From positions 1,488,001 through 1,552,000 of the forward strand of contig NC_015514.1 in assembly GCF_000212695.1 (NCBI RefSeq): 64,000 bases of DNA, in the 5' to 3' direction. The notes below the pieces were generated by a model. The model made no database searches. It was not told the DNA's origin and worked only from the letters and a program-made list of their open reading frames with translations. Positions within the stretch are counted from its first letter, which is position 1. The number at the start of each line of letters is the position of its first letter. Source of the stretch: Cellulomonas fimi ATCC 484 (GTDB taxonomy: Bacteria; Actinomycetota; Actinomycetes; Actinomycetales; Cellulomonadaceae). The translations under genes and the position numbers were made by a program. Shown one piece after another: positions 1-64,000 of the stretch.

Positions 1-180
1 GCGCTGCTCGCGGCGCCGCACGTGCTGGTGCTGGACGAGCCGACGAACCACCTGTCCGTGGGGCTGGTCGACGAGCTCACGCAGGCGCTGCGGGCGACGT
101 CCGCCGCGGTCGTCGTCGCGACGCACGACCGCCGGATGCGCGCGGACCTCGCGGACTGGCCCGAGCTCACGCTCGGCTGA
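1..180 (+). CDS. ABC-F type ATPase, C-terminal fragment (5' end outside window)
   Basis: Only the last 59 residues are in the window. They hold a Walker B with the ABC-F-typical LDEPTNHL sequence at residues 11-18 of the fragment and an H-loop THDRR near its end, then stop at TGA 178-180. The LDEPTNHL motif is characteristic of duplicated-ABC soluble ATPases (ABC-F: EttA, Uup, antibiotic-resistance types) rather than transporter ATPases. Which ABC-F subgroup cannot be told from this fragment. A complete, different ABC-F gene (ettA) lies at 16.9 kb. Confidence 0.8.
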   Translation, partial: ALLAAPHVLVLDEPTNHLSVGLVDELTQALRATSAAVVVATHDRRMRADLADWPELTLG

Positions 181-202
181 GCCCGCGCGACCGGACCGCG
201 AC

Positions 203-278
203 CGGCGCGGCGGTACCCGGCGGGGGCATCCGGCGAGGCGTCCGGCGGGGCGGCACCCGGCGCGGCGGCACCCGGCCC
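203..278. repeat. Short imperfect G/C-rich direct repeats between genes
   Basis: Units of the form GGCGCGGCGGYACCCGGC recur at about 203-222, 243-262 and 259-278, with a diverged copy between them. They occupy the gap between the ABC-F tail and the convergent NUDIX-like gene. In DNA this GC-rich the repeat may be slippage without function. No clear hairpin terminator is seen here. Confidence 0.4.
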
Positions 279-310
279 GGCAGGGCGAGCCGGGTCCCGC
301 GCGGCCCGGC

Positions 311-865
311 TCAGGGGAGCCGGCCGACGTGCGCCATCGCCTGCCGCAGCAGGAGGCCCTGCCCGCCGTTCATCTCGACCTGCACCTGCTCGGCGCACGC
401 CTCCTCGGGCGTCAGCCACGCGAGGTCGATCGCGTCCTGCTGCGGCCGGCAGTCACCCAGCACGGGCACGACGTAGGCGAGGGACACCGCGTGCTGGCGC
501 GGGTCGTGGTACGGCGTGACGCCCGGGGTGGGGAAGTACTCCGCGACCGTGAACGGCTGCGGCGACGCGGGGATCTGCGGCAGCGCGACCGGGCCGAGGT
601 CCTTCTCGACGTGGCGGACCAGCGCGTCGCGGACCCGCTCGTGGTACATGACGCGCCCGCTGACGAGCGCCCGCGACATCACGCCCTCGGGCGTCACGCG
701 CAGCAGCAGCCCGACGGCGACCACGTCGCCCGAGTCGTCGACGCGCACGGGCACGGCGTCGACGTACAGGATCGGCAGCTGCGAACGGACCTTGGCGATG
801 CGGTCGGCGCTCAGCCAGCCCGCGGGGCGTTCGGGTCCGGGAGGGAACTCGGCGGTGTCGGTCAC
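311..865 (-). CDS. NUDIX-fold protein (DUF4916-like)
   Basis: A 184-residue protein starting at GTG 865. It resembles the actinobacterial DUF4916 family, a NUDIX-superfamily group: GWLSADRIAKVRSQLPILYVDAVPV at residues about 16-40 forms the first strand region, and the C-terminal half has LAWLTPEEA. I do not see a canonical NUDIX box (GX5EX7REUXEEXGU), so hydrolase activity is uncertain. No Shine-Dalgarno is visible; a TAGAAC hexamer (877-872 on this strand) ends 6 nt before the GTG, which fits a leaderless message. Family assignment is from recall. Confidence 0.75.
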   Translation of the reverse strand: MTDTAEFPPGPERPAGWLSADRIAKVRSQLPILYVDAVPVRVDDSGDVVAVGLLLRVTPEGVMSRALVSGRVMYHERVRDALVRHVEKDLGPVALPQIPASPQPFTVAEYFPTPGVTPYHDPRQHAVSLAYVVPVLGDCRPQQDAIDLAWLTPEEACAEQVQVEMNGGQGLLLRQAMAHVGRLP

Positions 866-1021
866 GGTGCAGTTCTACCGTCTGCGCGCCGCCGCGGCGG
901 CCAGGCTCGCGCCCGCCGGCGGCACCGTCCCCCGTCCGTACCCGCCTTTGCCCCCGTCCTCCCGGGAATACCCGCGGGGCCCGCAGCGCTCTACCACCCG
1001 GAACGACCAAGGAGGTGCCAG

Positions 1022-1402
1022 GTGGCCACGACCACGCTGACGGCCGAGACGATCGGCCAGACCATCAAGGACAACGACATCGTCCTCGTCGACTTCTGGG
1101 CGGAGTGGTGCGGCCCGTGCCAGCGGTTCGCACCGGTGTTCGAGAAGTCGTCCGAGGAGCACCCGGACGTGGTGTTCGCCAAGGTCGACACCGAGGCCGA
1201 GCAGCTCCTCGCGGCACAGCTCCAGATCTCCTCGATCCCGACGCTCATGGCGTTCCGGGACGGCGTGCCGGTGTTCCGGCAGGCGGGCGCGCTGCCCGGG
1301 CCCGTCCTGGAGCAGGTCGTGTCGGCGGTGAAGGACCTCGACATGGACGAGGTCCGCGCGAAGATCGCGGAGCACGAGCAGGAGCACGCGACCCAGGCGT
1401 GA
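1022..1402 (+). CDS. trxA: Thioredoxin
   Basis: A 126-residue thioredoxin starting at GTG 1022, chosen because AAGGAG (about 1009-1014) sits just upstream. The active site WCGPC places the redox cysteines at residues 30 and 33, within the typical context VDFWAEWCGPC. The cis-proline loop SSIPT lies near residue 75. Residues after about 108 form a charged helix rich in Glu (KIAEHEQEH) not found in E. coli TrxA. It acts as a cytosolic dithiol reductant. Bcp, a peroxiredoxin that uses thioredoxin, is encoded 230 bp away beyond tRNA-Leu, so the pair may cooperate. Confidence 0.93.
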   Translation: MATTTLTAETIGQTIKDNDIVLVDFWAEWCGPCQRFAPVFEKSSEEHPDVVFAKVDTEAEQLLAAQLQISSIPTLMAFRDGVPVFRQAGALPGPVLEQVVSAVKDLDMDEVRAKIAEHEQEHATQA

Positions 1403-1437
1403 CGGCGGCGGCGGTCGGTGACCGCCGCACGCGACGC

Positions 1438-1471
1438 ACGACGGCCCGGCGGAGACCCGCCGGGCCGTCGT
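1438..1471. terminator. Bidirectional hairpin terminator between trxA and tRNA-Leu
   Basis: A perfect 15-bp inverted repeat (arms 1438-1452 and 1457-1471, loop AGAC) lies between the convergent thioredoxin and tRNA-Leu genes. There is no U tract, as is usual for actinobacterial terminators. Confidence 0.75.
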
Positions 1472-1480
1472 CGTGCCGGG

Positions 1481-1563
1481 TGCGGGAGACGGGAGTCGAA
1501 CCCGCACGCCCTCTCGGGCACCAGGACCTAAACCTGGCGTGGCTGCCGTTTCACCACTCCCGC
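1481..1563 (-). tRNA. tRNA-Leu (anticodon TAG)
   Basis: An 83-nt class II tRNA. The acceptor stem GCGGGAG (1563-1557) pairs perfectly with CTCCCGC, and the anticodon loop TTTAGGT between CCAGG/CCTGG arms gives TAG (Leu, CUA codons). A long variable arm (CCCGAGAGGGC) and the T-arm GGGTTCGACTCCC follow. The 3' CCA is not encoded. Confidence 0.97.
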
Positions 1564-1631
1564 GTCGCCGAGTGTGGCACACCCGGCCACCGTCGTCGGC
1601 GGCGCGGTCGCACCCGGACCGCCGACGCGTG

Positions 1632-2099
1632 TCACGCGATCCTCAGGTCCCGGCGCAGCTTCGCGACGTGCCCCGTGGCCCGCACGTTGTACTGCGCGAG
1701 CTCCACCCGGCCGTCGGGGTCGACGACCACGGTCGAGCGGATCACACCCGTGACCGTCTTGCCGTAGAGCGACTTCTCGCCCCACGCACCCCACTGCTCG
1801 AGCACCGCGTGCTCGGGGTCGGACGCGAGCGGGAACGTCAGCTGCTCCGCGTCCGCGAACCGCGCGAGCTTGTCCACCGGGTCGGGCGACAGGCCCACGA
1901 CGGCGTACCCGGCGCCCTGGAGCGACGCGAGGGAGTCGCGGAAGTCGCACGCCTGCTTCGTGCAGCCCGGCGTCATCGCCGCGGGGTAGAAGTACACGAC
2001 GACGTGCCGGCCGCGCAGGTCGGACAGCGTCACGCTGCCGCCGTCCGCGGTCGGGAGCGTGAAGTCGGGGGCGAGGTCGCCGACGGCGAGACGGGGCAC
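1632..2099 (-). CDS. bcp: Thioredoxin-dependent peroxiredoxin, Bcp/PrxQ type
   Basis: A 155-residue peroxiredoxin that reduces H2O2 and organic peroxides using thioredoxin. The N-terminal LAVGDLAPDFTLPTADG and the motif TPGCTKQACDFRD are diagnostic. The peroxidatic Cys is residue 46 and the resolving Cys is residue 51, the CX4C arrangement of alpha-type PrxQ/Bcp enzymes. Length matches the family (about 155). The gene is divergent from the GroES-like gene at 2223 and close to thioredoxin, its likely reductant. Confidence 0.92.
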   Translation of the reverse strand: MPRLAVGDLAPDFTLPTADGGSVTLSDLRGRHVVVYFYPAAMTPGCTKQACDFRDSLASLQGAGYAVVGLSPDPVDKLARFADAEQLTFPLASDPEHAVLEQWGAWGEKSLYGKTVTGVIRSTVVVDPDGRVELAQYNVRATGHVAKLRRDLRIA

Positions 2100-2209
2100 G
2101 TGGACTCCTGGTGTCGCGGGGAGCGCGCTGCGGCACGCGCGCGGGGACGGCCCGTCAGCCTACGTCGCGCGCGACGCCCGGGCGTGGCCGGCCTGCCCGC
2201 GGCGCACGG

Positions 2210-2215
2210 TAGCGT
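2210..2215 (+). promoter_or_regulatory. -10-like element for a leaderless groES-like transcript
   Basis: TAGCGT ends 7 nt before GTG 2223 and no Shine-Dalgarno is present, so transcription probably begins at or next to the start codon. Confidence 0.45.
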
Positions 2216-2222
2216 CGGGCGG

Positions 2223-2564
2223 GTGACCGCTCCCGCCGCCGAGACCCGCTCCGCCCTCCCGATCCGCATGCTCAACGACCGCCTCCTCGTCTCCGTCGAG
2301 GGTGACCCGGCCGAGCGTCGCTCGTCGGCCGGCATCGTCATCCCCGCCACCGCCGCGGTCGGCAAGCGGCTCGCGTGGGCGACCGTCGTCGCGGTGGGCC
2401 AGCACGTGCGGCAGGTCGAGGTGGCCGACCGCGTGCTGTTCGACCCCGAGGACCGGGCCGAGGTGGAGCTCGAGGGCGCGACGTACCTGCTCCTGCGGGA
2501 GAAGGACGTGCACGCCGTCGCCGCGCCGCGCGCCGCGGGTGAGGGAACCGGCCTGTACCTGTGA
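2223..2564 (+). CDS. GroES-like co-chaperonin paralogue
   Basis: A 113-residue protein with the Cpn10 fold signature: PIRMLNDRLLVSVEGDPAERRSSAGIVIPATA near residues 13-45 (compare GroES PLxDRVLVKRxExExKTxGGIxLP), a central VVAVG strand and a C-terminal YLLLREKDVHAV matching the GroES end (YLILREDDILAI). It is not beside a groEL gene, so it is probably an orphan paralogue of the main groESL locus. It begins at GTG 2223 and appears leaderless. Roughly 10 extra residues follow the usual GroES C-terminus. Confidence 0.85.
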   Translation: MTAPAAETRSALPIRMLNDRLLVSVEGDPAERRSSAGIVIPATAAVGKRLAWATVVAVGQHVRQVEVADRVLFDPEDRAEVELEGATYLLLREKDVHAVAAPRAAGEGTGLYL

Positions 2565-2654
2565 GGGTCCTGCGACAGCAGCGGCCCGATCTTGCGCGGC
2601 ACGCACGCGTGGTGTGCCATGGATCGTCACCGCACCACCACCCCGGAGGGCCCG

Positions 2655-2867
2655 ATGCGACCCGACCCGTCCCCTGAGACCGCGCCGGACGCCGAGCGCG
2701 TCCGTGACCTGCTCGACGCCCACGTCCCGCTGGCCCTCATCGCCGACCTGACGGCGGACGAGGCGGTCAGCTCGCAGGAGATCCTGGAGAAGGAGGGACT
2801 GCCGCAGGACGCCTGGTGGGAGGGGGACGAGCGCGGTTCCGCGGCCTCGCCCGAGCCGCGTCCCTGA
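2655..2867 (+). CDS. Small conserved acidic protein, function unknown
   Basis: A 70-residue protein from ATG 2655, chosen because GGAGGG ends 4 nt upstream; an in-frame ATG at 2622 would add 11 residues. It is acidic with a predicted helical core (ERVRDLLDAHVPLALIADLTADE at residues about 14-36, then SSQEILEKEGLP). There is no signal peptide or membrane segment. I do not recognise a characterised family. It follows the groES-like gene by 90 nt and precedes tRNA-Lys. The amino-acid composition and the codon third-position GC bias support a real gene. Confidence 0.6.
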   Translation: MRPDPSPETAPDAERVRDLLDAHVPLALIADLTADEAVSSQEILEKEGLPQDAWWEGDERGSAASPEPRP

Positions 2868-2903
2868 CCGTCGCGTGACCCTCGTCACCTGCGGCCCCGC
2901 CGA

Positions 2904-2934
2904 TTGGCTTCCTCCGCCACGAGGCTGCTAACGT
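2904..2934 (+). promoter_or_regulatory. Possible sigma-70-type promoter for tRNA-Lys
   Basis: TTGGCT (2904-2909) and TAACGT (2929-2934) lie 19 bp apart, and the -10-like box ends 10 nt before the tRNA 5' end. The AT content here is higher than in the surroundings. The spacer is slightly long. Confidence 0.4.
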
Positions 2935-2944
2935 TCTCAACCGC

Positions 2945-3020
<76 letters not shown>

Positions 3021-3021
3021 C

Positions 3022-3056
3022 CGAAGGCCCCTGGACCACGTGTCCGGGGGCCTTCG
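3022..3056 (+). terminator. Hairpin terminator after tRNA-Lys
   Basis: An inverted repeat CGAAGGCCCCtGGAC / GTCCgGGGGCCTTCG with a short loop starts 2 nt after the tRNA CCA. Confidence 0.8.
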
Positions 3057-3114
3057 CCGTACCCGGCGCGTGACGGGTCGTGCATCGTGGCGCGAGAGCC
3101 GCCACGATGGGGCG

Positions 3115-4593
3115 ATGTCATCCGATGAGGAGTTCGACGTCGTCGTCGTCGGCGGGGGCGCGGTCGGCGAGAACGTCGCGGACCGCGCGAGCCGCACCGG
3201 CCTGAGCGTGGCGCTCGTCGAGCACGCGCTCGTGGGCGGGGAGTGCTCGTACTGGGCGTGCATGCCCTCCAAGGTGCTGCTGCGCGCCGGCCAGGTCCTC
3301 GAGCAGGCGCGTGCCGTCCCGGGCGCGCGCGCTGCCGTCGACGGCGGGGTCGACGCGGCCGCCGTGCTCGCGCGGCGCGACGAGGTCGTGCACGGCTGGG
3401 ACGACTCCTCGCAGGTCGCGTGGGTCGACTCGGCGGGGATCACGCTGCTGCGCGGTCACGCGCGCCTCACCGGCCCGCGCACCCTGCTCGTCACGGGCGA
3501 CGGCCGGGAGACCGTCGTCCGGGCGCGTCGGGCCGTCGTGGTCGCGACCGGCTCGGCGCCCGTGGTGCCCGACGTGCCCGGGCTCGCCGACGCGGGCTTG
3601 TGGACGAGCCGGGAGGCGACCGCGGTGCAGGAGGTACCCGCGCGGCTCGCGATCCTCGGCGGCGGCGTCGTGGCCGTGGAGATGGCGCGCGCCTACGCCG
3701 ACCTCGGCAGCGACGTGACGCTCGTCGTGCGCGGCGAGCACCTGCTCGGGAACGCCGAGCCGTTCGCGGGGGAGGCCGTCGCGGCCGACCTGCGGGCGTC
3801 GGGTGTGCGGGTGCTGTTCGGTGCCCAGGCGGTGAGCGCGCGCCGCGACGACGGCGGCGTCCACCTCGACCTCGGCCCGGTGCGGGACGCGGCGCCGCCG
3901 GAGGTCGCGACGCTGCACGTCACCGAGGTGCTCGTCGCGACGGGCCGACGTCCCCGCACCGACCAGCTGGGGCTCGAGAGCGTCGGCCTGACGCCCGGCG
4001 AGCCGCTGCACGTGGACGACGCCCTGGCGGTCCAGGGGGTCGAGGGCGGCTGGCTGTTCGCCGCCGGGGACGTCACCGGTCGCACGGCCACGACGCACCA
4101 GGGCAAGTACGACGCGCGCGTGGTCGGTGACGTCGTCGCCGCGCGCTTCCACCCGGGCGGGGACGGCGCCGACGGCGGCCCTGCGGTCGAGCGGGGCGCG
4201 CCCCCGTGGAGCCGGTACCGGGCGACGGCCGACCTCGGCGCCGTGCCGCAGGTCGTCTTCAGCCGCCCCGAGGTCGCGTGGGTCGGGCGTACCGAGCAGC
4301 AGGCGCGCCGCGACGGGCTCGACGTCCAGGTGCTCAGCTACGAGCTGGGTGACGTGGCGGGGGCGAGCGTCGCCTCACCCGAGTACGCGGGCACCGCGCA
4401 GCTCGTCGTCGACCGTGCGCGTGGCGTCGTCGTGGGGGCCACGTTCGTGGGACCGGACGCGGCGGAGATGCTGCACGCGGCGACGATCGCCGTCGTCGGC
4501 GAGGTGCCGCTCGACCGGCTGTGGCACGCGGTGCCGTCCTACCCGACGGTCTCCGAGGTGTGGCTCCGGCTGCTGGAGAGCGCCGGGCTGTAG
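3115..4593 (+). CDS. FAD/NAD(P) pyridine nucleotide-disulfide oxidoreductase (lipoamide dehydrogenase/mercuric reductase family)
   Basis: A 492-residue class I flavin disulfide reductase. The N-terminal FAD Rossmann motif GGGAVGEN is at residues 13-20, the redox-active CX4C (GGECSYWACMPSK) gives Cys44 and Cys49, and a second Rossmann motif ILGGGVVAVEMA lies near residue 180. The FAD-binding LFAAGDVTG is near residue 317, and the C-terminal dimer interface ends HAVPSYPTVSEVW. The CSYWAC variant differs from the LNVGC of true lipoamide dehydrogenases, so the substrate is unknown. It could be a mycothione- or quinone-type reductase. CACGAT ends 6 nt before ATG 3115 with no Shine-Dalgarno, which is consistent with leaderless expression. 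Confidence 0.88.
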   Translation: MSSDEEFDVVVVGGGAVGENVADRASRTGLSVALVEHALVGGECSYWACMPSKVLLRAGQVLEQARAVPGARAAVDGGVDAAAVLARRDEVVHGWDDSSQVAWVDSAGITLLRGHARLTGPRTLLVTGDGRETVVRARRAVVVATGSAPVVPDVPGLADAGLWTSREATAVQEVPARLAILGGGVVAVEMARAYADLGSDVTLVVRGEHLLGNAEPFAGEAVAADLRASGVRVLFGAQAVSARRDDGGVHLDLGPVRDAAPPEVATLHVTEVLVATGRRPRTDQLGLESVGLTPGEPLHVDDALAVQGVEGGWLFAAGDVTGRTATTHQGKYDARVVGDVVAARFHPGGDGADGGPAVERGAPPWSRYRATADLGAVPQVVFSRPEVAWVGRTEQQARRDGLDVQVLSYELGDVAGASVASPEYAGTAQLVVDRARGVVVGATFVGPDAAEMLHAATIAVVGEVPLDRLWHAVPSYPTVSEVWLRLLESAGL

Positions 4594-4725
4594 CGGGCGG
4601 TCCGCGCAGGAGCGCGTCGGGACCTGCCGACGCCGCCGCGGGCGGCCGACGCCCCGCGCCGCTCCGTCGCGGGCCCCATCCCGTCGTCACGCGCTCCCGG
4701 CCGCCGTGGGACGCGGCGGGACGCG

Positions 4726-4759
4726 ACGGAGGGGCGGACCCAGCGGTCCGCCCCTCCGT
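4726..4759. terminator. Strong hairpin terminator between convergent genes
   Basis: Perfect 15-bp arms (4726-4740 and 4745-4759) with a CAGC loop lie between the oxidoreductase (+) and the osmoprotectant-binding lipoprotein (-). It is probably bidirectional. Nothing else is evident in 4594-4872. Confidence 0.8.
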
Positions 4760-4872
4760 GGTGCACGCCCGCCCTGTCGGCAGGACAGGCGCGCGGTGTC
4801 CGCACGCCGCCCGGTCTCGGGCGAGCCGTCGTCCGTCGGTCGCTCAGCTGCGGGTGGACCGGCGTCCGTGGC

Positions 4873-5877
4873 TCACTCGGTGGCGAGCGAGCCGTCGCTC
4901 GACAGCACGAGCCCGATCGCCGCGTCGCCCTGCCGGACCGCGGCGCCGATCAGGCCGAAGTCGTAGGACTTGAACTCGGCGATCTCCAGGCCGTACGTCT
5001 CCTCCAGCCCCGGCTGGCAGAACGGCCGCTCCGGGCACTCCGGCGGGCCGGCGAGCACGAGGCCGCCGCACGCCTCCGCGAGGTCCGACAGCGTCGTGAC
5101 GTCGTGCTCGTCCGCGAACGCCTGCGTGACCGCGAACGCGTTCTGGTCCTGCGCGGCCGACGGCGCCCCCACGACGAGGCCCGACTGCTCCGCGAGCGGC
5201 GTGAGCGCGGCGACGGTCTCGTCCACGTCGTCCGTCGAGACCGACGGCGCGTCCGGGCCGTTGACGCTCGCGTTGAGGAAGTCGGCGAGCGTCGCGGCGT
5301 ACTCGGGGACCGTCGACAGCGTGCCGTCGACGAGCGCGGGCAGGTAGGTGTCACGGTTGCCGATGGTGCGCACCTCGACCTGGTAGCCGGCCGAGCGCAG
5401 CACCTCGCCGTAGATCTCGGCCAGGGTGACGCTCTCCGAGAAGTTCGCGGCGCCCACGACGAGCGACGTCCCCGCCCCCGCCGACGCGTCGTCCGCGGCG
5501 AGGCCCTCCTCCTCGACGTACTCCTTCGCGACCTCGCTCGAGGTGCGACGGTCGATGTCGACGGCCTTGTTGAGGCCGATGAGCTTCTCGGTGTCCAGCG
5601 ACGCGGAGACGCTGTCGAGCAGCTCGACCACGGCGGGGCTCTGCTGGGCGACGCCCGCGTTGACCGCCGGGATGATGTTGTCGGCGTTCTGCAGGCCGCC
5701 GTCGTCCTCGAGCACGACGAGCTGCTCGCCCGCGACGGGGTCGCAGACGGGCTTGCCCGACGTGCCGGACGACGTCGGGTCGGCCTCGCCGCCACCCGAG
5801 CCGGGCGCGCCGCACGCGCCGAGCACGAGGACGGCGGTGGCGAGGATCGAGAGTCGGGCTGATCGGGTGGCACGCAT
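4873..5877 (-). CDS. Osmoprotectant/glycine betaine ABC transporter substrate-binding lipoprotein (OpuAC/ProX type)
   Basis: A 334-residue lipoprotein that captures quaternary-ammonium osmolytes outside the membrane. The start at ATG 5877 is supported by AGGAG about 8 nt upstream and by the signal peptide MRATRSARLSILATAVLVLGAC with lipobox LGAC (Cys22). The mature part contains VVGAANFSESVTLAEIYGEVL and YPALVDGTL-type segments typical of OpuAC domains, followed by VPEYAATLADFLN. It is the last gene of the transcript permease-permease-binding protein, 68 nt after the upstream permease. Betaine versus choline or carnitine specificity cannot be decided. Confidence 0.88.
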   Translation of the reverse strand: MRATRSARLSILATAVLVLGACGAPGSGGGEADPTSSGTSGKPVCDPVAGEQLVVLEDDGGLQNADNIIPAVNAGVAQQSPAVVELLDSVSASLDTEKLIGLNKAVDIDRRTSSEVAKEYVEEEGLAADDASAGAGTSLVVGAANFSESVTLAEIYGEVLRSAGYQVEVRTIGNRDTYLPALVDGTLSTVPEYAATLADFLNASVNGPDAPSVSTDDVDETVAALTPLAEQSGLVVGAPSAAQDQNAFAVTQAFADEHDVTTLSDLAEACGGLVLAGPPECPERPFCQPGLEETYGLEIAEFKSYDFGLIGAAVRQGDAAIGLVLSSDGSLATE

Positions 5878-5945
5878 CGGTGTCTCCTGGGGTCGGGTGC
5901 CGCCCGGCGCGGGACGGGTTCCCGCAGGTCGGCGGCGCGGAGCGG

Positions 5946-6716
5946 TCATCGCGGAGCGGCTGGTTCATTGGACCGGTCGGCCGCGTCGGTGGCAACCGGT
6001 GACGGGCGGCGGCGCCGGCGGGGGCTGCCGGCGGCGGGACGTGCCGCACGCTCGCGGGACCGCAGGCCAGCGGGCGTGACGAGACGCTGCACGAGCGCGA
6101 GGGCCCCCTCGGCGACGAGGCACAGGGCCGCGACGAGCAGCCCGCCGGCGAGCGCCTGCCCGAACCGCTGCGTGCCGAACCCGGTGACGACGATCGTGCC
6201 GAGGCTCGTCCCGCCCACGAGCGCCGCCAGCGGCACGGTCGCGAGGACCTGCACGGCACCCGTGCGGAGCCCGGCCGCGAGCGAGGGCACGGCGAGCGGC
6301 ACCTCGACGGTCCACAGGCGGCGCGCGCCCGACATGCCCACGCCGCGCGCGGCGTCGCGCACGTGCGGGTCGACGTCCCCGAGGCCGGTCACGGCGCCGG
6401 ACAGCAGCGGCGGCACCGCGAAGACGGCGCACGCGAGCACCGTGGCCGGGTTGCCGAACATCCCGCTCGCGGCGAGCAGGGTGAGCAGCGCGAGCGTCGG
6501 GAGCGCGCGTGTCGTGTTCGCGACCACGACGCCCACGGTGGCCCCGCGGCCGCGGTGGCCGAGCCACAGGCCCACGGGCAGCGCGACGACGGCGGCGAGG
6601 AGCACGGCCTGGGCGGAGACGAGCACGTGCGTCGCGGTGAGGGCGAGCACGCCGTCGCGACCCGTCCAGTTGAGCGGGTCGTTCAGCCAGGCGAACGCGT
6701 CGGTCAGGACGTCCAC
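5946..6716 (-). CDS. Osmoprotectant ABC transporter permease (OpuC/ProW family)
   Basis: A 256-residue integral membrane permease with about five or six hydrophobic segments. The binding-protein-dependent transport signature region (VGMSGARRLWTVEVPLAVPSLAAGLRTG, residues about 130-157) contains the EAA-like loop contacting the ATPase. The C-terminus is a basic, Pro/Arg-rich cytoplasmic tail. It is encoded between the second permease (10 nt gap) and the binding lipoprotein. Two different permease genes in one operon is the usual OpuC/OpuB plan. Confidence 0.88.
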   Translation of the reverse strand: MDVLTDAFAWLNDPLNWTGRDGVLALTATHVLVSAQAVLLAAVVALPVGLWLGHRGRGATVGVVVANTTRALPTLALLTLLAASGMFGNPATVLACAVFAVPPLLSGAVTGLGDVDPHVRDAARGVGMSGARRLWTVEVPLAVPSLAAGLRTGAVQVLATVPLAALVGGTSLGTIVVTGFGTQRFGQALAGGLLVAALCLVAEGALALVQRLVTPAGLRSRERAARPAAGSPRRRRRPSPVATDAADRSNEPAAPR

Positions 6717-6726
6717 GGCGCCTCCC

Positions 6727-7401
6727 TCACACCGGCCGCACGGTGCGGGCCCACGGCGTCGCCAGCCGCCCGAGCCCCGCGATCAGCAGGTCGAGCACGA
6801 GCGCGAGCAGCAGGCACAGCACCGTCGCGGTCATGATCTCCGCGTGGTAGTTGCTGCGGAACCCGCGGAACATGAGCTGCCCCAGCCCGCCGTACCCCAC
6901 GACGACGCCGACGGTGACGAGCGCGACGGTCGTGACCGTCGCGAGCCGCAGACCGGCGACGATGCTGGGCAGCGCGTTGGGCAGCTCGACCGTGAGCAGC
7001 AGCCGTGCCCGGCCGTACCCCATGCCGCGCGCGGCGTCCCGGACCGCGGGGTCGACCCCCTCCAGCCCGACGAGCACGTTGCGCGTCAGCACCAGCAGCG
7101 CGTACGCCACGAGCCCGACGAGCACGGTGGTCCGGCCGATGCCGGTGTACGGCGCGAGCACCGCGAACAGCGCGAGCGAGGGGATCGTGTAGAGCACGCC
7201 CGCGACCCCCAGCACCGGGCCCGCCCAGCGCCGTCGCACGTGCGCCCACGCGCCGAGCGGCAGCGCGACGACGGTCGCGAGCAGCACGGCCTGCACGGTG
7301 AGCGTCGCGTGCGTCGTGAGGTGCTCGAGCACGTCCGCGCCGTTGCGCTGCAGGTACTCCCAGGAGAACCAGGGGTTGGCCGGTGGCGCCGCGAGGAGCA
7401 T
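6727..7401 (-). CDS. Osmoprotectant ABC transporter permease, first gene of the operon
   Basis: A 224-residue permease with the same fold as its neighbour. The transport signature is GMGYGRARLLLTVELPNALPSIVAGLRLA near residues 126-154. It starts at ATG 7401 and opens a three-gene minus-strand operon (permease, permease, binding protein). The ATPase that must energise it is encoded divergently from 7500, leaving a 98-bp shared promoter region with an inverted repeat. Confidence 0.88.
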   Translation of the reverse strand: MLLAAPPANPWFSWEYLQRNGADVLEHLTTHATLTVQAVLLATVVALPLGAWAHVRRRWAGPVLGVAGVLYTIPSLALFAVLAPYTGIGRTTVLVGLVAYALLVLTRNVLVGLEGVDPAVRDAARGMGYGRARLLLTVELPNALPSIVAGLRLATVTTVALVTVGVVVGYGGLGQLMFRGFRSNYHAEIMTATVLCLLLALVLDLLIAGLGRLATPWARTVRPV

Positions 7402-7420
7402 CTGCCGAACGTAACGGGCA

Positions 7421-7479
7421 CCTCCGACACCCGCACCCCTCGGCGGCGCCCGCGGGGTGCGGGTGCCGGGCGTCGGAGG
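7421..7479. promoter_or_regulatory. Long inverted repeat in the divergent osmoprotectant-transporter promoter
   Basis: Inner arms CACCCGCACCCC (7428-7439) and GGGGTGCGGGTG (7454-7465) pair perfectly over 12 bp. Outer arms CCTCCGA (7421-7427) and TCGGAGG (7473-7479) add 7 bp after a 7-nt bulge. It sits between the starts of the permease operon (7401, -) and the ATPase gene (7500, +), and could be an operator or an RNA structure. Confidence 0.5.
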
Positions 7480-7486
7480 GCGGCAG

Positions 7487-7492
7487 TAGCGT
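7487..7492 (+). promoter_or_regulatory. -10-like element for a leaderless ATPase transcript
   Basis: TAGCGT ends 7 nt before ATG 7500, and no Shine-Dalgarno is visible. Confidence 0.45.
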
Positions 7493-7499
7493 CGTGGGC

Positions 7500-8552
7500 A
7501 TGGTGCAGCCCGCGATCGCGTTCGAGCACGTCCGCAAGGAGTACCCGACCGCGGGGGACCGGTCGGGTGCGGCCGTCGACGACCTGAGCCTCGACGTCCG
7601 GCCGGGGGAGGTGCTCGTGCTCGTCGGCCCGAGCGGGTGCGGCAAGTCGACCACGCTGCGCATGGCGAACCGGCTCGTCGAGCCGACCTCGGGGCGGATC
7701 CTGCTGGAGGGCGACGACGTCACGCACGTCGACCCGGTGCAGCTGCGCCGGCGCATCGGCTACGTTATCCAGGACGTCGGCCTGTTCCCGCACCGCACGG
7801 TCGCCCAGAACGTCGCGACCGTGCCGCGTCTGCTCGGCTGGGACCGGCGCCGCACGGCGGCGCGCGTCGAGGAGCTGCTCGCGCTCGTCGGGCTCGAGCC
7901 GTCGCGGTACGCGCGCCGCTACCCCCACGAGCTCTCGGGCGGCGAGCGGCAGCGCGTCGGCGTCGCCCGCGCCCTCGCGACCGACCCGCCCGTGCTGCTC
8001 ATGGACGAGCCCTTCGGCGCCGTCGACCCGGTCGGCCGGCGCCGGCTGCAGTCGGAGTTCGCGCGCATCCAGCGCGAGGTCGGCACGACGGTGATGCTCG
8101 TCACGCACGACATCGACGAGGCGGTCCGGATGGGCGACCGTGTCGCGGTGCTCAGCTCGGGCGCGCACGTCGAGCAGCTCGCGACGCCTCTGGAGGTCGT
8201 CGCGCGCCCCGCGACGGACGCCGTCGCGGACCTCGTCGGGCGCGGCCGTCTCGCGCGTCTGCTGGCGCTGGGCCGGCTCACCGAGGCGGACGTCGACACG
8301 GGGGCGACCGGCCCCGTCGTCGGCCGCGTCGCCCTCGGTGCGGAGCTGGGCGACGTGCTCGGCGCGTTCCTCGCCGCGCCGGGGGAGGGCGCGGGGGCGC
8401 GCGTGGAGGTCCTCGACGGCGACCGCGTGGTCGGTTCCGCGACGTCGGCGACCGTTCTTCGGGCGCTGCGCCGCCTCACCGACGCGTCGCACGGGACCGA
8501 CGCCCCACCCCTTGCGGCGGGCGCGGACCGCGTCGGTACGCTGCCAGCGTGA
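7500..8552 (+). CDS. Osmoprotectant ABC transporter ATP-binding protein (OpuCA/ProV family)
   Basis: A 350-residue ATPase. Walker A GPSGCGKST is at residues 43-51, the Q-loop YVIQDVGLFPH follows near residue 87, the signature LSGGERQRVGVARAL lies near residues 143-157, and Walker B VLLMDEPFGAVDP and the switch THD complete the domain. QDVGLFPH is typical of the OpuCA/ProV quaternary-amine group. Residues about 230-350 are a C-terminal regulatory region where ProV has CBS domains; only weak CBS-like sequence is seen. It is divergent from its permeases. Its TGA overlaps the GTG of the next gene, so the ATP-grasp protein is translationally coupled. Confidence 0.9.
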   Translation: MVQPAIAFEHVRKEYPTAGDRSGAAVDDLSLDVRPGEVLVLVGPSGCGKSTTLRMANRLVEPTSGRILLEGDDVTHVDPVQLRRRIGYVIQDVGLFPHRTVAQNVATVPRLLGWDRRRTAARVEELLALVGLEPSRYARRYPHELSGGERQRVGVARALATDPPVLLMDEPFGAVDPVGRRRLQSEFARIQREVGTTVMLVTHDIDEAVRMGDRVAVLSSGAHVEQLATPLEVVARPATDAVADLVGRGRLARLLALGRLTEADVDTGATGPVVGRVALGAELGDVLGAFLAAPGEGAGARVEVLDGDRVVGSATSATVLRALRRLTDASHGTDAPPLAAGADRVGTLPA

Positions 8553-9478
8553 CGACCCCCACGACGGCCCGGCTCGCCCTCGCGACCTGCGCCGAGCTCC
8601 CGGACCTCGACCCCGACGACCAGCCCCTGCGGGACGCGCTGCTCGCGCGCGGCGTGGCCACCGAGACCGCCGTGTGGGACGACCCCACGGTGGACTGGTC
8701 CACCTACCCCCACGTCCTGGTCCGCTCCACGTGGGACTACACCGAGCGCCCGCGCCTGTTCGCGGACTGGGCGCGGCGCGTCGGACGGTCGAGCACGCTG
8801 CTCAACCCCGCCGAGGTCGTGGTGTGGAACATCGACAAGACGTACCTGCGCGACCTCGAGCAGCGCGGCCTGCCGATCGTCCCGACCATCTGGCTCGACC
8901 CCGAGCGCAACTTCGACGCCCGGGCGATCCACACGCGCTTCCCCGCGTTCGGCGACTTCGTCGTCAAGCCCACGGTGAGCGCCGGCTCGCGCGACACGGG
9001 CCGCTACCAGGCCGACGAGACCCCGTCGCGCGCGCTCGCGATCCGGCACGCGAAGAACCTGCTGGGCGTCGGGCGGCACGTCATGATCCAGCGCTACCTC
9101 AAGCAGGTCGACACGGTCGGTGAGACGGCGCTGGTCTACGTCGACGGGCAGTTCAGCCACGCCGTCCGCAAGGGTGCGCTGCTCGACGGGCCCTTCCGCG
9201 AGGGCGAGACCGAGGGCGTGCTGTACCGGCGGGAGGTCATGTCCGCGCGCGACGCGAGCGACGCCGAGCGCGAGGTCGCCGACCGGGTCGTCGCGGCGCT
9301 CGCGGAGATCTTCCCCGGGCAGGCCGACCCGCTGCTGTACGCGCGCGTCGACCTCATCCCGGACGACCAGGGCAACCCCGTCGTGCTCGAGGTCGAGCTG
9401 ACCGAGCCGTCGTTCTTCTTCGGCTACGCGCCCGGGTCCGTCGACCGGTTCGCCGACGCGCTCGTCCGGCGGCTCTGA
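8549..9478 (+). CDS. ATP-grasp domain protein (RimK/glutathione-synthetase-like)
   Basis: A 309-residue protein starting at GTG 8549, which overlaps the preceding stop by 4 bp (GTGA). It has an N-terminal Rossmann-like half (VLVRSTWDYTERP near residues 54-66), then NIDKTYLRDLEQRGLPIVPTI. The ATP-grasp core follows: DFVVKPTVSAGSRDTGR near residues 135-151, VMIQRYLKQVDTVGETALVYVDG, and the metal-binding end LYARVDLIPDDQGNPVVLEVELTEP. The family ligates a carboxylate to an amine or thiol. The substrate is unknown. Similarity to DcsG-like ATP-grasp proteins is recalled, not tested. Its coupling to an osmolyte transporter ATPase is unexplained. Confidence 0.75.
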   Translation: MTTPTTARLALATCAELPDLDPDDQPLRDALLARGVATETAVWDDPTVDWSTYPHVLVRSTWDYTERPRLFADWARRVGRSSTLLNPAEVVVWNIDKTYLRDLEQRGLPIVPTIWLDPERNFDARAIHTRFPAFGDFVVKPTVSAGSRDTGRYQADETPSRALAIRHAKNLLGVGRHVMIQRYLKQVDTVGETALVYVDGQFSHAVRKGALLDGPFREGETEGVLYRREVMSARDASDAEREVADRVVAALAEIFPGQADPLLYARVDLIPDDQGNPVVLEVELTEPSFFFGYAPGSVDRFADALVRRL

Positions 9479-9568
9479 AACGGGTTCCGGAGCACCCGCC
9501 GCCACCCGGTACACTTCTCGTCGGCCCCGTCGTCCGCGTCGGGTCCGTGCCGCCGGCAGGCGGTGCAC

Positions 9569-9645
9569 GGTGGCTATAGCTCAGTAGGTAGAGCACCTGG
9601 TTGTGGTCCAGGGGGTCGCGGGTTCAAGTCCCGTTAGCCACCCCA
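9569..9645 (+). tRNA. tRNA-His (anticodon GTG), CCA encoded
   Basis: The acceptor GTGGCTA pairs with TAGCCAC, with the His-specific extra G-1 (9569) opposite C73 (9642). The anticodon loop TTGTGGT gives GTG. CCA is encoded at 9643-9645. TACACT at 9510-9515 could be its -10 box. Confidence 0.97.
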
Positions 9646-9647
9646 GC

Positions 9648-9684
9648 ACGAAGGCCCCGACGCTCCGCGCGTCGGGGCCTTCGT
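9648..9684. terminator. Hairpin terminator between tRNA-His and orn
   Basis: Perfect 15-bp arms (9648-9662 and 9670-9684) with a 7-nt loop follow the tRNA CCA by 2 nt. It also lies downstream of the convergent orn gene. Confidence 0.8.
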
Positions 9685-9723
9685 CGTCCGTGGTGCCGTC
9701 CTCGTCCGTGGTCCGACGGGCCG

Positions 9724-10395
9724 TCAGGACGGGTCGGCCACCGCGTTCTTGACCGACGTCGCGACGACCTCCGCGGCGACCTGCCGGGCCGTCGCCGAGT
9801 CCGGGCCGGGCTGCGCGGGCAGCAGCGCGGCGCGGTAGTACCGCAGCTCGTCGATCGACTCGAGGATGTCCGCGAGCGCGCGGTGCCCGCCGTTCTTGCG
9901 CGGCGAGGCGAAGTAGACCCGCGGGTACCAGCGGCGGGCGAGCTCCTTGATCGAGGAGACGTCGATCACGCGGTAGTGCAGGTGACCGACGAGCTCGGGC
10001 ATGTCGCGGTCGAGGAACGCCTTGTCCGTCCCGACGGAGTTGCCCGCGAGCGGCGCCTTGGACGGCTCGGGCACCCACGTCCGCACGTAGTCCAGGACCT
10101 GCTGCTGCGCGTCCTCGAGCGTCGTGCCGGCGTCGAGCTCGTCGAGCAGGCCGGACGTCGTGTGCATGGCGCGCACGAAGTCGTTCATCTGCTCGAGCGC
10201 GGCGGCCGGGGGCTTCACGACGACGTCGACGCCGCCGCCCAGGACCCGCAGGTCCGAGTCGGTGACCACCGCGGCGACCTCGACGAGCGCGTCAGCGCCC
10301 AGGTCGAGACCGGTCATCTCGCAGTCGATCCAGACGATGCGCTCGGCGCTCTCGTGGCCGTTGGGGGCGGGCGCGGGGGTCGGCGTGCTGGTCAC
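9724..10395 (-). CDS. orn: Oligoribonuclease
   Basis: A 223-residue DEDD-family 3'-5' exoribonuclease that degrades 2-5-nt RNAs and the c-di-nucleotide product pGpG. The ExoI motif WIDCEMTGLD gives Asp24 and Glu26, LAGNSVGTDKAFLDRDMPEL carries the ExoII Asp, and NGGHRALADILESIDELRYYR carries the ExoIII His and Asp. Length is about 20 residues above E. coli Orn owing to N- and C-terminal extensions. The start is GTG 10395. A TAGGCT box (10407-10402) ends 6 nt upstream and overlaps the stop codon of the preceding gene, suggesting a separate leaderless promoter. Confidence 0.95.
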   Translation of the reverse strand: MTSTPTPAPAPNGHESAERIVWIDCEMTGLDLGADALVEVAAVVTDSDLRVLGGGVDVVVKPPAAALEQMNDFVRAMHTTSGLLDELDAGTTLEDAQQQVLDYVRTWVPEPSKAPLAGNSVGTDKAFLDRDMPELVGHLHYRVIDVSSIKELARRWYPRVYFASPRKNGGHRALADILESIDELRYYRAALLPAQPGPDSATARQVAAEVVATSVKNAVADPS

Positions 10396-10401
10396 CGGCC
10401 C

Positions 10402-10407
10402 AGCCTA
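10402..10407 (-). promoter_or_regulatory. -10-like element for leaderless orn, overlapping an upstream stop codon
   Basis: On the minus strand TAGGCT ends 6 nt before GTG 10395. Its TAG is also the stop codon (10407-10405) of the small membrane protein gene. Confidence 0.45.
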
Positions 10408-10653
10408 CGGGTGACGGTCGCCCGGCGGGACCGTCGCCGCGAGCGCACCCGCGACGAGCACGAGCAGCGCGACGCCCCCCGCGCACCACCAGGTGGTCGT
10501 CCACGACGCTCCCGACCAGCGCAGCACGGCCACGGCGGCACCCGCGGCGCCGGCCGCGACGAGCAGGCGCTCGAGCCAGCGGGCCACCGCGGCCCGCAGC
10601 CGCTCGCCGCGCGTCGCCGGGGCGGGGTCGCCCCCGTTCGCGTGCCTGCCCAT
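10405..10653 (-). CDS. Small two-span membrane protein, function unknown
   Basis: An 82-residue protein from ATG 10653; no good Shine-Dalgarno is visible, so the start is tentative. After a charged N-terminus (residues 1-28) there are two hydrophobic segments, about LLVAAGAAGAAVAVLRW and WWCAGGVALLVLVAGALAA. It lies 9 nt upstream of orn in the same direction and may share its transcript. I recognise no family. Confidence 0.5.
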   Translation of the reverse strand: MGRHANGGDPAPATRGERLRAAVARWLERLLVAAGAAGAAVAVLRWSGASWTTTWWCAGGVALLVLVAGALAATVPPGDRHP

Positions 10654-10785
10654 CAGGCGCCGCCGGCGGCGGGGCGGCGGGACGGGACGGGCATGGCGCA
10701 CATGGTGGCACGGCGAGACGGCTGCGCGTGCCGGGTACGGCGGAGGCCGGCGCCCCGGGTGGGGCACCGGCCTCGGTCGGCGTCG

Positions 10786-10998
10786 TCAGCCTGCGGCGAC
10801 GGTGCCGGAGAAGCTGCCGGACAGCAGGCCGGCGAGCAGCAGGGGGAGCGCTGCGCGCTCCCTATGCGGAGGACGCCTCGTGGCGTCGGCCGCGTGTCTC
10901 GCGGTGAGGATCCGCGCGCGGGCGCGGGCGATCTCGGCGTCCTCGAGGCGACGAGCGCTCTCCTGACGGGCGAGGTCGAAGGTGATGGTCGGGTGCAC
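10786..10998 (-). CDS. Small protein with N-terminal helix and C-terminal hydrophobic segment, function unknown
   Basis: A 70-residue protein beginning at GTG 10998 with AGGAGG a few nt upstream, the best ribosome-binding site in this area. Residues 6-34 (TFDLARQESARRLEDAEIARARARI) form a strongly charged predicted helix. Residues about 50-70 (ALPLLLAGLLSGSFSGTVAAG) are hydrophobic. No characterised family is recognised. The next gene downstream (10653, -) is 130 nt away. Confidence 0.6.
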   Translation of the reverse strand: MHPTITFDLARQESARRLEDAEIARARARILTARHAADATRRPPHRERAALPLLLAGLLSGSFSGTVAAG

Positions 10999-11227
10999 GG
11001 CTGCCTCCTGGGCATGACGACGGGACCGTCGCCGGTGGGTGGGTGGTGGGAATGGCGGAGCCGGGCCCTGGAGGCCCGGGTCGCCGGTGGATCAGGAACA
11101 CCAGACCACGCCCCAGATACGGGTGTCATCCGCTTTTTCCCGGTCTCGTGCGGGCTGGCAGGAGGTCGACGCCGGTCGTCCGGACGGCGGCTCGACCAGG
11201 GCGGGTCCGGCAGGAGAGGGTCGGCGC

Positions 11228-12640
11228 GTGCCTGCTCCCACCACGTCGCCGCGCCCCGACGCGACCGCCGGTCGCGACCCCGCCGACCCCACGCCCCTCG
11301 CCCCGCACGGCGCCGTCGGCGTGCTGCTCGGGTCCGCCTGGTACGTCGCCGCGGTGCTCGGTACCGGGATCCTGCTGCTGCCCGCGCTCGCGGTCGAGGT
11401 CGCCGGGCCGGCGTCGGTCGTGGCCGTCGCGCTCGTCCTGCTCGCGTCGGTGCCGCTCGCCGCCACGTTCGCCGCGCTCGCCACCCGGTACCCCGACGCG
11501 GGCGGTGTCGCGACCTACGTCCGCCGTGCCCTCGGCCCGACGGCGGCCCGCGCGACCGGGTACTGGTTCTTCTTCGGCGTGTGCGTCGGGACGCCCGTCG
11601 TGGCGCTGCTCGGCGCCGAGTACGTCGTCGCGATGGTCGGCGGGGACGGCCCGCTGGTCTACGTCGTCGCCGCCGTCCTGCTCGTGCCGCCGTTCGCCAC
11701 GAACGCCGTCGGGCTGCGGCTCGCCGGGCCCGTGCAGCTCGCGCTCACGGGCGGGCTCGTCGCCATCGTGGTGGTCGTCGCCGCGGCCGCCGCGCCCGCG
11801 GCGCAGACCGCCCACCTGACCCCGTTCCTCCCGCACGGCTGGGCCGGCGTCGGGGCGGCCGTGTCGCTGTACGTGTGGGCGTTCGCCGGGTGGGAGGCCG
11901 TGACGCACGTCGCCGGCGAGTTCCGCGACCCGCGGCGGACCATCCCGCGTGCGACGGCCGCCGCGCTCGTCGTCGTCGGCGCCGCCTACCTCGCGCTGCA
12001 GTGGGTCACGGTGACGGCGCTCGGCCCCGCAGCGGCCTCGTCGACCGTCCCGCTCCTCGACCTCGTCGACCTGCGCCTGCCGTCCGCCGCCCGGGTCGCG
12101 GTCGCGGTCGTCGCGGCGGTCGTCACGCTCGGCGTCCTCAACGCCTACGTCGCGGCGTTCGCGAAGCTCGGTGCGTCGCTCGGGCGGGACGGGGACCTGC
12201 CACGGTGGCTCGAGCCGGGCGGGGAGGCCGGGGGCGTGCCGCGGCGGGCGCTGGTCGTCGTCGGCGCGCTCGCGACCGGGTACCTCGCGCTCGCGGTCGC
12301 CACCGGCGGGGATCTCGGGCCGTTCGTGCTCGTGCACACGAGCTGCATGGTCGCGATCTACGGCACGGGCGTCGTCGCGGCGCTGCGGCTCCTGCGCCGC
12401 GGGACGCCCGGGTGGTGGGCCGCGCTGGCGGCGTGCGTGCTCGTCGTCGGCCTGCTCGTCCTCGCGGGCGCGCACCTGCTGGTCCCCGCCGCCCTGGGCG
12501 GTGTCGCCGTCGTCGTCGGGCTGGTGCGCAGCAGGCTGCGGCGGCTCGGAGCGACCCACCCGCAGGCCCCGGACGGGCCGCCCCGTGCGACCCGCGTGCA
12601 GCGCCCCCGGCAGGACTCGAACCTGCAACCGACGGATTAG
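11228..12640 (+). CDS. APC-superfamily amino acid permease
   Basis: A 470-residue transporter starting at GTG 11228, preceded by AGGAGAGGG at about 11212-11220. About twelve hydrophobic segments begin with the APC signature GSAWYVAAVLGTGILLLPALAVEVAGPAS (residues about 36-64), and WAFAGWEAVTHVAGEFRDPRRTIPRA near residue 220 is the conserved TM6/loop segment of amino acid permeases. The substrate cannot be assigned. The reading frame has no stop before the oppositely oriented tRNA-Arg, so the last 13 residues and the TAG (12638-12640) are read from the antisense of the tRNA. Confidence 0.85.
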   Translation: MPAPTTSPRPDATAGRDPADPTPLAPHGAVGVLLGSAWYVAAVLGTGILLLPALAVEVAGPASVVAVALVLLASVPLAATFAALATRYPDAGGVATYVRRALGPTAARATGYWFFFGVCVGTPVVALLGAEYVVAMVGGDGPLVYVVAAVLLVPPFATNAVGLRLAGPVQLALTGGLVAIVVVVAAAAAPAAQTAHLTPFLPHGWAGVGAAVSLYVWAFAGWEAVTHVAGEFRDPRRTIPRATAAALVVVGAAYLALQWVTVTALGPAAASSTVPLLDLVDLRLPSAARVAVAVVAAVVTLGVLNAYVAAFAKLGASLGRDGDLPRWLEPGGEAGGVPRRALVVVGALATGYLALAVATGGDLGPFVLVHTSCMVAIYGTGVVAALRLLRRGTPGWWAALAACVLVVGLLVLAGAHLLVPAALGGVAVVVGLVRSRLRRLGATHPQAPDGPPRATRVQRPRQDSNLQPTD

Positions 12641-12674
12641 AAGGCCGTTGCTCTATCCGTTGAGCTACGGGGGC
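12602..12674 (-). tRNA. tRNA-Arg (anticodon TCT)
   Basis: A 73-nt tRNA. The acceptor GCCCCCG (12674-12668) pairs with CGGGGGC, the discriminator is G, and the anticodon loop CTTCTAA gives TCT (Arg, AGA codons). The T-arm is GCAGGTTCGAGTCCTGC. CCA is not encoded. Its 3' half overlaps the end of the convergent APC permease by 39 nt. Confidence 0.97.
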
Positions 12675-12823
12675 CGACGCCGGCCAGCCTAGTGTTCCCG
12701 GGCCGGTCCGCGGCTCGCGACGGCGTCGGACGGGGTCCTCGGGACCGGATCGGGGCACGATCCGGTCAGCGTCGACAGCGTGGCGCGTTTGGCCTGGTCA
12801 GATCGCGCCATGACAATGAGGTC

Positions 12824-14593
12824 GTGAGCGCGCAGCCCGGCACCGCCCCCGCGCCGTCGGCGCGCGGTGCGCACGCGGCCTCCGAGCGGCCCGCCCGGCA
12901 CGTCGCGAGCGACCCGCGCGACGTCCTCGCGCGCCCGCTGGCTGCGACGTCGCTGCTCGACGCGGTCAAGGACCTGCACCGCGACGTCGAGCGCACGGGC
13001 TTCCCGCTCGACCTCGAGGGCACCGCCTCGGCCCGCGCCTCGCGCGCCCGCCTCGTCGACCAGCTCGCCGAGCACCTCGTGCCGCGGCTCACCGAGCTGT
13101 CCGCTCCGGCCGTGGTCGTCGTGTCGGGGTCGACCGGCGCCGGCAAGTCGACGCTCGTGAACTCGCTCGTCGGACGCGAGGTCAGCGAGGCGGGCGTGCT
13201 GCGGCCGACGACGCGCCGACCCGTCCTGGTGCACCACCCGCTCGACGACGAGCTGCTGTCGCACCACCCGGTGCTCGAGCTCGTGCAGGTCGTCGCCGAC
13301 GACGCGGTCCCGCGCGGGATCGCGCTGCTCGACGCGCCCGACCTCGACTCGGTCCTCGACTCCAACCGCGAGCAGGCGCACCGGCTCCTCGAGGCGGCGG
13401 ACCTGTGGCTCTTCGTGACGACCGCCGCCCGGTACGGCGACGCGCTGCCGTGGCGCGTCCTGGAGGCGGCGGTCGAGCGCGGCACCTCGATCGCGATGGT
13501 GCTCAACCGCGTGCCGGGGGCGTCGCTGCCGACGGTGCGCGGCGACCTGCTGGAGCGCCTGCGCTCGCACGGGCTCGAGGGCTCGCCGCTGTTCGTCGTC
13601 CCGGACCTCGGCCCGCACGAGGGGCTGCTCGCCGCGGGCATCGTCGCGCCCGTCAAGCGCTGGCTGACGATGCTGGCCGGGCCCGACCGCGCCCGCACGG
13701 TCGTCGGCCGCACGCTGCGCGGGTCGCTCGCGGCCCTGCGGCCGTGGGTCGACGAGCTCGCCGACGCGGTGCAGGCGCAGGCCGACGCCGCCGCGCGCAT
13801 CGCCCGCACGCTCGACGACGCGGTCGACGAGCCGACCCGGCACGCCGTCGCCGCGGTGCGGCAGGGCGCCGTGGCGGACGGGGCGGTCCGGGCGCGCTGG
13901 GCCGAGCTGACGGCGGACGGCTCGCCGCTCGCGTCGGTCGTGCGGGCGTCGGGCCGCGTCGCGGGCTCCGCGCGCGACGGCCGGGCCCGGGCGGCGGCGG
14001 TGCGGCCGCTCGTCGAGGACCTCACGCGCTCGGCGACCGCGGTCCTCGGGGCTGCGGGTGCGCACGCCCAGGAGGCGCTGCGTGCGGCGCTGACCGGTCG
14101 CGGCGCGCCGGCGGGGGGCCCGTCGGTCGACGCCGCGTGGGACGACCAGGCGGACCGGCCCGTGCGGCAGCGCAGCGCCGAGCTCACGGCGCGCGCGTGG
14201 ACGGCGCAGGGGCAGCGCACGCTGCGGGCCGCGCTCGCGGTGCCGCCCCCGACGAGCGACGAGGACGGGCGCCCGCGCCGCTCGCGCGACGTCGCGCACG
14301 AGGGCCGGCGGCGCCAGAAGGCCGAGCGTGCGCTCGGTGAGGACGGGCTGGCGGCGCTCGCGCTCGCCGGGGCCGCGGGCGTCGAGGAGGCGTCCGCCCT
14401 GGCCGAGGACCTGCTCGGTGCCGCGGGGCGCCGCGCGGTCGAGGACCTGCGGGCTGACCTGGAGTCGCGGGTCGAGGCGCAGGTCGCGCTCGAGCGCGCG
14501 TCGGTGGGCAAGGTGCTGGCGGACCCGGACCTCGCCGACGACGCCGCGTCGCTGCTGCGGCTGCGGCTCGCCGTCCTGAAGGGACTGACGTGA
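12824..14593 (+). CDS. Dynamin-like GTPase, pair 1 subunit A
   Basis: A 589-residue P-loop NTPase. The P-loop GSTGAGKST is at residues 102-110 within VVVVSGSTGAGKSTLVNSLVG, switch-region VLRPTTRRPVLVHHP follows, and G3 is LLDAPDLDS near residue 172. The expected G4 NKxD is replaced by LNRVP, so nucleotide specificity may be altered. The C-terminal 300 residues are Ala/Arg-rich and predicted helical, as in dynamin-like stalks, with no clear membrane span. Its stop overlaps the start of the partner GTPase (GTGA). GACAAT ends 6 nt before GTG 12824, suggesting a leaderless start. It is paralogous to the gene at 18855. Confidence 0.75.
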   Translation: MSAQPGTAPAPSARGAHAASERPARHVASDPRDVLARPLAATSLLDAVKDLHRDVERTGFPLDLEGTASARASRARLVDQLAEHLVPRLTELSAPAVVVVSGSTGAGKSTLVNSLVGREVSEAGVLRPTTRRPVLVHHPLDDELLSHHPVLELVQVVADDAVPRGIALLDAPDLDSVLDSNREQAHRLLEAADLWLFVTTAARYGDALPWRVLEAAVERGTSIAMVLNRVPGASLPTVRGDLLERLRSHGLEGSPLFVVPDLGPHEGLLAAGIVAPVKRWLTMLAGPDRARTVVGRTLRGSLAALRPWVDELADAVQAQADAAARIARTLDDAVDEPTRHAVAAVRQGAVADGAVRARWAELTADGSPLASVVRASGRVAGSARDGRARAAAVRPLVEDLTRSATAVLGAAGAHAQEALRAALTGRGAPAGGPSVDAAWDDQADRPVRQRSAELTARAWTAQGQRTLRAALAVPPPTSDEDGRPRRSRDVAHEGRRRQKAERALGEDGLAALALAGAAGVEEASALAEDLLGAAGRRAVEDLRADLESRVEAQVALERASVGKVLADPDLADDAASLLRLRLAVLKGLT

Positions 14594-16104
14594 GCGGGAC
14601 GACGAGCCACCCGGTGCATCGCCACGTGCTCGAGGCGGCGCTGCACGGCGACGAGACGGTGCGCCTCGAGGAGCGCGCGACGGCGCTCGACCAGGCGCTC
14701 GTCGTCGGCGGGTCGCGGCTCGAGCCGCCCGTCGTCGCGCGCGTGGGCGCGGTGATCGACCGTGTGCGCGAGCGGCTCGAGCTCGGCGTCGACCACTCGG
14801 TGGTCGCACTCGTCGGGGGCACCGGCTCGGGCAAGTCCAGCCTGTTCAACGCCGTGTGCGGGCTGCCGCTGGCGGACGTCGGCGTGCGTCGCCCGACGAC
14901 GTCCGACATCACCGCGTGCGTCTGGGCGACGGACGGCGGTGCGCTGCTCGACTGGCTCGGCGTCCGGCCCGACCGCCGCACCGTGCGCGAGAGCCTGCTC
15001 GACGGCGAGGCGGAGGCGCCGCTGCGCGGCATGGTGCTGCTCGACCTGCCCGACCACGACTCGATCGCGCCCGAGCACCGCGAGGTCGTCGACCGGCTGC
15101 TGCCGCAGGCCGACCTCCTCGTGTGGGTCGTCGACCCGCAGAAGTACGCCGACGACGCGCTGCACTCCGGCTACCTGCGCGGGCTCGTCGGGCACGAGGC
15201 GTCGATGGTCGTCGTGCTCAACCAGGTCGACACCGTGCCGCCCGAGGTGCGTCCCGAGCTCGTGGCCGACGTCGGCCGGCTGCTGCAGGAGGACGGCCTG
15301 ACGGGCGTGAGCGTGCTGGAGGCGTCCGCTCGCACGGGCGAGGGCGTGCCGGCGCTGCGTGAGCGCCTGGCCGATGCCGTGAGCGCGCGGTCGCTGGCCG
15401 CGCGACGGGCCGGTGCGGAGCTCAACGACGCCGCGGTGCTGCTGTCGTCGCAGGTCGCGCCGCGCGAGCCCGCGCCCGCCGACCTGGCGCTCGGCGGCGT
15501 CGTGGACACGCTGGCCGACGCGGCCGGGCTGCCGGCGGTGGCCGGAGCGGTCGCGGCGGTCGTCCGCGGCGGTTCGTCGGTGACCCCGTCGTTCGGGCCC
15601 GTGCAGGAGGACTCGGTGGCGCTCGCTCGCGCCGACTGGCTGACGGCGGCGACGGCGGGCCTGCCGCGTGCGTGGCGGCAGGACGTCGCCGAACGGGTCG
15701 CGACGACCGCGGAGCTGCGGCTCGCGGTGACCGACGCGCTCGCGCAGGTGACGGTCGTCGCACGGCGGTCGGTCGCCGCGGCGTGGCTGACCGGGCTCGC
15801 GGTGGTGCTCGTGGCGGCGGCCGTGACGATCGGCTCGGTCGCGCTCGGCTCCGGGTTCGCGAGCGTCCGGGCCAACCCGTGGGCGCCCGCCGGTGCGCTG
15901 CTGCTCCTCGCGGGTGCGGTCGTCGCCCTGCTGGCGTCCGTGTCGACGCGGCGTGCGGCGGCGCACCGGCGGGCGGCGCGCGTGCTGCGCGAGGGGCGTG
16001 CGGCGCTGGAACGCGTCGCGCGGGGGCGGCTCGCCGACCCGACCGTCGTGGCGCTGGGCGAGCACCGGCAGACGCGCGAGCTCGTGGACGCCGCGCGGGC
16101 CTGA
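14590..16104 (+). CDS. Dynamin-like/YfjP-type membrane GTPase, pair 1 subunit B
   Basis: A 504-residue GTPase coupled to subunit A by a 4-bp overlap. The P-loop GGTGSGKSS is at residues 76-84, G3 is LLDLPDHDS near residue 149, and G4 is a good NQVD near residue 206. WVVDPQKYADDALHSGYLR is a conserved block shared with the paralogue at 20999. Two hydrophobic segments near residues 395-445 (WLTGLAVVLVAAAVTIGSVAL and PAGALLLLAGAVVALLASV) anchor it in the membrane, followed by an Arg-rich cytoplasmic tail. The architecture of a soluble and a membrane-anchored GTPase resembles DynA/DynB of Streptomyces (inference). Confidence 0.75.
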   Translation: MSGTTSHPVHRHVLEAALHGDETVRLEERATALDQALVVGGSRLEPPVVARVGAVIDRVRERLELGVDHSVVALVGGTGSGKSSLFNAVCGLPLADVGVRRPTTSDITACVWATDGGALLDWLGVRPDRRTVRESLLDGEAEAPLRGMVLLDLPDHDSIAPEHREVVDRLLPQADLLVWVVDPQKYADDALHSGYLRGLVGHEASMVVVLNQVDTVPPEVRPELVADVGRLLQEDGLTGVSVLEASARTGEGVPALRERLADAVSARSLAARRAGAELNDAAVLLSSQVAPREPAPADLALGGVVDTLADAAGLPAVAGAVAAVVRGGSSVTPSFGPVQEDSVALARADWLTAATAGLPRAWRQDVAERVATTAELRLAVTDALAQVTVVARRSVAAAWLTGLAVVLVAAAVTIGSVALGSGFASVRANPWAPAGALLLLAGAVVALLASVSTRRAAAHRRAARVLREGRAALERVARGRLADPTVVALGEHRQTRELVDAARA

Positions 16105-16280
16105 GGGGTCCGCGAGCGCGGGCGCTCCGTGGTGTCGGCGGGTCGCGAGCCGTCCACAGCACCTGCGCGCGCCGCGTGCGTCCACCGGCCGAGGGCGGCC
16201 CCACCCGCCGGGGGCGGCCGCCCGCCGACGCTGGGTCCACACGCCCCGCACCGAGCGGGGCCGGGGCACAGGAGGCCCGC

Positions 16281-16820
16281 ATGAGCACGCACTCCCTCGA
16301 CCTGACCCTCGTCGGCTGGGTCGGCAGCGACGTCCGGCACTTCAACGCCCCCGGTACGACGCCCTACACGTCGTTCCGCATGGCGAGCACGCGGCGCTGG
16401 TTCGACCGGCGCGAGGGCGCCTGGCGCGACGGCCGGACCGAGTGGTTCACCGTGAAGATCTGGCGGTCCGGCGCGCTCAACGTCGCGCAGTCGCTGCGCA
16501 AGGGCGAGCCCGTCGTCGTGCACGGGCGGCTGTCCACGGAGGAGTGGCAGGCCGACGACGGGGCGCGGACCTCCCTGGTCGTCGAGGCGACGGCGGTCGG
16601 GCACGACCTCACGTTCGGCACGACGCGGTTCGCGCGGACCGTGACGACCGCGGCCGACGGTGCCGGCACGGGCGACGTCGACGGACGCCCGCCCGTCGAC
16701 GTGTCCACGCTTCCGGAGGTCGACGACGCCGACATGGTGCCCGGCGAGCACGTCGTCGACGAGGCCGGCCGGCCCGTGGACGACGTCGACCGGGCGCTCG
16801 CAGCGGCGGGCGCGGCCTGA
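16281..16820 (+). CDS. ssb: Single-stranded DNA-binding protein paralogue
   Basis: A 179-residue OB-fold SSB from ATG 16281 with GGAGG about 5 nt upstream. LTLVGWVGSDVRHF at the N-terminus, FRMASTRRWFDRREGAW, EWFTVKIWRSGALNVAQSLRKGEPVVVHGRLS and the following strand define the OB fold (residues 1-115). The C-terminal 60 residues are acidic but end DRALAAAGAA and lack the DDDIPF-like tip that recruits partner proteins. That suggests an accessory SSB such as Streptomyces SsbB, with the housekeeping ssb elsewhere. It lies between a GTPase pair and ettA. Confidence 0.88.
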   Translation: MSTHSLDLTLVGWVGSDVRHFNAPGTTPYTSFRMASTRRWFDRREGAWRDGRTEWFTVKIWRSGALNVAQSLRKGEPVVVHGRLSTEEWQADDGARTSLVVEATAVGHDLTFGTTRFARTVTTAADGAGTGDVDGRPPVDVSTLPEVDDADMVPGEHVVDEAGRPVDDVDRALAAAGAA

Positions 16821-16846
16821 TCGCCTAGGCTGGGGGACCGCAACCG

Positions 16847-16901
16847 ACGACGCGGCAGGGCCGACGGGCGCGCCCGCGCAGCCTGTCCGGCCCGCCGTCG
16901 T
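16847..16901 (+). promoter_or_regulatory. Structured leader upstream of ettA
   Basis: Arms around ACGACG..GGGCC (16847-16862) and GGCCC..CGTCGT (16889-16902) can pair with small bulges, enclosing the self-complementary GGGCGCGCCC. A TAGGCT box at 16826-16831 would place this hairpin in the 5' untranslated region of ettA. It could instead be the ssb terminator. Confidence 0.4.
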
Positions 16902-16935
16902 CACCCCACGACATCCCGAGGCGGACGAAGAGCCA

Positions 16936-18618
<1,683 letters not shown>

Positions 18619-18666
18619 CCCGGCCGCGGCGACCCAGCCGGTCGCCACGGCACGGCACGGCTCGTC

Positions 18667-18703
18667 CGACGGGCGCGCGAGGGACGACCTCGCGCGCCCG
18701 TCG
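18667..18703 (+). terminator. Hairpin terminator after ettA
   Basis: Perfect 16-bp arms (18667-18682 and 18688-18703) with loop GACGA. It separates ettA from the second GTPase pair. Confidence 0.8.
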
Positions 18704-18854
18704 TGCGTCGTGCACCCGGGCCGGGGCCGCACGCCGATCCACGTGCGGCTGCCGTGGTCGCTCGACGTGCGTGCGTCCGGGGTCGCGCCGGTCCGCGCGC
18801 GCTCCGGGCCGCGTCGAGGCAGGCTAGGGCGGCAACCGACGAGGAGGGGCGCCC

Positions 18855-21002
18855 GTGAGCACGAGCGACGCACCGCGGCTCGTCGACGCGATCGTCGACC
18901 TGCGGCAGGCGCTCGACGCCGTCGCGCTCCCGCTCGCGACCCCGTCCGCCGCACCGGCCGCGCTCGAGCGACGGCGGCTGCTCGACCAGCTCGACGACCA
19001 CCTGCTGCCGCGCCTGCGCGACCCGGACGCGGCGACGCTGGTCGTCGTCGGGGGCTCGACCGGCGCCGGCAAGTCGACCCTGCTCAACTCGCTGCTGGGC
19101 GAGCACGTGAGCACACCGGGCGTGCTGCGGCCGACGACGCGCAGCCCGGTCCTGGTGCACCACCCCGACGACGCCGCCGACGTGGACCCGGCGCGGGTCC
19201 TGCCCGGACTCGCGCGCGTCCGCGAGCACGACATCGGTGCGGCGCCCGGGGGGCCGGGCCAGGACGCGGCACCCGTGGACCTGCGGGACGGCCCCCCGGA
19301 CGAGCGGCCTGGGCAGAAGGACGGGGACGGCGGGATCGCGCCGGACGCCGCAGCGACGCGCCCCGAGCCCGGCAGCACGCGGCACGGCAGGGACGCCGGG
19401 GCGGCGACGCACGGTCGGGTGCTCCGGACCGTCGCCTCACCGAGGATGCCCCGAGGTCTCGCGCTCGTCGACGCACCGGACGTCGACTCGGTCGAGGAGG
19501 CCAACCGCGACCTCGCCGCGCAGCTCCTGCGAGCGGCCGACGCGTGGCTCTTCGTCACGACCGCCGCCCGGTACGCCGACGCGGTGCCGTGGGAGCTGCT
19601 GGCCGAGGCGCAGCGCCGTCGCACGCACCTCGCGCTCGTGCTCGACCGGGTCGACGTCGGCACCGAGCGGGCCGTCGCCGACGACCTGGCCCGCATGCTC
19701 GCCGACCGGGGCCTCGCCGGCACGCCGGTGCTCGTCGTGCGCGAGGTGGCGCTCGAGGACGGGCTGCTGCCGGAGCCGGACGTCGCACCGGTCGCCGACT
19801 GGCTCACGGCGCTGGCCCTCGACCCCGCGGAGCGTGCGCGTGCCGTCGAGGCGACCCGCGACGGCGCGGTGCTCGACGTCACCGTCCGGTCCCAGGACGT
19901 CGCCCGGGCGGCCGACGACCAGCGCGAGGCCGCCGACCGGCTGCGCGCGGCCGTGACCGCGGCGTACGCGGCGGCCCGCACGCGGGTCGCGGAGCAGACG
20001 TCCGACGGGACGATGCTGCGGGGCGAGGTGCTCGCGCGCTGGCAGGACGTCGTCGGCACCGGGGAGTGGTTCCGGCGGCTCGAGGAGGGCGTGTCGAAGG
20101 CGCGCGACCGGATCGTCGAGGCGATGACGGGGCGACGCGCGGCAGACCCGGGCCTCGCGCAGGCCGTCGGGCACGGCGTCACGGCACTCGTCGTCGACGC
20201 CGCCGAGGACGCAGCCGCCCGGGCGCACGCCGACTGGCACCACGACCCCGCCGGGTCGGGGCTGCTGGGCGGGCTCGCCCTCTCGCGGGCGTCGGCGGAC
20301 CTGCGCGTGCGGGCCGAGGAGCAGGTGCGGGCGTGGCAGGGCGACGTGCTCGAGCTCGTGCGCGGCGAGGGGTCGGGGCGGCGCGCGACCGCGCGTGCCC
20401 TGTCGTTCGGCGTCAACGGGCTCGGGGCGGCGCTCATGGTGGCCGTGTTCGCCTCGACGGGAGGGCTGACGGGCGCCGAGGTGGGCATCGTCGGCGGGAC
20501 CGCGCTGCTCGCGCAGCGGCTGCTCGAGGCGGTGTTCGGCGACGAGGCGGTGCGCCGGCTCACCCGCACGGCGCACGAGCGCCTCGACGCCCGTGTCGGC
20601 GCGCTGCTGGACGTCGAGGCCGCTCGCTTCGGGGCGGTGCTCGAGCCGCTCGCCGCGCGCGTGGTCGACGGCGGGGCGCTGCGGTCACGTGCGGCCCTCG
20701 TCGAGTCGGCGGCCCGCGCCGCCGCGACGGCACCTGCAGGCGGGACGGCACCCGGGGGCGCGGCACCCGCGGGCGGCGACGCCGGCGAGGGGGCGAGCGG
20801 CGTCGCCGGCTCGGGACGGCCGCCGCAGGCCCCGCACGACGCGGCCGCCGGGCCGGGGCTGCGAGGGGCGGGGGCGTCCGGCCGGCCCCGCGGGAGCACG
20901 AGCGAGGACGCCGCGCACGGACGGCACGCGGCCGAGGACGCCGGGACGGCGGGCGGCCTGCGCGGCTGGTGGGCGCGTGTGCGCCGGGGCGGTCGCGCGT
21001 GA
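18855..21002 (+). CDS. Dynamin-like GTPase, pair 2 subunit A
   Basis: A 715-residue paralogue of the gene at 12824, starting at GTG 18855 with GAGGAGGGG upstream. The P-loop GSTGAGKST is at residues 67-75 and the switch block VLRPTTRSPVLVHHP is almost identical to pair 1. A Pro/Gly/Asp-rich insert of about 80 residues (nt about 19190-19430) separates it from G3 LVDAPDVDS. G4 is degenerate (LDRVD). Unlike pair 1 it has hydrophobic stretches (GVNGLGAALMVAVFASTGGL and VGIVGGTALLAQ, residues about 515-555). A low-complexity Ala/Gly/Pro tail ends at the partner gene, overlapping it by 4 bp. Confidence 0.72.
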   Translation: MSTSDAPRLVDAIVDLRQALDAVALPLATPSAAPAALERRRLLDQLDDHLLPRLRDPDAATLVVVGGSTGAGKSTLLNSLLGEHVSTPGVLRPTTRSPVLVHHPDDAADVDPARVLPGLARVREHDIGAAPGGPGQDAAPVDLRDGPPDERPGQKDGDGGIAPDAAATRPEPGSTRHGRDAGAATHGRVLRTVASPRMPRGLALVDAPDVDSVEEANRDLAAQLLRAADAWLFVTTAARYADAVPWELLAEAQRRRTHLALVLDRVDVGTERAVADDLARMLADRGLAGTPVLVVREVALEDGLLPEPDVAPVADWLTALALDPAERARAVEATRDGAVLDVTVRSQDVARAADDQREAADRLRAAVTAAYAAARTRVAEQTSDGTMLRGEVLARWQDVVGTGEWFRRLEEGVSKARDRIVEAMTGRRAADPGLAQAVGHGVTALVVDAAEDAAARAHADWHHDPAGSGLLGGLALSRASADLRVRAEEQVRAWQGDVLELVRGEGSGRRATARALSFGVNGLGAALMVAVFASTGGLTGAEVGIVGGTALLAQRLLEAVFGDEAVRRLTRTAHERLDARVGALLDVEAARFGAVLEPLAARVVDGGALRSRAALVESAARAAATAPAGGTAPGGAAPAGGDAGEGASGVAGSGRPPQAPHDAAAGPGLRGAGASGRPRGSTSEDAAHGRHAAEDAGTAGGLRGWWARVRRGGRA

Positions 21003-22783
21003 GCGCCGCAGCACGCGGCGGGCCTGCGGACCGCGTCGCGGCGCTCGCGGACGCGGTGCGGCTCGCCGCCGGACGCGTCGACGCCGGCGTCGAGGCACAG
21101 GCCGCGGACGTCGTCGCGCGGGCCGGGGAGCGGCTGGCGCTGTCGGGCGAGTACACGGTCGTGGCGCTCGCGGGCGCGACGGGGTCGGGGAAGTCGTCGC
21201 TCATGAACGCGCTGGTCGGCGCCGAGGTCGCACGTCCGGGCGTGATGCGCCCGACGACGGGTCGCCCGCTCGCGGTCGTGCTCCCGCCGCCGGCCCCGGC
21301 GTCGCAGGCGGTCGACACGCCGGCACCACGGCGCGGCGTCGAGGCCCCCGCGGGCCGCGACACGTCGGGACCGGGCGACCTCCTGGACTGGCTCGACGTC
21401 TCCGACCGCCACGTCGTCGCGGGGGTGGCCGCTGCCCCCGCCCGCCGCCGCCGGCGGGCTGCCGCTCCGGTCGCGGACGTCGGGGGGCCGCCCGACCTGC
21501 CGACCGGTGCCGTGCTGCTCGACCTGCCCGACCACGACTCGGTCGTGGCCGAGCACCGGGCCGTCGCCGAACGGCTGTACGCGCGAGCCGACCTGCTCGT
21601 CTGGGTCGTCGACCCGCAGAAGTACGCCGACGCGGCGCTGCACGTGCGGTACCTGCGCCCGCTCGCCGGGCACTCCGCGGTGCTCGTCCTCGCGCTCAAC
21701 CAGGTCGACCGGCTCTCGCCCCGCGAGGTGCAGGCCGTCGTGGCCGACGTGCGACGGGTCGCGGCGCAGGACGGCCTGCGGGACGTGCCGGTCCTGCCGG
21801 TGAGCGCCGCGACCGGCGAGGGCGTCGGGGCGCTCCGCGCGCACCTCGCGGAGGCGGCCCGACGCCGCCAGGCGGCGACGGCGCGTGTCCTGGCGGACGT
21901 GCGGGCCGCGGGCGCCGCGCTGCGCGACGCGTGCGGGGCTGCTCCGCCTCCCGGCGCGCCCGAGCGGGGCGTGCCCGCGCTCGTCGACGCGCTCGAGGTG
22001 GCTGCCGGCGTGCCGCTCGTCGTCGACGCGACGCGACGCTCGACCCTGCACCAGGCGCGCGCCGTGACCGGGTGGCCCGTCACGCGGTGGGTGGGACGCC
22101 TGCGCGCCGACCCGTTGCGCCGGCTCGGGCTCGGGCGGCCCGCGGCGCTCGACCGGATGCGCGGCTCGTCGAGGCGTCCCGACGCGCCGTCCGTCACGGC
22201 GGACGAGCAGGCCGCACGGCGCTCGTCCCTGCCGCGCCCGGCGACGACGGCGGGCGCGCTCGTGTCGATCGCGGTGCGCGACTACCTCGACGCCGCGACG
22301 ACGGGGGCACCCGACGCGTGGACCCTCGCGGCCCGGTCGGCGGTCGACCGTGCCGCGCTGCCGGACGCGCTCGACCAGGCCGTGGTCGCCTCGGCTCCCG
22401 CGGGGGAGCGGGACCCGCGCTGGTGGCGAGCCGTCGGCGTCGTGCAGTGGGCGCTGCTGTCGGTGGCCGTGGCCGGCGGGCTGTGGCTCGGCGTCCTGGC
22501 CGCGCTCGCGTACCTGCGGCTGCCCGAGCCGGTGACGCCCACCTGGGGCGAGGTGCCGTGGCCGACGGTGCTCGCGCTCGGCGGGCTCGCGCTCGGCGTC
22601 CTGCTCGCGCTCGTCGCCCGCGTGCTGGCGGGGATCGGCGCGCGGCGCAGGGCTGGTCGGGTCCGGCGGCGGCTGCGCTCCGGGGTGCGTGACGTGGCCG
22701 AGCGGCTGGTGGTACGGCCGGCGACCGAGGAGCTGACCGCGTGGTCCGCGTGCCGCGCCGCCGCCGAACGCGCGGCCGCCTGA
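20999..22783 (+). CDS. Dynamin-like/YfjP-type membrane GTPase, pair 2 subunit B
   Basis: A 594-residue paralogue of the gene at 14590, starting at GTG 20999 (GTGA overlap with subunit A). It has P-loop GATGSGKSS near residues 59-67, VMRPTTGRPLAVVL as switch region, a Pro/Ala-rich insertion, G3 LLDLPDHDS, the shared WVVDPQKYADAALHVRYLR block and G4 NQVD. Two hydrophobic segments near residues 483-545 (VQWALLSVAVAGGLWLGVLAALAY and VLALGGLALGVLLALVARVLA) anchor the protein before an Arg-rich tail. It probably functions with subunit A at the membrane. Confidence 0.75.
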   Translation: MSAAARGGPADRVAALADAVRLAAGRVDAGVEAQAADVVARAGERLALSGEYTVVALAGATGSGKSSLMNALVGAEVARPGVMRPTTGRPLAVVLPPPAPASQAVDTPAPRRGVEAPAGRDTSGPGDLLDWLDVSDRHVVAGVAAAPARRRRRAAAPVADVGGPPDLPTGAVLLDLPDHDSVVAEHRAVAERLYARADLLVWVVDPQKYADAALHVRYLRPLAGHSAVLVLALNQVDRLSPREVQAVVADVRRVAAQDGLRDVPVLPVSAATGEGVGALRAHLAEAARRRQAATARVLADVRAAGAALRDACGAAPPPGAPERGVPALVDALEVAAGVPLVVDATRRSTLHQARAVTGWPVTRWVGRLRADPLRRLGLGRPAALDRMRGSSRRPDAPSVTADEQAARRSSLPRPATTAGALVSIAVRDYLDAATTGAPDAWTLAARSAVDRAALPDALDQAVVASAPAGERDPRWWRAVGVVQWALLSVAVAGGLWLGVLAALAYLRLPEPVTPTWGEVPWPTVLALGGLALGVLLALVARVLAGIGARRRAGRVRRRLRSGVRDVAERLVVRPATEELTAWSACRAAAERAAA

Positions 22784-22834
22784 CCGCCCGACCCGCTGCG
22801 GCCTCGTAGGATCGCGGTCGGCGAAGGAGGTCGT

Positions 22835-23335
22835 GTGGCTCGGCTCGAGGTCCCCGTGCAGCTGCGCTGGTCCGACATGGACGCGTACGCGCACGTCAAC
22901 AACGTGGAGATGCTGCGCCTCCTGGAGGAGGCCCGGATCGAGGCGTTCTGGCGTCACCCCCAGGCGCAGGACGGCACGCGCCCCGACGGCACCTGGCCGA
23001 CGGCGGTCCTCGACGCAGGCCCCGGGGCGCAGACGTCGACGCTCGTCGCCCGGCAGGAGATCGAGTACCTCGTGCCGCTCGGGTACCGGCGCTCGCCCGT
23101 CGTCGTCGAGATGTGGCTGGGTCACCTGGGCGGTGCCAGCCTCGACGTCTGCTACGAGGTGCGGGACCGGCCCGCGGCCGACGAGGGCAGCGTGGTGTTC
23201 GCGCGGGCCACGACCACGCTCGTCCTGGTCGACACGACGACGGGCCGCCCCCGACGGCTCGGCGACGCCGAGCGTGCGGTGTGGTCGGGGTACCTCGAGG
23301 AGCCGGTCAGGCACCGCCGGCGGCACGACGCCTGA
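22835..23335 (+). CDS. Acyl-CoA thioesterase, 4-hydroxybenzoyl-CoA thioesterase (hot-dog) family
   Basis: A 166-residue single hot-dog protein starting at GTG 22835 with AAGGAGG at about 22824-22830. The active-site motif DMDAYAHVNNVEMLRLLEEAR (residues about 14-34) has the conserved Asp and the HVNN core of YbgC/FcbC-like thioesterases. EIEYLVPLGYRRSPVVVEMW matches the second conserved strand. It hydrolyses acyl-CoA esters; the chain length is unknown. Its last 29 bp overlap the 3' end of the convergent glycosyltransferase gene. Confidence 0.88.
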   Translation: MARLEVPVQLRWSDMDAYAHVNNVEMLRLLEEARIEAFWRHPQAQDGTRPDGTWPTAVLDAGPGAQTSTLVARQEIEYLVPLGYRRSPVVVEMWLGHLGGASLDVCYEVRDRPAADEGSVVFARATTTLVLVDTTTGRPRRLGDAERAVWSGYLEEPVRHRRRHDA

Positions 23336-24191
23336 GCCTGCGGGGCGTCGCGCTCCAGCGGCGCAGGTGCCGGCGCCCGGGGGAGCCGTCAGGACGGTGC
23401 ACCGCGATCGTCCGCAGCGCGCGGCGCACGCGCTCGACCAGCCCGCCCGCGTCGCGCAGCGGCCGGTCGGAGATGCCGACGACGAGCGTCGGGTCGTACC
23501 GGATCCGGCCCACGTCGCCCACGTGGTAGCTGAGGTCGACGTCGTCGTGCAGGTCCTGGCGGTGCCGGTGGACTCCCGGGCCCACGTGCTCCCACACGGT
23601 CCGGCGCATCGCGAGGTTGGACCCGAACAGCGGTGGGTGGGCGAGCGCGGCGCCCATGAGCAGCCGGTACGCCCGCATGTAGAGGACGTCGCCGAGCGCG
23701 CGCACGACACGGCCGGCGCCGTCGAACCGGCCGGGACCGCTCAGGGCGGCGAGGTCGGGGTCGGCGGCGAAGGCGACCGCCAGGCGCTCGACCCAGTCCG
23801 GCGGGGGCACGCTGTCGGCGTCGCAGCGGGCCACGACCTGCGCCGTGACGGCGTCGTACCCGGTCGCGGCGGCGGCCCAGATGCCGGTGGTGGCCTGGTG
23901 CAGGCACGTGGCGCCGTGACGTCGCGCGACCGCGGCGGTCGCGTCCCGGCTCGCGTTGTCGACGACCACGACCTCGGCGGGCGGCACCGTCTGCGCGGCG
24001 AGCGCCGTGAGGCAGCGGTCGAGCAGGACCGCGTCGTCGCGCGAGGGCACGACGACGGCGACGCTCGGCAGGACGAGCGGCGCCGGCGACGCGTCACCAC
24101 GGGCCGGACGCGCGCCCGGCCGCGGCCGCCGGGTCTGCGGGCGCGTGCGGTCGCTGCCTCCGAGGCCACGGGTGAGCGCCGGCCCCGTCAC
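23307..24191 (-). CDS. Family 2 glycosyltransferase
   Basis: A 294-residue GT-A glycosyltransferase beginning at GTG 24191, which overlaps the stop of the upstream SDR gene by 4 bp. VAVVVPSRDDAVLLDRCLTAL is the nucleotide-binding strand, VVVDNASRDAT follows, and CDADSVPPPDW carries the DxD-like metal-binding motif. HDDVDLSYHVGDVGRIRYDP holds the acidic catalytic region. There are no membrane spans, so it is cytosolic or peripheral. The first 50 residues are Arg/Pro-rich and poorly conserved-looking. Donor and acceptor are unknown. Confidence 0.82.
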   Translation of the reverse strand: MTGPALTRGLGGSDRTRPQTRRPRPGARPARGDASPAPLVLPSVAVVVPSRDDAVLLDRCLTALAAQTVPPAEVVVVDNASRDATAAVARRHGATCLHQATTGIWAAAATGYDAVTAQVVARCDADSVPPPDWVERLAVAFAADPDLAALSGPGRFDGAGRVVRALGDVLYMRAYRLLMGAALAHPPLFGSNLAMRRTVWEHVGPGVHRHRQDLHDDVDLSYHVGDVGRIRYDPTLVVGISDRPLRDAGGLVERVRRALRTIAVHRPDGSPGRRHLRRWSATPRRLRRRAAGGA

Positions 24192-25846
24192 GCGTCCCTC
24201 CGGTCGGTGCGGGCGCGCTCGGCGCTCTCCGCGGCACGCGCGAGGTTGCGCTGCATGCCGCCGAAGACGACGCCGTGGAAGGGCGCGACGGACCACCAGT
24301 AGACGTGCCCGAGCAGGCCGCGCGGGTGGAACAGCGCGCGCTGCGCGAACACTGCCGGGGGGTGCAGGCGGCGCGAGGTGTCCGCGGCCTCGTCGGGCCC
24401 GTCATCGGTCTCCACGCGCAGCTCGAGCCACGCGAGCCCGGGGACGCGCATCTCCGCGCGCAGGCGCAGCAGACGTCCCGGGTCGACCTCCTCCACCCGC
24501 CAGAAGTCGACGGCGTCGTCCACGAGCAGCCGCTGCGGGTCACGCCTGCCGCGCCGCAGCCCCGGCCCGCCGACGAGCCGGTCGCCCAGGCCCCGCAGAC
24601 GCCACGCGAGCGGCCAGGAGTACCACCCGTGCTCGCCGCCCACGGCCTCCACGACGCGCCACAGCGACGCGGGCGACGCGTCGACCGGCATCCGGCGCTC
24701 GTCGACGTACAGGGACCCGCCCGCCCAGTCGGGGTCGGACGGCAGGGGGTCGCTCGGGGCACCGGGGGCGGCCGCGGACGACCACCGCGTGGTGACGGCG
24801 GCGTCGTGCACGCGGCGCAGCGCGAGGAGCACCGCGCGGTCGAAGCCCACGAGCCCCTCGGGCGGGTCCGGCACCCAGCGCGCGATGTCGTGCTCGTCGC
24901 ACACGACCTCGTGCACGAGCGACTCGACGAGCGGGCGCGCGAGGCCGCCGGGCACGGGTGTCACGAGCGAGACCCACAGGCTCGACAGGCGCGGGGTGAG
25001 GACCCCGACGCCCACGACGACGCGGCGGCGCAGTCCCGCGGCCGCGGCGTACCGCTGCATCATGTCGCGGTACGTCAGCACGTCGGGCCCGCCGATGTCG
25101 AAGCCGCGGCTCACGTCGGGCGGCATGGCCGCGGCGCCGACGAGGTAGCGCAGGACGTCGCGGATCGCGATCGGCTGGATGCGGTTGTCGACCCACCGCG
25201 GGACCGTCATCGCGGGCAGCCGCTCGGTGAGGTAGCGCATCATCTCGAACGACGCCGAGCCGGACCCGAGGATCACGGCCGCCCGCAGGACGGTCGTCGG
25301 CACGCCGGACGCGAGCAGGATCTCCCCGACCTCGGTGCGCGACGCGAGGTGCGGCGACAGCTCCTCGCCCTGCGGGTACAGCCCGCCCAGGTAGACGACC
25401 CGCCGCACGCCGGCCTCGCGCGCGGCCTGCGCGAACGTCAGGGCCGTGCGCCGGTCACGTGCCTCGAACGTGCGACCCGAACCGAGCGAGTGGATGAGGT
25501 AGTACGCGACGTCGACACCCTGCAGCGCGGCCCGGATCTGCTCCAGGTCCGACGCGTCCGCCTCGACGGCCTCGACGTCCCGCGTCCAGGGGCGCCCGCG
25601 CAGCCGCTTCGGCGAGCGCGCGAGGGCGCGCACCCGGTAGCCGGCCGCGAGCAGCTCGGGCACGAGCCGGCCTCCGACGTACCCCGTGACGCCCGTGACG
25701 GCCGCGAGCGGCGCGTCGGCGCGGGGTCGACCGTCGGGTCCGACACCGGGGACCAGGCCCGGCAGCGTGTGCGCGACGGGTTCCGGGGCGAGGTCGGCCT
25801 CGGCGGCGCCGGGTGCCGCGGGGGAGTGCACGGGGTCGTCGCTCAT
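24188..25846 (-). CDS. SDR-type NAD(P)-binding protein fused to a DUF2867 domain
   Basis: A 552-residue two-part protein. The N-terminal atypical SDR (residues about 45-330) has AAVTGVTGYVGGRLVPELLAAG with the TGxxGYxG nucleotide motif, then VRALARSPKRLRGRPW and VDVAYYLIHSLGSG. The C-terminal part (residues about 380-540) contains SLYVDERRMPVDASPASLWRVVEAVGGEHGWYSW and FWRVEEVDPGRLLRLRAEMRVPG, matching the DUF2867 lipid-binding-like fold. This fusion is common in actinobacteria and cyanobacteria but its substrate is unknown. It is coupled to the GT2 gene downstream, suggesting a shared lipid- or sugar-modification role. Confidence 0.8.
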   Translation of the reverse strand: MSDDPVHSPAAPGAAEADLAPEPVAHTLPGLVPGVGPDGRPRADAPLAAVTGVTGYVGGRLVPELLAAGYRVRALARSPKRLRGRPWTRDVEAVEADASDLEQIRAALQGVDVAYYLIHSLGSGRTFEARDRRTALTFAQAAREAGVRRVVYLGGLYPQGEELSPHLASRTEVGEILLASGVPTTVLRAAVILGSGSASFEMMRYLTERLPAMTVPRWVDNRIQPIAIRDVLRYLVGAAAMPPDVSRGFDIGGPDVLTYRDMMQRYAAAAGLRRRVVVGVGVLTPRLSSLWVSLVTPVPGGLARPLVESLVHEVVCDEHDIARWVPDPPEGLVGFDRAVLLALRRVHDAAVTTRWSSAAAPGAPSDPLPSDPDWAGGSLYVDERRMPVDASPASLWRVVEAVGGEHGWYSWPLAWRLRGLGDRLVGGPGLRRGRRDPQRLLVDDAVDFWRVEEVDPGRLLRLRAEMRVPGLAWLELRVETDDGPDEAADTSRRLHPPAVFAQRALFHPRGLLGHVYWWSVAPFHGVVFGGMQRNLARAAESAERARTDRRDA

Positions 25847-25930
25847 CGGTGCAGTGTCCGTTCCGGCACGCCGCTCCGCACGTCGAGCGCCGGCCGGGTC
25901 CCGGTCCCGCGCGCGCGTGCCCGGGCGGTG

Positions 25931-26932
25931 TCAGCCGCCCAGCAGGCGGAGCGTCTCGCGCTCCGCGACGCGCTGCGAGCGGGTCGGACGGATCGTCGTG
26001 CCGTGCTCCCAGAGGTCGACGACGCGCGGGTCGATGTACGACGCCCGGCACACCGCGGGGGTGTTGCCGAGCTCCTCCGCGACCGCCTTGACCGCCTGCG
26101 TCACGACACGGCGCCGTGCACGGTCGCTGCGGGGCGGCGGACCGGCCGTCGCGAGAGCCCGCGCCGCGAGCACGGTCGCGTGCCACGTCCGGAAGTCCTT
26201 CGCGGAGGCGTCCCCACCGAGCCGCTGCTTGACGTACTGCCCGACGTCGACGCTCGTGACGTCGTGCCACTCGCCGTCGTCGTCGCGCCACGCGAGCAGG
26301 TCGTCCATGTCGTCCCTGCGTCGCACGAGGACGCGGACGAGCTCCGCGACCGTGTCGTCCTCGACGACGGTGTCGCGCACCTGGCCCGACTTGGCGGGGA
26401 AGTGCAGGTGCACGCGGCCGGCGTCGTCGGGCGACTCCGGCGGCAGGACGCGGACGTGGTCCTTGCGCAGCGTCGCAAGCCCGTACGACCCGTGCCGCTG
26501 GGCGTAGCCCTCGCCGCCGACGCGCAGGTACGCGAGGTCGAGCAGCCGGAACGCGAGGGCCAGCACCTTCTGCCGGGGCATCCCGGGCAGCGCCAGGTCC
26601 CGCTCGACGTGCCGACGGGCGGCGGGCAGGCGGCGCGCGACGTCGAGCACGTGGTCGTGCTTGAGCCGGTCGCGGCGCCGCCGCCACTGCTGGTGGTACA
26701 GGTACTGGCGGCGCGCCGCGTCGTCGAGTCCCGCCGCCTGGATGTGCCCGTTGGGCCAGGGGCTGATCCACACGTCGCGCCAGGCGGGCGGGATCGCGAG
26801 CCCGACGATCCGCTCGAGGTGCTCCTCGTCGGTGATCCGCACGCGCTCGACGTCCAGGTACACGAAGCCCTTGCCCGCGCGGCGGCGGGTCCAGCCGGGG
26901 GCGTCGATGCGGACGCGGCGGAGTCGCACCAT
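25931..26932 (-). CDS. DNA topoisomerase IB (poxvirus-like)
   Basis: A 333-residue type IB topoisomerase that relaxes supercoils through a 3'-phosphotyrosine. GKGFVYLDVERVRITDEEHLERI is the N-terminal domain, IPPAWRDVWISPWPNGHIQAAG is highly typical, and LRVGGEGYAQRHGSYGLATLRKDHV carries a catalytic Arg. DASAKDFRTWHATVLAA carries the second, and the active-site Tyr is in ASYIDPRVVDLWE near the C-terminus. The start is taken at ATG 26932; upstream in-frame codons give an Arg-rich extension without a ribosome-binding site. Confidence 0.9.
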   Translation of the reverse strand: MVRLRRVRIDAPGWTRRRAGKGFVYLDVERVRITDEEHLERIVGLAIPPAWRDVWISPWPNGHIQAAGLDDAARRQYLYHQQWRRRRDRLKHDHVLDVARRLPAARRHVERDLALPGMPRQKVLALAFRLLDLAYLRVGGEGYAQRHGSYGLATLRKDHVRVLPPESPDDAGRVHLHFPAKSGQVRDTVVEDDTVAELVRVLVRRRDDMDDLLAWRDDDGEWHDVTSVDVGQYVKQRLGGDASAKDFRTWHATVLAARALATAGPPPRSDRARRRVVTQAVKAVAEELGNTPAVCRASYIDPRVVDLWEHGTTIRPTRSQRVAERETLRLLGG

Positions 26933-27021
26933 GCCCGGAAGTGTCACCCGGCGCGCCGCGCGCCGCGCGGCGAGCACCCGGACGGGCGGGGCCCGTCACG
27001 GCAGCGCGCAGGCGGCCGCCG

Positions 27022-27891
27022 TCACGCCTCGGGGAAGCGGACCATGCCCTCCTGCGCGATGGACGCCACGAGCGTGCCGTCCTGCGCGAAGACGCGTGCG
27101 GCGCCCAGGCCGCGGCCGCCCTGCGCGCTCGGCGACGTCTGCACGTACAGCAGCCAGTCGTCGACGCGGACGTCCCGGTGCCACCACATGGCGTGGTCGA
27201 GGCTCGCGATCGACATGCCCGGCGTCACCCAGGACCGGCCGGAGCGGCGCAGGACGGGCTCGAGCATGACCTGGTCGCACGCGTACGCGAGCAGCGCACG
27301 GTGCAGCAGCTGGTCCGTCGGCAGCGCGCCGCGCGAGCGGAACCACACCTCCTGGCGCCCCGTGGCCTCGGCGGCCCGACCGAGGTAGATGGACCCGCCG
27401 ACGTGCCGCACGTCGAACGCCGACTCGTGCGCCCAGAACTTCGCCGCCGGGTGGTCGATCGTGCCGAGCAGGTCGAGCGCGGACGGCACCTCGTCGGGGC
27501 CCGGGACGTCGGTCGGCATCTCGTCGGCGTAGTCGACACCCGCCTGCTCGACCTGGAACGACGCGATCATCGACAGGATCGGTTCGCCGCCCTGCAGCGC
27601 GTGCGTCCGGCGCGCCGTGAAGGACCGGCCGTCGCGCAGGCGCTCGACGGCGAACGCGATGGGCTCGGGCACGACACCTGCGCGCAGGAAGTACCCGTGC
27701 AGCGAGTGCGGCAGCCGCCCGTCCTCGACGGTCCGGCCGGCGGCGAGCAGCGCCTGCGCGAGGACCTGCCCGCCGAACACGCGCCCGTTCGGCTGCGGCA
27801 GGCTGCGGCCCTCGAACTCGTCGACGCCCGTGGCCGCGAGGTCGAGCGCCTCGAGCAGGGTCGCGGTCGGGTCGATCACGCCTTCGGTCAT
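27022..27891 (-). CDS. tesB: Acyl-CoA thioesterase II
   Basis: A 289-residue double hot-dog thioesterase. It has the N-terminal RVFGGQVLAQALLAAGRTV and LHGYFLRAGVVPEPI, RDGRSFTARRTHALQGGEPI, and the C-terminal ASLDHAMWWHRDVRVDDWLLY containing the catalytic Asp of TesB. TSPSAQGGRGLGAARVFAQDGTLVASIAQEGMVR follows with the conserved Gln/Gly segment. Length is standard (E. coli TesB 286). GGAG lies about 7 nt before ATG 27891. It hydrolyses medium- and long-chain acyl-CoA in the cytosol. Confidence 0.93.
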   Translation of the reverse strand: MTEGVIDPTATLLEALDLAATGVDEFEGRSLPQPNGRVFGGQVLAQALLAAGRTVEDGRLPHSLHGYFLRAGVVPEPIAFAVERLRDGRSFTARRTHALQGGEPILSMIASFQVEQAGVDYADEMPTDVPGPDEVPSALDLLGTIDHPAAKFWAHESAFDVRHVGGSIYLGRAAEATGRQEVWFRSRGALPTDQLLHRALLAYACDQVMLEPVLRRSGRSWVTPGMSIASLDHAMWWHRDVRVDDWLLYVQTSPSAQGGRGLGAARVFAQDGTLVASIAQEGMVRFPEA

Positions 27892-27948
27892 GTGCGGCTC
27901 CGTCGTGTCGTCTGCGGCGCGGGTCCCGGTGCGCGGCCCGCGCGGGGG

Positions 27949-28341
27949 TCAGTCCTCGAACGTGTTGAGCAGGGAGTGCGCGGCGCGCTCCAGGTAGTCC
28001 CACAGCTCGGCCCTGTGCAGCGGCGCGAGGTCGAGCGTGTCGACGGCGGCGCGCATGTGCCGCAGCCAGCGGTCCCGCGCGTCGGGGTTGACCTTGTACG
28101 GGGCGTGCCGCATCCGCAGCCGGGGGTGGCCGCGCTGCTCGCCGTACGTGGTGGGGCCGCCCCAGTACTGCTCGAGGAACATCGTGAGCCGCTGCGCGGC
28201 GGGCCCGAGGTCCTCCTCCGGGTACATGGCGCGCAGCACCGGGTCGTCGGCCACGCCGCGGTAGAACTCGTCGACCAGCCGCACGAACGTGTCGTGCCCG
28301 CCGACGGCGTCGTAGAACGAGTCGGGTCTCACGCGGCCCAT
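27949..28341 (-). CDS. glbO: Truncated haemoglobin, group II (trHbO)
   Basis: A 130-residue 2-on-2 globin. [26 protein letters not shown] gives the A/B helices with the B10 Tyr, and [24 protein letters not shown] covers the CD-E region. [13 protein letters not shown] contains the proximal His F8, and [11 protein letters not shown] supplies the G8 Trp typical of group II. ATG 28341 is chosen; GTG 28347 would add two residues. These proteins bind O2 in actinobacteria and may assist oxygen delivery or peroxide chemistry. Confidence 0.92.
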
Positions 28342-28428
28342 CCTCACACGCGCGGCCTGCGCCTCGGCGCCCGGGACGGGGTCACGCGACGCGCGTCACA
28401 GGCGCGGCGCACGCCCGGGCGCGGCGCG

Positions 28429-30126
28429 TCACAGACCGAGCGTGGTGAGCACCGGGAGCGCCGCGCGGACCACGGCCTCGGCGTCGGCGGCGCTGCTCGC
28501 CGCGAGCGCGAGCTGGGCGAGGCGGCGGCACTCGTCGAGCGTGGTCGCCGCCAGGACGGCGGCGACGTCCGGCAGGGCGCGGGGCGTCATCGACAGCGAC
28601 GTCACGCCCAGGCCGACGAGCACCACGGCCAGGGCCGGCACGGCGGCCGCCTCGCCGCAGACGCCGACCGGGCGCCCCTGCTGCGCGCCGCCGCGGCACG
28701 TCGCCGCGACGAGGTGCAGGACCGCGGGCTGCCACGCGTAGGACAGGTGCGCGACGGAGCCGAGCACCCGGTCCGCCGCCATCGTGTACTGCGTGAGGTC
28801 GTTGGTGCCGATGCTCGCGAACGCGGCGTGCGCGAGGATCGGGCCCGCGAGCAGGGCCGCGCTCGGGACCTCGACCATGACCCCCGCCGTGTCCAGCCCG
28901 TGGCGCGCGCACGCCGCGACGAACTCCTGCGCCTCGTCGACGGTCGCGACCATGGGCGCCATGACCCACACCGTCGCGCTCTCGGCCGCGGCGGCGCGCG
29001 CGATCGCGACGAGCTGGTCGTCGAGCACCTTCGGGTGCGCCTGCGCGGTGCGCAGCCCGCGCACGCCGAGCGCGGGATTGGCCTCGGGCTCGCCGGCGAG
29101 GAAGGGCAGCGGCTTGTCGGCACCCGCGTCGAGCGTCCGGACCACGACCTTGCGCCCCGCGAACGCCGCGAGGACCTGCCGGTAGGCGGCGACCTGCTCG
29201 TCGATCCCGGGCGCCTCGTCGTGGTCGAGGAACGCGAACTCGGTGCGGAACAGCCCGACGCCCTCCGCGTGCTGCGCGGCCGCGTCGGCGGCGTCGCGCG
29301 GGCTGCCCACGTTCGCGAGCAGCTCGACGCGGTGCCCGTCGGCGGTCCGTCCGACCCCGTCGAACGTGCGCACCTGCGACGCGAGCGCCCGCGCGGCGGC
29401 GACGTCCTGCGCGGCGGGGTGCACGGTGACCGCGCCCGCCCCGCCGTCGACCAGCACGACGTCGCCCTCCGCCACGACGTCCTCGACGCCGCGTGCCGCG
29501 ACGACCGCCGTGATGCCCCGGGCCCGCGCGAGGATCGCGGTGTGCGACGTGGGGCCGCCGGCGCCCGTGACGATGCCGAGCACGTGCGCGGGGTCGAGCG
29601 TCGCGACGAGGGCCGGGGCGATGTCCGTCGCGACGAGCACGTACGGGGCGTCACGGTCGGGGAGCCCGGGCGCGGGCCGGTCCGTGAGGTCGGCGACGAG
29701 CCGGTCGCGCACGTCCTCGATGTCCCGCACGCGCTCCGCGAACAGCCCGCCGAGGGCCGCGAACTGCTCGGCGACGGCCTCGGCGGCCTCCCAGACGGCG
29801 CGCTCGGGCACGAGCCGGTCGGTCAGGACGCGCTGCTCCGCGTCCGCGACCAGCGTGGGGTCCGCGGCGATCGCGGCCGTCGCGTGCAGGAGGTCGGCGC
29901 TCTCGCCCTCGGCGCGCTGCGCGGCGGCCTCCAGGGCGGCCTGCACGCGGCCGGACGCCGCGCCCACGCGGGACGCCTGCGCGGCGTAGTCGGTGCCCGG
30001 CGGAAGACGCCGGCCCGCGGGGGGCTCGGCGACCGGCTCGGGCAGGAACGCCGCCGGACCGACGGCCCGTCCGGGGCTCACGCCGAGTCCGCGCAGCACT
30101 ACGGGTGGGCTCACCGGGGCGTTCAC
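28429..30126 (-). CDS. ptsI: PTS enzyme I (phosphoenolpyruvate-protein phosphotransferase), copy 1
   Basis: A 565-residue enzyme I that takes phosphate from PEP and passes it to HPr. The phospho-His motif GGPTSHTAILAR places the active His at residue 195. EGVGLFRTEFAFLD, KVVVRTLDAGADKPLP and ALGVRGLR mark the PEP-binding TIM barrel, and the catalytic Cys is in VGVCGEAA. Start GTG 30126 is preceded by GAGGAGG. It is divergent from an EIIB-only gene at 30277. A second full-length enzyme I lies at 44294, and both retain all catalytic motifs. Confidence 0.93.
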   Translation of the reverse strand: MNAPVSPPVVLRGLGVSPGRAVGPAAFLPEPVAEPPAGRRLPPGTDYAAQASRVGAASGRVQAALEAAAQRAEGESADLLHATAAIAADPTLVADAEQRVLTDRLVPERAVWEAAEAVAEQFAALGGLFAERVRDIEDVRDRLVADLTDRPAPGLPDRDAPYVLVATDIAPALVATLDPAHVLGIVTGAGGPTSHTAILARARGITAVVAARGVEDVVAEGDVVLVDGGAGAVTVHPAAQDVAAARALASQVRTFDGVGRTADGHRVELLANVGSPRDAADAAAQHAEGVGLFRTEFAFLDHDEAPGIDEQVAAYRQVLAAFAGRKVVVRTLDAGADKPLPFLAGEPEANPALGVRGLRTAQAHPKVLDDQLVAIARAAAAESATVWVMAPMVATVDEAQEFVAACARHGLDTAGVMVEVPSAALLAGPILAHAAFASIGTNDLTQYTMAADRVLGSVAHLSYAWQPAVLHLVAATCRGGAQQGRPVGVCGEAAAVPALAVVLVGLGVTSLSMTPRALPDVAAVLAATTLDECRRLAQLALAASSAADAEAVVRAALPVLTTLGL

Positions 30127-30216
30127 GGGGCACGGCCTCCTCGTCGACGATGCACGGCAGTGTGGTCCGTCGGCGACCGCGCCCGCCAGCGGACACGCGC
30201 CGTGCGGTGCGAGCGG

Positions 30217-30232
30217 ACGGGTCTAGGCTGGA
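30217..30232. promoter_or_regulatory. Weak DasR/NagR-operator-like site upstream of EIIB-1
   Basis: ACGGGTCTAGGCTGGA matches the left half and centre (GGTCTAG) of the GGTCTAGACC palindromes found near HPr and gntR but lacks the right half. TAGGCT within it is also a plausible -10 box, so this may be a promoter only. Confidence 0.25.
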
Positions 30233-30276
30233 CGACGCGCGCCGACCGGCCGGCGCCGGTGACGTGGGGAGTTCCA

Positions 30277-30507
30277 TTGAGCAAGGCAGAGCAGATCCTC
30301 GCCGCGCTGGGAGGCGACGGGAACGTCGTCGACCTGGAGCCGTGCATCACGCGGCTGCGCGTGGAGGTCAGCGACGCCCATCTCGTCGACGAGGCCGCGC
30401 TCAAGGCGAGCGGGGCGTTCGGCGTGGTGCGGTCGGGTCACATCGTCCAGGTCATCGTCGGCCCCGAGGCGGACAACCTCGCGGCCGAGCTCGAGTCGCT
30501 GCGCTGA
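30277..30507 (+). CDS. PTS EIIB, glucose/N-acetylglucosamine family, single-domain protein 1
   Basis: A 76-residue stand-alone IIB domain with a TTG start (30277) after GGGGA. The phosphocysteine lies in DLEPCITRLRVEV (Cys23), and IVQVIVGPEADNLAAEL closes the fold. It is about 80 percent identical by eye to EIIB-3 at 48752 and less similar to EIIB-2 at 48475. IIB takes phosphate from IIA and transfers it to the sugar held by IIC. No IIC or IIA is nearby; it pairs divergently with EI copy 1. Confidence 0.88.
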   Translation: MSKAEQILAALGGDGNVVDLEPCITRLRVEVSDAHLVDEAALKASGAFGVVRSGHIVQVIVGPEADNLAAELESLR

Positions 30508-30513
30508 GACGGC

Positions 30514-30544
30514 GGCCCCCCGGGACGAGGACGCCCGGGGTGCC
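30514..30544. terminator. Hairpin terminator between EIIB-1 and mscS
   Basis: GGCcCCCCGGG (30514-30524) pairs with CCCGGGGtGCC (30534-30544) around a 9-nt loop, with one mismatch, between convergent genes. Confidence 0.6.
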
Positions 30545-30565
30545 GGCCCGTCGGCCCGGTCCGCG

Positions 30566-31768
30566 TCAGACGGAGTCCCCGGGCGGTGCCGCCCGGCGGG
30601 CGTCGCGCTGGGCGGCGACGTCGTGCACGGGCGTGTCGTGCGGGTCCCGGGGAGGTGCGCCGTCCCGCGTCTCGCGGTCCTCCGCCGTCGTCGCGCGCTC
30701 CTGCTCGCCGGTCTCGTGCGCGTCGTCCGGCGTCTCGTCGGCGTCTCCCGACGGCTCGTCGGCGGGCGCGGTCCCGTCCCGGTGCGCCCGGAGCAGGTCG
30801 CGCTGACCCGCGAGCGGCACGTCGGCCCGCTCCAGCACGTCACGCGTGGCGGTCCGCAGGGCGCGCGCGACGTCCCACTGCATCGCCGGTGACGTCCGCA
30901 CCTTCAGGCGCAGCGTGATGGCGTCGGCGCTGAGCCGCTCGATGCCTGTGATCGTGGGCGCGCCCTGCAGGTGCGCCCCCAGCACCGGGTCGGCCTCGAC
31001 GCGCGCCGCCGCCTCGCGCAGCAGCGCGCGCACCTGGTCGAGGTCCGCGAAGTAGTCGACGTCGATCTCGACGACCGCGGTGGCCCAGCCCTGCGTCTTG
31101 TTGCCGACGCGCAGCATCGAGCCGTTCGGCACGTACCAGAGGGTCCCGTCGGAGTCGCGGATCTTGGTGACGCGCAGCGTGACCGCCTCGACCGTGCCCG
31201 TCGCCGGGCCGACGTCGACGACGTCGCCGACGCCGTACTGGTCCTCGAGCAGCATGAACAGGCCCGTGAGGAAGTCCTTGACGAGGCTCTGCGCGCCGAA
31301 GCCGAGGGCCACGCCGACGATGCCGGCCGAGGCGATGAAGGGCGCGATGTTGACGCCGAGCTCGGCGAGCACGAGCAGCACCATGATCGTGCCGACGACC
31401 ACCGTCGCGGTGGACCGCAGCACGGACCCGAGCGTGCGTGCGCGCTGGGAGCGGCGCGCGGTCGCGAGCGGGTCCGTCGCGCGCAGCAGGGTGCGTGCGA
31501 CGTCCGACTCCCCGAGGGGCCGCATGACGCCCCGCTGGAACCACGGCGTGCCGTCGGCGACGTGGTCGGTGACCCCGCGGATCGCGCGGCGCAGCAGGAT
31601 CAGGACGACGGTGCCGACGGCGACGATGATGACGATCCGCAGCGGCAGCCCAAGAAACCACTCGAGCCACGCGTTCGGGGACGTCTTGTCGTCCGGCAGC
31701 AGGTCCGCGCTCTGCGACGGCTCGGGTGCGGGGGTCGCGGCGGCGAGCAGGTGCGTCGCACGGCTCAT
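30566..31768 (-). CDS. MscS-family mechanosensitive ion channel
   Basis: A 400-residue channel from ATG 31768, overlapping the stop of the S9 peptidase gene (ATGA). Three membrane segments lie near residues 38-58, 110-133 and 138-165. The pore-lining third helix IASAGIVGVALGFGAQSLVKDFLTG is the MscS signature, followed by the beta domain LEDQYGVGDVVDVG, VEAVTLRVTKIRDSDGTLWYVPNGSM and the alpha/beta cytoplasmic region. The last 75 residues are an acidic, Thr/Glu/Pro-rich disordered tail absent from E. coli MscS. It opens under hypo-osmotic stress. Confidence 0.9.
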   Translation of the reverse strand: MSRATHLLAAATPAPEPSQSADLLPDDKTSPNAWLEWFLGLPLRIVIIVAVGTVVLILLRRAIRGVTDHVADGTPWFQRGVMRPLGESDVARTLLRATDPLATARRSQRARTLGSVLRSTATVVVGTIMVLLVLAELGVNIAPFIASAGIVGVALGFGAQSLVKDFLTGLFMLLEDQYGVGDVVDVGPATGTVEAVTLRVTKIRDSDGTLWYVPNGSMLRVGNKTQGWATAVVEIDVDYFADLDQVRALLREAAARVEADPVLGAHLQGAPTITGIERLSADAITLRLKVRTSPAMQWDVARALRTATRDVLERADVPLAGQRDLLRAHRDGTAPADEPSGDADETPDDAHETGEQERATTAEDRETRDGAPPRDPHDTPVHDVAAQRDARRAAPPGDSV

Positions 31769-33951
31769 CGGGCGGCCCCGGTGCGGTCGGCGACGAACTG
31801 GAGCTGCTCGACCGTCAGGGCGACGGACCGCGACAGCGCGCGGGCGCCGTGGCCGACGCCGGTCTCGCGGCGCACCAGGACGGGCGCCTGCGCGGGGTCG
31901 GCCGTCGTCGCCGCCTGCAGCGCCGCGGCGAGCTTGCGTGCGTGCAGCGGGTCGACGCGCGTGTCGCCCTCGAACACCGTGAAGAGCGTCGCGGGGTACG
32001 CGGTGCCGGGACGGACCCGGTGGTACGGGGAGTAGCCCAGCAGCCAGCCGAGCTCGACCGGGTCGTCGGCGTCGCCGTACTCCTCCGTCCACGTGACGCC
32101 CAGCCCGAAGCGCTGGTAGCGGACCATGTCGAGCAGCGGTGCCGAGCACACGACCGCGGCGAACAGGTCCGGACGCTGCGTGAGCGCCGCCCCGACGAGC
32201 AGCCCGCCGTTGGACCCGCCCGAGCACGCCAGCCGGTCGGGCGTCGTCCAGCCCTCCGTGACGAGGTGCTCCGCGACCGCGTGGAAGTCGTCGAACACGT
32301 TCTGCTTGTGCGCGCGCATCCCGGCCCGGTGCCAGTCCTCGCCCTCCTCGCCGCCGCCGCGCAGGTTCGCGACGACGTACACGCCTCCGGCCTCGACCCA
32401 GGCGAGCGTCGCGGCGGAGTACGCGGGGTCGAGCGAGATCTGGAACCCGCCGTAGCCGTACAGGATCGTCGGCGCGGGCGTGCGGGGCCGCCCGTCCGCG
32501 TCGAGCGCGTCGGTGCGGGCCAGGACGAACGCGCGCACGACCGTCCCGTCGACGCTCGTGACCTCGACCTGGCGGGCCGTCACGGGCGGTACGTCCGCGA
32601 CCGCGCCGGGGGGCGACGCCCACAGCGACACCTCGCCCGTCGTGGCGTCGTAGCGGTGCACGCTCGGGACCGTCGTGTGGTCGGTGTACGAGAACCAGAC
32701 CTCCGCGCCGCCGTCCGGGCGCGTGACCAGCCCGGACACCGACCCGAGACCGGGCAGCGCGACGTCACCCGCGGCGCCGGGGAGGCGCTCGCCCGTCGCC
32801 GGGTCGTGCACCGTGACCTCCGAGACGGTGTGCCGGCGCCACGACGCGAGCAGGCGGGTCGGCGTGCGGTCGTCCCCGCCGCCGTCCGTGAACGCGACGT
32901 CCTCGAGCACCGCCGTCGGGTCCTGCGCGAGGAGCGTCCGCCAGTGCGCGACACCCGGCGACGTCGGCTCGGTCACCGCGACGCGGCCACGCGGTGCGTC
33001 GAGGTCCGTGTGCACGTACAGGCGCCCGTCGCGGCCGACCCACGCCCCCGTCTGCGCGTCGAGGCCGACGGCGACCTCCTCGAACACCGGCGCCGTCAGC
33101 GGCCCGGCGGACAGGTCCGCGATCCACACGTCGTTGCGCGGCGCGGTGCCCGCGGACGCGGACACGACCAGCCACCGTCCGTCGCGCGACACCGAGACGC
33201 CGTAGTAGCTCGTCCGGTCCAGCCCCTCGCCGAACACGAGCACGTCGTCGTCGGGCGACGTCCCGACCCGGTGCAGCCACACGCGCCGGTGGTACTGCTG
33301 CTCGTCGGCCGGCACGAGCTCGGGCGCGAGCCGACGCACGTAGAAGAACGCCTCGCCGCCCGGCAGCCACGCGACGGGGGAGTAGCGCGCCCGGTCGACC
33401 GGCCCGTCGACGAGCTCGCCCGTCGTCACGTCGAGCACGTGCAGGACGCTCTCCTCGGTGCCGCCGTGCGAGACCTGGTAGGCGAGCAGGTGGCCTTCCT
33501 TCGAGGGCTGCCAACTGTCGAGCGTCGTGGTGCCGGCGGGGTCGAGCGCGACCGGGTCGACGAGCACGCGCTCGCGGCGTCCGCCGTCCTGCGCGGGCTC
33601 CGACACGAGCAGGACGCCGTGCTCCTGCTCGCCCGTGCGGCGCACGAAGAAGTACCGCTCCCCGCGCCAGGCGGGCGCGCCGACGACACCCGCCCCGAGC
33701 AGCTCGCGCAGGCGGGCGGTCAGCCGCTCCGTCGACCACGGCCCGTCGCCGAGGCGCGTCGCGAGCCCGTGGCGGTACTCCCCGTACAGCGTGTCCTGCG
33801 CGTCGGACCACGTGCGGGTCGCGTCGTCGTCGGCGTCCTCGAGCCAGCGGTACGGGTCGGCGACACGGTGACCGTGCAGGTCCTCCACCAGGTCGAGCGC
33901 GCGGGCGGGCGGGTACGAGGACGGGGTGGGGTGCTGCGAGGGGACCGTCAT
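31765..33951 (-). CDS. Prolyl oligopeptidase family S9 serine peptidase (oligopeptidase B-like)
   Basis: A 728-residue peptidase starting at ATG 33951. Residues about 10-420 form the beta-propeller (AREWLEDADDD-type start: DPYRWLEDADDDATRTW). The catalytic domain has YGYGGFQISLDP, the nucleophile in CSGGSNGGLLVGA (Ser near residue 580), the Asp in FEGDTRVDP and the His in GVGHGA. This matches S9A/PtrB enzymes that cleave peptides after Pro or basic residues. TAGCCT lies 8 nt upstream of the start with no Shine-Dalgarno. It is coupled to mscS by a 4-bp overlap. Confidence 0.9.
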   Translation of the reverse strand: MTVPSQHPTPSSYPPARALDLVEDLHGHRVADPYRWLEDADDDATRTWSDAQDTLYGEYRHGLATRLGDGPWSTERLTARLRELLGAGVVGAPAWRGERYFFVRRTGEQEHGVLLVSEPAQDGGRRERVLVDPVALDPAGTTTLDSWQPSKEGHLLAYQVSHGGTEESVLHVLDVTTGELVDGPVDRARYSPVAWLPGGEAFFYVRRLAPELVPADEQQYHRRVWLHRVGTSPDDDVLVFGEGLDRTSYYGVSVSRDGRWLVVSASAGTAPRNDVWIADLSAGPLTAPVFEEVAVGLDAQTGAWVGRDGRLYVHTDLDAPRGRVAVTEPTSPGVAHWRTLLAQDPTAVLEDVAFTDGGGDDRTPTRLLASWRRHTVSEVTVHDPATGERLPGAAGDVALPGLGSVSGLVTRPDGGAEVWFSYTDHTTVPSVHRYDATTGEVSLWASPPGAVADVPPVTARQVEVTSVDGTVVRAFVLARTDALDADGRPRTPAPTILYGYGGFQISLDPAYSAATLAWVEAGGVYVVANLRGGGEEGEDWHRAGMRAHKQNVFDDFHAVAEHLVTEGWTTPDRLACSGGSNGGLLVGAALTQRPDLFAAVVCSAPLLDMVRYQRFGLGVTWTEEYGDADDPVELGWLLGYSPYHRVRPGTAYPATLFTVFEGDTRVDPLHARKLAAALQAATTADPAQAPVLVRRETGVGHGARALSRSVALTVEQLQFVADRTGAAR

Positions 33952-34135
33952 GGTGCGCAAGGCTACGACGCCGAGCGGGGCGTCCCGGCAGACCGCCGCG
34001 CCTCGCGTCGGGGCCGGTCGGAGCGTCTCCGCTCGGGGGCGTCCGACGCGTCCGGCCGGTGCCCGCCGGCGTCTGCGCTGGTCGCACCGCGCGCCCGTCC
34101 TGCGGTCCGGCGGCAGGCTCTGGCAGGATCGGTCC

Positions 34136-36274
34136 GTGGCCGACGACACGCAGACCGCGTCCGACGCGCTGCTGCGCCTCGCGGCGGCCTACGACATCAC
34201 GCCCGACTGGTGGGGCTTCGACGGGCAGCACAACGTCGCGTCCGCGGCGACGCTGCAGGGCGTGCTCGCGGCGCTCGGCGTCGACGCCTCCTCGCCCGAG
34301 CGCATCGAGCTCGCGCTCGCGCACCGCGAGGACATGCCGTGGCGGCGCACGCTGCCCCCCGTCGTCGTCGTGCGCGAGGGCCGGCACGCCCACGTGCCCG
34401 TCCACGTCACGCACGGTGACCCGGTCGAGGTCTGGCTCGAGCTGGACCCGGAGGTCGGCGGCGGCAGGCGCGAGCTCACGCAGGCCGACGTGCCCGTCGC
34501 GCCGCGCACCGTCGACGGCCGTCTCGTGGGGCGCGCGACCTTCACGCTGCCCGCCGACCTGCCGCTCGGCTGGCACGAGCTCCACGCGGACGGGCCGAGC
34601 GCGCACGGCCGCACACCCGTCGTGGTCACGCCCGACCGCCTCGAGCTGCCCGAGGTGCTCGAGGGCCGGCGCGCGTGGGGCGTCATGGCCCAGCTCTACT
34701 CGGTCCGCTCGCGGCGGTCGTGGGGCGTCGGGGACCTCGCGGACCTCGCGGACATCGGCGCCCTCACCGCGCGGCTCGGTGCGGACTTCCTGCTCATCAA
34801 CCCCCTGCACGCGGCCGAGCCGCAGGTCCCGATGACCCCGTCGCCGTACCTCCCGACGACGCGCCGGTTCGTCAACCCGCTCTACGTCCGCGTCGAGGAG
34901 ATCCCCGAGGCCGCCTACCTCACGGCCGCCGACCGCACGCTCGTCGAGTGGGCCGGCGAGCAGGCCCTCGCGCTGGACACCGACCCCGGGCCGATCGACC
35001 GCGACGCCGCGTGGACCGCGAAGCGCTCGGCGCTCGAGGTCGTGTTCGCCGTGCCGCTGTCCGCCGCCCGCCAGGCCGACCTCGACTCGTTCGTCGAGGA
35101 GCAGGGCCCGGGCCTGGAGACCTTCGCGCTGTGGTGCGCCCTGGCCGAGCGGTACGGCGCCGACACGCGCACCTGGCCCGCTGACGCGCTCGAGCCCGGG
35201 TCCGCGTTCGTCGCCGAGGCGCGCACCGAGCTGGCCGACCGCGTCGCGTTCCACCGGTGGCTCCAGTGGGTCGCCGACGAGCAGCTCGCGGCCGCGCACC
35301 GCACCGCGCTCGACAACGGCATGCTCCTGGGGGTCATGCACGACCTCGCCGTCGGCGTGCACCCGCAGGGCGCGGACGTGTGGTCGCTCGGCGACGTGCT
35401 CGCCCGGGGCGCGAGCGTCGGCGCGCCGCCCGACATGTACAACCAGCAGGGCCAGGACTGGTCGCAGCCGCCGTGGCAGCCCGACGCGCTCGCGCGCGCC
35501 GCGTACCGGCCCTACCGCGACATGCTGCGCACGGTCCTGCGGCACGCGGGCGCGATCCGCATCGACCACGTGCTCGGGCTGTTCCGTCTGTGGTGGGTGC
35601 CGCAGGGTGCGTCCCCGTCCGAGGGGGCGTACGTGCGCTACGACCACGAGGCGCTCGTCGGGATCCTCGCGCTCGAGGCGCACCGCGCGGGCGCGGTCGT
35701 CATCGGCGAGGACCTGGGCGTCGTCGAGCCTTGGGTCCGCGACTACCTGTCGGAGCGCGGCATCCTCGGCACGTCGGTGCTGTGGTTCGAGCGCGACATG
35801 CACGGCGCGCCCCTGGAGCCGCAGCACTACCGCGAGCTCGTCCTCGCGACCGTGACGACGCACGACCTGCCGCCGACCGCCGGCTACCTCGCGGGGGAGC
35901 ACGTCGCGATCCGCGAGCGGCTGGGGCTGCTCACCGAGCCGGTCGCCACCGTGCGCGCCGCCGCGGCAGCCGAGCGGGACCGCATGCTCGACGCGCTGCG
36001 CGCCCGCGACCTGCTCGGTCCCGACCCCTCCGAGCGGGAGATCGTCGAGGCGCTGCACCGGTACGTGCTGGCCACGCCGTCCGTGCTCGTCGGTGTCTCG
36101 CTCGCGGACGCGGTCGGGGAGCGGCGCGCGCAGAACCAGCCGGGCACGGACCAGGAGTACCCGAACTGGAAGGTGCCGCTCGCGGACAGCGCCGGACAGG
36201 TCGTGCTCGTGGACGACCTGTTCACGAACGCCCGCCTGTACTCGCTGGCCGCGGTCATGAACGAGTGGCGCTGA
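34136..36274 (+). CDS. malQ: 4-alpha-glucanotransferase (amylomaltase)
   Basis: A 712-residue GH77 enzyme that transfers maltodextrin segments in glycogen and maltose metabolism. Residues about 1-165 are the extra N-terminal region of actinobacterial MalQ (RLAAAYDITPDWWGFDGQ). The barrel contains WGVMAQLYSVRSRRSWGVGDL, FLLINPLHA and SPYLPTTRRFVNPLY. The catalytic residues lie in IRIDHVLGLFR (nucleophile Asp), VIGEDLG (acid/base Glu) and TTHDLPPTAGYL (transition-state Asp). The start is GTG 34136; CAGGAT ends 6 nt upstream, suggesting a leaderless message. Confidence 0.94.
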   Translation: MADDTQTASDALLRLAAAYDITPDWWGFDGQHNVASAATLQGVLAALGVDASSPERIELALAHREDMPWRRTLPPVVVVREGRHAHVPVHVTHGDPVEVWLELDPEVGGGRRELTQADVPVAPRTVDGRLVGRATFTLPADLPLGWHELHADGPSAHGRTPVVVTPDRLELPEVLEGRRAWGVMAQLYSVRSRRSWGVGDLADLADIGALTARLGADFLLINPLHAAEPQVPMTPSPYLPTTRRFVNPLYVRVEEIPEAAYLTAADRTLVEWAGEQALALDTDPGPIDRDAAWTAKRSALEVVFAVPLSAARQADLDSFVEEQGPGLETFALWCALAERYGADTRTWPADALEPGSAFVAEARTELADRVAFHRWLQWVADEQLAAAHRTALDNGMLLGVMHDLAVGVHPQGADVWSLGDVLARGASVGAPPDMYNQQGQDWSQPPWQPDALARAAYRPYRDMLRTVLRHAGAIRIDHVLGLFRLWWVPQGASPSEGAYVRYDHEALVGILALEAHRAGAVVIGEDLGVVEPWVRDYLSERGILGTSVLWFERDMHGAPLEPQHYRELVLATVTTHDLPPTAGYLAGEHVAIRERLGLLTEPVATVRAAAAAERDRMLDALRARDLLGPDPSEREIVEALHRYVLATPSVLVGVSLADAVGERRAQNQPGTDQEYPNWKVPLADSAGQVVLVDDLFTNARLYSLAAVMNEWR

Positions 36275-36372
36275 CCCTCCGGCGACTCTCCAGCGGCCCT
36301 CCGCCGACGTGGCCGTCGCCGCCCGCCCCGCGGGGGTCCGTGTGCTGCTGGGGGCCGTGACAGGATCACCGG

Positions 36373-36942
36373 GTGCCTGCCGACCCGCCCCGCCGCCTGC
36401 GCGTCGTCGGCAACTCCGGCGCGGGCAAGACGACGCTCGCCCGCGAGGCCGCCCGTCGTCTCGGCGTCGGCCACCTCGAGCTCGACGCCGTCTTCTGGGC
36501 CGAGCACTGGACGATGCGCGACGTGGCCGAGGCGCACGCGCTCCTGCGCGACTTCCTCGCGTCGCCGGGGGCGCGCGACGGGTGGGTCACCGACGGGAAC
36601 TGGAACTCGCGCCGCGGGGAGCTCCTCGAGGACGCCGACGCCGTGGTGTGGCTCGACTACCCGCGCCGTGTCGTCATGGCGCGGGTACTGCGCCGCACCC
36701 TGCGCCGCGGGGCGCTGCGCGAGGAGCTGTGGCACGGAAACCGTGAGCGGTTGCGCAACCTGCTGCGCCGCGAGCCGGACGAGAACATCGTGCTGTGGTC
36801 CTGGACGCAGCACGAGAGCTACCGGGAGCGCTACGCCGCGCTGGCCAGCAGCGGCGACGTGCCGGTGATCCGGTTGCGCCACCCGCGCGAGGCCCGGGCC
36901 TGGCTGGAGAGCCTGGAGCCCGGCACTCCCGGACGCGGCTGA
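36373..36942 (+). CDS. P-loop nucleotide kinase-like protein (FlaR/topology-modulation-like)
   Basis: A 189-residue P-loop protein. LRVVGNSGAGKTTLAREAARRLG (residues about 9-31) carries Walker A GNSGAGKTT, followed by HLELDAVFWAEHWT, WVTDGNWNSRRGELLEDADAVVWLDYPR and a Lid-like Arg-rich stretch RVLRRTLRRGALREELWHGNRERLRNLL. This matches the adenylate-kinase-like family often annotated as topology modulation protein. The substrate is unknown. CAGGAT ends 6 nt before GTG 36373 (leaderless type). The gene is convergent with pepN across a terminator. Confidence 0.8.
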   Translation: MPADPPRRLRVVGNSGAGKTTLAREAARRLGVGHLELDAVFWAEHWTMRDVAEAHALLRDFLASPGARDGWVTDGNWNSRRGELLEDADAVVWLDYPRRVVMARVLRRTLRRGALREELWHGNRERLRNLLRREPDENIVLWSWTQHESYRERYAALASSGDVPVIRLRHPREARAWLESLEPGTPGRG

Positions 36943-37009
36943 CGTCGGGAGCGACGGGCGACGTGCGGGCCACCCGTGGGGAGGGAACCGGCCCCCGGGT
37001 GGTTTGCCG

Positions 37010-37044
37010 CGGGTGGTCCGGCCGGTAGACGGCCGGACCACCCG
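37010..37044. terminator. Bidirectional hairpin terminator between the kinase-like gene and pepN
   Basis: Perfect 14-bp arms (37010-37023 and 37031-37044) with loop GGTAGAC between convergent genes. Confidence 0.8.
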
Positions 37045-37050
37045 TGCTGG

Positions 37051-39651
<2,601 letters not shown>

Positions 39652-39929
39652 GCTGGCTGCTCCTTCGGCGAGGGGTCACGGCTCGTGGCCGCGCCCGATC
39701 ATCGCACGCGGAGCCGTGCGTCCGGCGGCCGCCCGGGCGCCGGCTGTGGACCGTGACGCGGCACGGCGGGGCTGTGGACGGACCGATGTGCGCGCGCCGG
39801 CCCGGGCGGGTGACACTCGGACGGCGCCGAGCCGGCCACGGCCCCGCCACGGGCACCGCGACGCGCCCGCGACGCCGCCCGAGACCCGCCCGAGATCCGC
39901 CCGAGACCCCGCCGAGCACGAGGAGCACC

Positions 39930-40544
39930 ATGACCGTCACCGCCACGCGCCCCGTCGTCGACTTCTGGTTCGACCCCGCCTGCCCGTGGGCCTGGCTGAC
40001 GTCGCGGTGGATGGACGAGGTCGCCGCGGTGCGCGACGTCGAGGTGCGCTGGCACGTCATGAGCCTGTCGGTCCTCAACGAGGGCCGGGACCTGCCGGCG
40101 AGCTACCGCGCGCTCATGGACGACTCCTGGGCGCCCGTGCGGGTGCTCGTCGCCGCGGCGCGCGACCACGGCGACGAGGTCCTCAAGCCGCTGTACGACG
40201 CCCTGGGCTCGCGCCGCCACACCGGCCGGCGCACCGACACGGCCGCGATCGTCGCCGAGGCGCTCGCCGAGGTCGGGCTGCCAGCCGGGCTCGCGGAGGT
40301 CGGCGGGACCGCGGAGGTCGACGACCTGCTGCGAGCGTCGCACGGCGAGGCCCTCGCGCTCGTCGGCGACGAGGTGGGCACGCCCGTCGTCGCGATCGAC
40401 GGGGTGGGCTTCTTCGGCCCCGTCATCACGCCGGCACCCACGGGGCAGGACGCGGGCCGGCTGTTCGACGGGCTCGCGCTCGTCACGCAGGTGCCGGGCT
40501 TCTACGAGCTCAAGCGCACCCGGACGGTCGGACCGGCGGTCTGA
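39930..40544 (+). CDS. DsbA-family protein, mycothiol-dependent nitroreductase (Rv2466c)-like
   Basis: A 204-residue thioredoxin-fold protein from ATG 39930 with AGGAG upstream. VDFWFDPACPWAWLTSRWMDEV, RWHVMSLSVLNEGRDLP and VGTPVVAIDGVGFFGPVITPAPTG closely resemble mycobacterial Rv2466c, which uses mycothiol. In this protein the active-site motif is CPWA (Cys18, Ala21) where I recall CPWC in Rv2466c, leaving a single cysteine that would need a low-molecular-weight thiol as resolving partner. No signal peptide is present, so it is cytosolic. It ends FYELKRTRTVGPAV, as in the family. Confidence 0.86.
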   Translation: MTVTATRPVVDFWFDPACPWAWLTSRWMDEVAAVRDVEVRWHVMSLSVLNEGRDLPASYRALMDDSWAPVRVLVAAARDHGDEVLKPLYDALGSRRHTGRRTDTAAIVAEALAEVGLPAGLAEVGGTAEVDDLLRASHGEALALVGDEVGTPVVAIDGVGFFGPVITPAPTGQDAGRLFDGLALVTQVPGFYELKRTRTVGPAV

Positions 40545-40619
40545 GCGTCCGGTTGGCCTGCCGGGTTCGTCCCGTGTGATCCTGTTCGTCGCCCGAGTCC
40601 CGCCGGTCCCAGGAGCTCC

Positions 40620-41129
40620 ATGACGTCGCCGCGCACGATCCGGACGCTCGTCGTCGTCGACGCCGTCCTGGTGACCGTGCTCGTCGTGCTGGCTGCGGCC
40701 TGGCTCACGTCGGGCCGGTCGCCCGGCGGGACGCAGGCCGCGGCGTCTCCCTCCGCCTCGGCGACGCCGACGGCGCAGGCCTCGCCGCCCGACGCGTTCC
40801 GGCTGCCGAGCGGCAACATCGCCTGCACGGTCGCCAGCGAGGGTGTGACCTGCACGATCGCCGACTTCACGTACGCGCCGCCCGCGGTGCCGGGCTGCAC
40901 CGGCACGACCGGGCACGTGATCACGCTCGGTCCCGACGGTGTCGCGTTCCCGTGCGAGGACGGTCCGGCGCCGACCGCCGCGGGCGACGACGTGCGCACG
41001 CTCGAGTACGGCTCGCAGTCACGCGTCGACGGCTGGACGTGCCGCAGCGCGACCGACGGCGTGACGTGCACGGGGCAGGACGGCACGGGGTTCCGGCTCG
41101 CGCGCGCGTCGTGGGACGAGGTGCCCTGA
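40620..41129 (+). CDS. Membrane-anchored secreted protein with a DUF6636-like domain
   Basis: A 169-residue protein from ATG 40620 with AGGAG 5 nt upstream. One N-terminal membrane segment (TLVVVDAVLVTVLVVLAAAWL, residues about 9-29) is followed by a Ser/Ala/Pro linker. The extracytoplasmic domain (residues about 58-165) contains FRLPSGNIACTV, the signature I associate with DUF6636, and six cysteines (ACT, TCT, GCT, PCE, TCR, TCT) that could form three disulfides. No function is known. Confidence 0.72.
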   Translation: MTSPRTIRTLVVVDAVLVTVLVVLAAAWLTSGRSPGGTQAAASPSASATPTAQASPPDAFRLPSGNIACTVASEGVTCTIADFTYAPPAVPGCTGTTGHVITLGPDGVAFPCEDGPAPTAAGDDVRTLEYGSQSRVDGWTCRSATDGVTCTGQDGTGFRLARASWDEVP

Positions 41130-41150
41130 CCGGTCGCGCGCCGCGATGAC

Positions 41151-41185
41151 GACGGGCGGGTCGCGCGGCACGCGACCCGCCCGTC
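41151..41185. terminator. Bidirectional hairpin terminator
   Basis: Perfect 15-bp arms (41151-41165 and 41171-41185) with loop CGGCA lie between the convergent DUF6636-like and M13 peptidase genes. Confidence 0.8.
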
Positions 41186-41198
41186 GGTGCTCACGTGC

Positions 41199-43184
41199 TC
41201 ACCAGATGCGGACCCGCTCCGCGGGGTCGAGGTACAGCGCGTCGCCGGGCTGCACGTCGAACGCGTCGTAGTACGCGTCGACGTTGCGCACCACGCCGTT
41301 GCAGCGGAACTCGTTGGGGGAGTGCGGGTCCGTCGCCAGGCGCCGGACGACCTCCTCGTCCCGCCCCTTCGACTGCCACACCTGCGCCCAGCCGAGGAAC
41401 ACCCGCTGCGCACCGGTCAGCCCGTCGACCACGGGGGCCTCCGCGAGGGGCCGGCCCAGCGCGATCTCGTAGGCGGCCAGCGCGATCGACAGCCCGCCGA
41501 GGTCGCCGATGTTCTCGCCGATCGTGAGCGCGCCGTTGACGTGGTGCGAGCCGCCGAGCTGCGCGGGGGAGAACGCGTCGTACTGCGCGACGAGCGCGCG
41601 GGTGCGCGCGTCGAACTCGGCGCGGTCCTCGGCGGTCCACCAGTCCTCGAGCCGGCCGGTGCCGTCGTACTTGGAGCCCTGGTCGTCGAAGCCGTGCCCG
41701 ATCTCGTGCCCGATCACGGCGCCGATGCCGCCGTAGTTCACGGCGTCGTCGGCGTCGGCGTCGAAGAACGGCGGCTGCAGGATCGCGGCGGGGAACACGA
41801 TCTCGTTCATGCCGGGGTTGTAGTAGGCGTTGACGGTCTGCGGCGTCATGAACCACTCGTCGCGGTCGAGCGGCTTGCCGATCTTCGCGAGCTCGCGGTC
41901 CTGCTCGAAGGCGTTGGCGCGGCGGACGTTGCCGAGCAGGTCGTCGGCCGCGACCTCGAGGGCCGAGTAGTCGCGCCAGCGCACGGGGTAGCCGATCTTG
42001 GGGGTGAACGCCTCGAGCTTGGCCAGGGCCTTGGCGCGGGTCTCCTCGCCCATCCAGTCGAGCCGCGCGATCGACTGCCGGTACGCCTCGACGAGGTGCG
42101 CGACGAGCTGGTCCATGCGCTCCTTGTGGCTCGGCGGGAAGTGCCGCTCGACGTACACCTTGCCGACCGCCTCGCCCAGCGCGCCCTGCACGAGCCCGAC
42201 GCCGCGCTTCCAGCGCTCGCGCAGCTCCTGCGCGCCGGTGAGCGTGCGGCCGTAGAAGTCGAAGTTCGCCTCGACGAGGTCGTCGGTGAGGTACGGCGCG
42301 CGGTCGCTGACCACGTGGTACGCGAGCCACGCCTTCCACGACTCCAACGGCTCCTTGTCCCACAGCGTCGCGAAACCCTCGGCGAAGGACGGCTCACGCA
42401 CGACGACGTGGTCGAGCGCACCGTGCGGCGCGCCGAGGGCCCGCGCCCAGGCGACCCAGTCGAACCCGGGGGCGCGCTCGGCGAGCGCGGCCAGCGTCAT
42501 GGGGTTGTAGGTGAGGTCGGCGTCGCGGTCCTGCACGACGTCCCAGTGGTGCGCGGCGAGCCTGGTCTCGAGGTCCACGACCGCGCCCGCGAGCGCATCC
42601 GCCGCGGCGTCGTCGGCGGCGACGCCCGCGAGGCGCAGCATGCGCGCGACGTGGGGGCGGTAGGCGGCCAGGACGGACGCGTACTGCTCGTCGCGGTAGT
42701 AGGACTCGTCGGGCAGGCCGAGCCCGGACTGCATGAGGTAGACGACGTAGCGCTCGGGGTCCTTGGCGTCGTTGTCGACCCAGAACCCGACGGCCGACGC
42801 GGCGCCGGTCCGCTGCAGCGCGCCGAGCGCGGCGGTGAGCTCGTCGCGCGTGGCGGCCTGCTCGACGAGGTCGAGGTCCTCGCGCAGCGGGGCGAGCCCG
42901 CGGGCCGCGATCGTGGCGGTGTCCATGAACGAGGCGTACACCGCGCCGACCTTGGCCTCGACGCCGTCGGCGTCCCCGGCCGCGGCGCTCGCGCCGGCGT
43001 CGACGATGATGTCGCGGACCTGCTCCTCCGCGCGGTCGTGCAGGGCACGGAAGGCGCCGTCCATGGCCCGGTCGGCCGGGATCTGGTGGGCGGCGACCCA
43101 CTTCCCGTTGACGTGGGAGAACAGGTCGTCCTGCGGACGGGTGGCGGGGTCGAGGGCGCTGAGGTCGATGCCGCTGCGGGTCAT
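41199..43184 (-). CDS. pepO: M13-family zinc metalloendopeptidase (PepO/neprilysin-like)
   Basis: A 661-residue peptidase. The N-terminal DLFSHVNGKWVAAHQIPADRA is the M13 start. NAYYNPGMNEIVFPAAILQPPFF is the substrate-binding strand, the zinc motif HEIGH (within GHEIGHGFDDQGSKYDG) lies near residue 495, and the third ligand Glu is in ENIGDLGG. The C-terminal FRCNGVVRNVDAYYDAFDV and final RIW match bacterial PepO. No signal peptide is present, so it is probably cytosolic. ATG 43184 is chosen because TAGGCT (43196-43191) ends exactly 6 nt upstream (leaderless type); GTG 43190 is an alternative. Confidence 0.93.
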   Translation of the reverse strand: MTRSGIDLSALDPATRPQDDLFSHVNGKWVAAHQIPADRAMDGAFRALHDRAEEQVRDIIVDAGASAAAGDADGVEAKVGAVYASFMDTATIAARGLAPLREDLDLVEQAATRDELTAALGALQRTGAASAVGFWVDNDAKDPERYVVYLMQSGLGLPDESYYRDEQYASVLAAYRPHVARMLRLAGVAADDAAADALAGAVVDLETRLAAHHWDVVQDRDADLTYNPMTLAALAERAPGFDWVAWARALGAPHGALDHVVVREPSFAEGFATLWDKEPLESWKAWLAYHVVSDRAPYLTDDLVEANFDFYGRTLTGAQELRERWKRGVGLVQGALGEAVGKVYVERHFPPSHKERMDQLVAHLVEAYRQSIARLDWMGEETRAKALAKLEAFTPKIGYPVRWRDYSALEVAADDLLGNVRRANAFEQDRELAKIGKPLDRDEWFMTPQTVNAYYNPGMNEIVFPAAILQPPFFDADADDAVNYGGIGAVIGHEIGHGFDDQGSKYDGTGRLEDWWTAEDRAEFDARTRALVAQYDAFSPAQLGGSHHVNGALTIGENIGDLGGLSIALAAYEIALGRPLAEAPVVDGLTGAQRVFLGWAQVWQSKGRDEEVVRRLATDPHSPNEFRCNGVVRNVDAYYDAFDVQPGDALYLDPAERVRIW

Positions 43185-43190
43185 GGGCAC

Positions 43191-43196
43191 AGCCTA
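43191..43196 (-). promoter_or_regulatory. -10-like element for leaderless pepO
   Basis: On the minus strand TAGGCT ends 6 nt before ATG 43184. No Shine-Dalgarno is visible. Confidence 0.45.
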
Positions 43197-43241
43197 CGGA
43201 CGGGTGGCAACGGCGGGCCGGGGGTGCGGCAGGATGAGCCC

Positions 43242-43694
43242 ATGCGGATCCACGTCGCCTCCGACCATGCCGGGTACGAGCTCAAGGCCGCGCTCGTCGA
43301 CCACCTGCGTTCCGCGGGCCACGACGTCGTGGACCACGGCGCGCACGAGTACGACGCGCTCGACGACTACCCGCCGTTCTGCTTCGCCGCGGGCGAGGCC
43401 GTCGTCGCGGAGCCGGGGAGCCTCGGCGTCGTGATCGGCGGCTCGGGCAACGGCGAGCAGATCGCCGCGAACAAGGTCCCCGGGGTGCGGGCCGCGCTCG
43501 CGTGGAACCTCGAGACGGCGCGCCTGGGCCGGCAGCACAACGACGCGAACGTCGTCGCCGTCGGGGCGCGGCAGCACTCGGTCGACGAGGCGCTCGAGCT
43601 CGTCGACGCGTTCGTCGGCGAGCCGTTCAGCGGCGACCCGCGTCACCAGCGCCGGATCGACCTGCTCGCCGAGTACGAGCGTTCGCACGGCTGA
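43242..43694 (+). CDS. rpiB: Ribose-5-phosphate isomerase B
   Basis: A 150-residue RpiB interconverting ribose-5-phosphate and ribulose-5-phosphate. MRIHVASDHAGYELK is the phosphate-binding N-terminus, and GVVIGGSGNGEQIAANKVPGVRAALAW carries the Glu (GEQ) that serves as base in the actinobacterial enzyme in place of the E. coli Cys. HNDANVVAVGAR follows. CAGGAT ends 6 nt before ATG 43242 without a Shine-Dalgarno (leaderless type). It lies 76 bp upstream of HPr, but a DasR-type operator separates them. Confidence 0.94.
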   Translation: MRIHVASDHAGYELKAALVDHLRSAGHDVVDHGAHEYDALDDYPPFCFAAGEAVVAEPGSLGVVIGGSGNGEQIAANKVPGVRAALAWNLETARLGRQHNDANVVAVGARQHSVDEALELVDAFVGEPFSGDPRHQRRIDLLAEYERSHG

Positions 43695-43714
43695 CCGGCG
43701 CGTCTCGCGCGATC

Positions 43715-43728
43715 GTGGTCTAGACCAC
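43715..43728. promoter_or_regulatory. DasR/NagR-type operator (dre) upstream of HPr
   Basis: GTGGTCTAGACCAC is a perfect 14-bp palindrome matching the known dre consensus ACTGGTCTAGACCACT. It lies 42 bp before the HPr start, and TAGGGT (43729-43734) directly beside it could be the -10 box, so bound repressor would block the promoter. Confidence 0.85.
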
Positions 43729-43770
43729 TAGGGTGGCGACAGTCGTCGTCGACACCCGTGGAGGCAGACC

Positions 43771-44040
43771 ATGCAGCGTTCCGTCGTCGTCGCCCTCGCC
43801 GAGGGCCTGCACGCCCGCCCGGCCGCGCTGTTCGTCGCGGCCGCGGCGCGACAGCCGGCGCCCGTGACGATCGCGAAGAACGGCTCGACGCCCGCGCCCG
43901 CGCGCTCGATCCTGGCCGTCATGACGCTGGGCGTCGGCAGCGGCGACGAGGTCGTCCTCGAGACGCCGGCGGACGACGACGACGCGGTGGCCTCGCTCGA
44001 CGCCCTCGAGGAGTTCCTGCGCCGCCCCGACGTCGCCTGA
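43771..44040 (+). CDS. ptsH: PTS phosphocarrier protein HPr
   Basis: An 89-residue HPr that carries phosphate from enzyme I to IIA. The phosphorylated His14 is in EGLHARPAALF, and Ser46 (ARSILAVMTLGV) occupies the position of the regulatory serine of Gram-positive HPr, though HPr kinase is not usual in actinobacteria. GGAGG is just upstream of the start. A perfect dre palindrome precedes it. Enzyme I copy 2 is convergent, separated by the 13-nt repeat and a hairpin. Confidence 0.95.
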   Translation: MQRSVVVALAEGLHARPAALFVAAAARQPAPVTIAKNGSTPAPARSILAVMTLGVGSGDEVVLETPADDDDAVASLDALEEFLRRPDVA

Positions 44041-44041
44041 C

Positions 44042-44196
44042 GTCGCGCACCGCGACACGGACCGCGGTCACGCACGGCCGTCGCGCACCGCCGTCGCGCA
44101 CCGCCGGCACGCCGCGCCGTCACGCACCGCCGTCACGCCCAGCCGTCACGCACGGCCGTCACGCACCGCCGTCACGCCCCGCTGTCGCGCACGGTC
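44042..44196. repeat. 13-nt tandem repeat array between HPr and enzyme I
   Basis: From 44067 to 44196 there are ten consecutive 13-nt units with consensus GTCACGCACCGCC (variants GTCGCGCACCGCC, GTCACGCACGGCC, GTCACGCCCAGCC and others). Two degenerate units extend the array back to 44042, 2 nt after the HPr stop. The period is not a multiple of 3 and no gene is evident in it. Confidence 0.9.
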
Positions 44197-44220
44197 CACG
44201 CACGCCCGCCGCCCGACCGG

Positions 44221-44267
44221 GAGGGCCGTCGCCGTCCGCCCTGCTGGAGCGGACGGCGACGGCCCTC
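44221..44267. terminator. Strong hairpin terminator between HPr and enzyme I
   Basis: Perfect 19-bp arms (44221-44239 and 44249-44267) with a 9-nt loop, between convergent HPr and enzyme I copy 2. Confidence 0.85.
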
Positions 44268-44293
44268 GGCGTCCCCGCCGGGGCCGGTGCCGG

Positions 44294-45973
44294 TCAGAGC
44301 CCGAGGTCGGCAAGCACCGGCAGCGCCGCGCGGACCGCGGCCCGTGCCTCGTCGGCCCCGTCCGCGTCCAGCGCCACGTCGGCCAGCTCGCGGCACCGCT
44401 GCGCCGTCACGGTCGACAGCACCGCGGCGACGTCGGGCAGCGCGCGCGGCGTCATCGACAGCGACGTCACACCCAGCCCGACGAGCACGGGCGCGAGCGC
44501 CGGGTCGGCGGCGGCCTCCCCGCAGACGCCCACGGGCCGCCCGCGCTCGCGGCCACCGGCGCACGTCGCGGCGACGAGGTCGAGCACGGCCGGCTGCCAG
44601 GAGGTGGACAGGCGCGCGAGACCCGCGAGCTCTCGGTCCGCGGCCATCGCGTACTGCGTGAGGTCGTTGGTGCCGATGCTCGCGAAGTGCGCGTGGGCGA
44701 GCAGCCGTCCGGCCCGCAGCGCCGCGGACGGCACCTCGACCATGACGCCCGCGACGGGCAGCCCGTGCACGGCGCACCGGTCCACGAAGTCGCGCGCCTC
44801 GTCGACGGTCGCGACCATCGGCGCCATGACGTGCACGTCGGCGTCGCTCGACGCGGCCGCCCGCGCGATCGCGACGAGCTGGTCGTCGAGGACCTGCGGG
44901 TGCTCCCAGGACGTGCGCAGCCCGCGCACGCCGAGCGCCGGGTTCGGCTCGTCGCGCGCCGTGACGAACGGCAGCGGCTTGTCGGCGCCCGCGTCGAGCG
45001 TGCGCACGACGACCTTGCGCCCGGGGAACGCCGCGAGGACCTGCCGGTAGGCGTCGACCTGCTCCTCGACGCCGGGCGCGACCGTGCGGCCGAGGAACCG
45101 GAACTCGGTGCGCAGCAGCCCCACGCCCTCGGCGCCGGCGGCCGCCGCGACGTGCGCCCCGGCGGGGTCGGCGACGTTCGCCAGCAGCGCGACGGGCAGG
45201 CCGTCGGCGGTGGCCCCGGGCGCGGTGAGGCGCGTCGGCCGGGCCGGGCGGCGGCCCGCGCGGGCCACGGCGTCGGCGTCGGGGTCCCGGACGACCTCCC
45301 CGACGGAGCCGTCGACCAGCACGGCGTCGCCGTCGCGCAGCGCGTCGACGCCCGGGACCGCCACGACGGCCGGGATGCCGAGCGCGCGCGCGAGGATCGC
45401 GGTGTGCGACGTGGGTCCGCCGCCCTCCGTGACGAGCGCGAGCACGGCGTCGGGGTCGAGCCGGGCGGTGTCGGCGGGGGCGAGGTCGCGGGCGACGAGC
45501 ACGAACGGCGTGCCCGGGTCGGGGACGCCGGGAAGAGGGGCGCCGGTGAGCGTCGCGACGACGCGGTCGCGGACGTCGCGCACGTCGCCGGCGCGTTCCG
45601 CGAACATCCCGCCGAGGGCGAGGAGCCCGTCCACCACCACGGCGGCGGCGTCCCAGACCGCGCGCTGCGGGGTGGCCGACGTCTCCAGCACGCGGCGTCG
45701 TGCCTCGTCGACGAGGGTCGGGTCGGCCGCCATCTCCGCGGTCACGGCGAGCACGTCGGCGGCCTCGCCGCGTGCGGTCGCGGCCGCGGCGACGAGCGTG
45801 TCGTGCACGAGCGTCGCGGCGGCGTCGACCCGGTCGGCGGCGGCCGGCAGGTCGGTGCCCGGCGGCAGCGGCTCGGTCGACGGCGCGGGCAGCGGGTCGG
45901 GCATGCGGGCGACGACGCCTGCGCGGCGCCCGGGGCTGACCCCGACGCCGCGCAGGACCACGGTGGTCGTCAC
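44294..45973 (-). CDS. ptsP: PTS enzyme I, copy 2
   Basis: A 559-residue enzyme I. The phospho-His motif GGGPTSHTAILAR puts the His at residue 190. EGVGLLRTEFRFLG, KVVVRTLDAGADKPLP, ALGVRGLR and the Cys in VGVCGEAA are intact. It is clearly paralogous to the enzyme at 28429 along its whole length but diverged in the HPr-binding helices (residues 50-145). Its GTG start at 45973 overlaps the stop of the IIC gene by 4 bp, so IIC and EI are co-transcribed and coupled. The gene lies in the GntR-controlled cluster and is likely the GlcNAc-regulon enzyme I. Confidence 0.93.
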   Translation of the reverse strand: MTTTVVLRGVGVSPGRRAGVVARMPDPLPAPSTEPLPPGTDLPAAADRVDAAATLVHDTLVAAAATARGEAADVLAVTAEMAADPTLVDEARRRVLETSATPQRAVWDAAAVVVDGLLALGGMFAERAGDVRDVRDRVVATLTGAPLPGVPDPGTPFVLVARDLAPADTARLDPDAVLALVTEGGGPTSHTAILARALGIPAVVAVPGVDALRDGDAVLVDGSVGEVVRDPDADAVARAGRRPARPTRLTAPGATADGLPVALLANVADPAGAHVAAAAGAEGVGLLRTEFRFLGRTVAPGVEEQVDAYRQVLAAFPGRKVVVRTLDAGADKPLPFVTARDEPNPALGVRGLRTSWEHPQVLDDQLVAIARAAASSDADVHVMAPMVATVDEARDFVDRCAVHGLPVAGVMVEVPSAALRAGRLLAHAHFASIGTNDLTQYAMAADRELAGLARLSTSWQPAVLDLVAATCAGGRERGRPVGVCGEAAADPALAPVLVGLGVTSLSMTPRALPDVAAVLSTVTAQRCRELADVALDADGADEARAAVRAALPVLADLGL

Positions 45974-47322
45974 CGGTCGGTGGCCGTTCCGCCGGCCGTC
46001 GCGCTGGGCGGGGCCGTGCGGGCGGCGTCCTTGGTGAGACGGTCGCGCTCCGGCCGGTCGGCGGTCGGGTCGGCGCCGACGAGCGAGTCGTCGTCCTCGC
46101 GGCCCGGCGTGCGCAGGTTCCAGCGCGTGATGACGAACCGGAACAGGAAGTAGTAGACGACCGCGTACCCGAGCCCGATGACGACGAGCAGCAGCGGCAT
46201 CTCGGCGATGCGGAAGTTGAGCAGGTAGTCGATGGCTCCCGCGGAGAACCCGAACCCGTCACGGATGCCGAGCGCGTTGACGAGCGCCATGGACGTCCCG
46301 GTGAGGACCGCGTGGATCGCGTACAGCGGGTACGCGACGTACACGAACGAGAACTCGAGCGGCTCGGTGACGCCCGTGACGAAGGAGACGAGCGCCGCGG
46401 ACCCCATGATCCCGGCGATGACCTTGCGGTGCTCGGGCTTGGCCGTGTGCACGATCGCGAGGGCCGCGGCCGGCAGGGCGAACATCATGATGGGGAAGAA
46501 GCCGGTCATGAACGTGCCGGCGGTCGGGTCGCCGTGCAGGAAGCGGGCGATGTCGCCGTTCCACACCTCGCCGTCGGCGTCGGTGAACTCCCCGAACTGG
46601 AACCACGGCAGCGAGTTGAGCAGGTGGTGCAGGCCGATCGGCACGAGCAGGCGGTTGAGCGTGCCGTAGACGAAGGCGCCGATGATCGTCGAGCCGGTCA
46701 CCCAGTCGCCGACGGCGGTGAAGCCCGCGTCGAACGCGGGGTACACGAGGGCTGCGACCACGGCGATGAGGACCGACGCGCCTGCGGTCACGATGGGCAC
46801 GAAGCGTCGCCCGCCGAAGAAGGCCAGGTAGGCGGGGAGCTTGATCCGGTAGTACTTCTGGTACAGCAGCGCGGCGACGAGGCCGATGACGATGCCGCCG
46901 AGCACGCCGTAGTTGATGAGCTCCTGCTCCTCGCCCTTCGGCGGCTCGCCGAGGACGTAGGGGGACAGCGCGTCGGTGACGCCCGTGAACACGAGGTAGC
47001 CGATGAGCGCGGCCAGGCCCGTGGAGCCGTCGGCCTTGCGCGCGTACCCGACGGCGACGCCGAGCGCGAACAGCAGCGGCAGGTGGGCGAACAGCGCGTT
47101 GCCGGCGGCGCCGAGGACGTCGGCGACGGGGAGCATCCAGGCGGCGCTCGCACCGACGCCGTCGGCGCCGAGCATGTCGTCCTGGCCGAGCCGCAGCAGC
47201 AGCGCGGCGGCGGGGAGGGACGCGATGGGCAGCATGAGCGAGCGCCCGATGCGCTGGAGCTGGGCGAGACCGGGGAAGCCCTTGCGGGGCGCGTCGACGG
47301 GGTCGGCGACTGCGGTGGTCAT
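45970..47322 (-). CDS. PTS EIIC, glucose/N-acetylglucosamine family
   Basis: A 450-residue permease domain without fused IIB or IIA. The start at ATG 47322 has GAGGAG upstream. GKGFPGLAQLQRIGRSLMLPIASLPAAALLLRLG is the usual N-terminus, about ten membrane segments follow, and GLHHLLNSLPWFQFGEF plus VTEPLEFSFVYVAYPLYAIHAVLTG are the substrate-binding loops of the Glc/GlcNAc family. The C-terminal 45 residues are a charged tail. The neighbouring DasR-like regulator favours GlcNAc as substrate (inference). Divergent from gntR across two operators. Confidence 0.9.
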   Translation of the reverse strand: MTTAVADPVDAPRKGFPGLAQLQRIGRSLMLPIASLPAAALLLRLGQDDMLGADGVGASAAWMLPVADVLGAAGNALFAHLPLLFALGVAVGYARKADGSTGLAALIGYLVFTGVTDALSPYVLGEPPKGEEQELINYGVLGGIVIGLVAALLYQKYYRIKLPAYLAFFGGRRFVPIVTAGASVLIAVVAALVYPAFDAGFTAVGDWVTGSTIIGAFVYGTLNRLLVPIGLHHLLNSLPWFQFGEFTDADGEVWNGDIARFLHGDPTAGTFMTGFFPIMMFALPAAALAIVHTAKPEHRKVIAGIMGSAALVSFVTGVTEPLEFSFVYVAYPLYAIHAVLTGTSMALVNALGIRDGFGFSAGAIDYLLNFRIAEMPLLLVVIGLGYAVVYYFLFRFVITRWNLRTPGREDDDSLVGADPTADRPERDRLTKDAARTAPPSATAGGTATDR

Positions 47323-47412
47323 GGCACTCCTCGTTGCGTGTCGATGACGTGCGGGGGCGGGTGAGCGGGGGACCATGGCAGGCCCCGTGCGTCCGGGGAA
47401 GCGTCGAGCTGC

Positions 47413-47428
47413 TCTGGTCTGGACCAGT
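47413..47428. promoter_or_regulatory. DasR/NagR-type operator 1 in the IIC-gntR intergenic region
   Basis: TCTGGTCTGGACCAGT is palindromic except for its central two bases (CTGGTC..GACCAG arms) and matches the dre consensus closely. Confidence 0.75.
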
Positions 47429-47437
47429 TGCGAGCAG

Positions 47438-47453
47438 AGTGGTCTAGACCTCA
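47438..47453. promoter_or_regulatory. DasR/NagR-type operator 2 in the IIC-gntR intergenic region
   Basis: AGTGGTCTAGACCTCA contains the perfect core GGTCTAGACC (47441-47450). Its centre is about 25 bp from that of operator 1, or just over two helical turns, which would allow cooperative binding. Confidence 0.8.
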
Positions 47454-47521
47454 TCATGTGTCAAGGGTCACAGCCTCGCGACGCCGCGACGCCGCCCGGA
47501 ACCGAAGGAGTGGACCGCCCC

Positions 47522-48478
47522 GTGGACCAGCCGCACGACGGGCCGACGGCCGTGCCGCCGGACGCCGCCGCAGGCGACGCGACCGAGGGCGGTGCCGGGC
47601 ACAAGTACCTCGTCGTCCGCGACCACCTCGTCGCGCTCGTCGCCCAGCAGCTGCGGGTCGGCGACGCCATCCCCTCCGAGCGGGCGCTGTGCCAGCAGTT
47701 CGGGCTGTCCCGCATGACGGTCCGGCAGGCCGTGGACGCGCTCGTGACCGAGGGGGTGCTCGTCCGCGAGCACGGTCGGGGCACGTTCGTCGCGCCGCAG
47801 CGCATGGACTTCGAGATGCGCCTGACGACGTTCGGCGAGGAGATGCGCCGGCGGGGCATGGAGCCCACCACCGCGGTCCTCGCCGCGCAGGTCGTCTCCG
47901 CCACGCCCGACGTGGCGGCCGCGCTCGAGATCGAGCCGCGCGACCGCGTGCACTACGTCTACCGCGTGCGCAGCGCCGACGGGGCTCCGATGTCGATCGA
48001 GCAGGTGTGGGTGCCCGTCGCGCTGGCCCCCGACCTCCTCGACGACGGCGCGCCGCCGAGCATGTACGACGCGCTGCGCGTCCGTGACCTCGAGCCCGAG
48101 TGGGGCGAGGACACGCTGTCCGCCGACGAGGCCACCGACACCGAGGCGTCGCTGCTCGGGCTCGGGGAGGCGCGTGCCGTGCTGCGCGCGGCCCGGCGGA
48201 CCTACGCCGAGCAGGGCGCCGTCATGTACTCCCGGTCGTGCTACCGCGCCGACCGGTACAGCGTGTGGGTGCCGCTGCGCGCGCCGCGGCCCTCGCTCGT
48301 CCCCCGCCGCCGCACCGCTGCCGCCGACGCGGCACCGCCGACCGACCCGCGCCCGGGTCCGGCCGACGCCCCGCCCGCCCGCGACGACGCACGGGCGACC
48401 GACGGCACGGCCCCCCGCAGCACCCCCACCCCCGGACGCGCCCCCGCCGCGGCCGGCGCACGAGGAGACCGGACATGA
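47522..48478 (+). CDS. GntR/HutC-family regulator, DasR/NagR-like
   Basis: A 318-residue repressor. GTG 47522 is preferred because GAAGGAG ends 11 nt upstream; in-frame GTG 47510 and ATG 47456 (possibly leaderless) are alternatives. The winged helix lies at residues about 30-95 (IPSERALCQQFGLSRMTVRQAVDALVTEGVLVREHGRGTFV), then the UTRA effector domain (MRLTTFGEEMRRRGMEPTT to RYSVWVPLRAP), which in DasR and NagR binds amino-sugar phosphates. A tail of about 70 residues, rich in Ala, Pro, Arg and Thr, follows and is unusual. It overlaps EIIB-2 by 4 bp. Confidence 0.88.
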   Translation: MDQPHDGPTAVPPDAAAGDATEGGAGHKYLVVRDHLVALVAQQLRVGDAIPSERALCQQFGLSRMTVRQAVDALVTEGVLVREHGRGTFVAPQRMDFEMRLTTFGEEMRRRGMEPTTAVLAAQVVSATPDVAAALEIEPRDRVHYVYRVRSADGAPMSIEQVWVPVALAPDLLDDGAPPSMYDALRVRDLEPEWGEDTLSADEATDTEASLLGLGEARAVLRAARRTYAEQGAVMYSRSCYRADRYSVWVPLRAPRPSLVPRRRTAAADAAPPTDPRPGPADAPPARDDARATDGTAPRSTPTPGRAPAAAGARGDRT

Positions 48479-48720
48479 GGCCCGAGGGCATGGAGCAGGC
48501 GGCGGCGATCCTCGCCGCGCTCGGCGGTGTCGACAACATCGACGAGATCGAGCCCTGCACGACCAGGCTGCGCTCGCTCGTGCGCGACACCGCGCTCGTC
48601 GACGCCGCAGCCCTGCGCGCCGCGGGCGCGTTCGGCGTGATGATCTCGGGTCGTGTCGTCCAGGTCGTCGTCGGCCCCCGCGTCGACACGATCGCGAGCG
48701 ACCTCGACGAGCTGATGTGA
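48475..48720 (+). CDS. PTS EIIB, single-domain protein 2
   Basis: An 81-residue IIB domain starting at ATG 48475, overlapping the gntR stop (ATGA). The phosphocysteine is Cys28 in EIEPCTTRLRSLV, and VVQVVVGPRVDTIASDL closes the fold. CTTRLR is the common form in glucose/GlcNAc IIB domains, whereas EIIB-1 and EIIB-3 have CITRLR. It lies 31 nt upstream of EIIB-3, so the operon carries two different IIB proteins for what appears to be one IIC. Confidence 0.88.
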   Translation: MRPEGMEQAAAILAALGGVDNIDEIEPCTTRLRSLVRDTALVDAAALRAAGAFGVMISGRVVQVVVGPRVDTIASDLDELM

Positions 48721-48751
48721 CCACCGGCCGCCCACCACGAAGGAGCAGCGA

Positions 48752-48982
48752 ATGAGCAAGGCGGAGAAGATCCTGGCGGCCCTCGGCGGTGACGCCAACG
48801 TCCTCGACCTGGAGCCGTGCATCACGCGGCTGCGCGTCGAGGTCGAGGACCCCGCGCAGGTCGACGAGGCGGCGCTCAAGGCGGCCGGCGCCATCGCGGT
48901 CGTGCGTTCGGGTGCCGCCGTGCAGGTCGTCGTCGGCCCCGAGGCCGACACGCTGGCCTCGGACATCGAGGACCTGCGCTGA
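48752..48982 (+). CDS. PTS EIIB, single-domain protein 3
   Basis: A 76-residue IIB domain from ATG 48752 with AAGGAG 8 nt upstream. Cys23 lies in DLEPCITRLRVEVED. It is nearly the same as EIIB-1 at 30277 (both start MSKAE-ILAALGGD and end with a GPEAD block), indicating a recent duplication and relocation. Its stop overlaps the IIA start (TGATG). Confidence 0.88.
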   Translation: MSKAEKILAALGGDANVLDLEPCITRLRVEVEDPAQVDEAALKAAGAIAVVRSGAAVQVVVGPEADTLASDIEDLR

Positions 48983-49440
48983 TGCCGCTCGCGATCCTCG
49001 CCCCGGTCGCGGGCCGCGTCCGTGCGCTCGCCGACGTCGACGACCCGGTCTTCTCGGCCGAGCTCGTCGGCCCGGGGCTCGCCGTCGACCCGGCGCACGA
49101 CGCGCCGGCCCGGGTGATCGCTCCCGTCGCGGGCGTCGTCGCCAAGCTGCACGCGCACGCCTTCGTCGTGCAGACGCCCGACGGGCGCGGGGTGCTCGTG
49201 CACCTCGGCATCAACACCGTCCAGCTCGGCGGCGAGGGCTTCACGCTGCACGTCGCCGAGGGCGACACGGTGAGCGCGTGCCAGGTCCTCGTCACGTGGG
49301 ACCCCGCAGCCGTGGAGGCGGGCGGCCGTTCCGCCGTGTGCCCCGTCGTGGCGCTCGACGCGGCGCCCGGCACGCTCGTGCGGGTCGCGCAGCCCGGCGA
49401 CACGGTCGACGCCGGCGACGCGTTCGTCGAGTGGGCGTGA
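48982..49440 (+). CDS. PTS EIIA, glucose family (Crr-like)
   Basis: A 152-residue IIA that passes phosphate from HPr to IIB. VIAPVAGVVAKLHAHAFVVQT contains His59, and GVLVHLGINTVQLGGEGF contains the phosphorylated His74 (the pair equivalent to E. coli His75 and His90). The start ATG 48982 overlaps the previous stop, and its own stop overlaps the GTG of cutC. Translational coupling along gntR-IIB-IIB-IIA-cutC implies one operon. Confidence 0.92.
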   Translation: MPLAILAPVAGRVRALADVDDPVFSAELVGPGLAVDPAHDAPARVIAPVAGVVAKLHAHAFVVQTPDGRGVLVHLGINTVQLGGEGFTLHVAEGDTVSACQVLVTWDPAAVEAGGRSAVCPVVALDAAPGTLVRVAQPGDTVDAGDAFVEWA

Positions 49441-50186
49441 CCCCGGCCGCGCCCGTCCTCGAGATCGCCGTCCAGGACGTCTCGGGGGCCGTCGCCGCCG
49501 TCGCCGCCGGCGCGGACCGGCTGGAGCTGTGCGCCGCGCTCGCGGCGACAGGCGGGCTGACGCCCAGCGCGGGGCTGCTCGCGGCGGTCGTCGCGGCCGT
49601 CCCCGTGGGGGTCCACGTGCTCGTGCGTCCCCGCCCCGGCGGCTTCGTCTACGCCGACGACGAGGTCGAGGTGCAGGTGCGCGACGTGCGCGCGGCGGTC
49701 GCGGCCGGTGCGAGGGGTGTCGTCGTCGGCGCCCTGGACGCGGACGGCGGCGTGGACACGCGGGCCCTGGCCCGCCTCGTCGACGCCGCCGACGGGCGCG
49801 AGGTGACGTTCCACCGCGCGCTCGACACGGTCCCGGACCCCCGGCCGGTGCTCGACGTGCTGGCCGGGCTCGGGGTCCGGCGGGTCCTGACGTCGGGCGG
49901 CGCCGCCCGGGCCGCGGACGGCACGACCCGGCTCGCCGTGACCGTCGCGCACGCCGCCGGCCGCATCGAGGTCATGGCGGGCGGGGGAGTGCGACCGGAC
50001 GACGCCGCACCTCTCGTGGCGCTGGGCGTGGACGCCGTCCACCTGTCCGCGAGCCGGCACGTGGCGGGCGACGGTGGTCCCGGCGGGGGCGGCGGCGACG
50101 GGTGGACCACGACGGACCCGACCCTCGTCGCGGCCGCCCGTGCGGCGCTCGACGCGGTGGTCACGTCGGGCGCCGCACGGGCCTGA
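49437..50186 (+). CDS. cutC: CutC family TIM-barrel protein
   Basis: A 249-residue CutC protein from GTG 49437 (GTGA overlap with IIA). LEIAVQDVSGAVAAVAAGADRLELCAALAATGGLTPS, VHVLVRPRPGGFVYADDEVEV and VTFHRALDTVPDPRPVLDVLAGLGVRRVLTSGG are conserved family blocks. The family was named for copper tolerance but its biochemical role is unproven. Position at the end of a PTS operon argues for a role in sugar or amino-sugar metabolism here (inference). A Gly-rich loop near the C-terminus is an insertion. Confidence 0.88.
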   Translation: MTPAAPVLEIAVQDVSGAVAAVAAGADRLELCAALAATGGLTPSAGLLAAVVAAVPVGVHVLVRPRPGGFVYADDEVEVQVRDVRAAVAAGARGVVVGALDADGGVDTRALARLVDAADGREVTFHRALDTVPDPRPVLDVLAGLGVRRVLTSGGAARAADGTTRLAVTVAHAAGRIEVMAGGGVRPDDAAPLVALGVDAVHLSASRHVAGDGGPGGGGGDGWTTTDPTLVAAARAALDAVVTSGAARA

Positions 50187-50192
50187 CCGTCC

Positions 50193-51461
50193 TCAGAACA
50201 CCCAGCTGCACACCGGTGCGACGGGCCACCCGAACGCCGAGGCGGCCCCCTGCACCGCCCCGGCGTGCCGCTCCACGACGAGCCCGGCCCGTGCCTGGGC
50301 GGCGAGCGAGCGACCCCCCAGGTAGACGGCGCCGAGCTCGCGCACGTCGAGCTCGAGGTCCGCGGCGTCCTGCGTGCGCTCGACACGGGCGTCCCAGGCG
50401 CCGTCCGTCGGCGTGCTCGACGTCGTGAGGCGCCAGCGGCCGGCGTTGGCGGGCAGCCGCGCGTCCCGCACCTCGAGCACGACGTCCACGGGCGCGGCGT
50501 AGCGGCGCCCGGCGAGCGCGGTCGGCACGTCGAGGACGCGCACCCACAGGTTGTCGACCATCTTCGGCACGATCCCGCGCGGGTCGACGAGCAGGTGCAG
50601 CAGCTCGTGGTCGACGGGCAGCATCCCCGCCTCGACGCTGGCGGTGAGGTCGAGATCGAGCAGGAACGACCAGAGCCGGTGGGTCGCGGCGGCGTCGAGC
50701 GCGACCGCCTCGCGGACCTGGACGGTGTGCTTCGGGCCGCCCTCGGTCCACGCCTCCTTGCGGCGCAGCACGGCGTACCCGCGGGGGGTGCCGTCCGCCG
50801 CGTGGACCGTCGCGATGCGCAGCGGCTCGCCACCGTCGCGCCACGCAGGCGGGTCGACGAGCTGGCGACGGCGCAGCACCTCGGTGTCGCGCGTGATCCA
50901 GCCGGGCCTGCCGGCGCCGGCGGCGCGGTGCAGGTCGTCGACGAGGTCCCGGTGCCCGTGCGCGTCGAGCGTCGCGAACCGCACCGTCAGGTCGGCCGAC
51001 CCGGGGACGTCGCGCAGCGCGGCACGGCGCGGGATCGTCACGCGCAGGTCGTCGGCGGCGGACCCGTAGCCGAACCGGCCGTAGATCGCGTGCTCGGCGG
51101 CGAACAGCGCCGAGACGGGCTCGCCGCGGTCCAGCGAGCGGCGGAAGTGGGTGTCGATCATGGCGCTCAGCAGGCCGCGTCGTCGCTGGTCGGGGCGCGC
51201 TCCGACCCAGGTGAGCCCGGCGCAGGGCACCGACGTGCCCGGGACGGGCAGGGTGAACGGGAAGGAGCCGTGGACGGCGGCGAGCGCACCGTCGGGGCCC
51301 TCGACGCCGACCGTCCGGTCCCACGACAGCGTGAGGGGGACGATCGCGTCGGTCTCGGGGGTCGAGTCGAAGGCGAACGCGAGGCGGTCGACGAGGAGGA
51401 ACTCGTCCTGGCGCGCCTCGGGCACCTCGACGACGCGGTAACCGGCGGGAAGGTGGGTCAT
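50193..51461 (-). CDS. Eis-family GNAT N-acetyltransferase
   Basis: A 422-residue protein with tandem GNAT domains and an SCP2-like C-terminal domain. VDRLAFAFDSTPE lies near the N-terminus, the acetyl-CoA loop is VGARPDQRRRGLLSAMI, and AIYGRFGYGSA supplies the Tyr acting as general acid in Eis. The chain ends APVCSWVF, the C-terminal Phe whose carboxylate is the catalytic base of Eis enzymes. Substrates could be amines, lysines or aminoglycosides. CACGAT (51473-51468) ends 6 nt before ATG 51461 (leaderless type). It is convergent with cutC, 6 nt apart. Confidence 0.9.
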   Translation of the reverse strand: MTHLPAGYRVVEVPEARQDEFLLVDRLAFAFDSTPETDAIVPLTLSWDRTVGVEGPDGALAAVHGSFPFTLPVPGTSVPCAGLTWVGARPDQRRRGLLSAMIDTHFRRSLDRGEPVSALFAAEHAIYGRFGYGSAADDLRVTIPRRAALRDVPGSADLTVRFATLDAHGHRDLVDDLHRAAGAGRPGWITRDTEVLRRRQLVDPPAWRDGGEPLRIATVHAADGTPRGYAVLRRKEAWTEGGPKHTVQVREAVALDAAATHRLWSFLLDLDLTASVEAGMLPVDHELLHLLVDPRGIVPKMVDNLWVRVLDVPTALAGRRYAAPVDVVLEVRDARLPANAGRWRLTTSSTPTDGAWDARVERTQDAADLELDVRELGAVYLGGRSLAAQARAGLVVERHAGAVQGAASAFGWPVAPVCSWVF

Positions 51462-51467
51462 GGCGTC

Positions 51468-51473
51468 ATCGTG
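51468..51473 (-). promoter_or_regulatory. -10-like element for the leaderless eis-like gene
   Basis: On the minus strand CACGAT ends 6 nt before ATG 51461. Confidence 0.35.
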
Positions 51474-51557
51474 ACCGCGCGGTGCTGCCCGGCGCGAACG
51501 GTTTACGGCGCGCCGCCGGCCGCCCCGGTGCACCTTCTCGCGGTCCGGACCTGCGGA

Positions 51558-51563
51558 TACGCT
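51558..51563 (+). promoter_or_regulatory. -10-like element for the leaderless phosphatase gene
   Basis: TACGCT ends 6 nt before ATG 51570, with no Shine-Dalgarno. Confidence 0.45.
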
Positions 51564-51569
51564 CGACCG

Positions 51570-52658
51570 ATGGTGACCTCCCGGCCGGCGCCGGACGTCG
51601 GGCCGCTGACGCGGCTGACGCTCGCGCTGCGACGCCGGGTGCTGCGCTCGCAGACGGGCCTGACGGTCCTGCTCGTGCTGTGCTCGGCCGGGGTCAGCGC
51701 CGCGATCCTCGCGCGGTCGGAGTGGATCCCGGCGTCGACGTTCCTCGTGCTGCTGCTCGTCGGGGTGTTCCTGCTGCGGTTCCGCTCCTTCGCGGTGCTC
51801 GCGGTGCTCATCCTGGTGCAGATCGTGGCGCTCCTGCTGGCGGGGCTGCCGACCGTGCTGCCCGGCGTGGTGGTGCTCGTCGGGCTCGGGGGGGTCGTCG
51901 CGCTCGTGTTCGCGAGCGAGCGCGACCGGCTGGGCCTGCGGGGCGCGCCGGGCGGCCACATGCTCGTCGACCTGCGCGACCGGCTCGCCGCGCACGGGCG
52001 CGTCCCGGCGCTGCCCGACGGCTGGTCCGTCGACGTCGAGGTGCGGCCCGCGCACGCCGACGCGTTCTCGGGCGACTTCATGGTCGCGCGCCTGCGCCGG
52101 GGCAGCGCCCTGGAGCTCGTGCTCGTCGACGTCTCCGGCAAGGGGATCGACGCGGGCGTGCGCTCGCTGCAGCTGTCCGGCGCGTTCGGCGGGCTGCTCG
52201 GGGCGCTGCCGAGCGAGTCGTTCCTGCAAGCCGCGAACGCGTACGTGCTGGACCAGGACTGGGACGAGGGGTTCGCGACCGCGGTGCACGTCGCGGTCGA
52301 CCTCGCGACGGGCGACTACACGGTCGCGTCGGCCGGGCACCCGCCTCCGCTGCAGCGCCACGCCGGCTCCGGGCGTCTGGACGTGGTCGACACCGTCGGC
52401 AGCCCCGCGCTCGGCGTCGTCGAGGACCTGCCGTACCGCCCGCGAGACGGCCGCCTGGAACCGGGGGACGTCCTGCTGCTGTACACCGACGGGCTCGTGG
52501 ACTCACCCGCGCGGACGCTCGACCGTGGCATCGACCGCCTCATGGGGGTCGCCGACCGTGTGCTGTCGTCTGGGACGGGCGGGGCGGCCGCGGTGCTCGC
52601 GGGCGTGCGGGCCGACGACTCCGACGACCGCGCGCTGGTCCTCGTCCGGCGCGACTGA
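51570..52658 (+). CDS. Membrane-anchored PP2C/SpoIIE-type serine phosphatase
   Basis: A 362-residue protein with three or four N-terminal membrane segments (residues about 29-118) and a cytoplasmic PPM/SpoIIE phosphatase domain (residues about 140-362). DAFSGDFMVARL carries the metal-binding Asp, LVLVDVSGKGIDAGVRSLQL the second block, VASAGHPPPL the third, and LLLYTDGLVDSPARTLDRGIDRL the fourth. Such phosphatases act on anti-sigma-factor antagonists, but no sigma, RsbV or RsbW gene is adjacent, so the target is unknown. Confidence 0.9.
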   Translation: MVTSRPAPDVGPLTRLTLALRRRVLRSQTGLTVLLVLCSAGVSAAILARSEWIPASTFLVLLLVGVFLLRFRSFAVLAVLILVQIVALLLAGLPTVLPGVVVLVGLGGVVALVFASERDRLGLRGAPGGHMLVDLRDRLAAHGRVPALPDGWSVDVEVRPAHADAFSGDFMVARLRRGSALELVLVDVSGKGIDAGVRSLQLSGAFGGLLGALPSESFLQAANAYVLDQDWDEGFATAVHVAVDLATGDYTVASAGHPPPLQRHAGSGRLDVVDTVGSPALGVVEDLPYRPRDGRLEPGDVLLLYTDGLVDSPARTLDRGIDRLMGVADRVLSSGTGGAAAVLAGVRADDSDDRALVLVRRD

Positions 52659-52664
52659 GCCCGG

Positions 52665-52695
52665 CCACGGGTGCCCGGCCGCCGCGCACCCGTGG
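52665..52695. terminator. Hairpin terminator between the phosphatase and the ATL gene
   Basis: Perfect 10-bp arms (52665-52674 and 52686-52695) with an 11-nt loop between convergent genes. Confidence 0.65.
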
Positions 52696-52701
52696 ACGGC
52701 G

Positions 52702-53031
52702 TCAGTCGTCCGGGAACCAGATCGCACGACGGACGGCGACGCGCGTCCCGTCGGCGGTGCGCGGCGTGCCCTCGGCGACGAGCTCGGCCATCGCGCGCAC
52801 ACGATGCCGCTCGGGCGGTGCCCCCGCCGCGTTGACGACGCGCCACCACGGCACCCCCGAGCCGGCCCGGCTCATGACCTGGCCGACCTGCCGGGGGCCG
52901 CCGCGGGGCACTCCGCCTGCGGCGAGCGCGCGGTCGGCCAGCACCTCCGCGACGGCGCCGTACGTCATGACGCGTCCCGAGGGGATCGCGGCCACGAGGT
53001 CGAGCACGGACTCGACGTAGTCGTCGTCCAC
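52702..53031 (-). CDS. Alkyltransferase-like protein (MGMT family without catalytic Cys)
   Basis: A 109-residue single-domain MGMT homologue. YVESVLDLVAAIPSGRVMTYGAVAEVLAD is the winged helix-turn-helix start. The normal active-site PCHRV is replaced by PWWRV (residues 61-65), as in alkyltransferase-like proteins that bind O6-alkylguanine and flag it for nucleotide excision repair. The start GTG 53031 lies 2 nt after the stop of the upstream LLM oxidoreductase gene, implying coupled translation. An alternative CTG at 53037 would overlap that gene. Confidence 0.85.
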   Translation of the reverse strand: MDDDYVESVLDLVAAIPSGRVMTYGAVAEVLADRALAAGGVPRGGPRQVGQVMSRAGSGVPWWRVVNAAGAPPERHRVRAMAELVAEGTPRTADGTRVAVRRAIWFPDD

Positions 53032-53033
53032 CG

Positions 53034-54098
53034 TCAGGCGGGCGCCGCGGCGGGCTCGACGAGGTCGTGCAGGACCTGCGCGATCGCCGGCAGCGACCGG
53101 GGGTCGGCCTGGACGAGCATCGTGGTGATCGCGGTGCTGCGCCACGCGGGGAGCTGGGCACGGATGTCGTCAGCGGTGCCGACGAGGGCCACGTCGCGCA
53201 CGAGCTCGGTCGGGACGGCCGCGACGGCGCGCGCCTTGTCGCCGGCGAGGTAGTGCGCCTGGATCTCGTCGCACGCGTCGGCGTACCCGAGCCGGTCCAG
53301 CACGTTGCGGTGGAAGTTGGCGCCCTTCGCCCCCATGCCGCCCGCGTAGAGCGCGACGTGCGGACGGATCGCGTCCGCGGCCGACTCGACGTCGTCGCCG
53401 AGGACCACGGGCACGGCGGCCGTCACCTCGAACTCCTCGGCCGGGCTTCGCGCGGCCGAGCGCTGCGCGAAGCCCTCCGCGAGCAGCGCGCGGTGCTCGG
53501 CGTCCATGCGGGGTGAGTAGAACATCGGCAGCCACCCGTCGGCGATCTCCGCCGTGAGGGCGGTGTTGCGCGGGCCTTCGGCCGCGAGGTGGATCGGCAG
53601 GTCGGCCCGCAGCGGGTGGACCGTCGACCGCAGCGCCTTGCCGAGCCCGGCGCCCTGGTCGGCGGGCAGCGGCAGGCGGTAGAACGCGCCGTCGAACGTG
53701 ACGGGTGCCTCCCGCGCGAGGACCTGGCGGACGATGTCGACGTACTCCCGCGTGCGGGCCAGCGGCCGTGGGTACGGCTGGCCGTACCAGCCCTCGACGA
53801 CCTGCGGCCCGCTCGCCCCGAGGCCGAGCACGAACCGGCCGCCCGAGAGGTGGTCCAGGGTCAGCGCCGCCATCGCGGCGGCCGTGGGGGTGCGTGCGGA
53901 CAGCTGGGCGATGGCCGTGCCGAGGCGGATGGTCGACGTGCGCGCGCCCCACCATGCGAGCGGTGTGAGCGCGTCGGAGCCGTACGCCTCGGCGGTCCAC
54001 ACCGAGTCGAACCCCAGCCGCTCGGCGGTCAGCACCGCCTCCTGTGCTCCGGGCGGCGGGCCCGCGGACCAGTAGCCGACGTAGTACCCCAGGCGCAT
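53034..54098 (-). CDS. LLM-class F420-dependent oxidoreductase
   Basis: A 354-residue luciferase-like (bacterial luciferase/F420) TIM-barrel protein from ATG 54098 with GGAGGA about 5 nt upstream. RLGYYVGYWSAGPPPG, RLGFDSVWTAEAYGSDALTPLAWWGA and TIRLGTAIAQLSARTPTAAAMAALTLDHLSGGRFVLGLGASGPQVVEGWYG match the F420-dependent LLM group. Substrates are unknown. It is followed immediately by the ATL gene. Confidence 0.9.
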   Translation of the reverse strand: MRLGYYVGYWSAGPPPGAQEAVLTAERLGFDSVWTAEAYGSDALTPLAWWGARTSTIRLGTAIAQLSARTPTAAAMAALTLDHLSGGRFVLGLGASGPQVVEGWYGQPYPRPLARTREYVDIVRQVLAREAPVTFDGAFYRLPLPADQGAGLGKALRSTVHPLRADLPIHLAAEGPRNTALTAEIADGWLPMFYSPRMDAEHRALLAEGFAQRSAARSPAEEFEVTAAVPVVLGDDVESAADAIRPHVALYAGGMGAKGANFHRNVLDRLGYADACDEIQAHYLAGDKARAVAAVPTELVRDVALVGTADDIRAQLPAWRSTAITTMLVQADPRSLPAIAQVLHDLVEPAAAPA

Positions 54099-54150
54099 GC
54101 GCGTCCTCCGCTCGTCCGTGCGCGCCGTCGTCGCCGCGCCCGCGGTCACG

Positions 54151-55161
54151 TTACCGGCCGGTACGGGTGACGTCAGCCGACCGTCCGCGCGCGGCCAGGG
54201 CGTTGAGCAGCCCGGCCGCGGTGGCAGCGTCGTCCACGGTCACGACGCTCGTGCGGCCGCCCGTGCGCTCGACGACCAGCGCGTCGCCGCCGCGCAGCAC
54301 GAAGCCCGTGCGGCCGTCGCGCCCGACGCGGTAGCCCCAGCCGCCGAACTCGGCGAGGGGGCGCACGGGCTCCGCGCGCGCGGCGACGACCTCGTCGAGC
54401 GGCACGTGCAGGCGCGGGCGGCCGAGCGGCGAGCGGGCGTCGAGCCCGCGGGCGTCGACCGTCACGCGCACCACGAGGAACGCGGCGAGCAGGACGACCA
54501 GCAGCGCGGCGACGCCGAGCAGGACCCACGTGCGCAGCACGACCGCGAGCACCGCCTGCAGCGCGACGACGGGGACCGCGACGGCGAGGGTCGCGGGCGA
54601 CCACACGGTCGCGGACCATGCGACGCGTTCGCTCGCCCCGAGCGGGACGCGCACGGCGTCGGCGGGCGGCGGGACGTCGGTGGCGTGCGTCGCGTCGCTC
54701 GGCACGAGCAGCGCGGCGAGCCCGCCGAGGACGAGCGCGGCGCTCACCGCCAGCCCGACGACGGGCTCGACCCCCGGGACGTCCGCGGCGTCCGTCAGCC
54801 CGCGCTGCTGCGCGAGCGACCCCACGACGAGCACCCCGAGCAGCGTCGTGGTGCCGACGGCGGTCGCGGCGGCGCCCCGGCGGGTCGACGCGCTGCGCCC
54901 GACGAGCACCGCCAGGAGCCAGGCGCCGACGCTCACGACGACCGCGGTGAGGACGAACGGGGCCAGGGCGCCGCCGAGCGAGAGGAACCCGTCCGGCGTG
55001 CCGTCCGCTCCCCAGTGCGTCGCGACGGGGTTGGGCAGGTCGTCGGCCCAGGACAGTGCGAGCGCGGTGCCCGTGGCGGTCAGCACGAGCGGTGCCACGA
55101 GCGTGAGCAGCGTGGTCGCGCCGCGGTGCGGGACGGGGGAGAGGGTCGCGGGGGTGGTCAC
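54151..55161 (-). CDS. DUF1648-domain multi-pass membrane protein
   Basis: A 336-residue membrane protein with about five or six hydrophobic segments. [22 protein letters not shown] (residues about 38-59) is the extracytoplasmic DUF1648 signature. The C-terminal 110 residues are a PH-like cytosolic domain ([28 protein letters not shown]). Its start overlaps the stop of the GntR gene by 4 bp, so the pair form a regulator-membrane protein operon like the YtrA or SdpR/SdpI-type arrangement. The function is unknown. Confidence 0.82.
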
Positions 55162-55505
55162 CGCAGGGCCTCCTTGAGCAGGGCGAGCGTGGTCGCGGGC
55201 GGGACGGACAGGCGCTCGGCGGTCCGGACGACCGCCGCGACGGCCTCGTGGAGTGCTGCGAGGTCGTCGGTGCGGGCCACGACCGCGCCCCGGCCGCGCC
55301 GCAGCTCGATGACGCCCTCGTCGCGCAGCTCCTGGTACGCCCGCAGCACCGTGTGCAGGTTGATGTCGAGCGACGCCGACAGCTCCCGCGCCGCGGGCAG
55401 CCGCGTGCCGGCCGTGAGCTCTCCGCGGGCGGCGGCGCGCCTCACCTGGTCCGCGAGCTGCTGGAACAGCGGCTCGGGGGAGGCGGGGTCGACGCGGAAC
55501 AGCAC
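55158..55505 (-). CDS. GntR-family regulator, YtrA subfamily
   Basis: A 115-residue regulator with a GntR winged helix ([65 protein letters not shown]) and a short C-terminal helical extension of about 40 residues, the size typical of YtrA proteins. It lies directly upstream of the DUF1648 gene, and a near-perfect palindrome precedes it, so it probably represses its own operon. Confidence 0.9.
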
Positions 55506-55513
55506 CCCGTCAG

Positions 55514-55537
55514 TCTAGTTGTTCGATGACAACTAGA
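55514..55537. promoter_or_regulatory. Operator-like palindrome upstream of the YtrA-type regulator
   Basis: Arms TCTAGTTGT (55514-55522) and ACAACTAGA (55529-55537) are perfect inverted repeats with a 6-nt spacer, starting 9 bp before the start codon. The site is unusually AT-rich for this genome, as expected for a promoter with an overlapping operator. Confidence 0.75.
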
Positions 55538-55571
55538 ACAATCGGCGGTCCGGCAGAGGGAAGGCGTCGTC

Positions 55572-56156
55572 TCAGATGTAGATCGCCGGGTCGTCGACCT
55601 CGACGTCGAACGGCGCCGCCTGCGGGCGCAGCCGCACCGTCGCGGGCACCCCGACGGCGATCGCTCCGGCCGGCACGTCGTGGATCACGACCGCGTTCGC
55701 GCCCACCTGGGCGCCGTTGCCGACCCACACCGGGCCGAGGATCTTCGCCCCCGCCCCGACGACGACACCGTCGCCCAGCGTGGGGTGGCGCTTGCCGCGC
55801 CGCATCGACTTGCCGCCCAGAGTCGACCCGTGGAACAGCACCACGTCGTCGCCGACCTCGGCGGTCTCGCCGACGACCACGCCCATGCCGTGGTCGATGA
55901 ACAGCCGGCGGCCGAGCCGGGCGCCGGGGTGGATCTCGATGCCGGTGGCTGCCCGCGCGAGCTGCGACAGCAGTCGCGCGGGCAGCCGGAGCGCCGGCTC
56001 CCGCCACATCCGGTGCGCCAGCCGGTACACCCACACCGCGTGCACCCCCGGGTACCCCAGGGCGACCTCGAGACGCGAGCGGGCCGCGGGGTCGCGGTGC
56101 CGCGCGGCCTCGAGGTCCTCCACGAGGACGGCCAGGAAGCGCTGGAGTGCGGTCAT
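55572..56156 (-). CDS. cysE: Serine O-acetyltransferase
   Basis: A 194-residue EpsC/short-type serine acetyltransferase making O-acetylserine for cysteine synthesis. YRLAHRMW and the N-terminal helices precede left-handed beta-helix hexapeptides: [42 protein letters not shown], with the catalytic His in FIDHG, and [25 protein letters not shown]. It ends DPAIYI, and a C-terminal Ile is required by CysE to insert into the CysK active site. It lies 63 nt downstream of cysK in the same operon. Confidence 0.95.
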
Positions 56157-56219
56157 GGGCTGCCGGTCCGATCGACGACGGGGACGGTGCGGGGGTGCTG
56201 CAGGTGCGGCTGCGGCAGG

Positions 56220-57155
56220 TCAGTCGAGCAGGTCGGCGTAGAGGATCGTCGACAGGTAGCGCTCGCCGAACGACGGGATGATCGCGACGATCAGCTTGCC
56301 CGCGTTCTCCGGGCGCTTCGCGAGCAGCGTCGCGGCGTGCAGCGCGGCACCGGACGAGATGCCGACGAGCAGGCCCTCCTCCGCGGCGGCCCGACGGGCG
56401 ACGGCGACGGCGGTCTCGGCGTCGACGTCGATGATCTCGTCGTACACGGACGTGTCGAGGATCTCCGGCACGAAGTTCGCGCCGATGCCCTGGATCTTGT
56501 GCGGCCCGGGGGCGCCGCCGTTGAGGATCGGCGACTCGGCCGGCTCGACGCCGACGACCTGCACGCCCGGCTTGCGCTCCTTGAGCAGCTGACCGACGCC
56601 CGTGATCGTGCCGCCCGTGCCGATGCCCGCGACGAGGATGTCGATCTCGCCGTCCGTGTCGGCCCAGATCTCCTCCGCGGTCGTGCGGCGGTGGATCGCC
56701 GGGTTGGCCTCGTTCGCGAACTGCCGGGCGAGGATGGCGCCCTCGCGCTCGCTGACGATCTCGTCGGCCTTGTTGACCGCACCCTTCATGCCCTCGGAGC
56801 CCGGCGTGAGGATGAGCTCCGCGCCGAAGGCACGCAGCAGCGCGCGCCGCTCCTTCGACATCGTCTCGGGCATCGTGAGGACGACCTTGTAGCCGCGCGC
56901 CGCACCGACGAACGCGAGCGCGATGCCGGTGTTGCCGGACGTCGCCTCGACGATCGTGCCGCCGGGCTTGAGGTCGCCGGACGCCTCGGCCGCGTCGATG
57001 ATCGCGACGCCGATGCGGTCCTTGACGGAGTTGGCGGGGTTGTAGAACTCGAGCTTGCCGACGACCGTGGCGGGGGCGCCGTCGGTGATCTTGTTGATGC
57101 GGACCAGCGGGGTGTTGCCGATCAGCGCGGTCGCGTCGTCGTAGATGCGGGCCAT
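56220..57155 (-). CDS. cysK: Cysteine synthase A (O-acetylserine sulfhydrylase)
   Basis: A 311-residue PLP enzyme converting O-acetylserine and sulfide to cysteine. The start ATG 57155 has AGAGGAA upstream. [13 protein letters not shown] is the N-terminal motif, the PLP-lysine is Lys45 in [11 protein letters not shown], the substrate loop is [10 protein letters not shown], and the PLP phosphate site is [27 protein letters not shown] is typical of CysK. It contains no cysteine residue that I can see. A Cys-rich leader ORF lies 193 nt upstream on the same strand. Confidence 0.96.
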
Positions 57156-57292
57156 GGTTCCTCTTCGGTCGAGCCGCCGGCGTCCGGGCCGGGACGGCGT
57201 GCAGGGGTGGGGGACTGCGGTCGAGGCTGCCGGACCGGTGGGGCGTGCGCACGTGCGGGCCGGCGGGAGGTGCTGCGGGGCGAGCACTGGCG

Positions 57293-57314
57293 GACGGGGG
57301 CCGAGCCCCCGGTC
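57293..57314 (-). promoter_or_regulatory. Hairpin in the cysK leader, possible attenuator
   Basis: GACGGGGG and CCCCCGGTC pair over 8 bp (one bulged base) around CCGAG. It lies 34 nt downstream of the leader-peptide stop and 138 nt before cysK, where an attenuator or ribosome-stalling-dependent structure would be expected. A second GC-rich palindromic region covers about 57235-57262. Confidence 0.4.
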
Positions 57315-57347
57315 AGGAGATCCTCGCGCGGGAGGGTCGCCAGCGCT

Positions 57348-57419
57348 CTACAGACAGCGACAGCAGGGCGCGACGCACGCGCAGGCGACGGGGGCGACGG
57401 TGCGGTGCAGCACGCTCAT
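57348..57419 (-). CDS. Cysteine-rich leader peptide upstream of cysK
   Basis: A 23-codon ORF too short for routine gene calling. ATG 57419 follows a strong Shine-Dalgarno GGAGGAG. The peptide is Met-Ser-Val-Leu-His then a short run ending VACACVAPCCRCL, with Cys at positions 13, 15, 19, 20 and 22. Five Cys codons in eleven, just before the stop, is what a cysteine-sensing attenuator needs: scarce Cys-tRNA would stall the ribosome and change folding of the 193-nt leader before cysK. Poly-Cys leader ORFs with this role are known in mycobacteria. TTGACG at 57485-57480 could be the -35 box. Confidence 0.75.
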   Translation of the reverse strand: MSVLHRTVAPVACACVAPCCRCL

Positions 57420-57561
57420 CACTCCTCCAGGTCGCGGACCGGGCCACCCGACGGGCGACCGCAGTCGGGCCGACGGTAGCGTCAACGTCGGGACGGCGCA
57501 AAGGCCCTCCACACCTCGGACGCACCGTCCCCGCGTCGGCAGCCACGGTCGTCCGGCCTGG

Positions 57562-58233
57562 TCAGCGCTCCCCGAACCCGACGGCCCCCGGGGTCGGCGT
57601 CCCGAGCCCCACCGCCCCGAGCCACGCCTCGGCCAGCAGCCCGAACCCCGCGGGCGTCGGGTGCACGCCGTCGAAGCACCAGGCGGCCGGCGACGTCCGG
57701 ACGGCCGCGGCGGCGAACAGGCCGTCGGCCGGGACGAGGACCGCACGGTGCTCGGCGGCGAGCCGGCGGACGACGTGGATCCGCGGGTCGAGATCCTCGC
57801 GCCACGCGTGCTGGTCCGGCGTCACCGGCACGAGGAACGGCTCCACGAGGACGAGGCGGGCGCCCAGCCGGTCGCTCGCGGAGGCGAGCATCGCCCCCAG
57901 GTGGTCCTCGTACTGCGACGTCGGCGTCGGCTCGCCCGAGTCGTACCGCCGCCAGGTGTCGTTGATGCCGACCAGCACGGACACGACCTGCGGCTCGACG
58001 GCGATCGCGTCGGTCTCCCAACGTGCCCGCAGCATCGCGGACGTGTCGCCGCCGACGCCGCGGTTGACGAACTCCAGCTCGAGGTCGGGACGACGGGCCG
58101 TGGCGAGCGCGGCGACGATGCCGGCGTAGCCGTGGCCGAGGCTTGTGGGGTCGGAGCGGTCGCGGCCCCAGTCGGTCACCGAGTCTCCGGTGAGCAGGAC
58201 GCGGTCGCGAGGCTGCAGGAACGTCGTCGTCAC
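57562..58233 (-). CDS. SGNH/GDSL hydrolase
   Basis: A 223-residue esterase/lipase-fold enzyme from GTG 58233. Block I is LLTGDSVTDWGRD with the nucleophile Ser, block II is FVNRGVGGDTSAM, block III is VLVGINDTWRR, and block V is FDGVHPTPAGF with the catalytic Asp and His. No signal peptide is evident, so it is probably cytosolic and may deacylate carbohydrates or lipids. The gene is divergent in no obvious operon; the next upstream gene is 75 nt away across a terminator. Confidence 0.9.
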   Translation of the reverse strand: MTTTFLQPRDRVLLTGDSVTDWGRDRSDPTSLGHGYAGIVAALATARRPDLELEFVNRGVGGDTSAMLRARWETDAIAVEPQVVSVLVGINDTWRRYDSGEPTPTSQYEDHLGAMLASASDRLGARLVLVEPFLVPVTPDQHAWREDLDPRIHVVRRLAAEHRAVLVPADGLFAAAAVRTSPAAWCFDGVHPTPAGFGLLAEAWLGAVGLGTPTPGAVGFGER

Positions 58234-58257
58234 GCAGGCATCCCACCACACGTGACG

Positions 58258-58301
58258 GTCCCGTCCGCCGCCGCGCACGAGCGGGCGGCGACGGACGGGA
58301 C
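58258..58301 (-). terminator. Hairpin terminator after the PASTA lipoprotein gene
   Basis: GTCCCGTCCG (58258-58267) pairs with CGGACGGGAC (58292-58301), and after one mismatch a further 6 bp extend the stem. Confidence 0.7.
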
Positions 58302-58307
58302 GGAGGG

Positions 58308-58697
58308 TCAGGACGCGGGGTCGTCCGTGCGGCGCACGTCCAGCGTCACGACCGAGCCGGCCTCGACCTCGCCGGTCAGCGGCTCCTGCGCGACGACGAC
58401 CCACAGCGTCGGGTCGTCGAACGTGCGGCCCTGGCCGGTCGAGTCGACGACCTCGACCGTGAGGCCGCGGGCCTCGAGCGTGTCCTGCGCGGTGGCCAGG
58501 AGAAGGTGGGTCTGGTCGATGACCTCGACCTGGCCGGACGCGGCCTCGTCCTCGGTGGAGGACTCGGTCGTGGTCTCGACGGCGGTCGGCTCGTCCTCGG
58601 CGCCCGAGTCGGAGCAGCCGGCGAGGAACGCCGTCGCGGCGAGCGCGGCGGTCGCGGCACCGACGGCCAGACGCGTGCGGGTGGCGGGCAGCTTCAT
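58308..58697 (-). CDS. Lipoprotein with a single PASTA domain
   Basis: A 129-residue lipoprotein. The signal peptide MKLPATRTRLAVGAATAALAATAFLAGC has lipobox LAGC (Cys28). An acidic Glu/Thr linker follows (residues about 30-55). The C-terminal PASTA domain (VEVIDQTHLLLATAQDTLEARGLTVEVVDSTGQGR to VVAQEPLTGEVEAGSVVTLDV) could bind peptidoglycan fragments. PASTA units usually occur in Ser/Thr kinases or PBPs, so a stand-alone lipoprotein form is less common. ATG 58697 has only a weak ribosome-binding site. Confidence 0.85.
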   Translation of the reverse strand: MKLPATRTRLAVGAATAALAATAFLAGCSDSGAEDEPTAVETTTESSTEDEAASGQVEVIDQTHLLLATAQDTLEARGLTVEVVDSTGQGRTFDDPTLWVVVAQEPLTGEVEAGSVVTLDVRRTDDPAS

Positions 58698-58859
58698 GGT
58701 TCATCCCTGTGTGTTGCGATCGGTCACCTGTGCGCGGGCACCACGACGGGAGTCCCTCGTCGTGGTGTCCCCCCACGCGTGCGGGCCGACGGGCGGCTCG
58801 CGGATCCGCACTCGACCGTAGGCCCGACCACCGACACCCGTCTCGTGCATATGCGGCGA

Positions 58860-59225
58860 TCAGGGACGAATGCCCCGGTCGACGACTGTGGGGTCGGACA
58901 CACCTGCAGGTCGCAGGGCCGGCGACCGTCGGCCGCTCGTCGTGGTCGGCAGCTCCGCGTGCCGGCGGGGGCGTCGCCAGCGGACGTACCAGACGAGCAT
59001 CGCGGTCGTCGTCGTCGTGTAGAAGGCGTGCATCGCCCAGACGGGACCGGGAGGCAGGTCCAGGACGTACAGCGTGTAGACGACGTTGCCGACGCACGCG
59101 AGCACGAGGTTGCCGACGCTGTACGAGCTGACGTCGCGCGTGCGCCACGCCTTCACGAGCATCGGCAGCGCGCTCGCGGCGAACAGCAGCCCGGCGACGG
59201 TGCCGGCGAGGACGGGCAGGTCCAC
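58860..59225 (-). CDS. PQ-loop/SemiSWEET-like small membrane protein
   Basis: A 121-residue protein from GTG 59225 with GGAGG upstream. It has three hydrophobic helices: VLAGTVAGLLFAASALPMLVKAW, SVGNLVLACVGNVVYTLYVL and MHAFYTTTTTAMLVWYVRW. The segment ASALPMLVKAWRTRDVSSYS carries the Pro-x-x-x-K/R-x-W pattern of PQ-loop half-transporters, which dimerise to move sugars or amino acids. A 30-residue hydrophilic tail follows. It lies 62 nt downstream of the methyltransferase gene and may be co-transcribed. Confidence 0.78.
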   Translation of the reverse strand: MDLPVLAGTVAGLLFAASALPMLVKAWRTRDVSSYSVGNLVLACVGNVVYTLYVLDLPPGPVWAMHAFYTTTTTAMLVWYVRWRRPRRHAELPTTTSGRRSPALRPAGVSDPTVVDRGIRP

Positions 59226-59287
59226 GGTTCCTCCGGGGGTCGGGTGGTGGGCCGGGGCGCGGGCGGCGCCGCGGCCCACCACCGGGG

Positions 59288-60334
59288 TCAGGGGCGGATC
59301 TCGTAGACCGCGTGGAAGGCGGTGCGGGCCGCGACGCGGACGCGCGTGAAGCCCGCCTCGGTCGCGACGCCGCGGACCGCGTCCTCGCCCGCCTGCGCGC
59401 CGAGCGCGTGGCCGCCGTCCTGGGACAGCGCGTTGGGCACGCACAGGAACGTCGAGCCCGCGTAGAAGAGCCGTCCGACGGTGGTGAACGTGTCCTCGAC
59501 CCGCTCGGGGGCGGCGGGCTCGACGACGAGCCACGTGCCGTCGGGAGCGAGCTGCTCCCGCACACGCCGGGCCGCGCCCACCGGGTCGCCCATGTCGTGC
59601 AGGCAGTCGAACATCGCCACGAGGTCGAACGGGCCGCCGTCGAACGTCTGCGCGGCGGCGACCTCGAACCCGACGCGGTCGGCCACCCCCGCGTCGGCGG
59701 CGCGCTTGCGGGCCCGGTCGACCGACGCGGCGTGGTAGTCGGAGCCCACGAACGTCGAGGCGGGGAACGCCTGGGCGAGCAGCACGGTCGACGACCCGAG
59801 GCCGCAGCCGACGTCCGCGACGCGCGCGCCGGCCGTCAGACGCTCGGCGACGCCGTCGAGCGCGGGGATCCAGCTCGGCACGAGCTCCGCGGCGTAGCCC
59901 GCGCAGTAGAACGCGTCCGTCCCGACGTGCACGTCCTCGTCGTGCTCGTGCCAGCCGATCCCCGCACCCGTGCGGAACGCCTCCGTGAGCCGCGGCTCCG
60001 CACGCAGGTAGCCGAGCACGGCCACGGAGGCGGCCGGCAGGTCGGGGCCGGCCGGGTCGGCGAGGCAGTACGCCTGCTCGGGCGTCAGGTGGAACGCGGT
60101 CGACGACGGGTCGTACGCGACGTACCCGCTCGCCGCCTGCCCGCGCAGCCACTCGGTCAGGTAGCGCTCGTGCAGGCCCGTGCGCTCCGCGAGGTCGCGC
60201 GGCGTCGCCGGTCCCTGCGCGAGCGCGCGGTACAGGCCGAGCCGGTGGCCGACGACGACGGCGCCCGCCGAGCCCGTCGCCGCGAGGTCGGCGGTGAACC
60301 GACCGAGGAAGTCGATGACCTTCTGCTGGTCCAT
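59288..60334 (-). CDS. Class I SAM-dependent methyltransferase with N-terminal winged helix
   Basis: A 348-residue protein from ATG 60334 with GGAGACC upstream. Residues about 15-90 resemble the winged-helix dimerisation domain of O-methyltransferases (YRALAQGPATPRDLAERTGLHERYLTEWLRGQAASGYV). The Rossmann domain begins with motif I ARVADVGCGLGSSTVLLAQAFP near residue 170 and continues with DLVAMFDCLHDMGDP and GTWLVVEP. This matches Rv2258c-like methyltransferases. The substrate is unknown. It is divergent from the AfsR-like regulator, which may control it. Confidence 0.87.
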   Translation of the reverse strand: MDQQKVIDFLGRFTADLAATGSAGAVVVGHRLGLYRALAQGPATPRDLAERTGLHERYLTEWLRGQAASGYVAYDPSSTAFHLTPEQAYCLADPAGPDLPAASVAVLGYLRAEPRLTEAFRTGAGIGWHEHDEDVHVGTDAFYCAGYAAELVPSWIPALDGVAERLTAGARVADVGCGLGSSTVLLAQAFPASTFVGSDYHAASVDRARKRAADAGVADRVGFEVAAAQTFDGGPFDLVAMFDCLHDMGDPVGAARRVREQLAPDGTWLVVEPAAPERVEDTFTTVGRLFYAGSTFLCVPNALSQDGGHALGAQAGEDAVRGVATEAGFTRVRVAARTAFHAVYEIRP

Positions 60335-60433
60335 GACGGAGGTCTCCTGGTGTCGGACGTCCGGGCCGGCGGTCGCCGGTCCGGGGCCCGCGCGCCGGTG
60401 CGGCGGGCCGTGACGACACCGTCGGCGTGCGCG

Positions 60434-60476
60434 CTGTCACGGCACTGGCACGCGCTCGCACGCGGCTGGCACGCCC
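60434..60476. promoter_or_regulatory. Four direct repeats with helical-turn spacing upstream of the AfsR-like gene
   Basis: CTGTCACGG (60434), CTGGCACGC (60445), CTCGCACGC (60455) and CTGGCACGC (60466) start 11, 10 and 11 bp apart. Direct repeats with about 11-bp periodicity are the known binding arrangement of SARP-family BTAD regulators such as the one encoded 57 bp downstream. Confidence 0.65.
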
Positions 60477-60532
60477 GCGTGGGGCCCTGCCGTCGCCCGG
60501 GCCCGACGGGCATGCTGTCCCCGGAGGTGCGG

Positions 60533-63361
60533 ATGGTCGCCGGTGCGCCACGGGTACGGGTCGACGTCCTCGGGCCGCTGCGGCTGGAGGTCGACGGCAC
60601 GGTCGTCGACGTGCCCGGCACCCGGCGTCGCGCCGTCCTCGCGCTGCTCGCGCTCGCGCAGGGACGGACGGTGACCGTCGACGCCCTGGTGGACGCGCTG
60701 TGGCCGCACGACCCGCCGGCGTCGGCCCGGCAGGCCCTGCAGTCGCACGTCTCGCGCCTGCGCGGCCACCTGGGGCCGGCGTCGGGACGGCTGGCGAGCC
60801 GCGCCGACGGCTACGTGCTCGACGCGGACACCGACGTCGTGGAGGTGGGTGCCGCACTGCGCCGGTCCCGGTCCGCGGCGCCCGACGAGGCCCTCGCCGT
60901 GCTGCGCTCCGCGGCGTCGGCGTGGCGCGGCCCGGTGCTGGCCGACCTGCGGGACGTCGCACCCGTGGCTGCGGCGGCGGTCGCGTGCGACCGGCTCCGG
61001 CAGGACGTGCTCGACGCCCTCGTCGCGGCCGGGATCGACGCCGGACGGGCGGCCGACGTCCTGCCCGAGGCCCGTGCGGTCGTCGCCGACGACCCGCTGC
61101 GCGAGGACGCGACGCTGCTGCTCGTGCGTGCGCTCGCAGCGACCGGGCGCGCACCCGACGCGCTGCGGCTCGCCCACGACTACCGGCGACGGCTCGCCGA
61201 GGAGACGGGCCTCGACCCGACCCCGGCGCTGGGTGCGCTGGAGCGGCAGGTCGCGGGCGGCGGCGATGCGTCCGCGCGGACGCGCACGGGTGTCGACGGC
61301 CGTGCGCCCGGGACCCGGCTCGTCGGACGCGACGACCACGTGCGCGGCGTGCGCGGCGCGCTCGCCGAGGGCCGGCTCGTCACCGTGGTCGGGCCGGGCG
61401 GCGTGGGCAAGACGCGCGTCGCGATGGCGGCGGCGGGGACCGACGACGACGCGACCCTGCTGTCGCTCGCTCCGCTCGGCGACGCTGCTGCCGTGCCGCA
61501 CGCGCTCGCGGACGCGCTCGGCCTGGTCGTCACGCGTGGCGACGTCCTGCGTGCGTGCGTCGCGCTCCTCGGGGACCGCCGTGCGCTGCTCGTCGTCGAC
61601 AACGCGGAGCACCTCCTGGACGCGGTGCGGGACGTCGTCGCTGTGCTCCTGACCGCCTGCCCGCGCCTGGTCGTGCTCGTCACCAGCCGCGAGCCGCTCG
61701 GGCTCCCGGCGGAGCGGACGTGGCGGCTGCCCCCGCTCGACGTGCCCGCGGACGACGACCCGGCGCTCGCGGACGTCGCGTCCGTCGCCCTGTTCCTCGA
61801 CCGGGCCGCGCGGGTCCGGCCCGGCGCCGTCCGGACCGCGGCGGACCTGCGCGTGGTCGCCGACGTCGTGCGTCGCCTCGACGGGATGCCGCTCGCGATC
61901 GAGCTCGCCGCCGGCCGGATGTCTGCCTTCGGGCTGCGTGACCTGCGTGACCGGCTGGACCGCGCGCTCGACCTGCTGGGCGACGGCCGTCCGACGGGCG
62001 ACGCGCGGCACCGCACGCTGCGGGCGACGATCGCCTGGTCCGACGACCTGCTGTCGCCCGACGAGCGGCTGCTGCTGCGCCGGCTCGCCGTCTTCCCCGA
62101 CGGCCTGGACCTGCCGGACGTCGAGCGGCTCGCGCACGCCGTCGGTCTGCGCGGCGACCCCGGCACGGTCCTCGCGCGGCTCGTCGACGCGTCCGTGGTG
62201 GAGGTGGACGTCGACGACGGCCCTCGCTACCGGCTGCTGCAGACCGTGCGCGCCTACGCGCTCGACGCGCTCGCCGCCGAGGGTGACCGCGCCGCCGCCG
62301 ACCGCGACCTGCTGCGCTGGGCGTCGGACGTGACCGCGCGCGTCGCCGCCGCGATGACGACCGAACGTGAGCCGGAGGCCGACGCGACCCTGCGCCGCGA
62401 GGTCCGCAACCTGCGCGCCGCGTGGCACCTCGCCCGGGCGACGGGTGACGTCGACACCGCCGCGACGCTCGTCGTCCGGCTGTTCGACGCCGTCGGGTAC
62501 CGCGACCTCGTCGAGCTGCGGGGCTGGGCCGTCGAGCTCGCCGCCGACCCGCGGCTCGACACCTCACCGCTCGCCGCGGCCGTCCTCGGCGTCGGCGCCG
62601 AGGCGGCCTACCACGGGGGCGACCACGCACGCGCCGAGTCGCTCGCCCGCGCCGGCCTGCGGCGCGCGAGCGACGACGAGGGCCGCTGGTGCTGCCTGCT
62701 CCCGCTGTCCGTCGTCGACCTCGCGCGCGGCCGGCTCGCCGACGCCGCCGCGCACGCGTCGGCCGCGGCGGGACTGCGACCCGACCCTCGCGAGGCCCTC
62801 GGCATCGCCGCCCTCGCGACGGCCTACGCGGGTGACCTCGCGGCGGCCGCACTGCTCGCCGACCGCGGCAGGGCCGCTGCCGTCGCGCCGACCATGCGCG
62901 CGTGGGCGGCATACGTCGACGGCGAGCTGGCGAACCTCGGCGGGGCGCCCGACGACGCGCGCGCCCGGTACGAGGAGGCCGTCCGCCTCGCGCGGACGTC
63001 GGGTGCGACGTTCGTCGTCGGCGTCGCCACCGTCGGGCTGCTCACCGTGCTGGCCCGCACCGGCCGCGAGGACGAGGCGCTGGCCGGCTACCGGGACGTC
63101 GTCGACGACTTCGCCCGGACCGGCAACTGGACGCACCTGTGGGCAACGCTGCGCGACCTGGCGGACCTGCTCGCCCGGCTCGGGGACACCACGACGGCCG
63201 ACCTCGTGCACGCGGCCGCGGACGCGGCACCCGACGCGCCCGCCGACGGCCGGGCCCGCGTCGCGCGGCCAGGCCACGTTCCCCGTGTCGGGCGGGCCGA
63301 CCTGCTGGACACCGTCCGCACGGCCGTCGACCGCGCGCGGGCCAGCGGGCCCCCCGCGTAG
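60533..63361 (+). CDS. AfsR/SARP-type transcriptional regulator with BTAD, NB-ARC-like ATPase and TPR region
   Basis: A 942-residue regulator from ATG 60533 with GGAGG 5 nt upstream. Residues 7-95 form the OmpR-like winged helix (VRVDVLGPLRLEVDGT, RRRAVLALLALAQGRTVTVDALVDALW). Residues about 98-240 are the BTAD helical domain. A P-loop ATPase follows with Walker A GPGGVGKT at 287-294, Walker B ALLVVDNAEHLLD near 350 and LVTSREPLGLPAERTWRLPPL. The C-terminal 300 residues are alpha-helical and TPR-like. The family activates secondary metabolism or stress genes. Here the likely targets are itself or the divergent methyltransferase. Confidence 0.9.
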   Translation: MVAGAPRVRVDVLGPLRLEVDGTVVDVPGTRRRAVLALLALAQGRTVTVDALVDALWPHDPPASARQALQSHVSRLRGHLGPASGRLASRADGYVLDADTDVVEVGAALRRSRSAAPDEALAVLRSAASAWRGPVLADLRDVAPVAAAAVACDRLRQDVLDALVAAGIDAGRAADVLPEARAVVADDPLREDATLLLVRALAATGRAPDALRLAHDYRRRLAEETGLDPTPALGALERQVAGGGDASARTRTGVDGRAPGTRLVGRDDHVRGVRGALAEGRLVTVVGPGGVGKTRVAMAAAGTDDDATLLSLAPLGDAAAVPHALADALGLVVTRGDVLRACVALLGDRRALLVVDNAEHLLDAVRDVVAVLLTACPRLVVLVTSREPLGLPAERTWRLPPLDVPADDDPALADVASVALFLDRAARVRPGAVRTAADLRVVADVVRRLDGMPLAIELAAGRMSAFGLRDLRDRLDRALDLLGDGRPTGDARHRTLRATIAWSDDLLSPDERLLLRRLAVFPDGLDLPDVERLAHAVGLRGDPGTVLARLVDASVVEVDVDDGPRYRLLQTVRAYALDALAAEGDRAAADRDLLRWASDVTARVAAAMTTEREPEADATLRREVRNLRAAWHLARATGDVDTAATLVVRLFDAVGYRDLVELRGWAVELAADPRLDTSPLAAAVLGVGAEAAYHGGDHARAESLARAGLRRASDDEGRWCCLLPLSVVDLARGRLADAAAHASAAAGLRPDPREALGIAALATAYAGDLAAAALLADRGRAAAVAPTMRAWAAYVDGELANLGGAPDDARARYEEAVRLARTSGATFVVGVATVGLLTVLARTGREDEALAGYRDVVDDFARTGNWTHLWATLRDLADLLARLGDTTTADLVHAAADAAPDAPADGRARVARPGHVPRVGRADLLDTVRTAVDRARASGPPA

Positions 63362-63377
63362 ACGGGCGTCTACGCGG
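63354..63377. terminator. Hairpin terminator overlapping the regulator stop codon
   Basis: CCGCGTAGAC (63354-63363) pairs perfectly with GTCTACGCGG (63368-63377) around GGGC. The TAG stop of the AfsR-like gene lies inside the left arm. It also terminates the convergent gene at 63405. Confidence 0.65.
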
Positions 63378-63404
63378 CCGGTGCGGCCCGACCCGCGGGA
63401 GCGG

Positions 63405-63983
63405 TCACGGGATGCGGAGGTCGGGCACGTCGAGCTCGTGGTGCGCGTACTTGTCGCGCAGGAAGTTGCCGGTGGTGCTCAGCTCCGCGGTCAGCAGGCG
63501 GTGGCGGCTCGCGTAGAGGGCGTCGGCCTGACCCGCCAGGATGCGCAGCTGCTCGGTGAGCTCCTCGTCGGGGGTGCGGCCGTCGGGCTGGCGCTCCTGC
63601 ACCCGGGAGGGCGCGATCGCCAGGTACCCCGTGAGGACCGCGGGCAGGTACTGCCGGACGACGGCGTCCAGCTCGTACTCGAACCGTGCGTCCCCGGCGG
63701 GCTCCCGCTGCTCGGCCGCGATCACGGCGTCCAGCACCTCGCAGGTCCGCAGGACCGTGCGGTGCGTGTCTCCCGGCAGGCGGCGCCTGTTCCGCTCGGC
63801 CAGCGTCCGGATCCGGGCGACCGCCGCCGGCAGCGGCTGCGCCGCCTCCACGGCGACGACGGCCTGCGCGCGGTTCCGTTCGACGACGACGGCCGACCCG
63901 GTCAGGTCCCGCTTCCACCAGCGGCGTCGCGCCGGCAGCCACAGGTCCCGCCGGTGCCAGGCGCGGACGGCCGAGACGCCCAT
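63405..63983 (-). CDS. Unknown helical protein, possibly continuing beyond the window
   Basis: At least 192 residues from ATG 63983. The frame stays open to the window edge (preceding residues read LALAA), so the true start may lie outside, perhaps after a membrane helix. Residues 20-28 are Arg/Trp-rich (RRRWWKRDL). Residues about 48-170 are predicted helical with conserved-looking ELDAVVRQYLPAVLTGYLAIAPSRV and a C-terminal RHRLLTAELSTTGNFLRDKY. I recognise no family. Its composition is normal for the genome. Confidence 0.6.
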   Translation of the reverse strand: MGVSAVRAWHRRDLWLPARRRWWKRDLTGSAVVVERNRAQAVVAVEAAQPLPAAVARIRTLAERNRRRLPGDTHRTVLRTCEVLDAVIAAEQREPAGDARFEYELDAVVRQYLPAVLTGYLAIAPSRVQERQPDGRTPDEELTEQLRILAGQADALYASRHRLLTAELSTTGNFLRDKYAHHELDVPDLRIP

Positions 63984-64000
63984 GGCGGCGAGCGCGAGCA

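Follow-up and report, generated by a model that had tools for sequence, protein, structure and literature searches.

A Streptomyces-like dynamin–ssb–ettA neighbourhood with a second, divergent dynamin-like pair in Cellulomonas fimi

DynA and DynB are known as sporulation-septation factors, and in Streptomyces venezuelae their neighbouring genes (vnz_12110/vnz_12105) are followed by an SSB gene, that of SsbB. Passages of PMC8748795 describe DynB as carrying two transmembrane segments and as stabilising Z-rings via DynA, SepF2 and SsgB, and passages of PMC6104087 state that most bacterial dynamin-like genes come in pairs. Here we analysed a 64,000-nucleotide stretch of the Cellulomonas fimi ATCC 484 genome (the window), in which an A gene and an adjacent B gene likewise precede an SSB gene, with two A–B pairs compared to one in Streptomyces. 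On balance, the locus is probably the Cellulomonas DynA/DynB–SsbB neighbourhood with an anciently diverged second pair after ettA, i.e. a membrane-anchored divisome-support pair of the DynAB type and a paddle-bearing paralogue.

Gene layout and encoded proteins

The initial annotation described two A–B pairs, each coupled by GTGA and separated by ssb and ettA, and this was confirmed: the order is A1–B1, ssb, ettA, A2–B2, with all genes on the forward strand (12824..22783). In pair 1, A1 (12824..14593, 589 aa; Dynamin_N 3.6e-9) and the putatively membrane-anchored B1 (14590..16104, 504 aa; Dynamin_N 2.8e-7, MMR_HSR1 5.5e-8) share the stop/start overlap GTGA at 14590..14593. They are followed by ssb (16281..16820, 179 aa; PF00436 1.3e-19), which encodes a second SSB at the Streptomyces SsbB position, and by ettA (16936..18618, 560 aa), an ABC-F translational throttle matching the NCBIfam equivalog NF008775 (EttA) with 928.8 bits. 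Pair 2 comprises A2 (18855..21002, 715 aa; Dynamin_N 2.4e-11) and B2 (20999..22783, 594 aa; Dynamin_N 1.7e-7), also putatively membrane-anchored by hydropathy, with the second GTGA at 20999..21002. By synteny, a 4HBT-type thioesterase gene (22835..23335, forward strand; PF13279 6.8e-14) marks the slot end in many relatives. Such 4-base overlaps are common, as 89 of the 111 other pairs with coordinates (three further pairs without coordinates stand outside this count) have an in-frame B start there in an open frame, which is a possible start whose use is not proven by the frame; no such start is found in the other 22, six of which are from Streptomyces. A promoter scan of the locus returned no promoter-like site, the terminator scan gave a single terminator-like site on the opposite strand within ettA, and the sole match of the Rfam scan was a tRNA.

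Dynamin_N lies above the Pfam cut-off in all four GTPases, and the modelled folds of A2 and B1 agree with the dynamin-like assignment made initially. NCBIfam gave no name above cut-off for any of the four, and when A1, B1 and the A and B profiles were compared with the sequences of solved structures, only short P-loop/G-domain stretches matched. A1 and A2 share 56% identity over 101 aa and 39% over 236 aa, B1 and B2 43% over 342 aa, and A–B matches reach 31–34% over 98–239 aa, with shorter ones of higher identity. The common blocks noted before (VLRPTTR-PVLVHHP in the A proteins, WVVDPQKYAD-AL in the B proteins) are present. The P-loop GxxGxGK is retained in 112/112 A proteins and at least 110/112 B proteins, including every B type listed; G3 is atypical in both (DxxDxDS), and G4 is present in B and degenerate in A, with Arg for Lys. 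Both subunits would be expected to bind GTP, and GTP hydrolysis and membrane remodelling, which characterise bacterial dynamin-like proteins, are putative activities of the four proteins. A would be a co-translated partner of B, with which it is expected to associate.

The locus SSB is tailless, as first described: it has no acidic tip, unlike the single further SSB detected in the genome (ending ...SDEPPF). Its best PDB match is 4dam (71.8 bits), which we take to be S. coelicolor SsbB, in a near tie with the next six (69.2 to 64.5 bits), other actinobacterial SSBs that include 3eiv (64.5 bits), presumably SsbA, and no clear preference of the locus SSB for 4dam emerges. The slot SSB of the Streptomyces locus L123 matches 4dam at 5.5e-58 and 3eiv at 4.2e-18.

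Neighbourhood and history of the two pairs

The order A–B–ssb–ettA, often with the thioesterase gene, recurs in many families from Cellulomonas to Streptomyces, where A is found in 74 of 80 loci and an SSB after B in 78 of 80, and where many loci also have ettA and the thioesterase gene downstream. The G3 signature is the same in the Streptomyces proteins. The resemblance to Streptomyces is therefore a shared gene order and not mere analogy. The likeness to DynA/DynB and SsbB proposed in the initial annotation stands as far as this order and the 4dam match of the L123 SSB are concerned; it does not extend to a shared slot clade, as described below. The junctions also differ, with A and B overlapping in Cellulomonas and the aligned A and B ends lying 154–1265 bases apart in 74 Streptomyces loci. 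Since the slot is found in many families and in a host that, to our knowledge, is not known to sporulate, unlike Streptomyces, the sporulation use of DynA/DynB is suggested to be derived from an ordinary role.

Within the Cellulomonas locus, pair 1 has adjoining A and B followed by the SSB gene, while pair 2 has ettA before it and the thioesterase gene after it. The recurrence of A–B–ssb in many families and the tailless SSB could point to a functional link, in which the GTPases act with the SSB to segregate chromosomes as the septum closes, or with EttA in translation at the membrane; a title cited in PMC5945547 ties S. coelicolor SsbB to chromosome segregation in sporulation. We consider this rather unlikely, because for 13 of the 112 analysed pairs, each the sole one detected in its genome, the stretch fetched contains neither ssb nor ettA, the B–EttA interval of L170, L173, L174 and L199 yielded no SSB match, and ssb and ettA lie 1.8–6.7 kb apart in 52 Streptomyces loci. 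The ssb/ettA link is widespread but dispensable, and would represent an old, loosely kept neighbourhood. The pair family itself is not universal, with a B match at the thresholds used in 62 of 79 genomes of the order and 41 of 98 of the class.

In the trees, pair 1 falls within a Micrococcales clade and pair 2 groups with free-standing pairs, and the A tree and the B tree hold the two pairs in the same two clades. The proximity of the pairs and their common blocks would suit a recent tandem copying of pair 1 into pair 2 in Cellulomonas, and a locally duplicated set was initially proposed. Such an origin is extremely improbable: with the model used, the AU test rejects a tandem duplication at the family level (p 2.5e-75, lnL 336 lower), and genomes of families f13 and f3 carry these two pair types at widely separated positions. 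By their sequences, the two pairs are old, divergent copies that did not arise by local duplication, and the phylogeny does not place them in unrelated GTPase families. A single ancient split between slot-linked and free-standing pairs was also considered; the slot-linked pairs as one clade are rejected (AU p 6.6e-70), showing that position and sequence history differ. The Streptomyces pairs, whose placement is weak (57/92), are separated from pair 1 by the deep split with the best support. As the slot pairs do not form one clade, the term DynAB orthologue can apply here in a positional sense only. The long-branched L159 was excluded from the careful and 112-row trees, L193 (whose A reads 308 aa) from the 112 pairs, and L060 and L115 as surplus Streptomyces; L039 was left unpaired, as with the start chosen its B fell at too great a distance, L158 and L198 were not part of the analysed set, and L024 A1, L019 B1 and L050 B were extracted by mid-frame.

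Predicted folds and the tip hairpin

Two membrane spans had been noted in the B subunits, and hydropathy shows two hydrophobic spans each in B1 and B2 (481–508 and 519–549 in B2). The B1 model (pLDDT 90.8) has helices at 395–423 and 432–503, with the transmembrane pair at about 395–455; these two helices, at the tip of the helical stalk, would anchor B in the plasma membrane. The A2 model (pLDDT 79.7) is of low confidence in the insert 126–183 and the C-tail 640–715. The best Foldseek matches of both models are IniA, BDLP, the C. jejuni DLP pair and mitofusins, with IniA at the top for B1 (7.3e-9) and for A2 (6.4e-8; BDLP 2.8e-7). Both models have a helical-bundle stalk adjoining the G domain, with TM-scores to IniA/BDLP that are low (0.20–0.36, rmsd 34–43 Å), and in the VIA-align ranking for the B1 model mitofusin stands on a par with Era and other plain G domains.

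The A proteins of the family bear a paddle-like hairpin of ~54 residues. A2 keeps it at residues 513–566 (20391..20552), and in A1 it is shortened, leaving no membrane paddle; the hairpin HMM scores A2 at 92.4 bits, W_2 being a member of the training set, and A1 at −2.6 bits. The hairpin of A2 is hydrophobic and sits at the tip, and A2 is probably not a plain soluble subunit. The distinction first drawn between a soluble and a membrane-anchored subunit accordingly applies to pair 1 and is only partly met by pair 2.

This split extends to the relatives. In the two-pair genomes, the hairpin of the slot-linked A is lost or degraded in 26/26 and that of the second A is intact in 26/26, and a forecast of slot loss with second-A retention was correct in 7/7 held-out genomes, which belong to families already sampled. 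Among the single-pair relatives examined, over half have the hairpin: it is intact in 13/13 free-standing pairs, and intact in 25 and lost in 22 slot-linked ones, with L052 counted as slot-linked by ettA directly after the pair. Single-pair status follows from genome searches that scored 13–16 candidates per genome in the larger sets; the Streptomyces loci referred to by name (L105, L123 and L131) were assumed to have it. A2 also differs in its hairpin from the Streptomyces A proteins, none of which (0/74) has one; a hydrophobic stretch near residues 362–395 in some of these suggests that they may touch the membrane without it. Although all 26 two-pair genomes would agree with hairpin loss being caused by a second pair, the association is not significant after correction for relatedness (independent-pairs test with six pairs, averaging 1.4 concordant, 0 discordant and 4.6 without difference; median p 1, range 0.25–1), and this cause was not upheld. 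The split in hairpin loss and retention between the two pairs is a new observation; a search of titles and abstract openings, with most subscription papers outside its reach, listed none on a second pair or on hairpin loss.

Proposed role and comparison with known systems

We propose that the pairs would support the septal membrane and the divisome in ordinary cell division. A1, with its short hairpin, would reach the membrane mainly via B1, and the hairpin-less Streptomyces A may likewise reach it via DynB. A2 could itself insert into the membrane through its hairpin, making pair 2 the likelier active membrane remodeller. The two pairs in one cell offer a natural comparison of a paddle-bearing with a paddle-less dynamin partner, and mark the Streptomyces A as a hairpin-less form, which bears on its route to the membrane. 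More tentatively, it is conceivable that doubled actinobacterial pairs divide labour in general, the slot pair being a paddle-less, B-tethered divisome scaffold as in Streptomyces and the second pair a paddle-bearing remodeller; the Cellulomonas pairs may then form mixed A1/A2–B1/B2 assemblies, and the sporulation DynAB may be an offshoot of a vegetative septal system.

The top match of both models to IniA, the pairs that occur without ssb/ettA and a host not known to us to sporulate would also suit general membrane-stress or repair proteins that protect or reseal the plasma membrane, a role suggested for B. subtilis DynA and for IniA, and that would not be divisome parts in Cellulomonas. IniA cuts membrane and is drug-induced, according to passages of PMC6715688, and passages of PMC6104087 speculate that the C. 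jejuni pair acts in repair, in parallel with B. subtilis DynA. However, the Streptomyces pair, taken as occupying the same slot, acts in division in the passages of PMC8748795, and the flanking genes identified by domain scan (amino-acid permease, thioesterase, glycosyltransferase and epimerase/DUF2867) give no pointer to stress. We regard a stress or repair role as improbable, if still worth weighing, and favour the division role.

Among the other known systems, Cj-DLP1/2 of Campylobacter resemble the A–B pairs in being encoded by side-by-side dynamin-like genes, and they form a heteromer. Passages of PMC6104087 describe them as cytosolic, with lipid binding at the trunk tip and an operon that includes a beta-lactamase-like gene, and these passages mention neither a transmembrane B nor an ssb/ettA slot, unlike the Cellulomonas pairs. 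Mycobacterium IniA and Nostoc BDLP, bacterial dynamin-like proteins of solved structure, share with the A2 and B1 models a predicted G domain and helical-bundle stalk, and the A2 hairpin is positioned like the BDLP paddle, with only 12–18% identity over the Foldseek alignments. The Cellulomonas proteins are set apart from IniA and BDLP by the G3 signature DxxDxDS, by the Arg for Lys in the G4 of A, and by a putative A–B pairing with a transmembrane B.

Gene layout and GTPase motifs

In the source genome of the window (4.27 Mb, single contig), six consecutive plus-strand genes run A1 (12824–14593), B1 (14590–16104), ssb (16281–16820), ettA (16936–18618), A2 (18855–21002) and B2 (20999–22783), with a 4HBT thioesterase gene starting next at 22835. 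The sequence agrees with the initial annotation that each A is joined to its B by a GTGA overlap and that only ssb and ettA separate the two pairs. Its claim of paralogous dynamin-like GTPases was likewise borne out, as protein comparison showed clear paralogy of A1 with A2 and of B1 with B2, and all four pass the Pfam cut-off for Dynamin_N. B1 places the host in Cellulomonas, sharing 89% identity with a protein of C. biazotea and 87% with one of C. algicola, and many relatives are publicly named 'dynamin family protein' or 'GTPase'. Searching the genome with B2 revealed no third pair; Dynamin_N matches do occur elsewhere in it, three of which pass the cut-off only together with neighbours in frame. 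A nearby minus-strand gene (24188–25846) fuses an NAD-binding epimerase-like domain to DUF2867, with 74–83% identity in six relatives where aligned.

Classical dynamins carry DxPG at G3, whereas the region reads DxxDxDS in 112/112 A and 112/112 B proteins here; every B and 110 of the A proteins have the form DxPDxDS. The G4 motif N[Q/H]xD is kept in B (112/112); in A, arginine replaces the G4 lysine in 112/112 and the closing aspartate is kept in just 18/112.

Slot and lineages of the two pairs

Tblastn on retrieved stretches found the A–B–ssb–ettA neighbourhood (the slot, occupied by slot-linked pairs), often with the thioesterase next, in Cellulomonas, in further families within its order and in families from the rest of the class. 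The pair family is not universal: a B2 match was obtained for 62 of 79 genomes of the order (E 1e-6) and for 41 of 98 genomes of the class (E 1e-15). At one Cellulomonas locus (L022:10812-13378, genome G072) the ssb–ettA gap is about 2.6 kb, compared to about 0.1–0.2 kb in the family's other loci. Both subunits may be soluble in the slot-linked pairs L150, L036, L151 (family f9), L031 and L159, since B has no transmembrane span there by hydropathy.

Two clades, one with pair 1 (A1 and B1) and the other with pair 2 (A2 and B2), recur in the A and B trees (49 rows each). In a concatenated A+B tree of 69 pairs with bootstrap, pair 1 lies within a clade of 20 slot-linked pairs (100/100) from families f1, f13, f3 and f9, every one belonging to the window's order, which for a Cellulomonas we take to be Micrococcales. 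Pair 2 falls among eight pairs located after ettA, seven from f1 and one from f13 (100/100), sister to same-order free-standing pairs, which have no adjoining ssb or ettA (92/91). Family-level tandem duplication was rejected: a constraint that unites the two pairs of f1 lowers the log-likelihood by 336 units (AU p 2.5e-75). Given this and the distinct clades, the earlier view of a local duplicated set is not supported. Constraining slot-linked pairs to one clade costs 160 log units (p 6.6e-70), and Streptomyces groups weakly with slot pairs of family f35 (57/92). Taken together, the clades, both rejected constraints and the weak Streptomyces placement indicate that the slot is old, that its occupant lineage has not been constant through time, and that pair 1 is a positional counterpart of DynAB, without proof as a sequence counterpart.

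In eight loci of f13 and f3 (L160, L032, L146, L148, L142, L144, L140 and L162) the second pair is sited away from the slot with common flanks, the flanking frames being homologous in 8/8; for four of the loci Pfam recognises hisS, a DEAD-box helicase resembling DbpA, or a DUF349 gene among them.

Tip hairpin of the A proteins

In the A2 model, helices 509–518, 520–533 and 543–561 (pLDDT 64–92 by block) sit between stalk helices 483–506 and 563–601. The hairpin (residues 513–566) thus modelled occupies the same place as the BDLP paddle, described in PMC6715688 as a hairpin of helices placed between trunk helices three and four. Low-confidence parts of the model are a Gly/Pro/Asp-rich G domain insert (residues 126–183; window 19230–19403) and the C-terminal tail (640–715).

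In the alignment, this 54-residue block is present in 8/8 pair-2 and 20/21 free-standing A proteins and shortened in 20/20 of the pair-1 clade. A prediction was fixed ahead of new loci: in genomes with a slot-linked and a second A, the former would lack the hairpin and the latter carry it. An HMM trained on 28 hairpins scored seven held-out two-pair genomes, and all seven were as predicted, with −3.0 to 1.6 bits for the slot-linked A and 80.8 to 99.4 bits for the second, a test across genomes and not lineages, since all came from training-set families. With a call line of 40 bits, chosen after the scores were known and with none between 26.3 and 41.1, the hairpin is lost in 26/26 slot-linked A (including a degraded one in genome G045, 26.3 bits) and intact in 26/26 second A of two-pair genomes. 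With locus L052 taken as slot-linked, it is intact in 25 and lost in 22 single slot-linked pairs, and intact in 13/13 free-standing-only pairs; counting L052 as free-standing gives 24, 22 and 14/14. The single pair L183, counted intact, is marginal at 41.1 bits. On a 112-row tree made with the hairpin columns left out, hairpin state needs at least seven changes, six forced by starred branches, and the association of hairpin loss with a second pair is not significant once relatedness is corrected for. Since A2 could itself insert into the membrane, pair 2 would most likely be the better membrane remodeller of the two.

Comparison with Streptomyces DynA/DynB and SsbB

Using the B protein of Streptomyces locus L040 as query, the best 80 of 218 relatives are all Streptomyces (82–96%; family f37). 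Among these best 80, A is upstream of B in 74, SSB downstream in 78 (the remaining two stretches stop right after B) and ettA downstream inside the stretch in 52, with the thioesterase after ettA in 49 of the 52. The A–B–SSB order in this set supports the likeness to the DynA/DynB and SsbB layout proposed from the window. At locus L123 the sole EttA-like match is upstream on the opposite strand, and the slot SSB matches 4dam ('Single-stranded DNA-binding protein 1'), which we take to be S. coelicolor SsbB, at 5.5e-58 and 3eiv at 4.2e-18; for the window SSB, 4dam is not clearly closer by sequence than other SSBs. In Streptomyces genome G107, the slot A is the only Dynamin_N match above the cut-off by itself, and one weaker match passes solely together with its neighbours. 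We infer that the Streptomyces slot pair is DynAB, whose members DynA and DynB (vnz_12110 and vnz_12105) are given as one target in PMC6428758. The two transmembrane segments of DynB described in PMC8748795 agree with the slot's B. In Streptomyces genome G144, three additional strong Dynamin_N genes lie side by side well away from the slot (G144:C1:6512468-6516813). None of the 74 Streptomyces A proteins from the best 80 of 218 exceeds 40 bits (top score −1.0, one without a reported score). A separate hydrophobic stretch near residues 362–395 in the A proteins of L038, L105, L123 and L131 counts against Streptomyces A being wholly soluble.

We lean towards a division-supporting system of the DynAB type, in which, on the most likely reading, A and B of each pair would form a membrane-bound heteromer, anchored by B, that supports the division septa of vegetative cells. 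A role of the pairs in membrane repair or stress seems unlikely. SSB or EttA working together with the GTPases, compatible with the other readings, is somewhat less likely still. A search of the genome found two SSBs, and the acidic tip is present only in the canonical one, which ends SDEPPF, so the window SSB is indeed tailless, like S. coelicolor SsbB, whose acidic tail is also absent according to PMC5945547.
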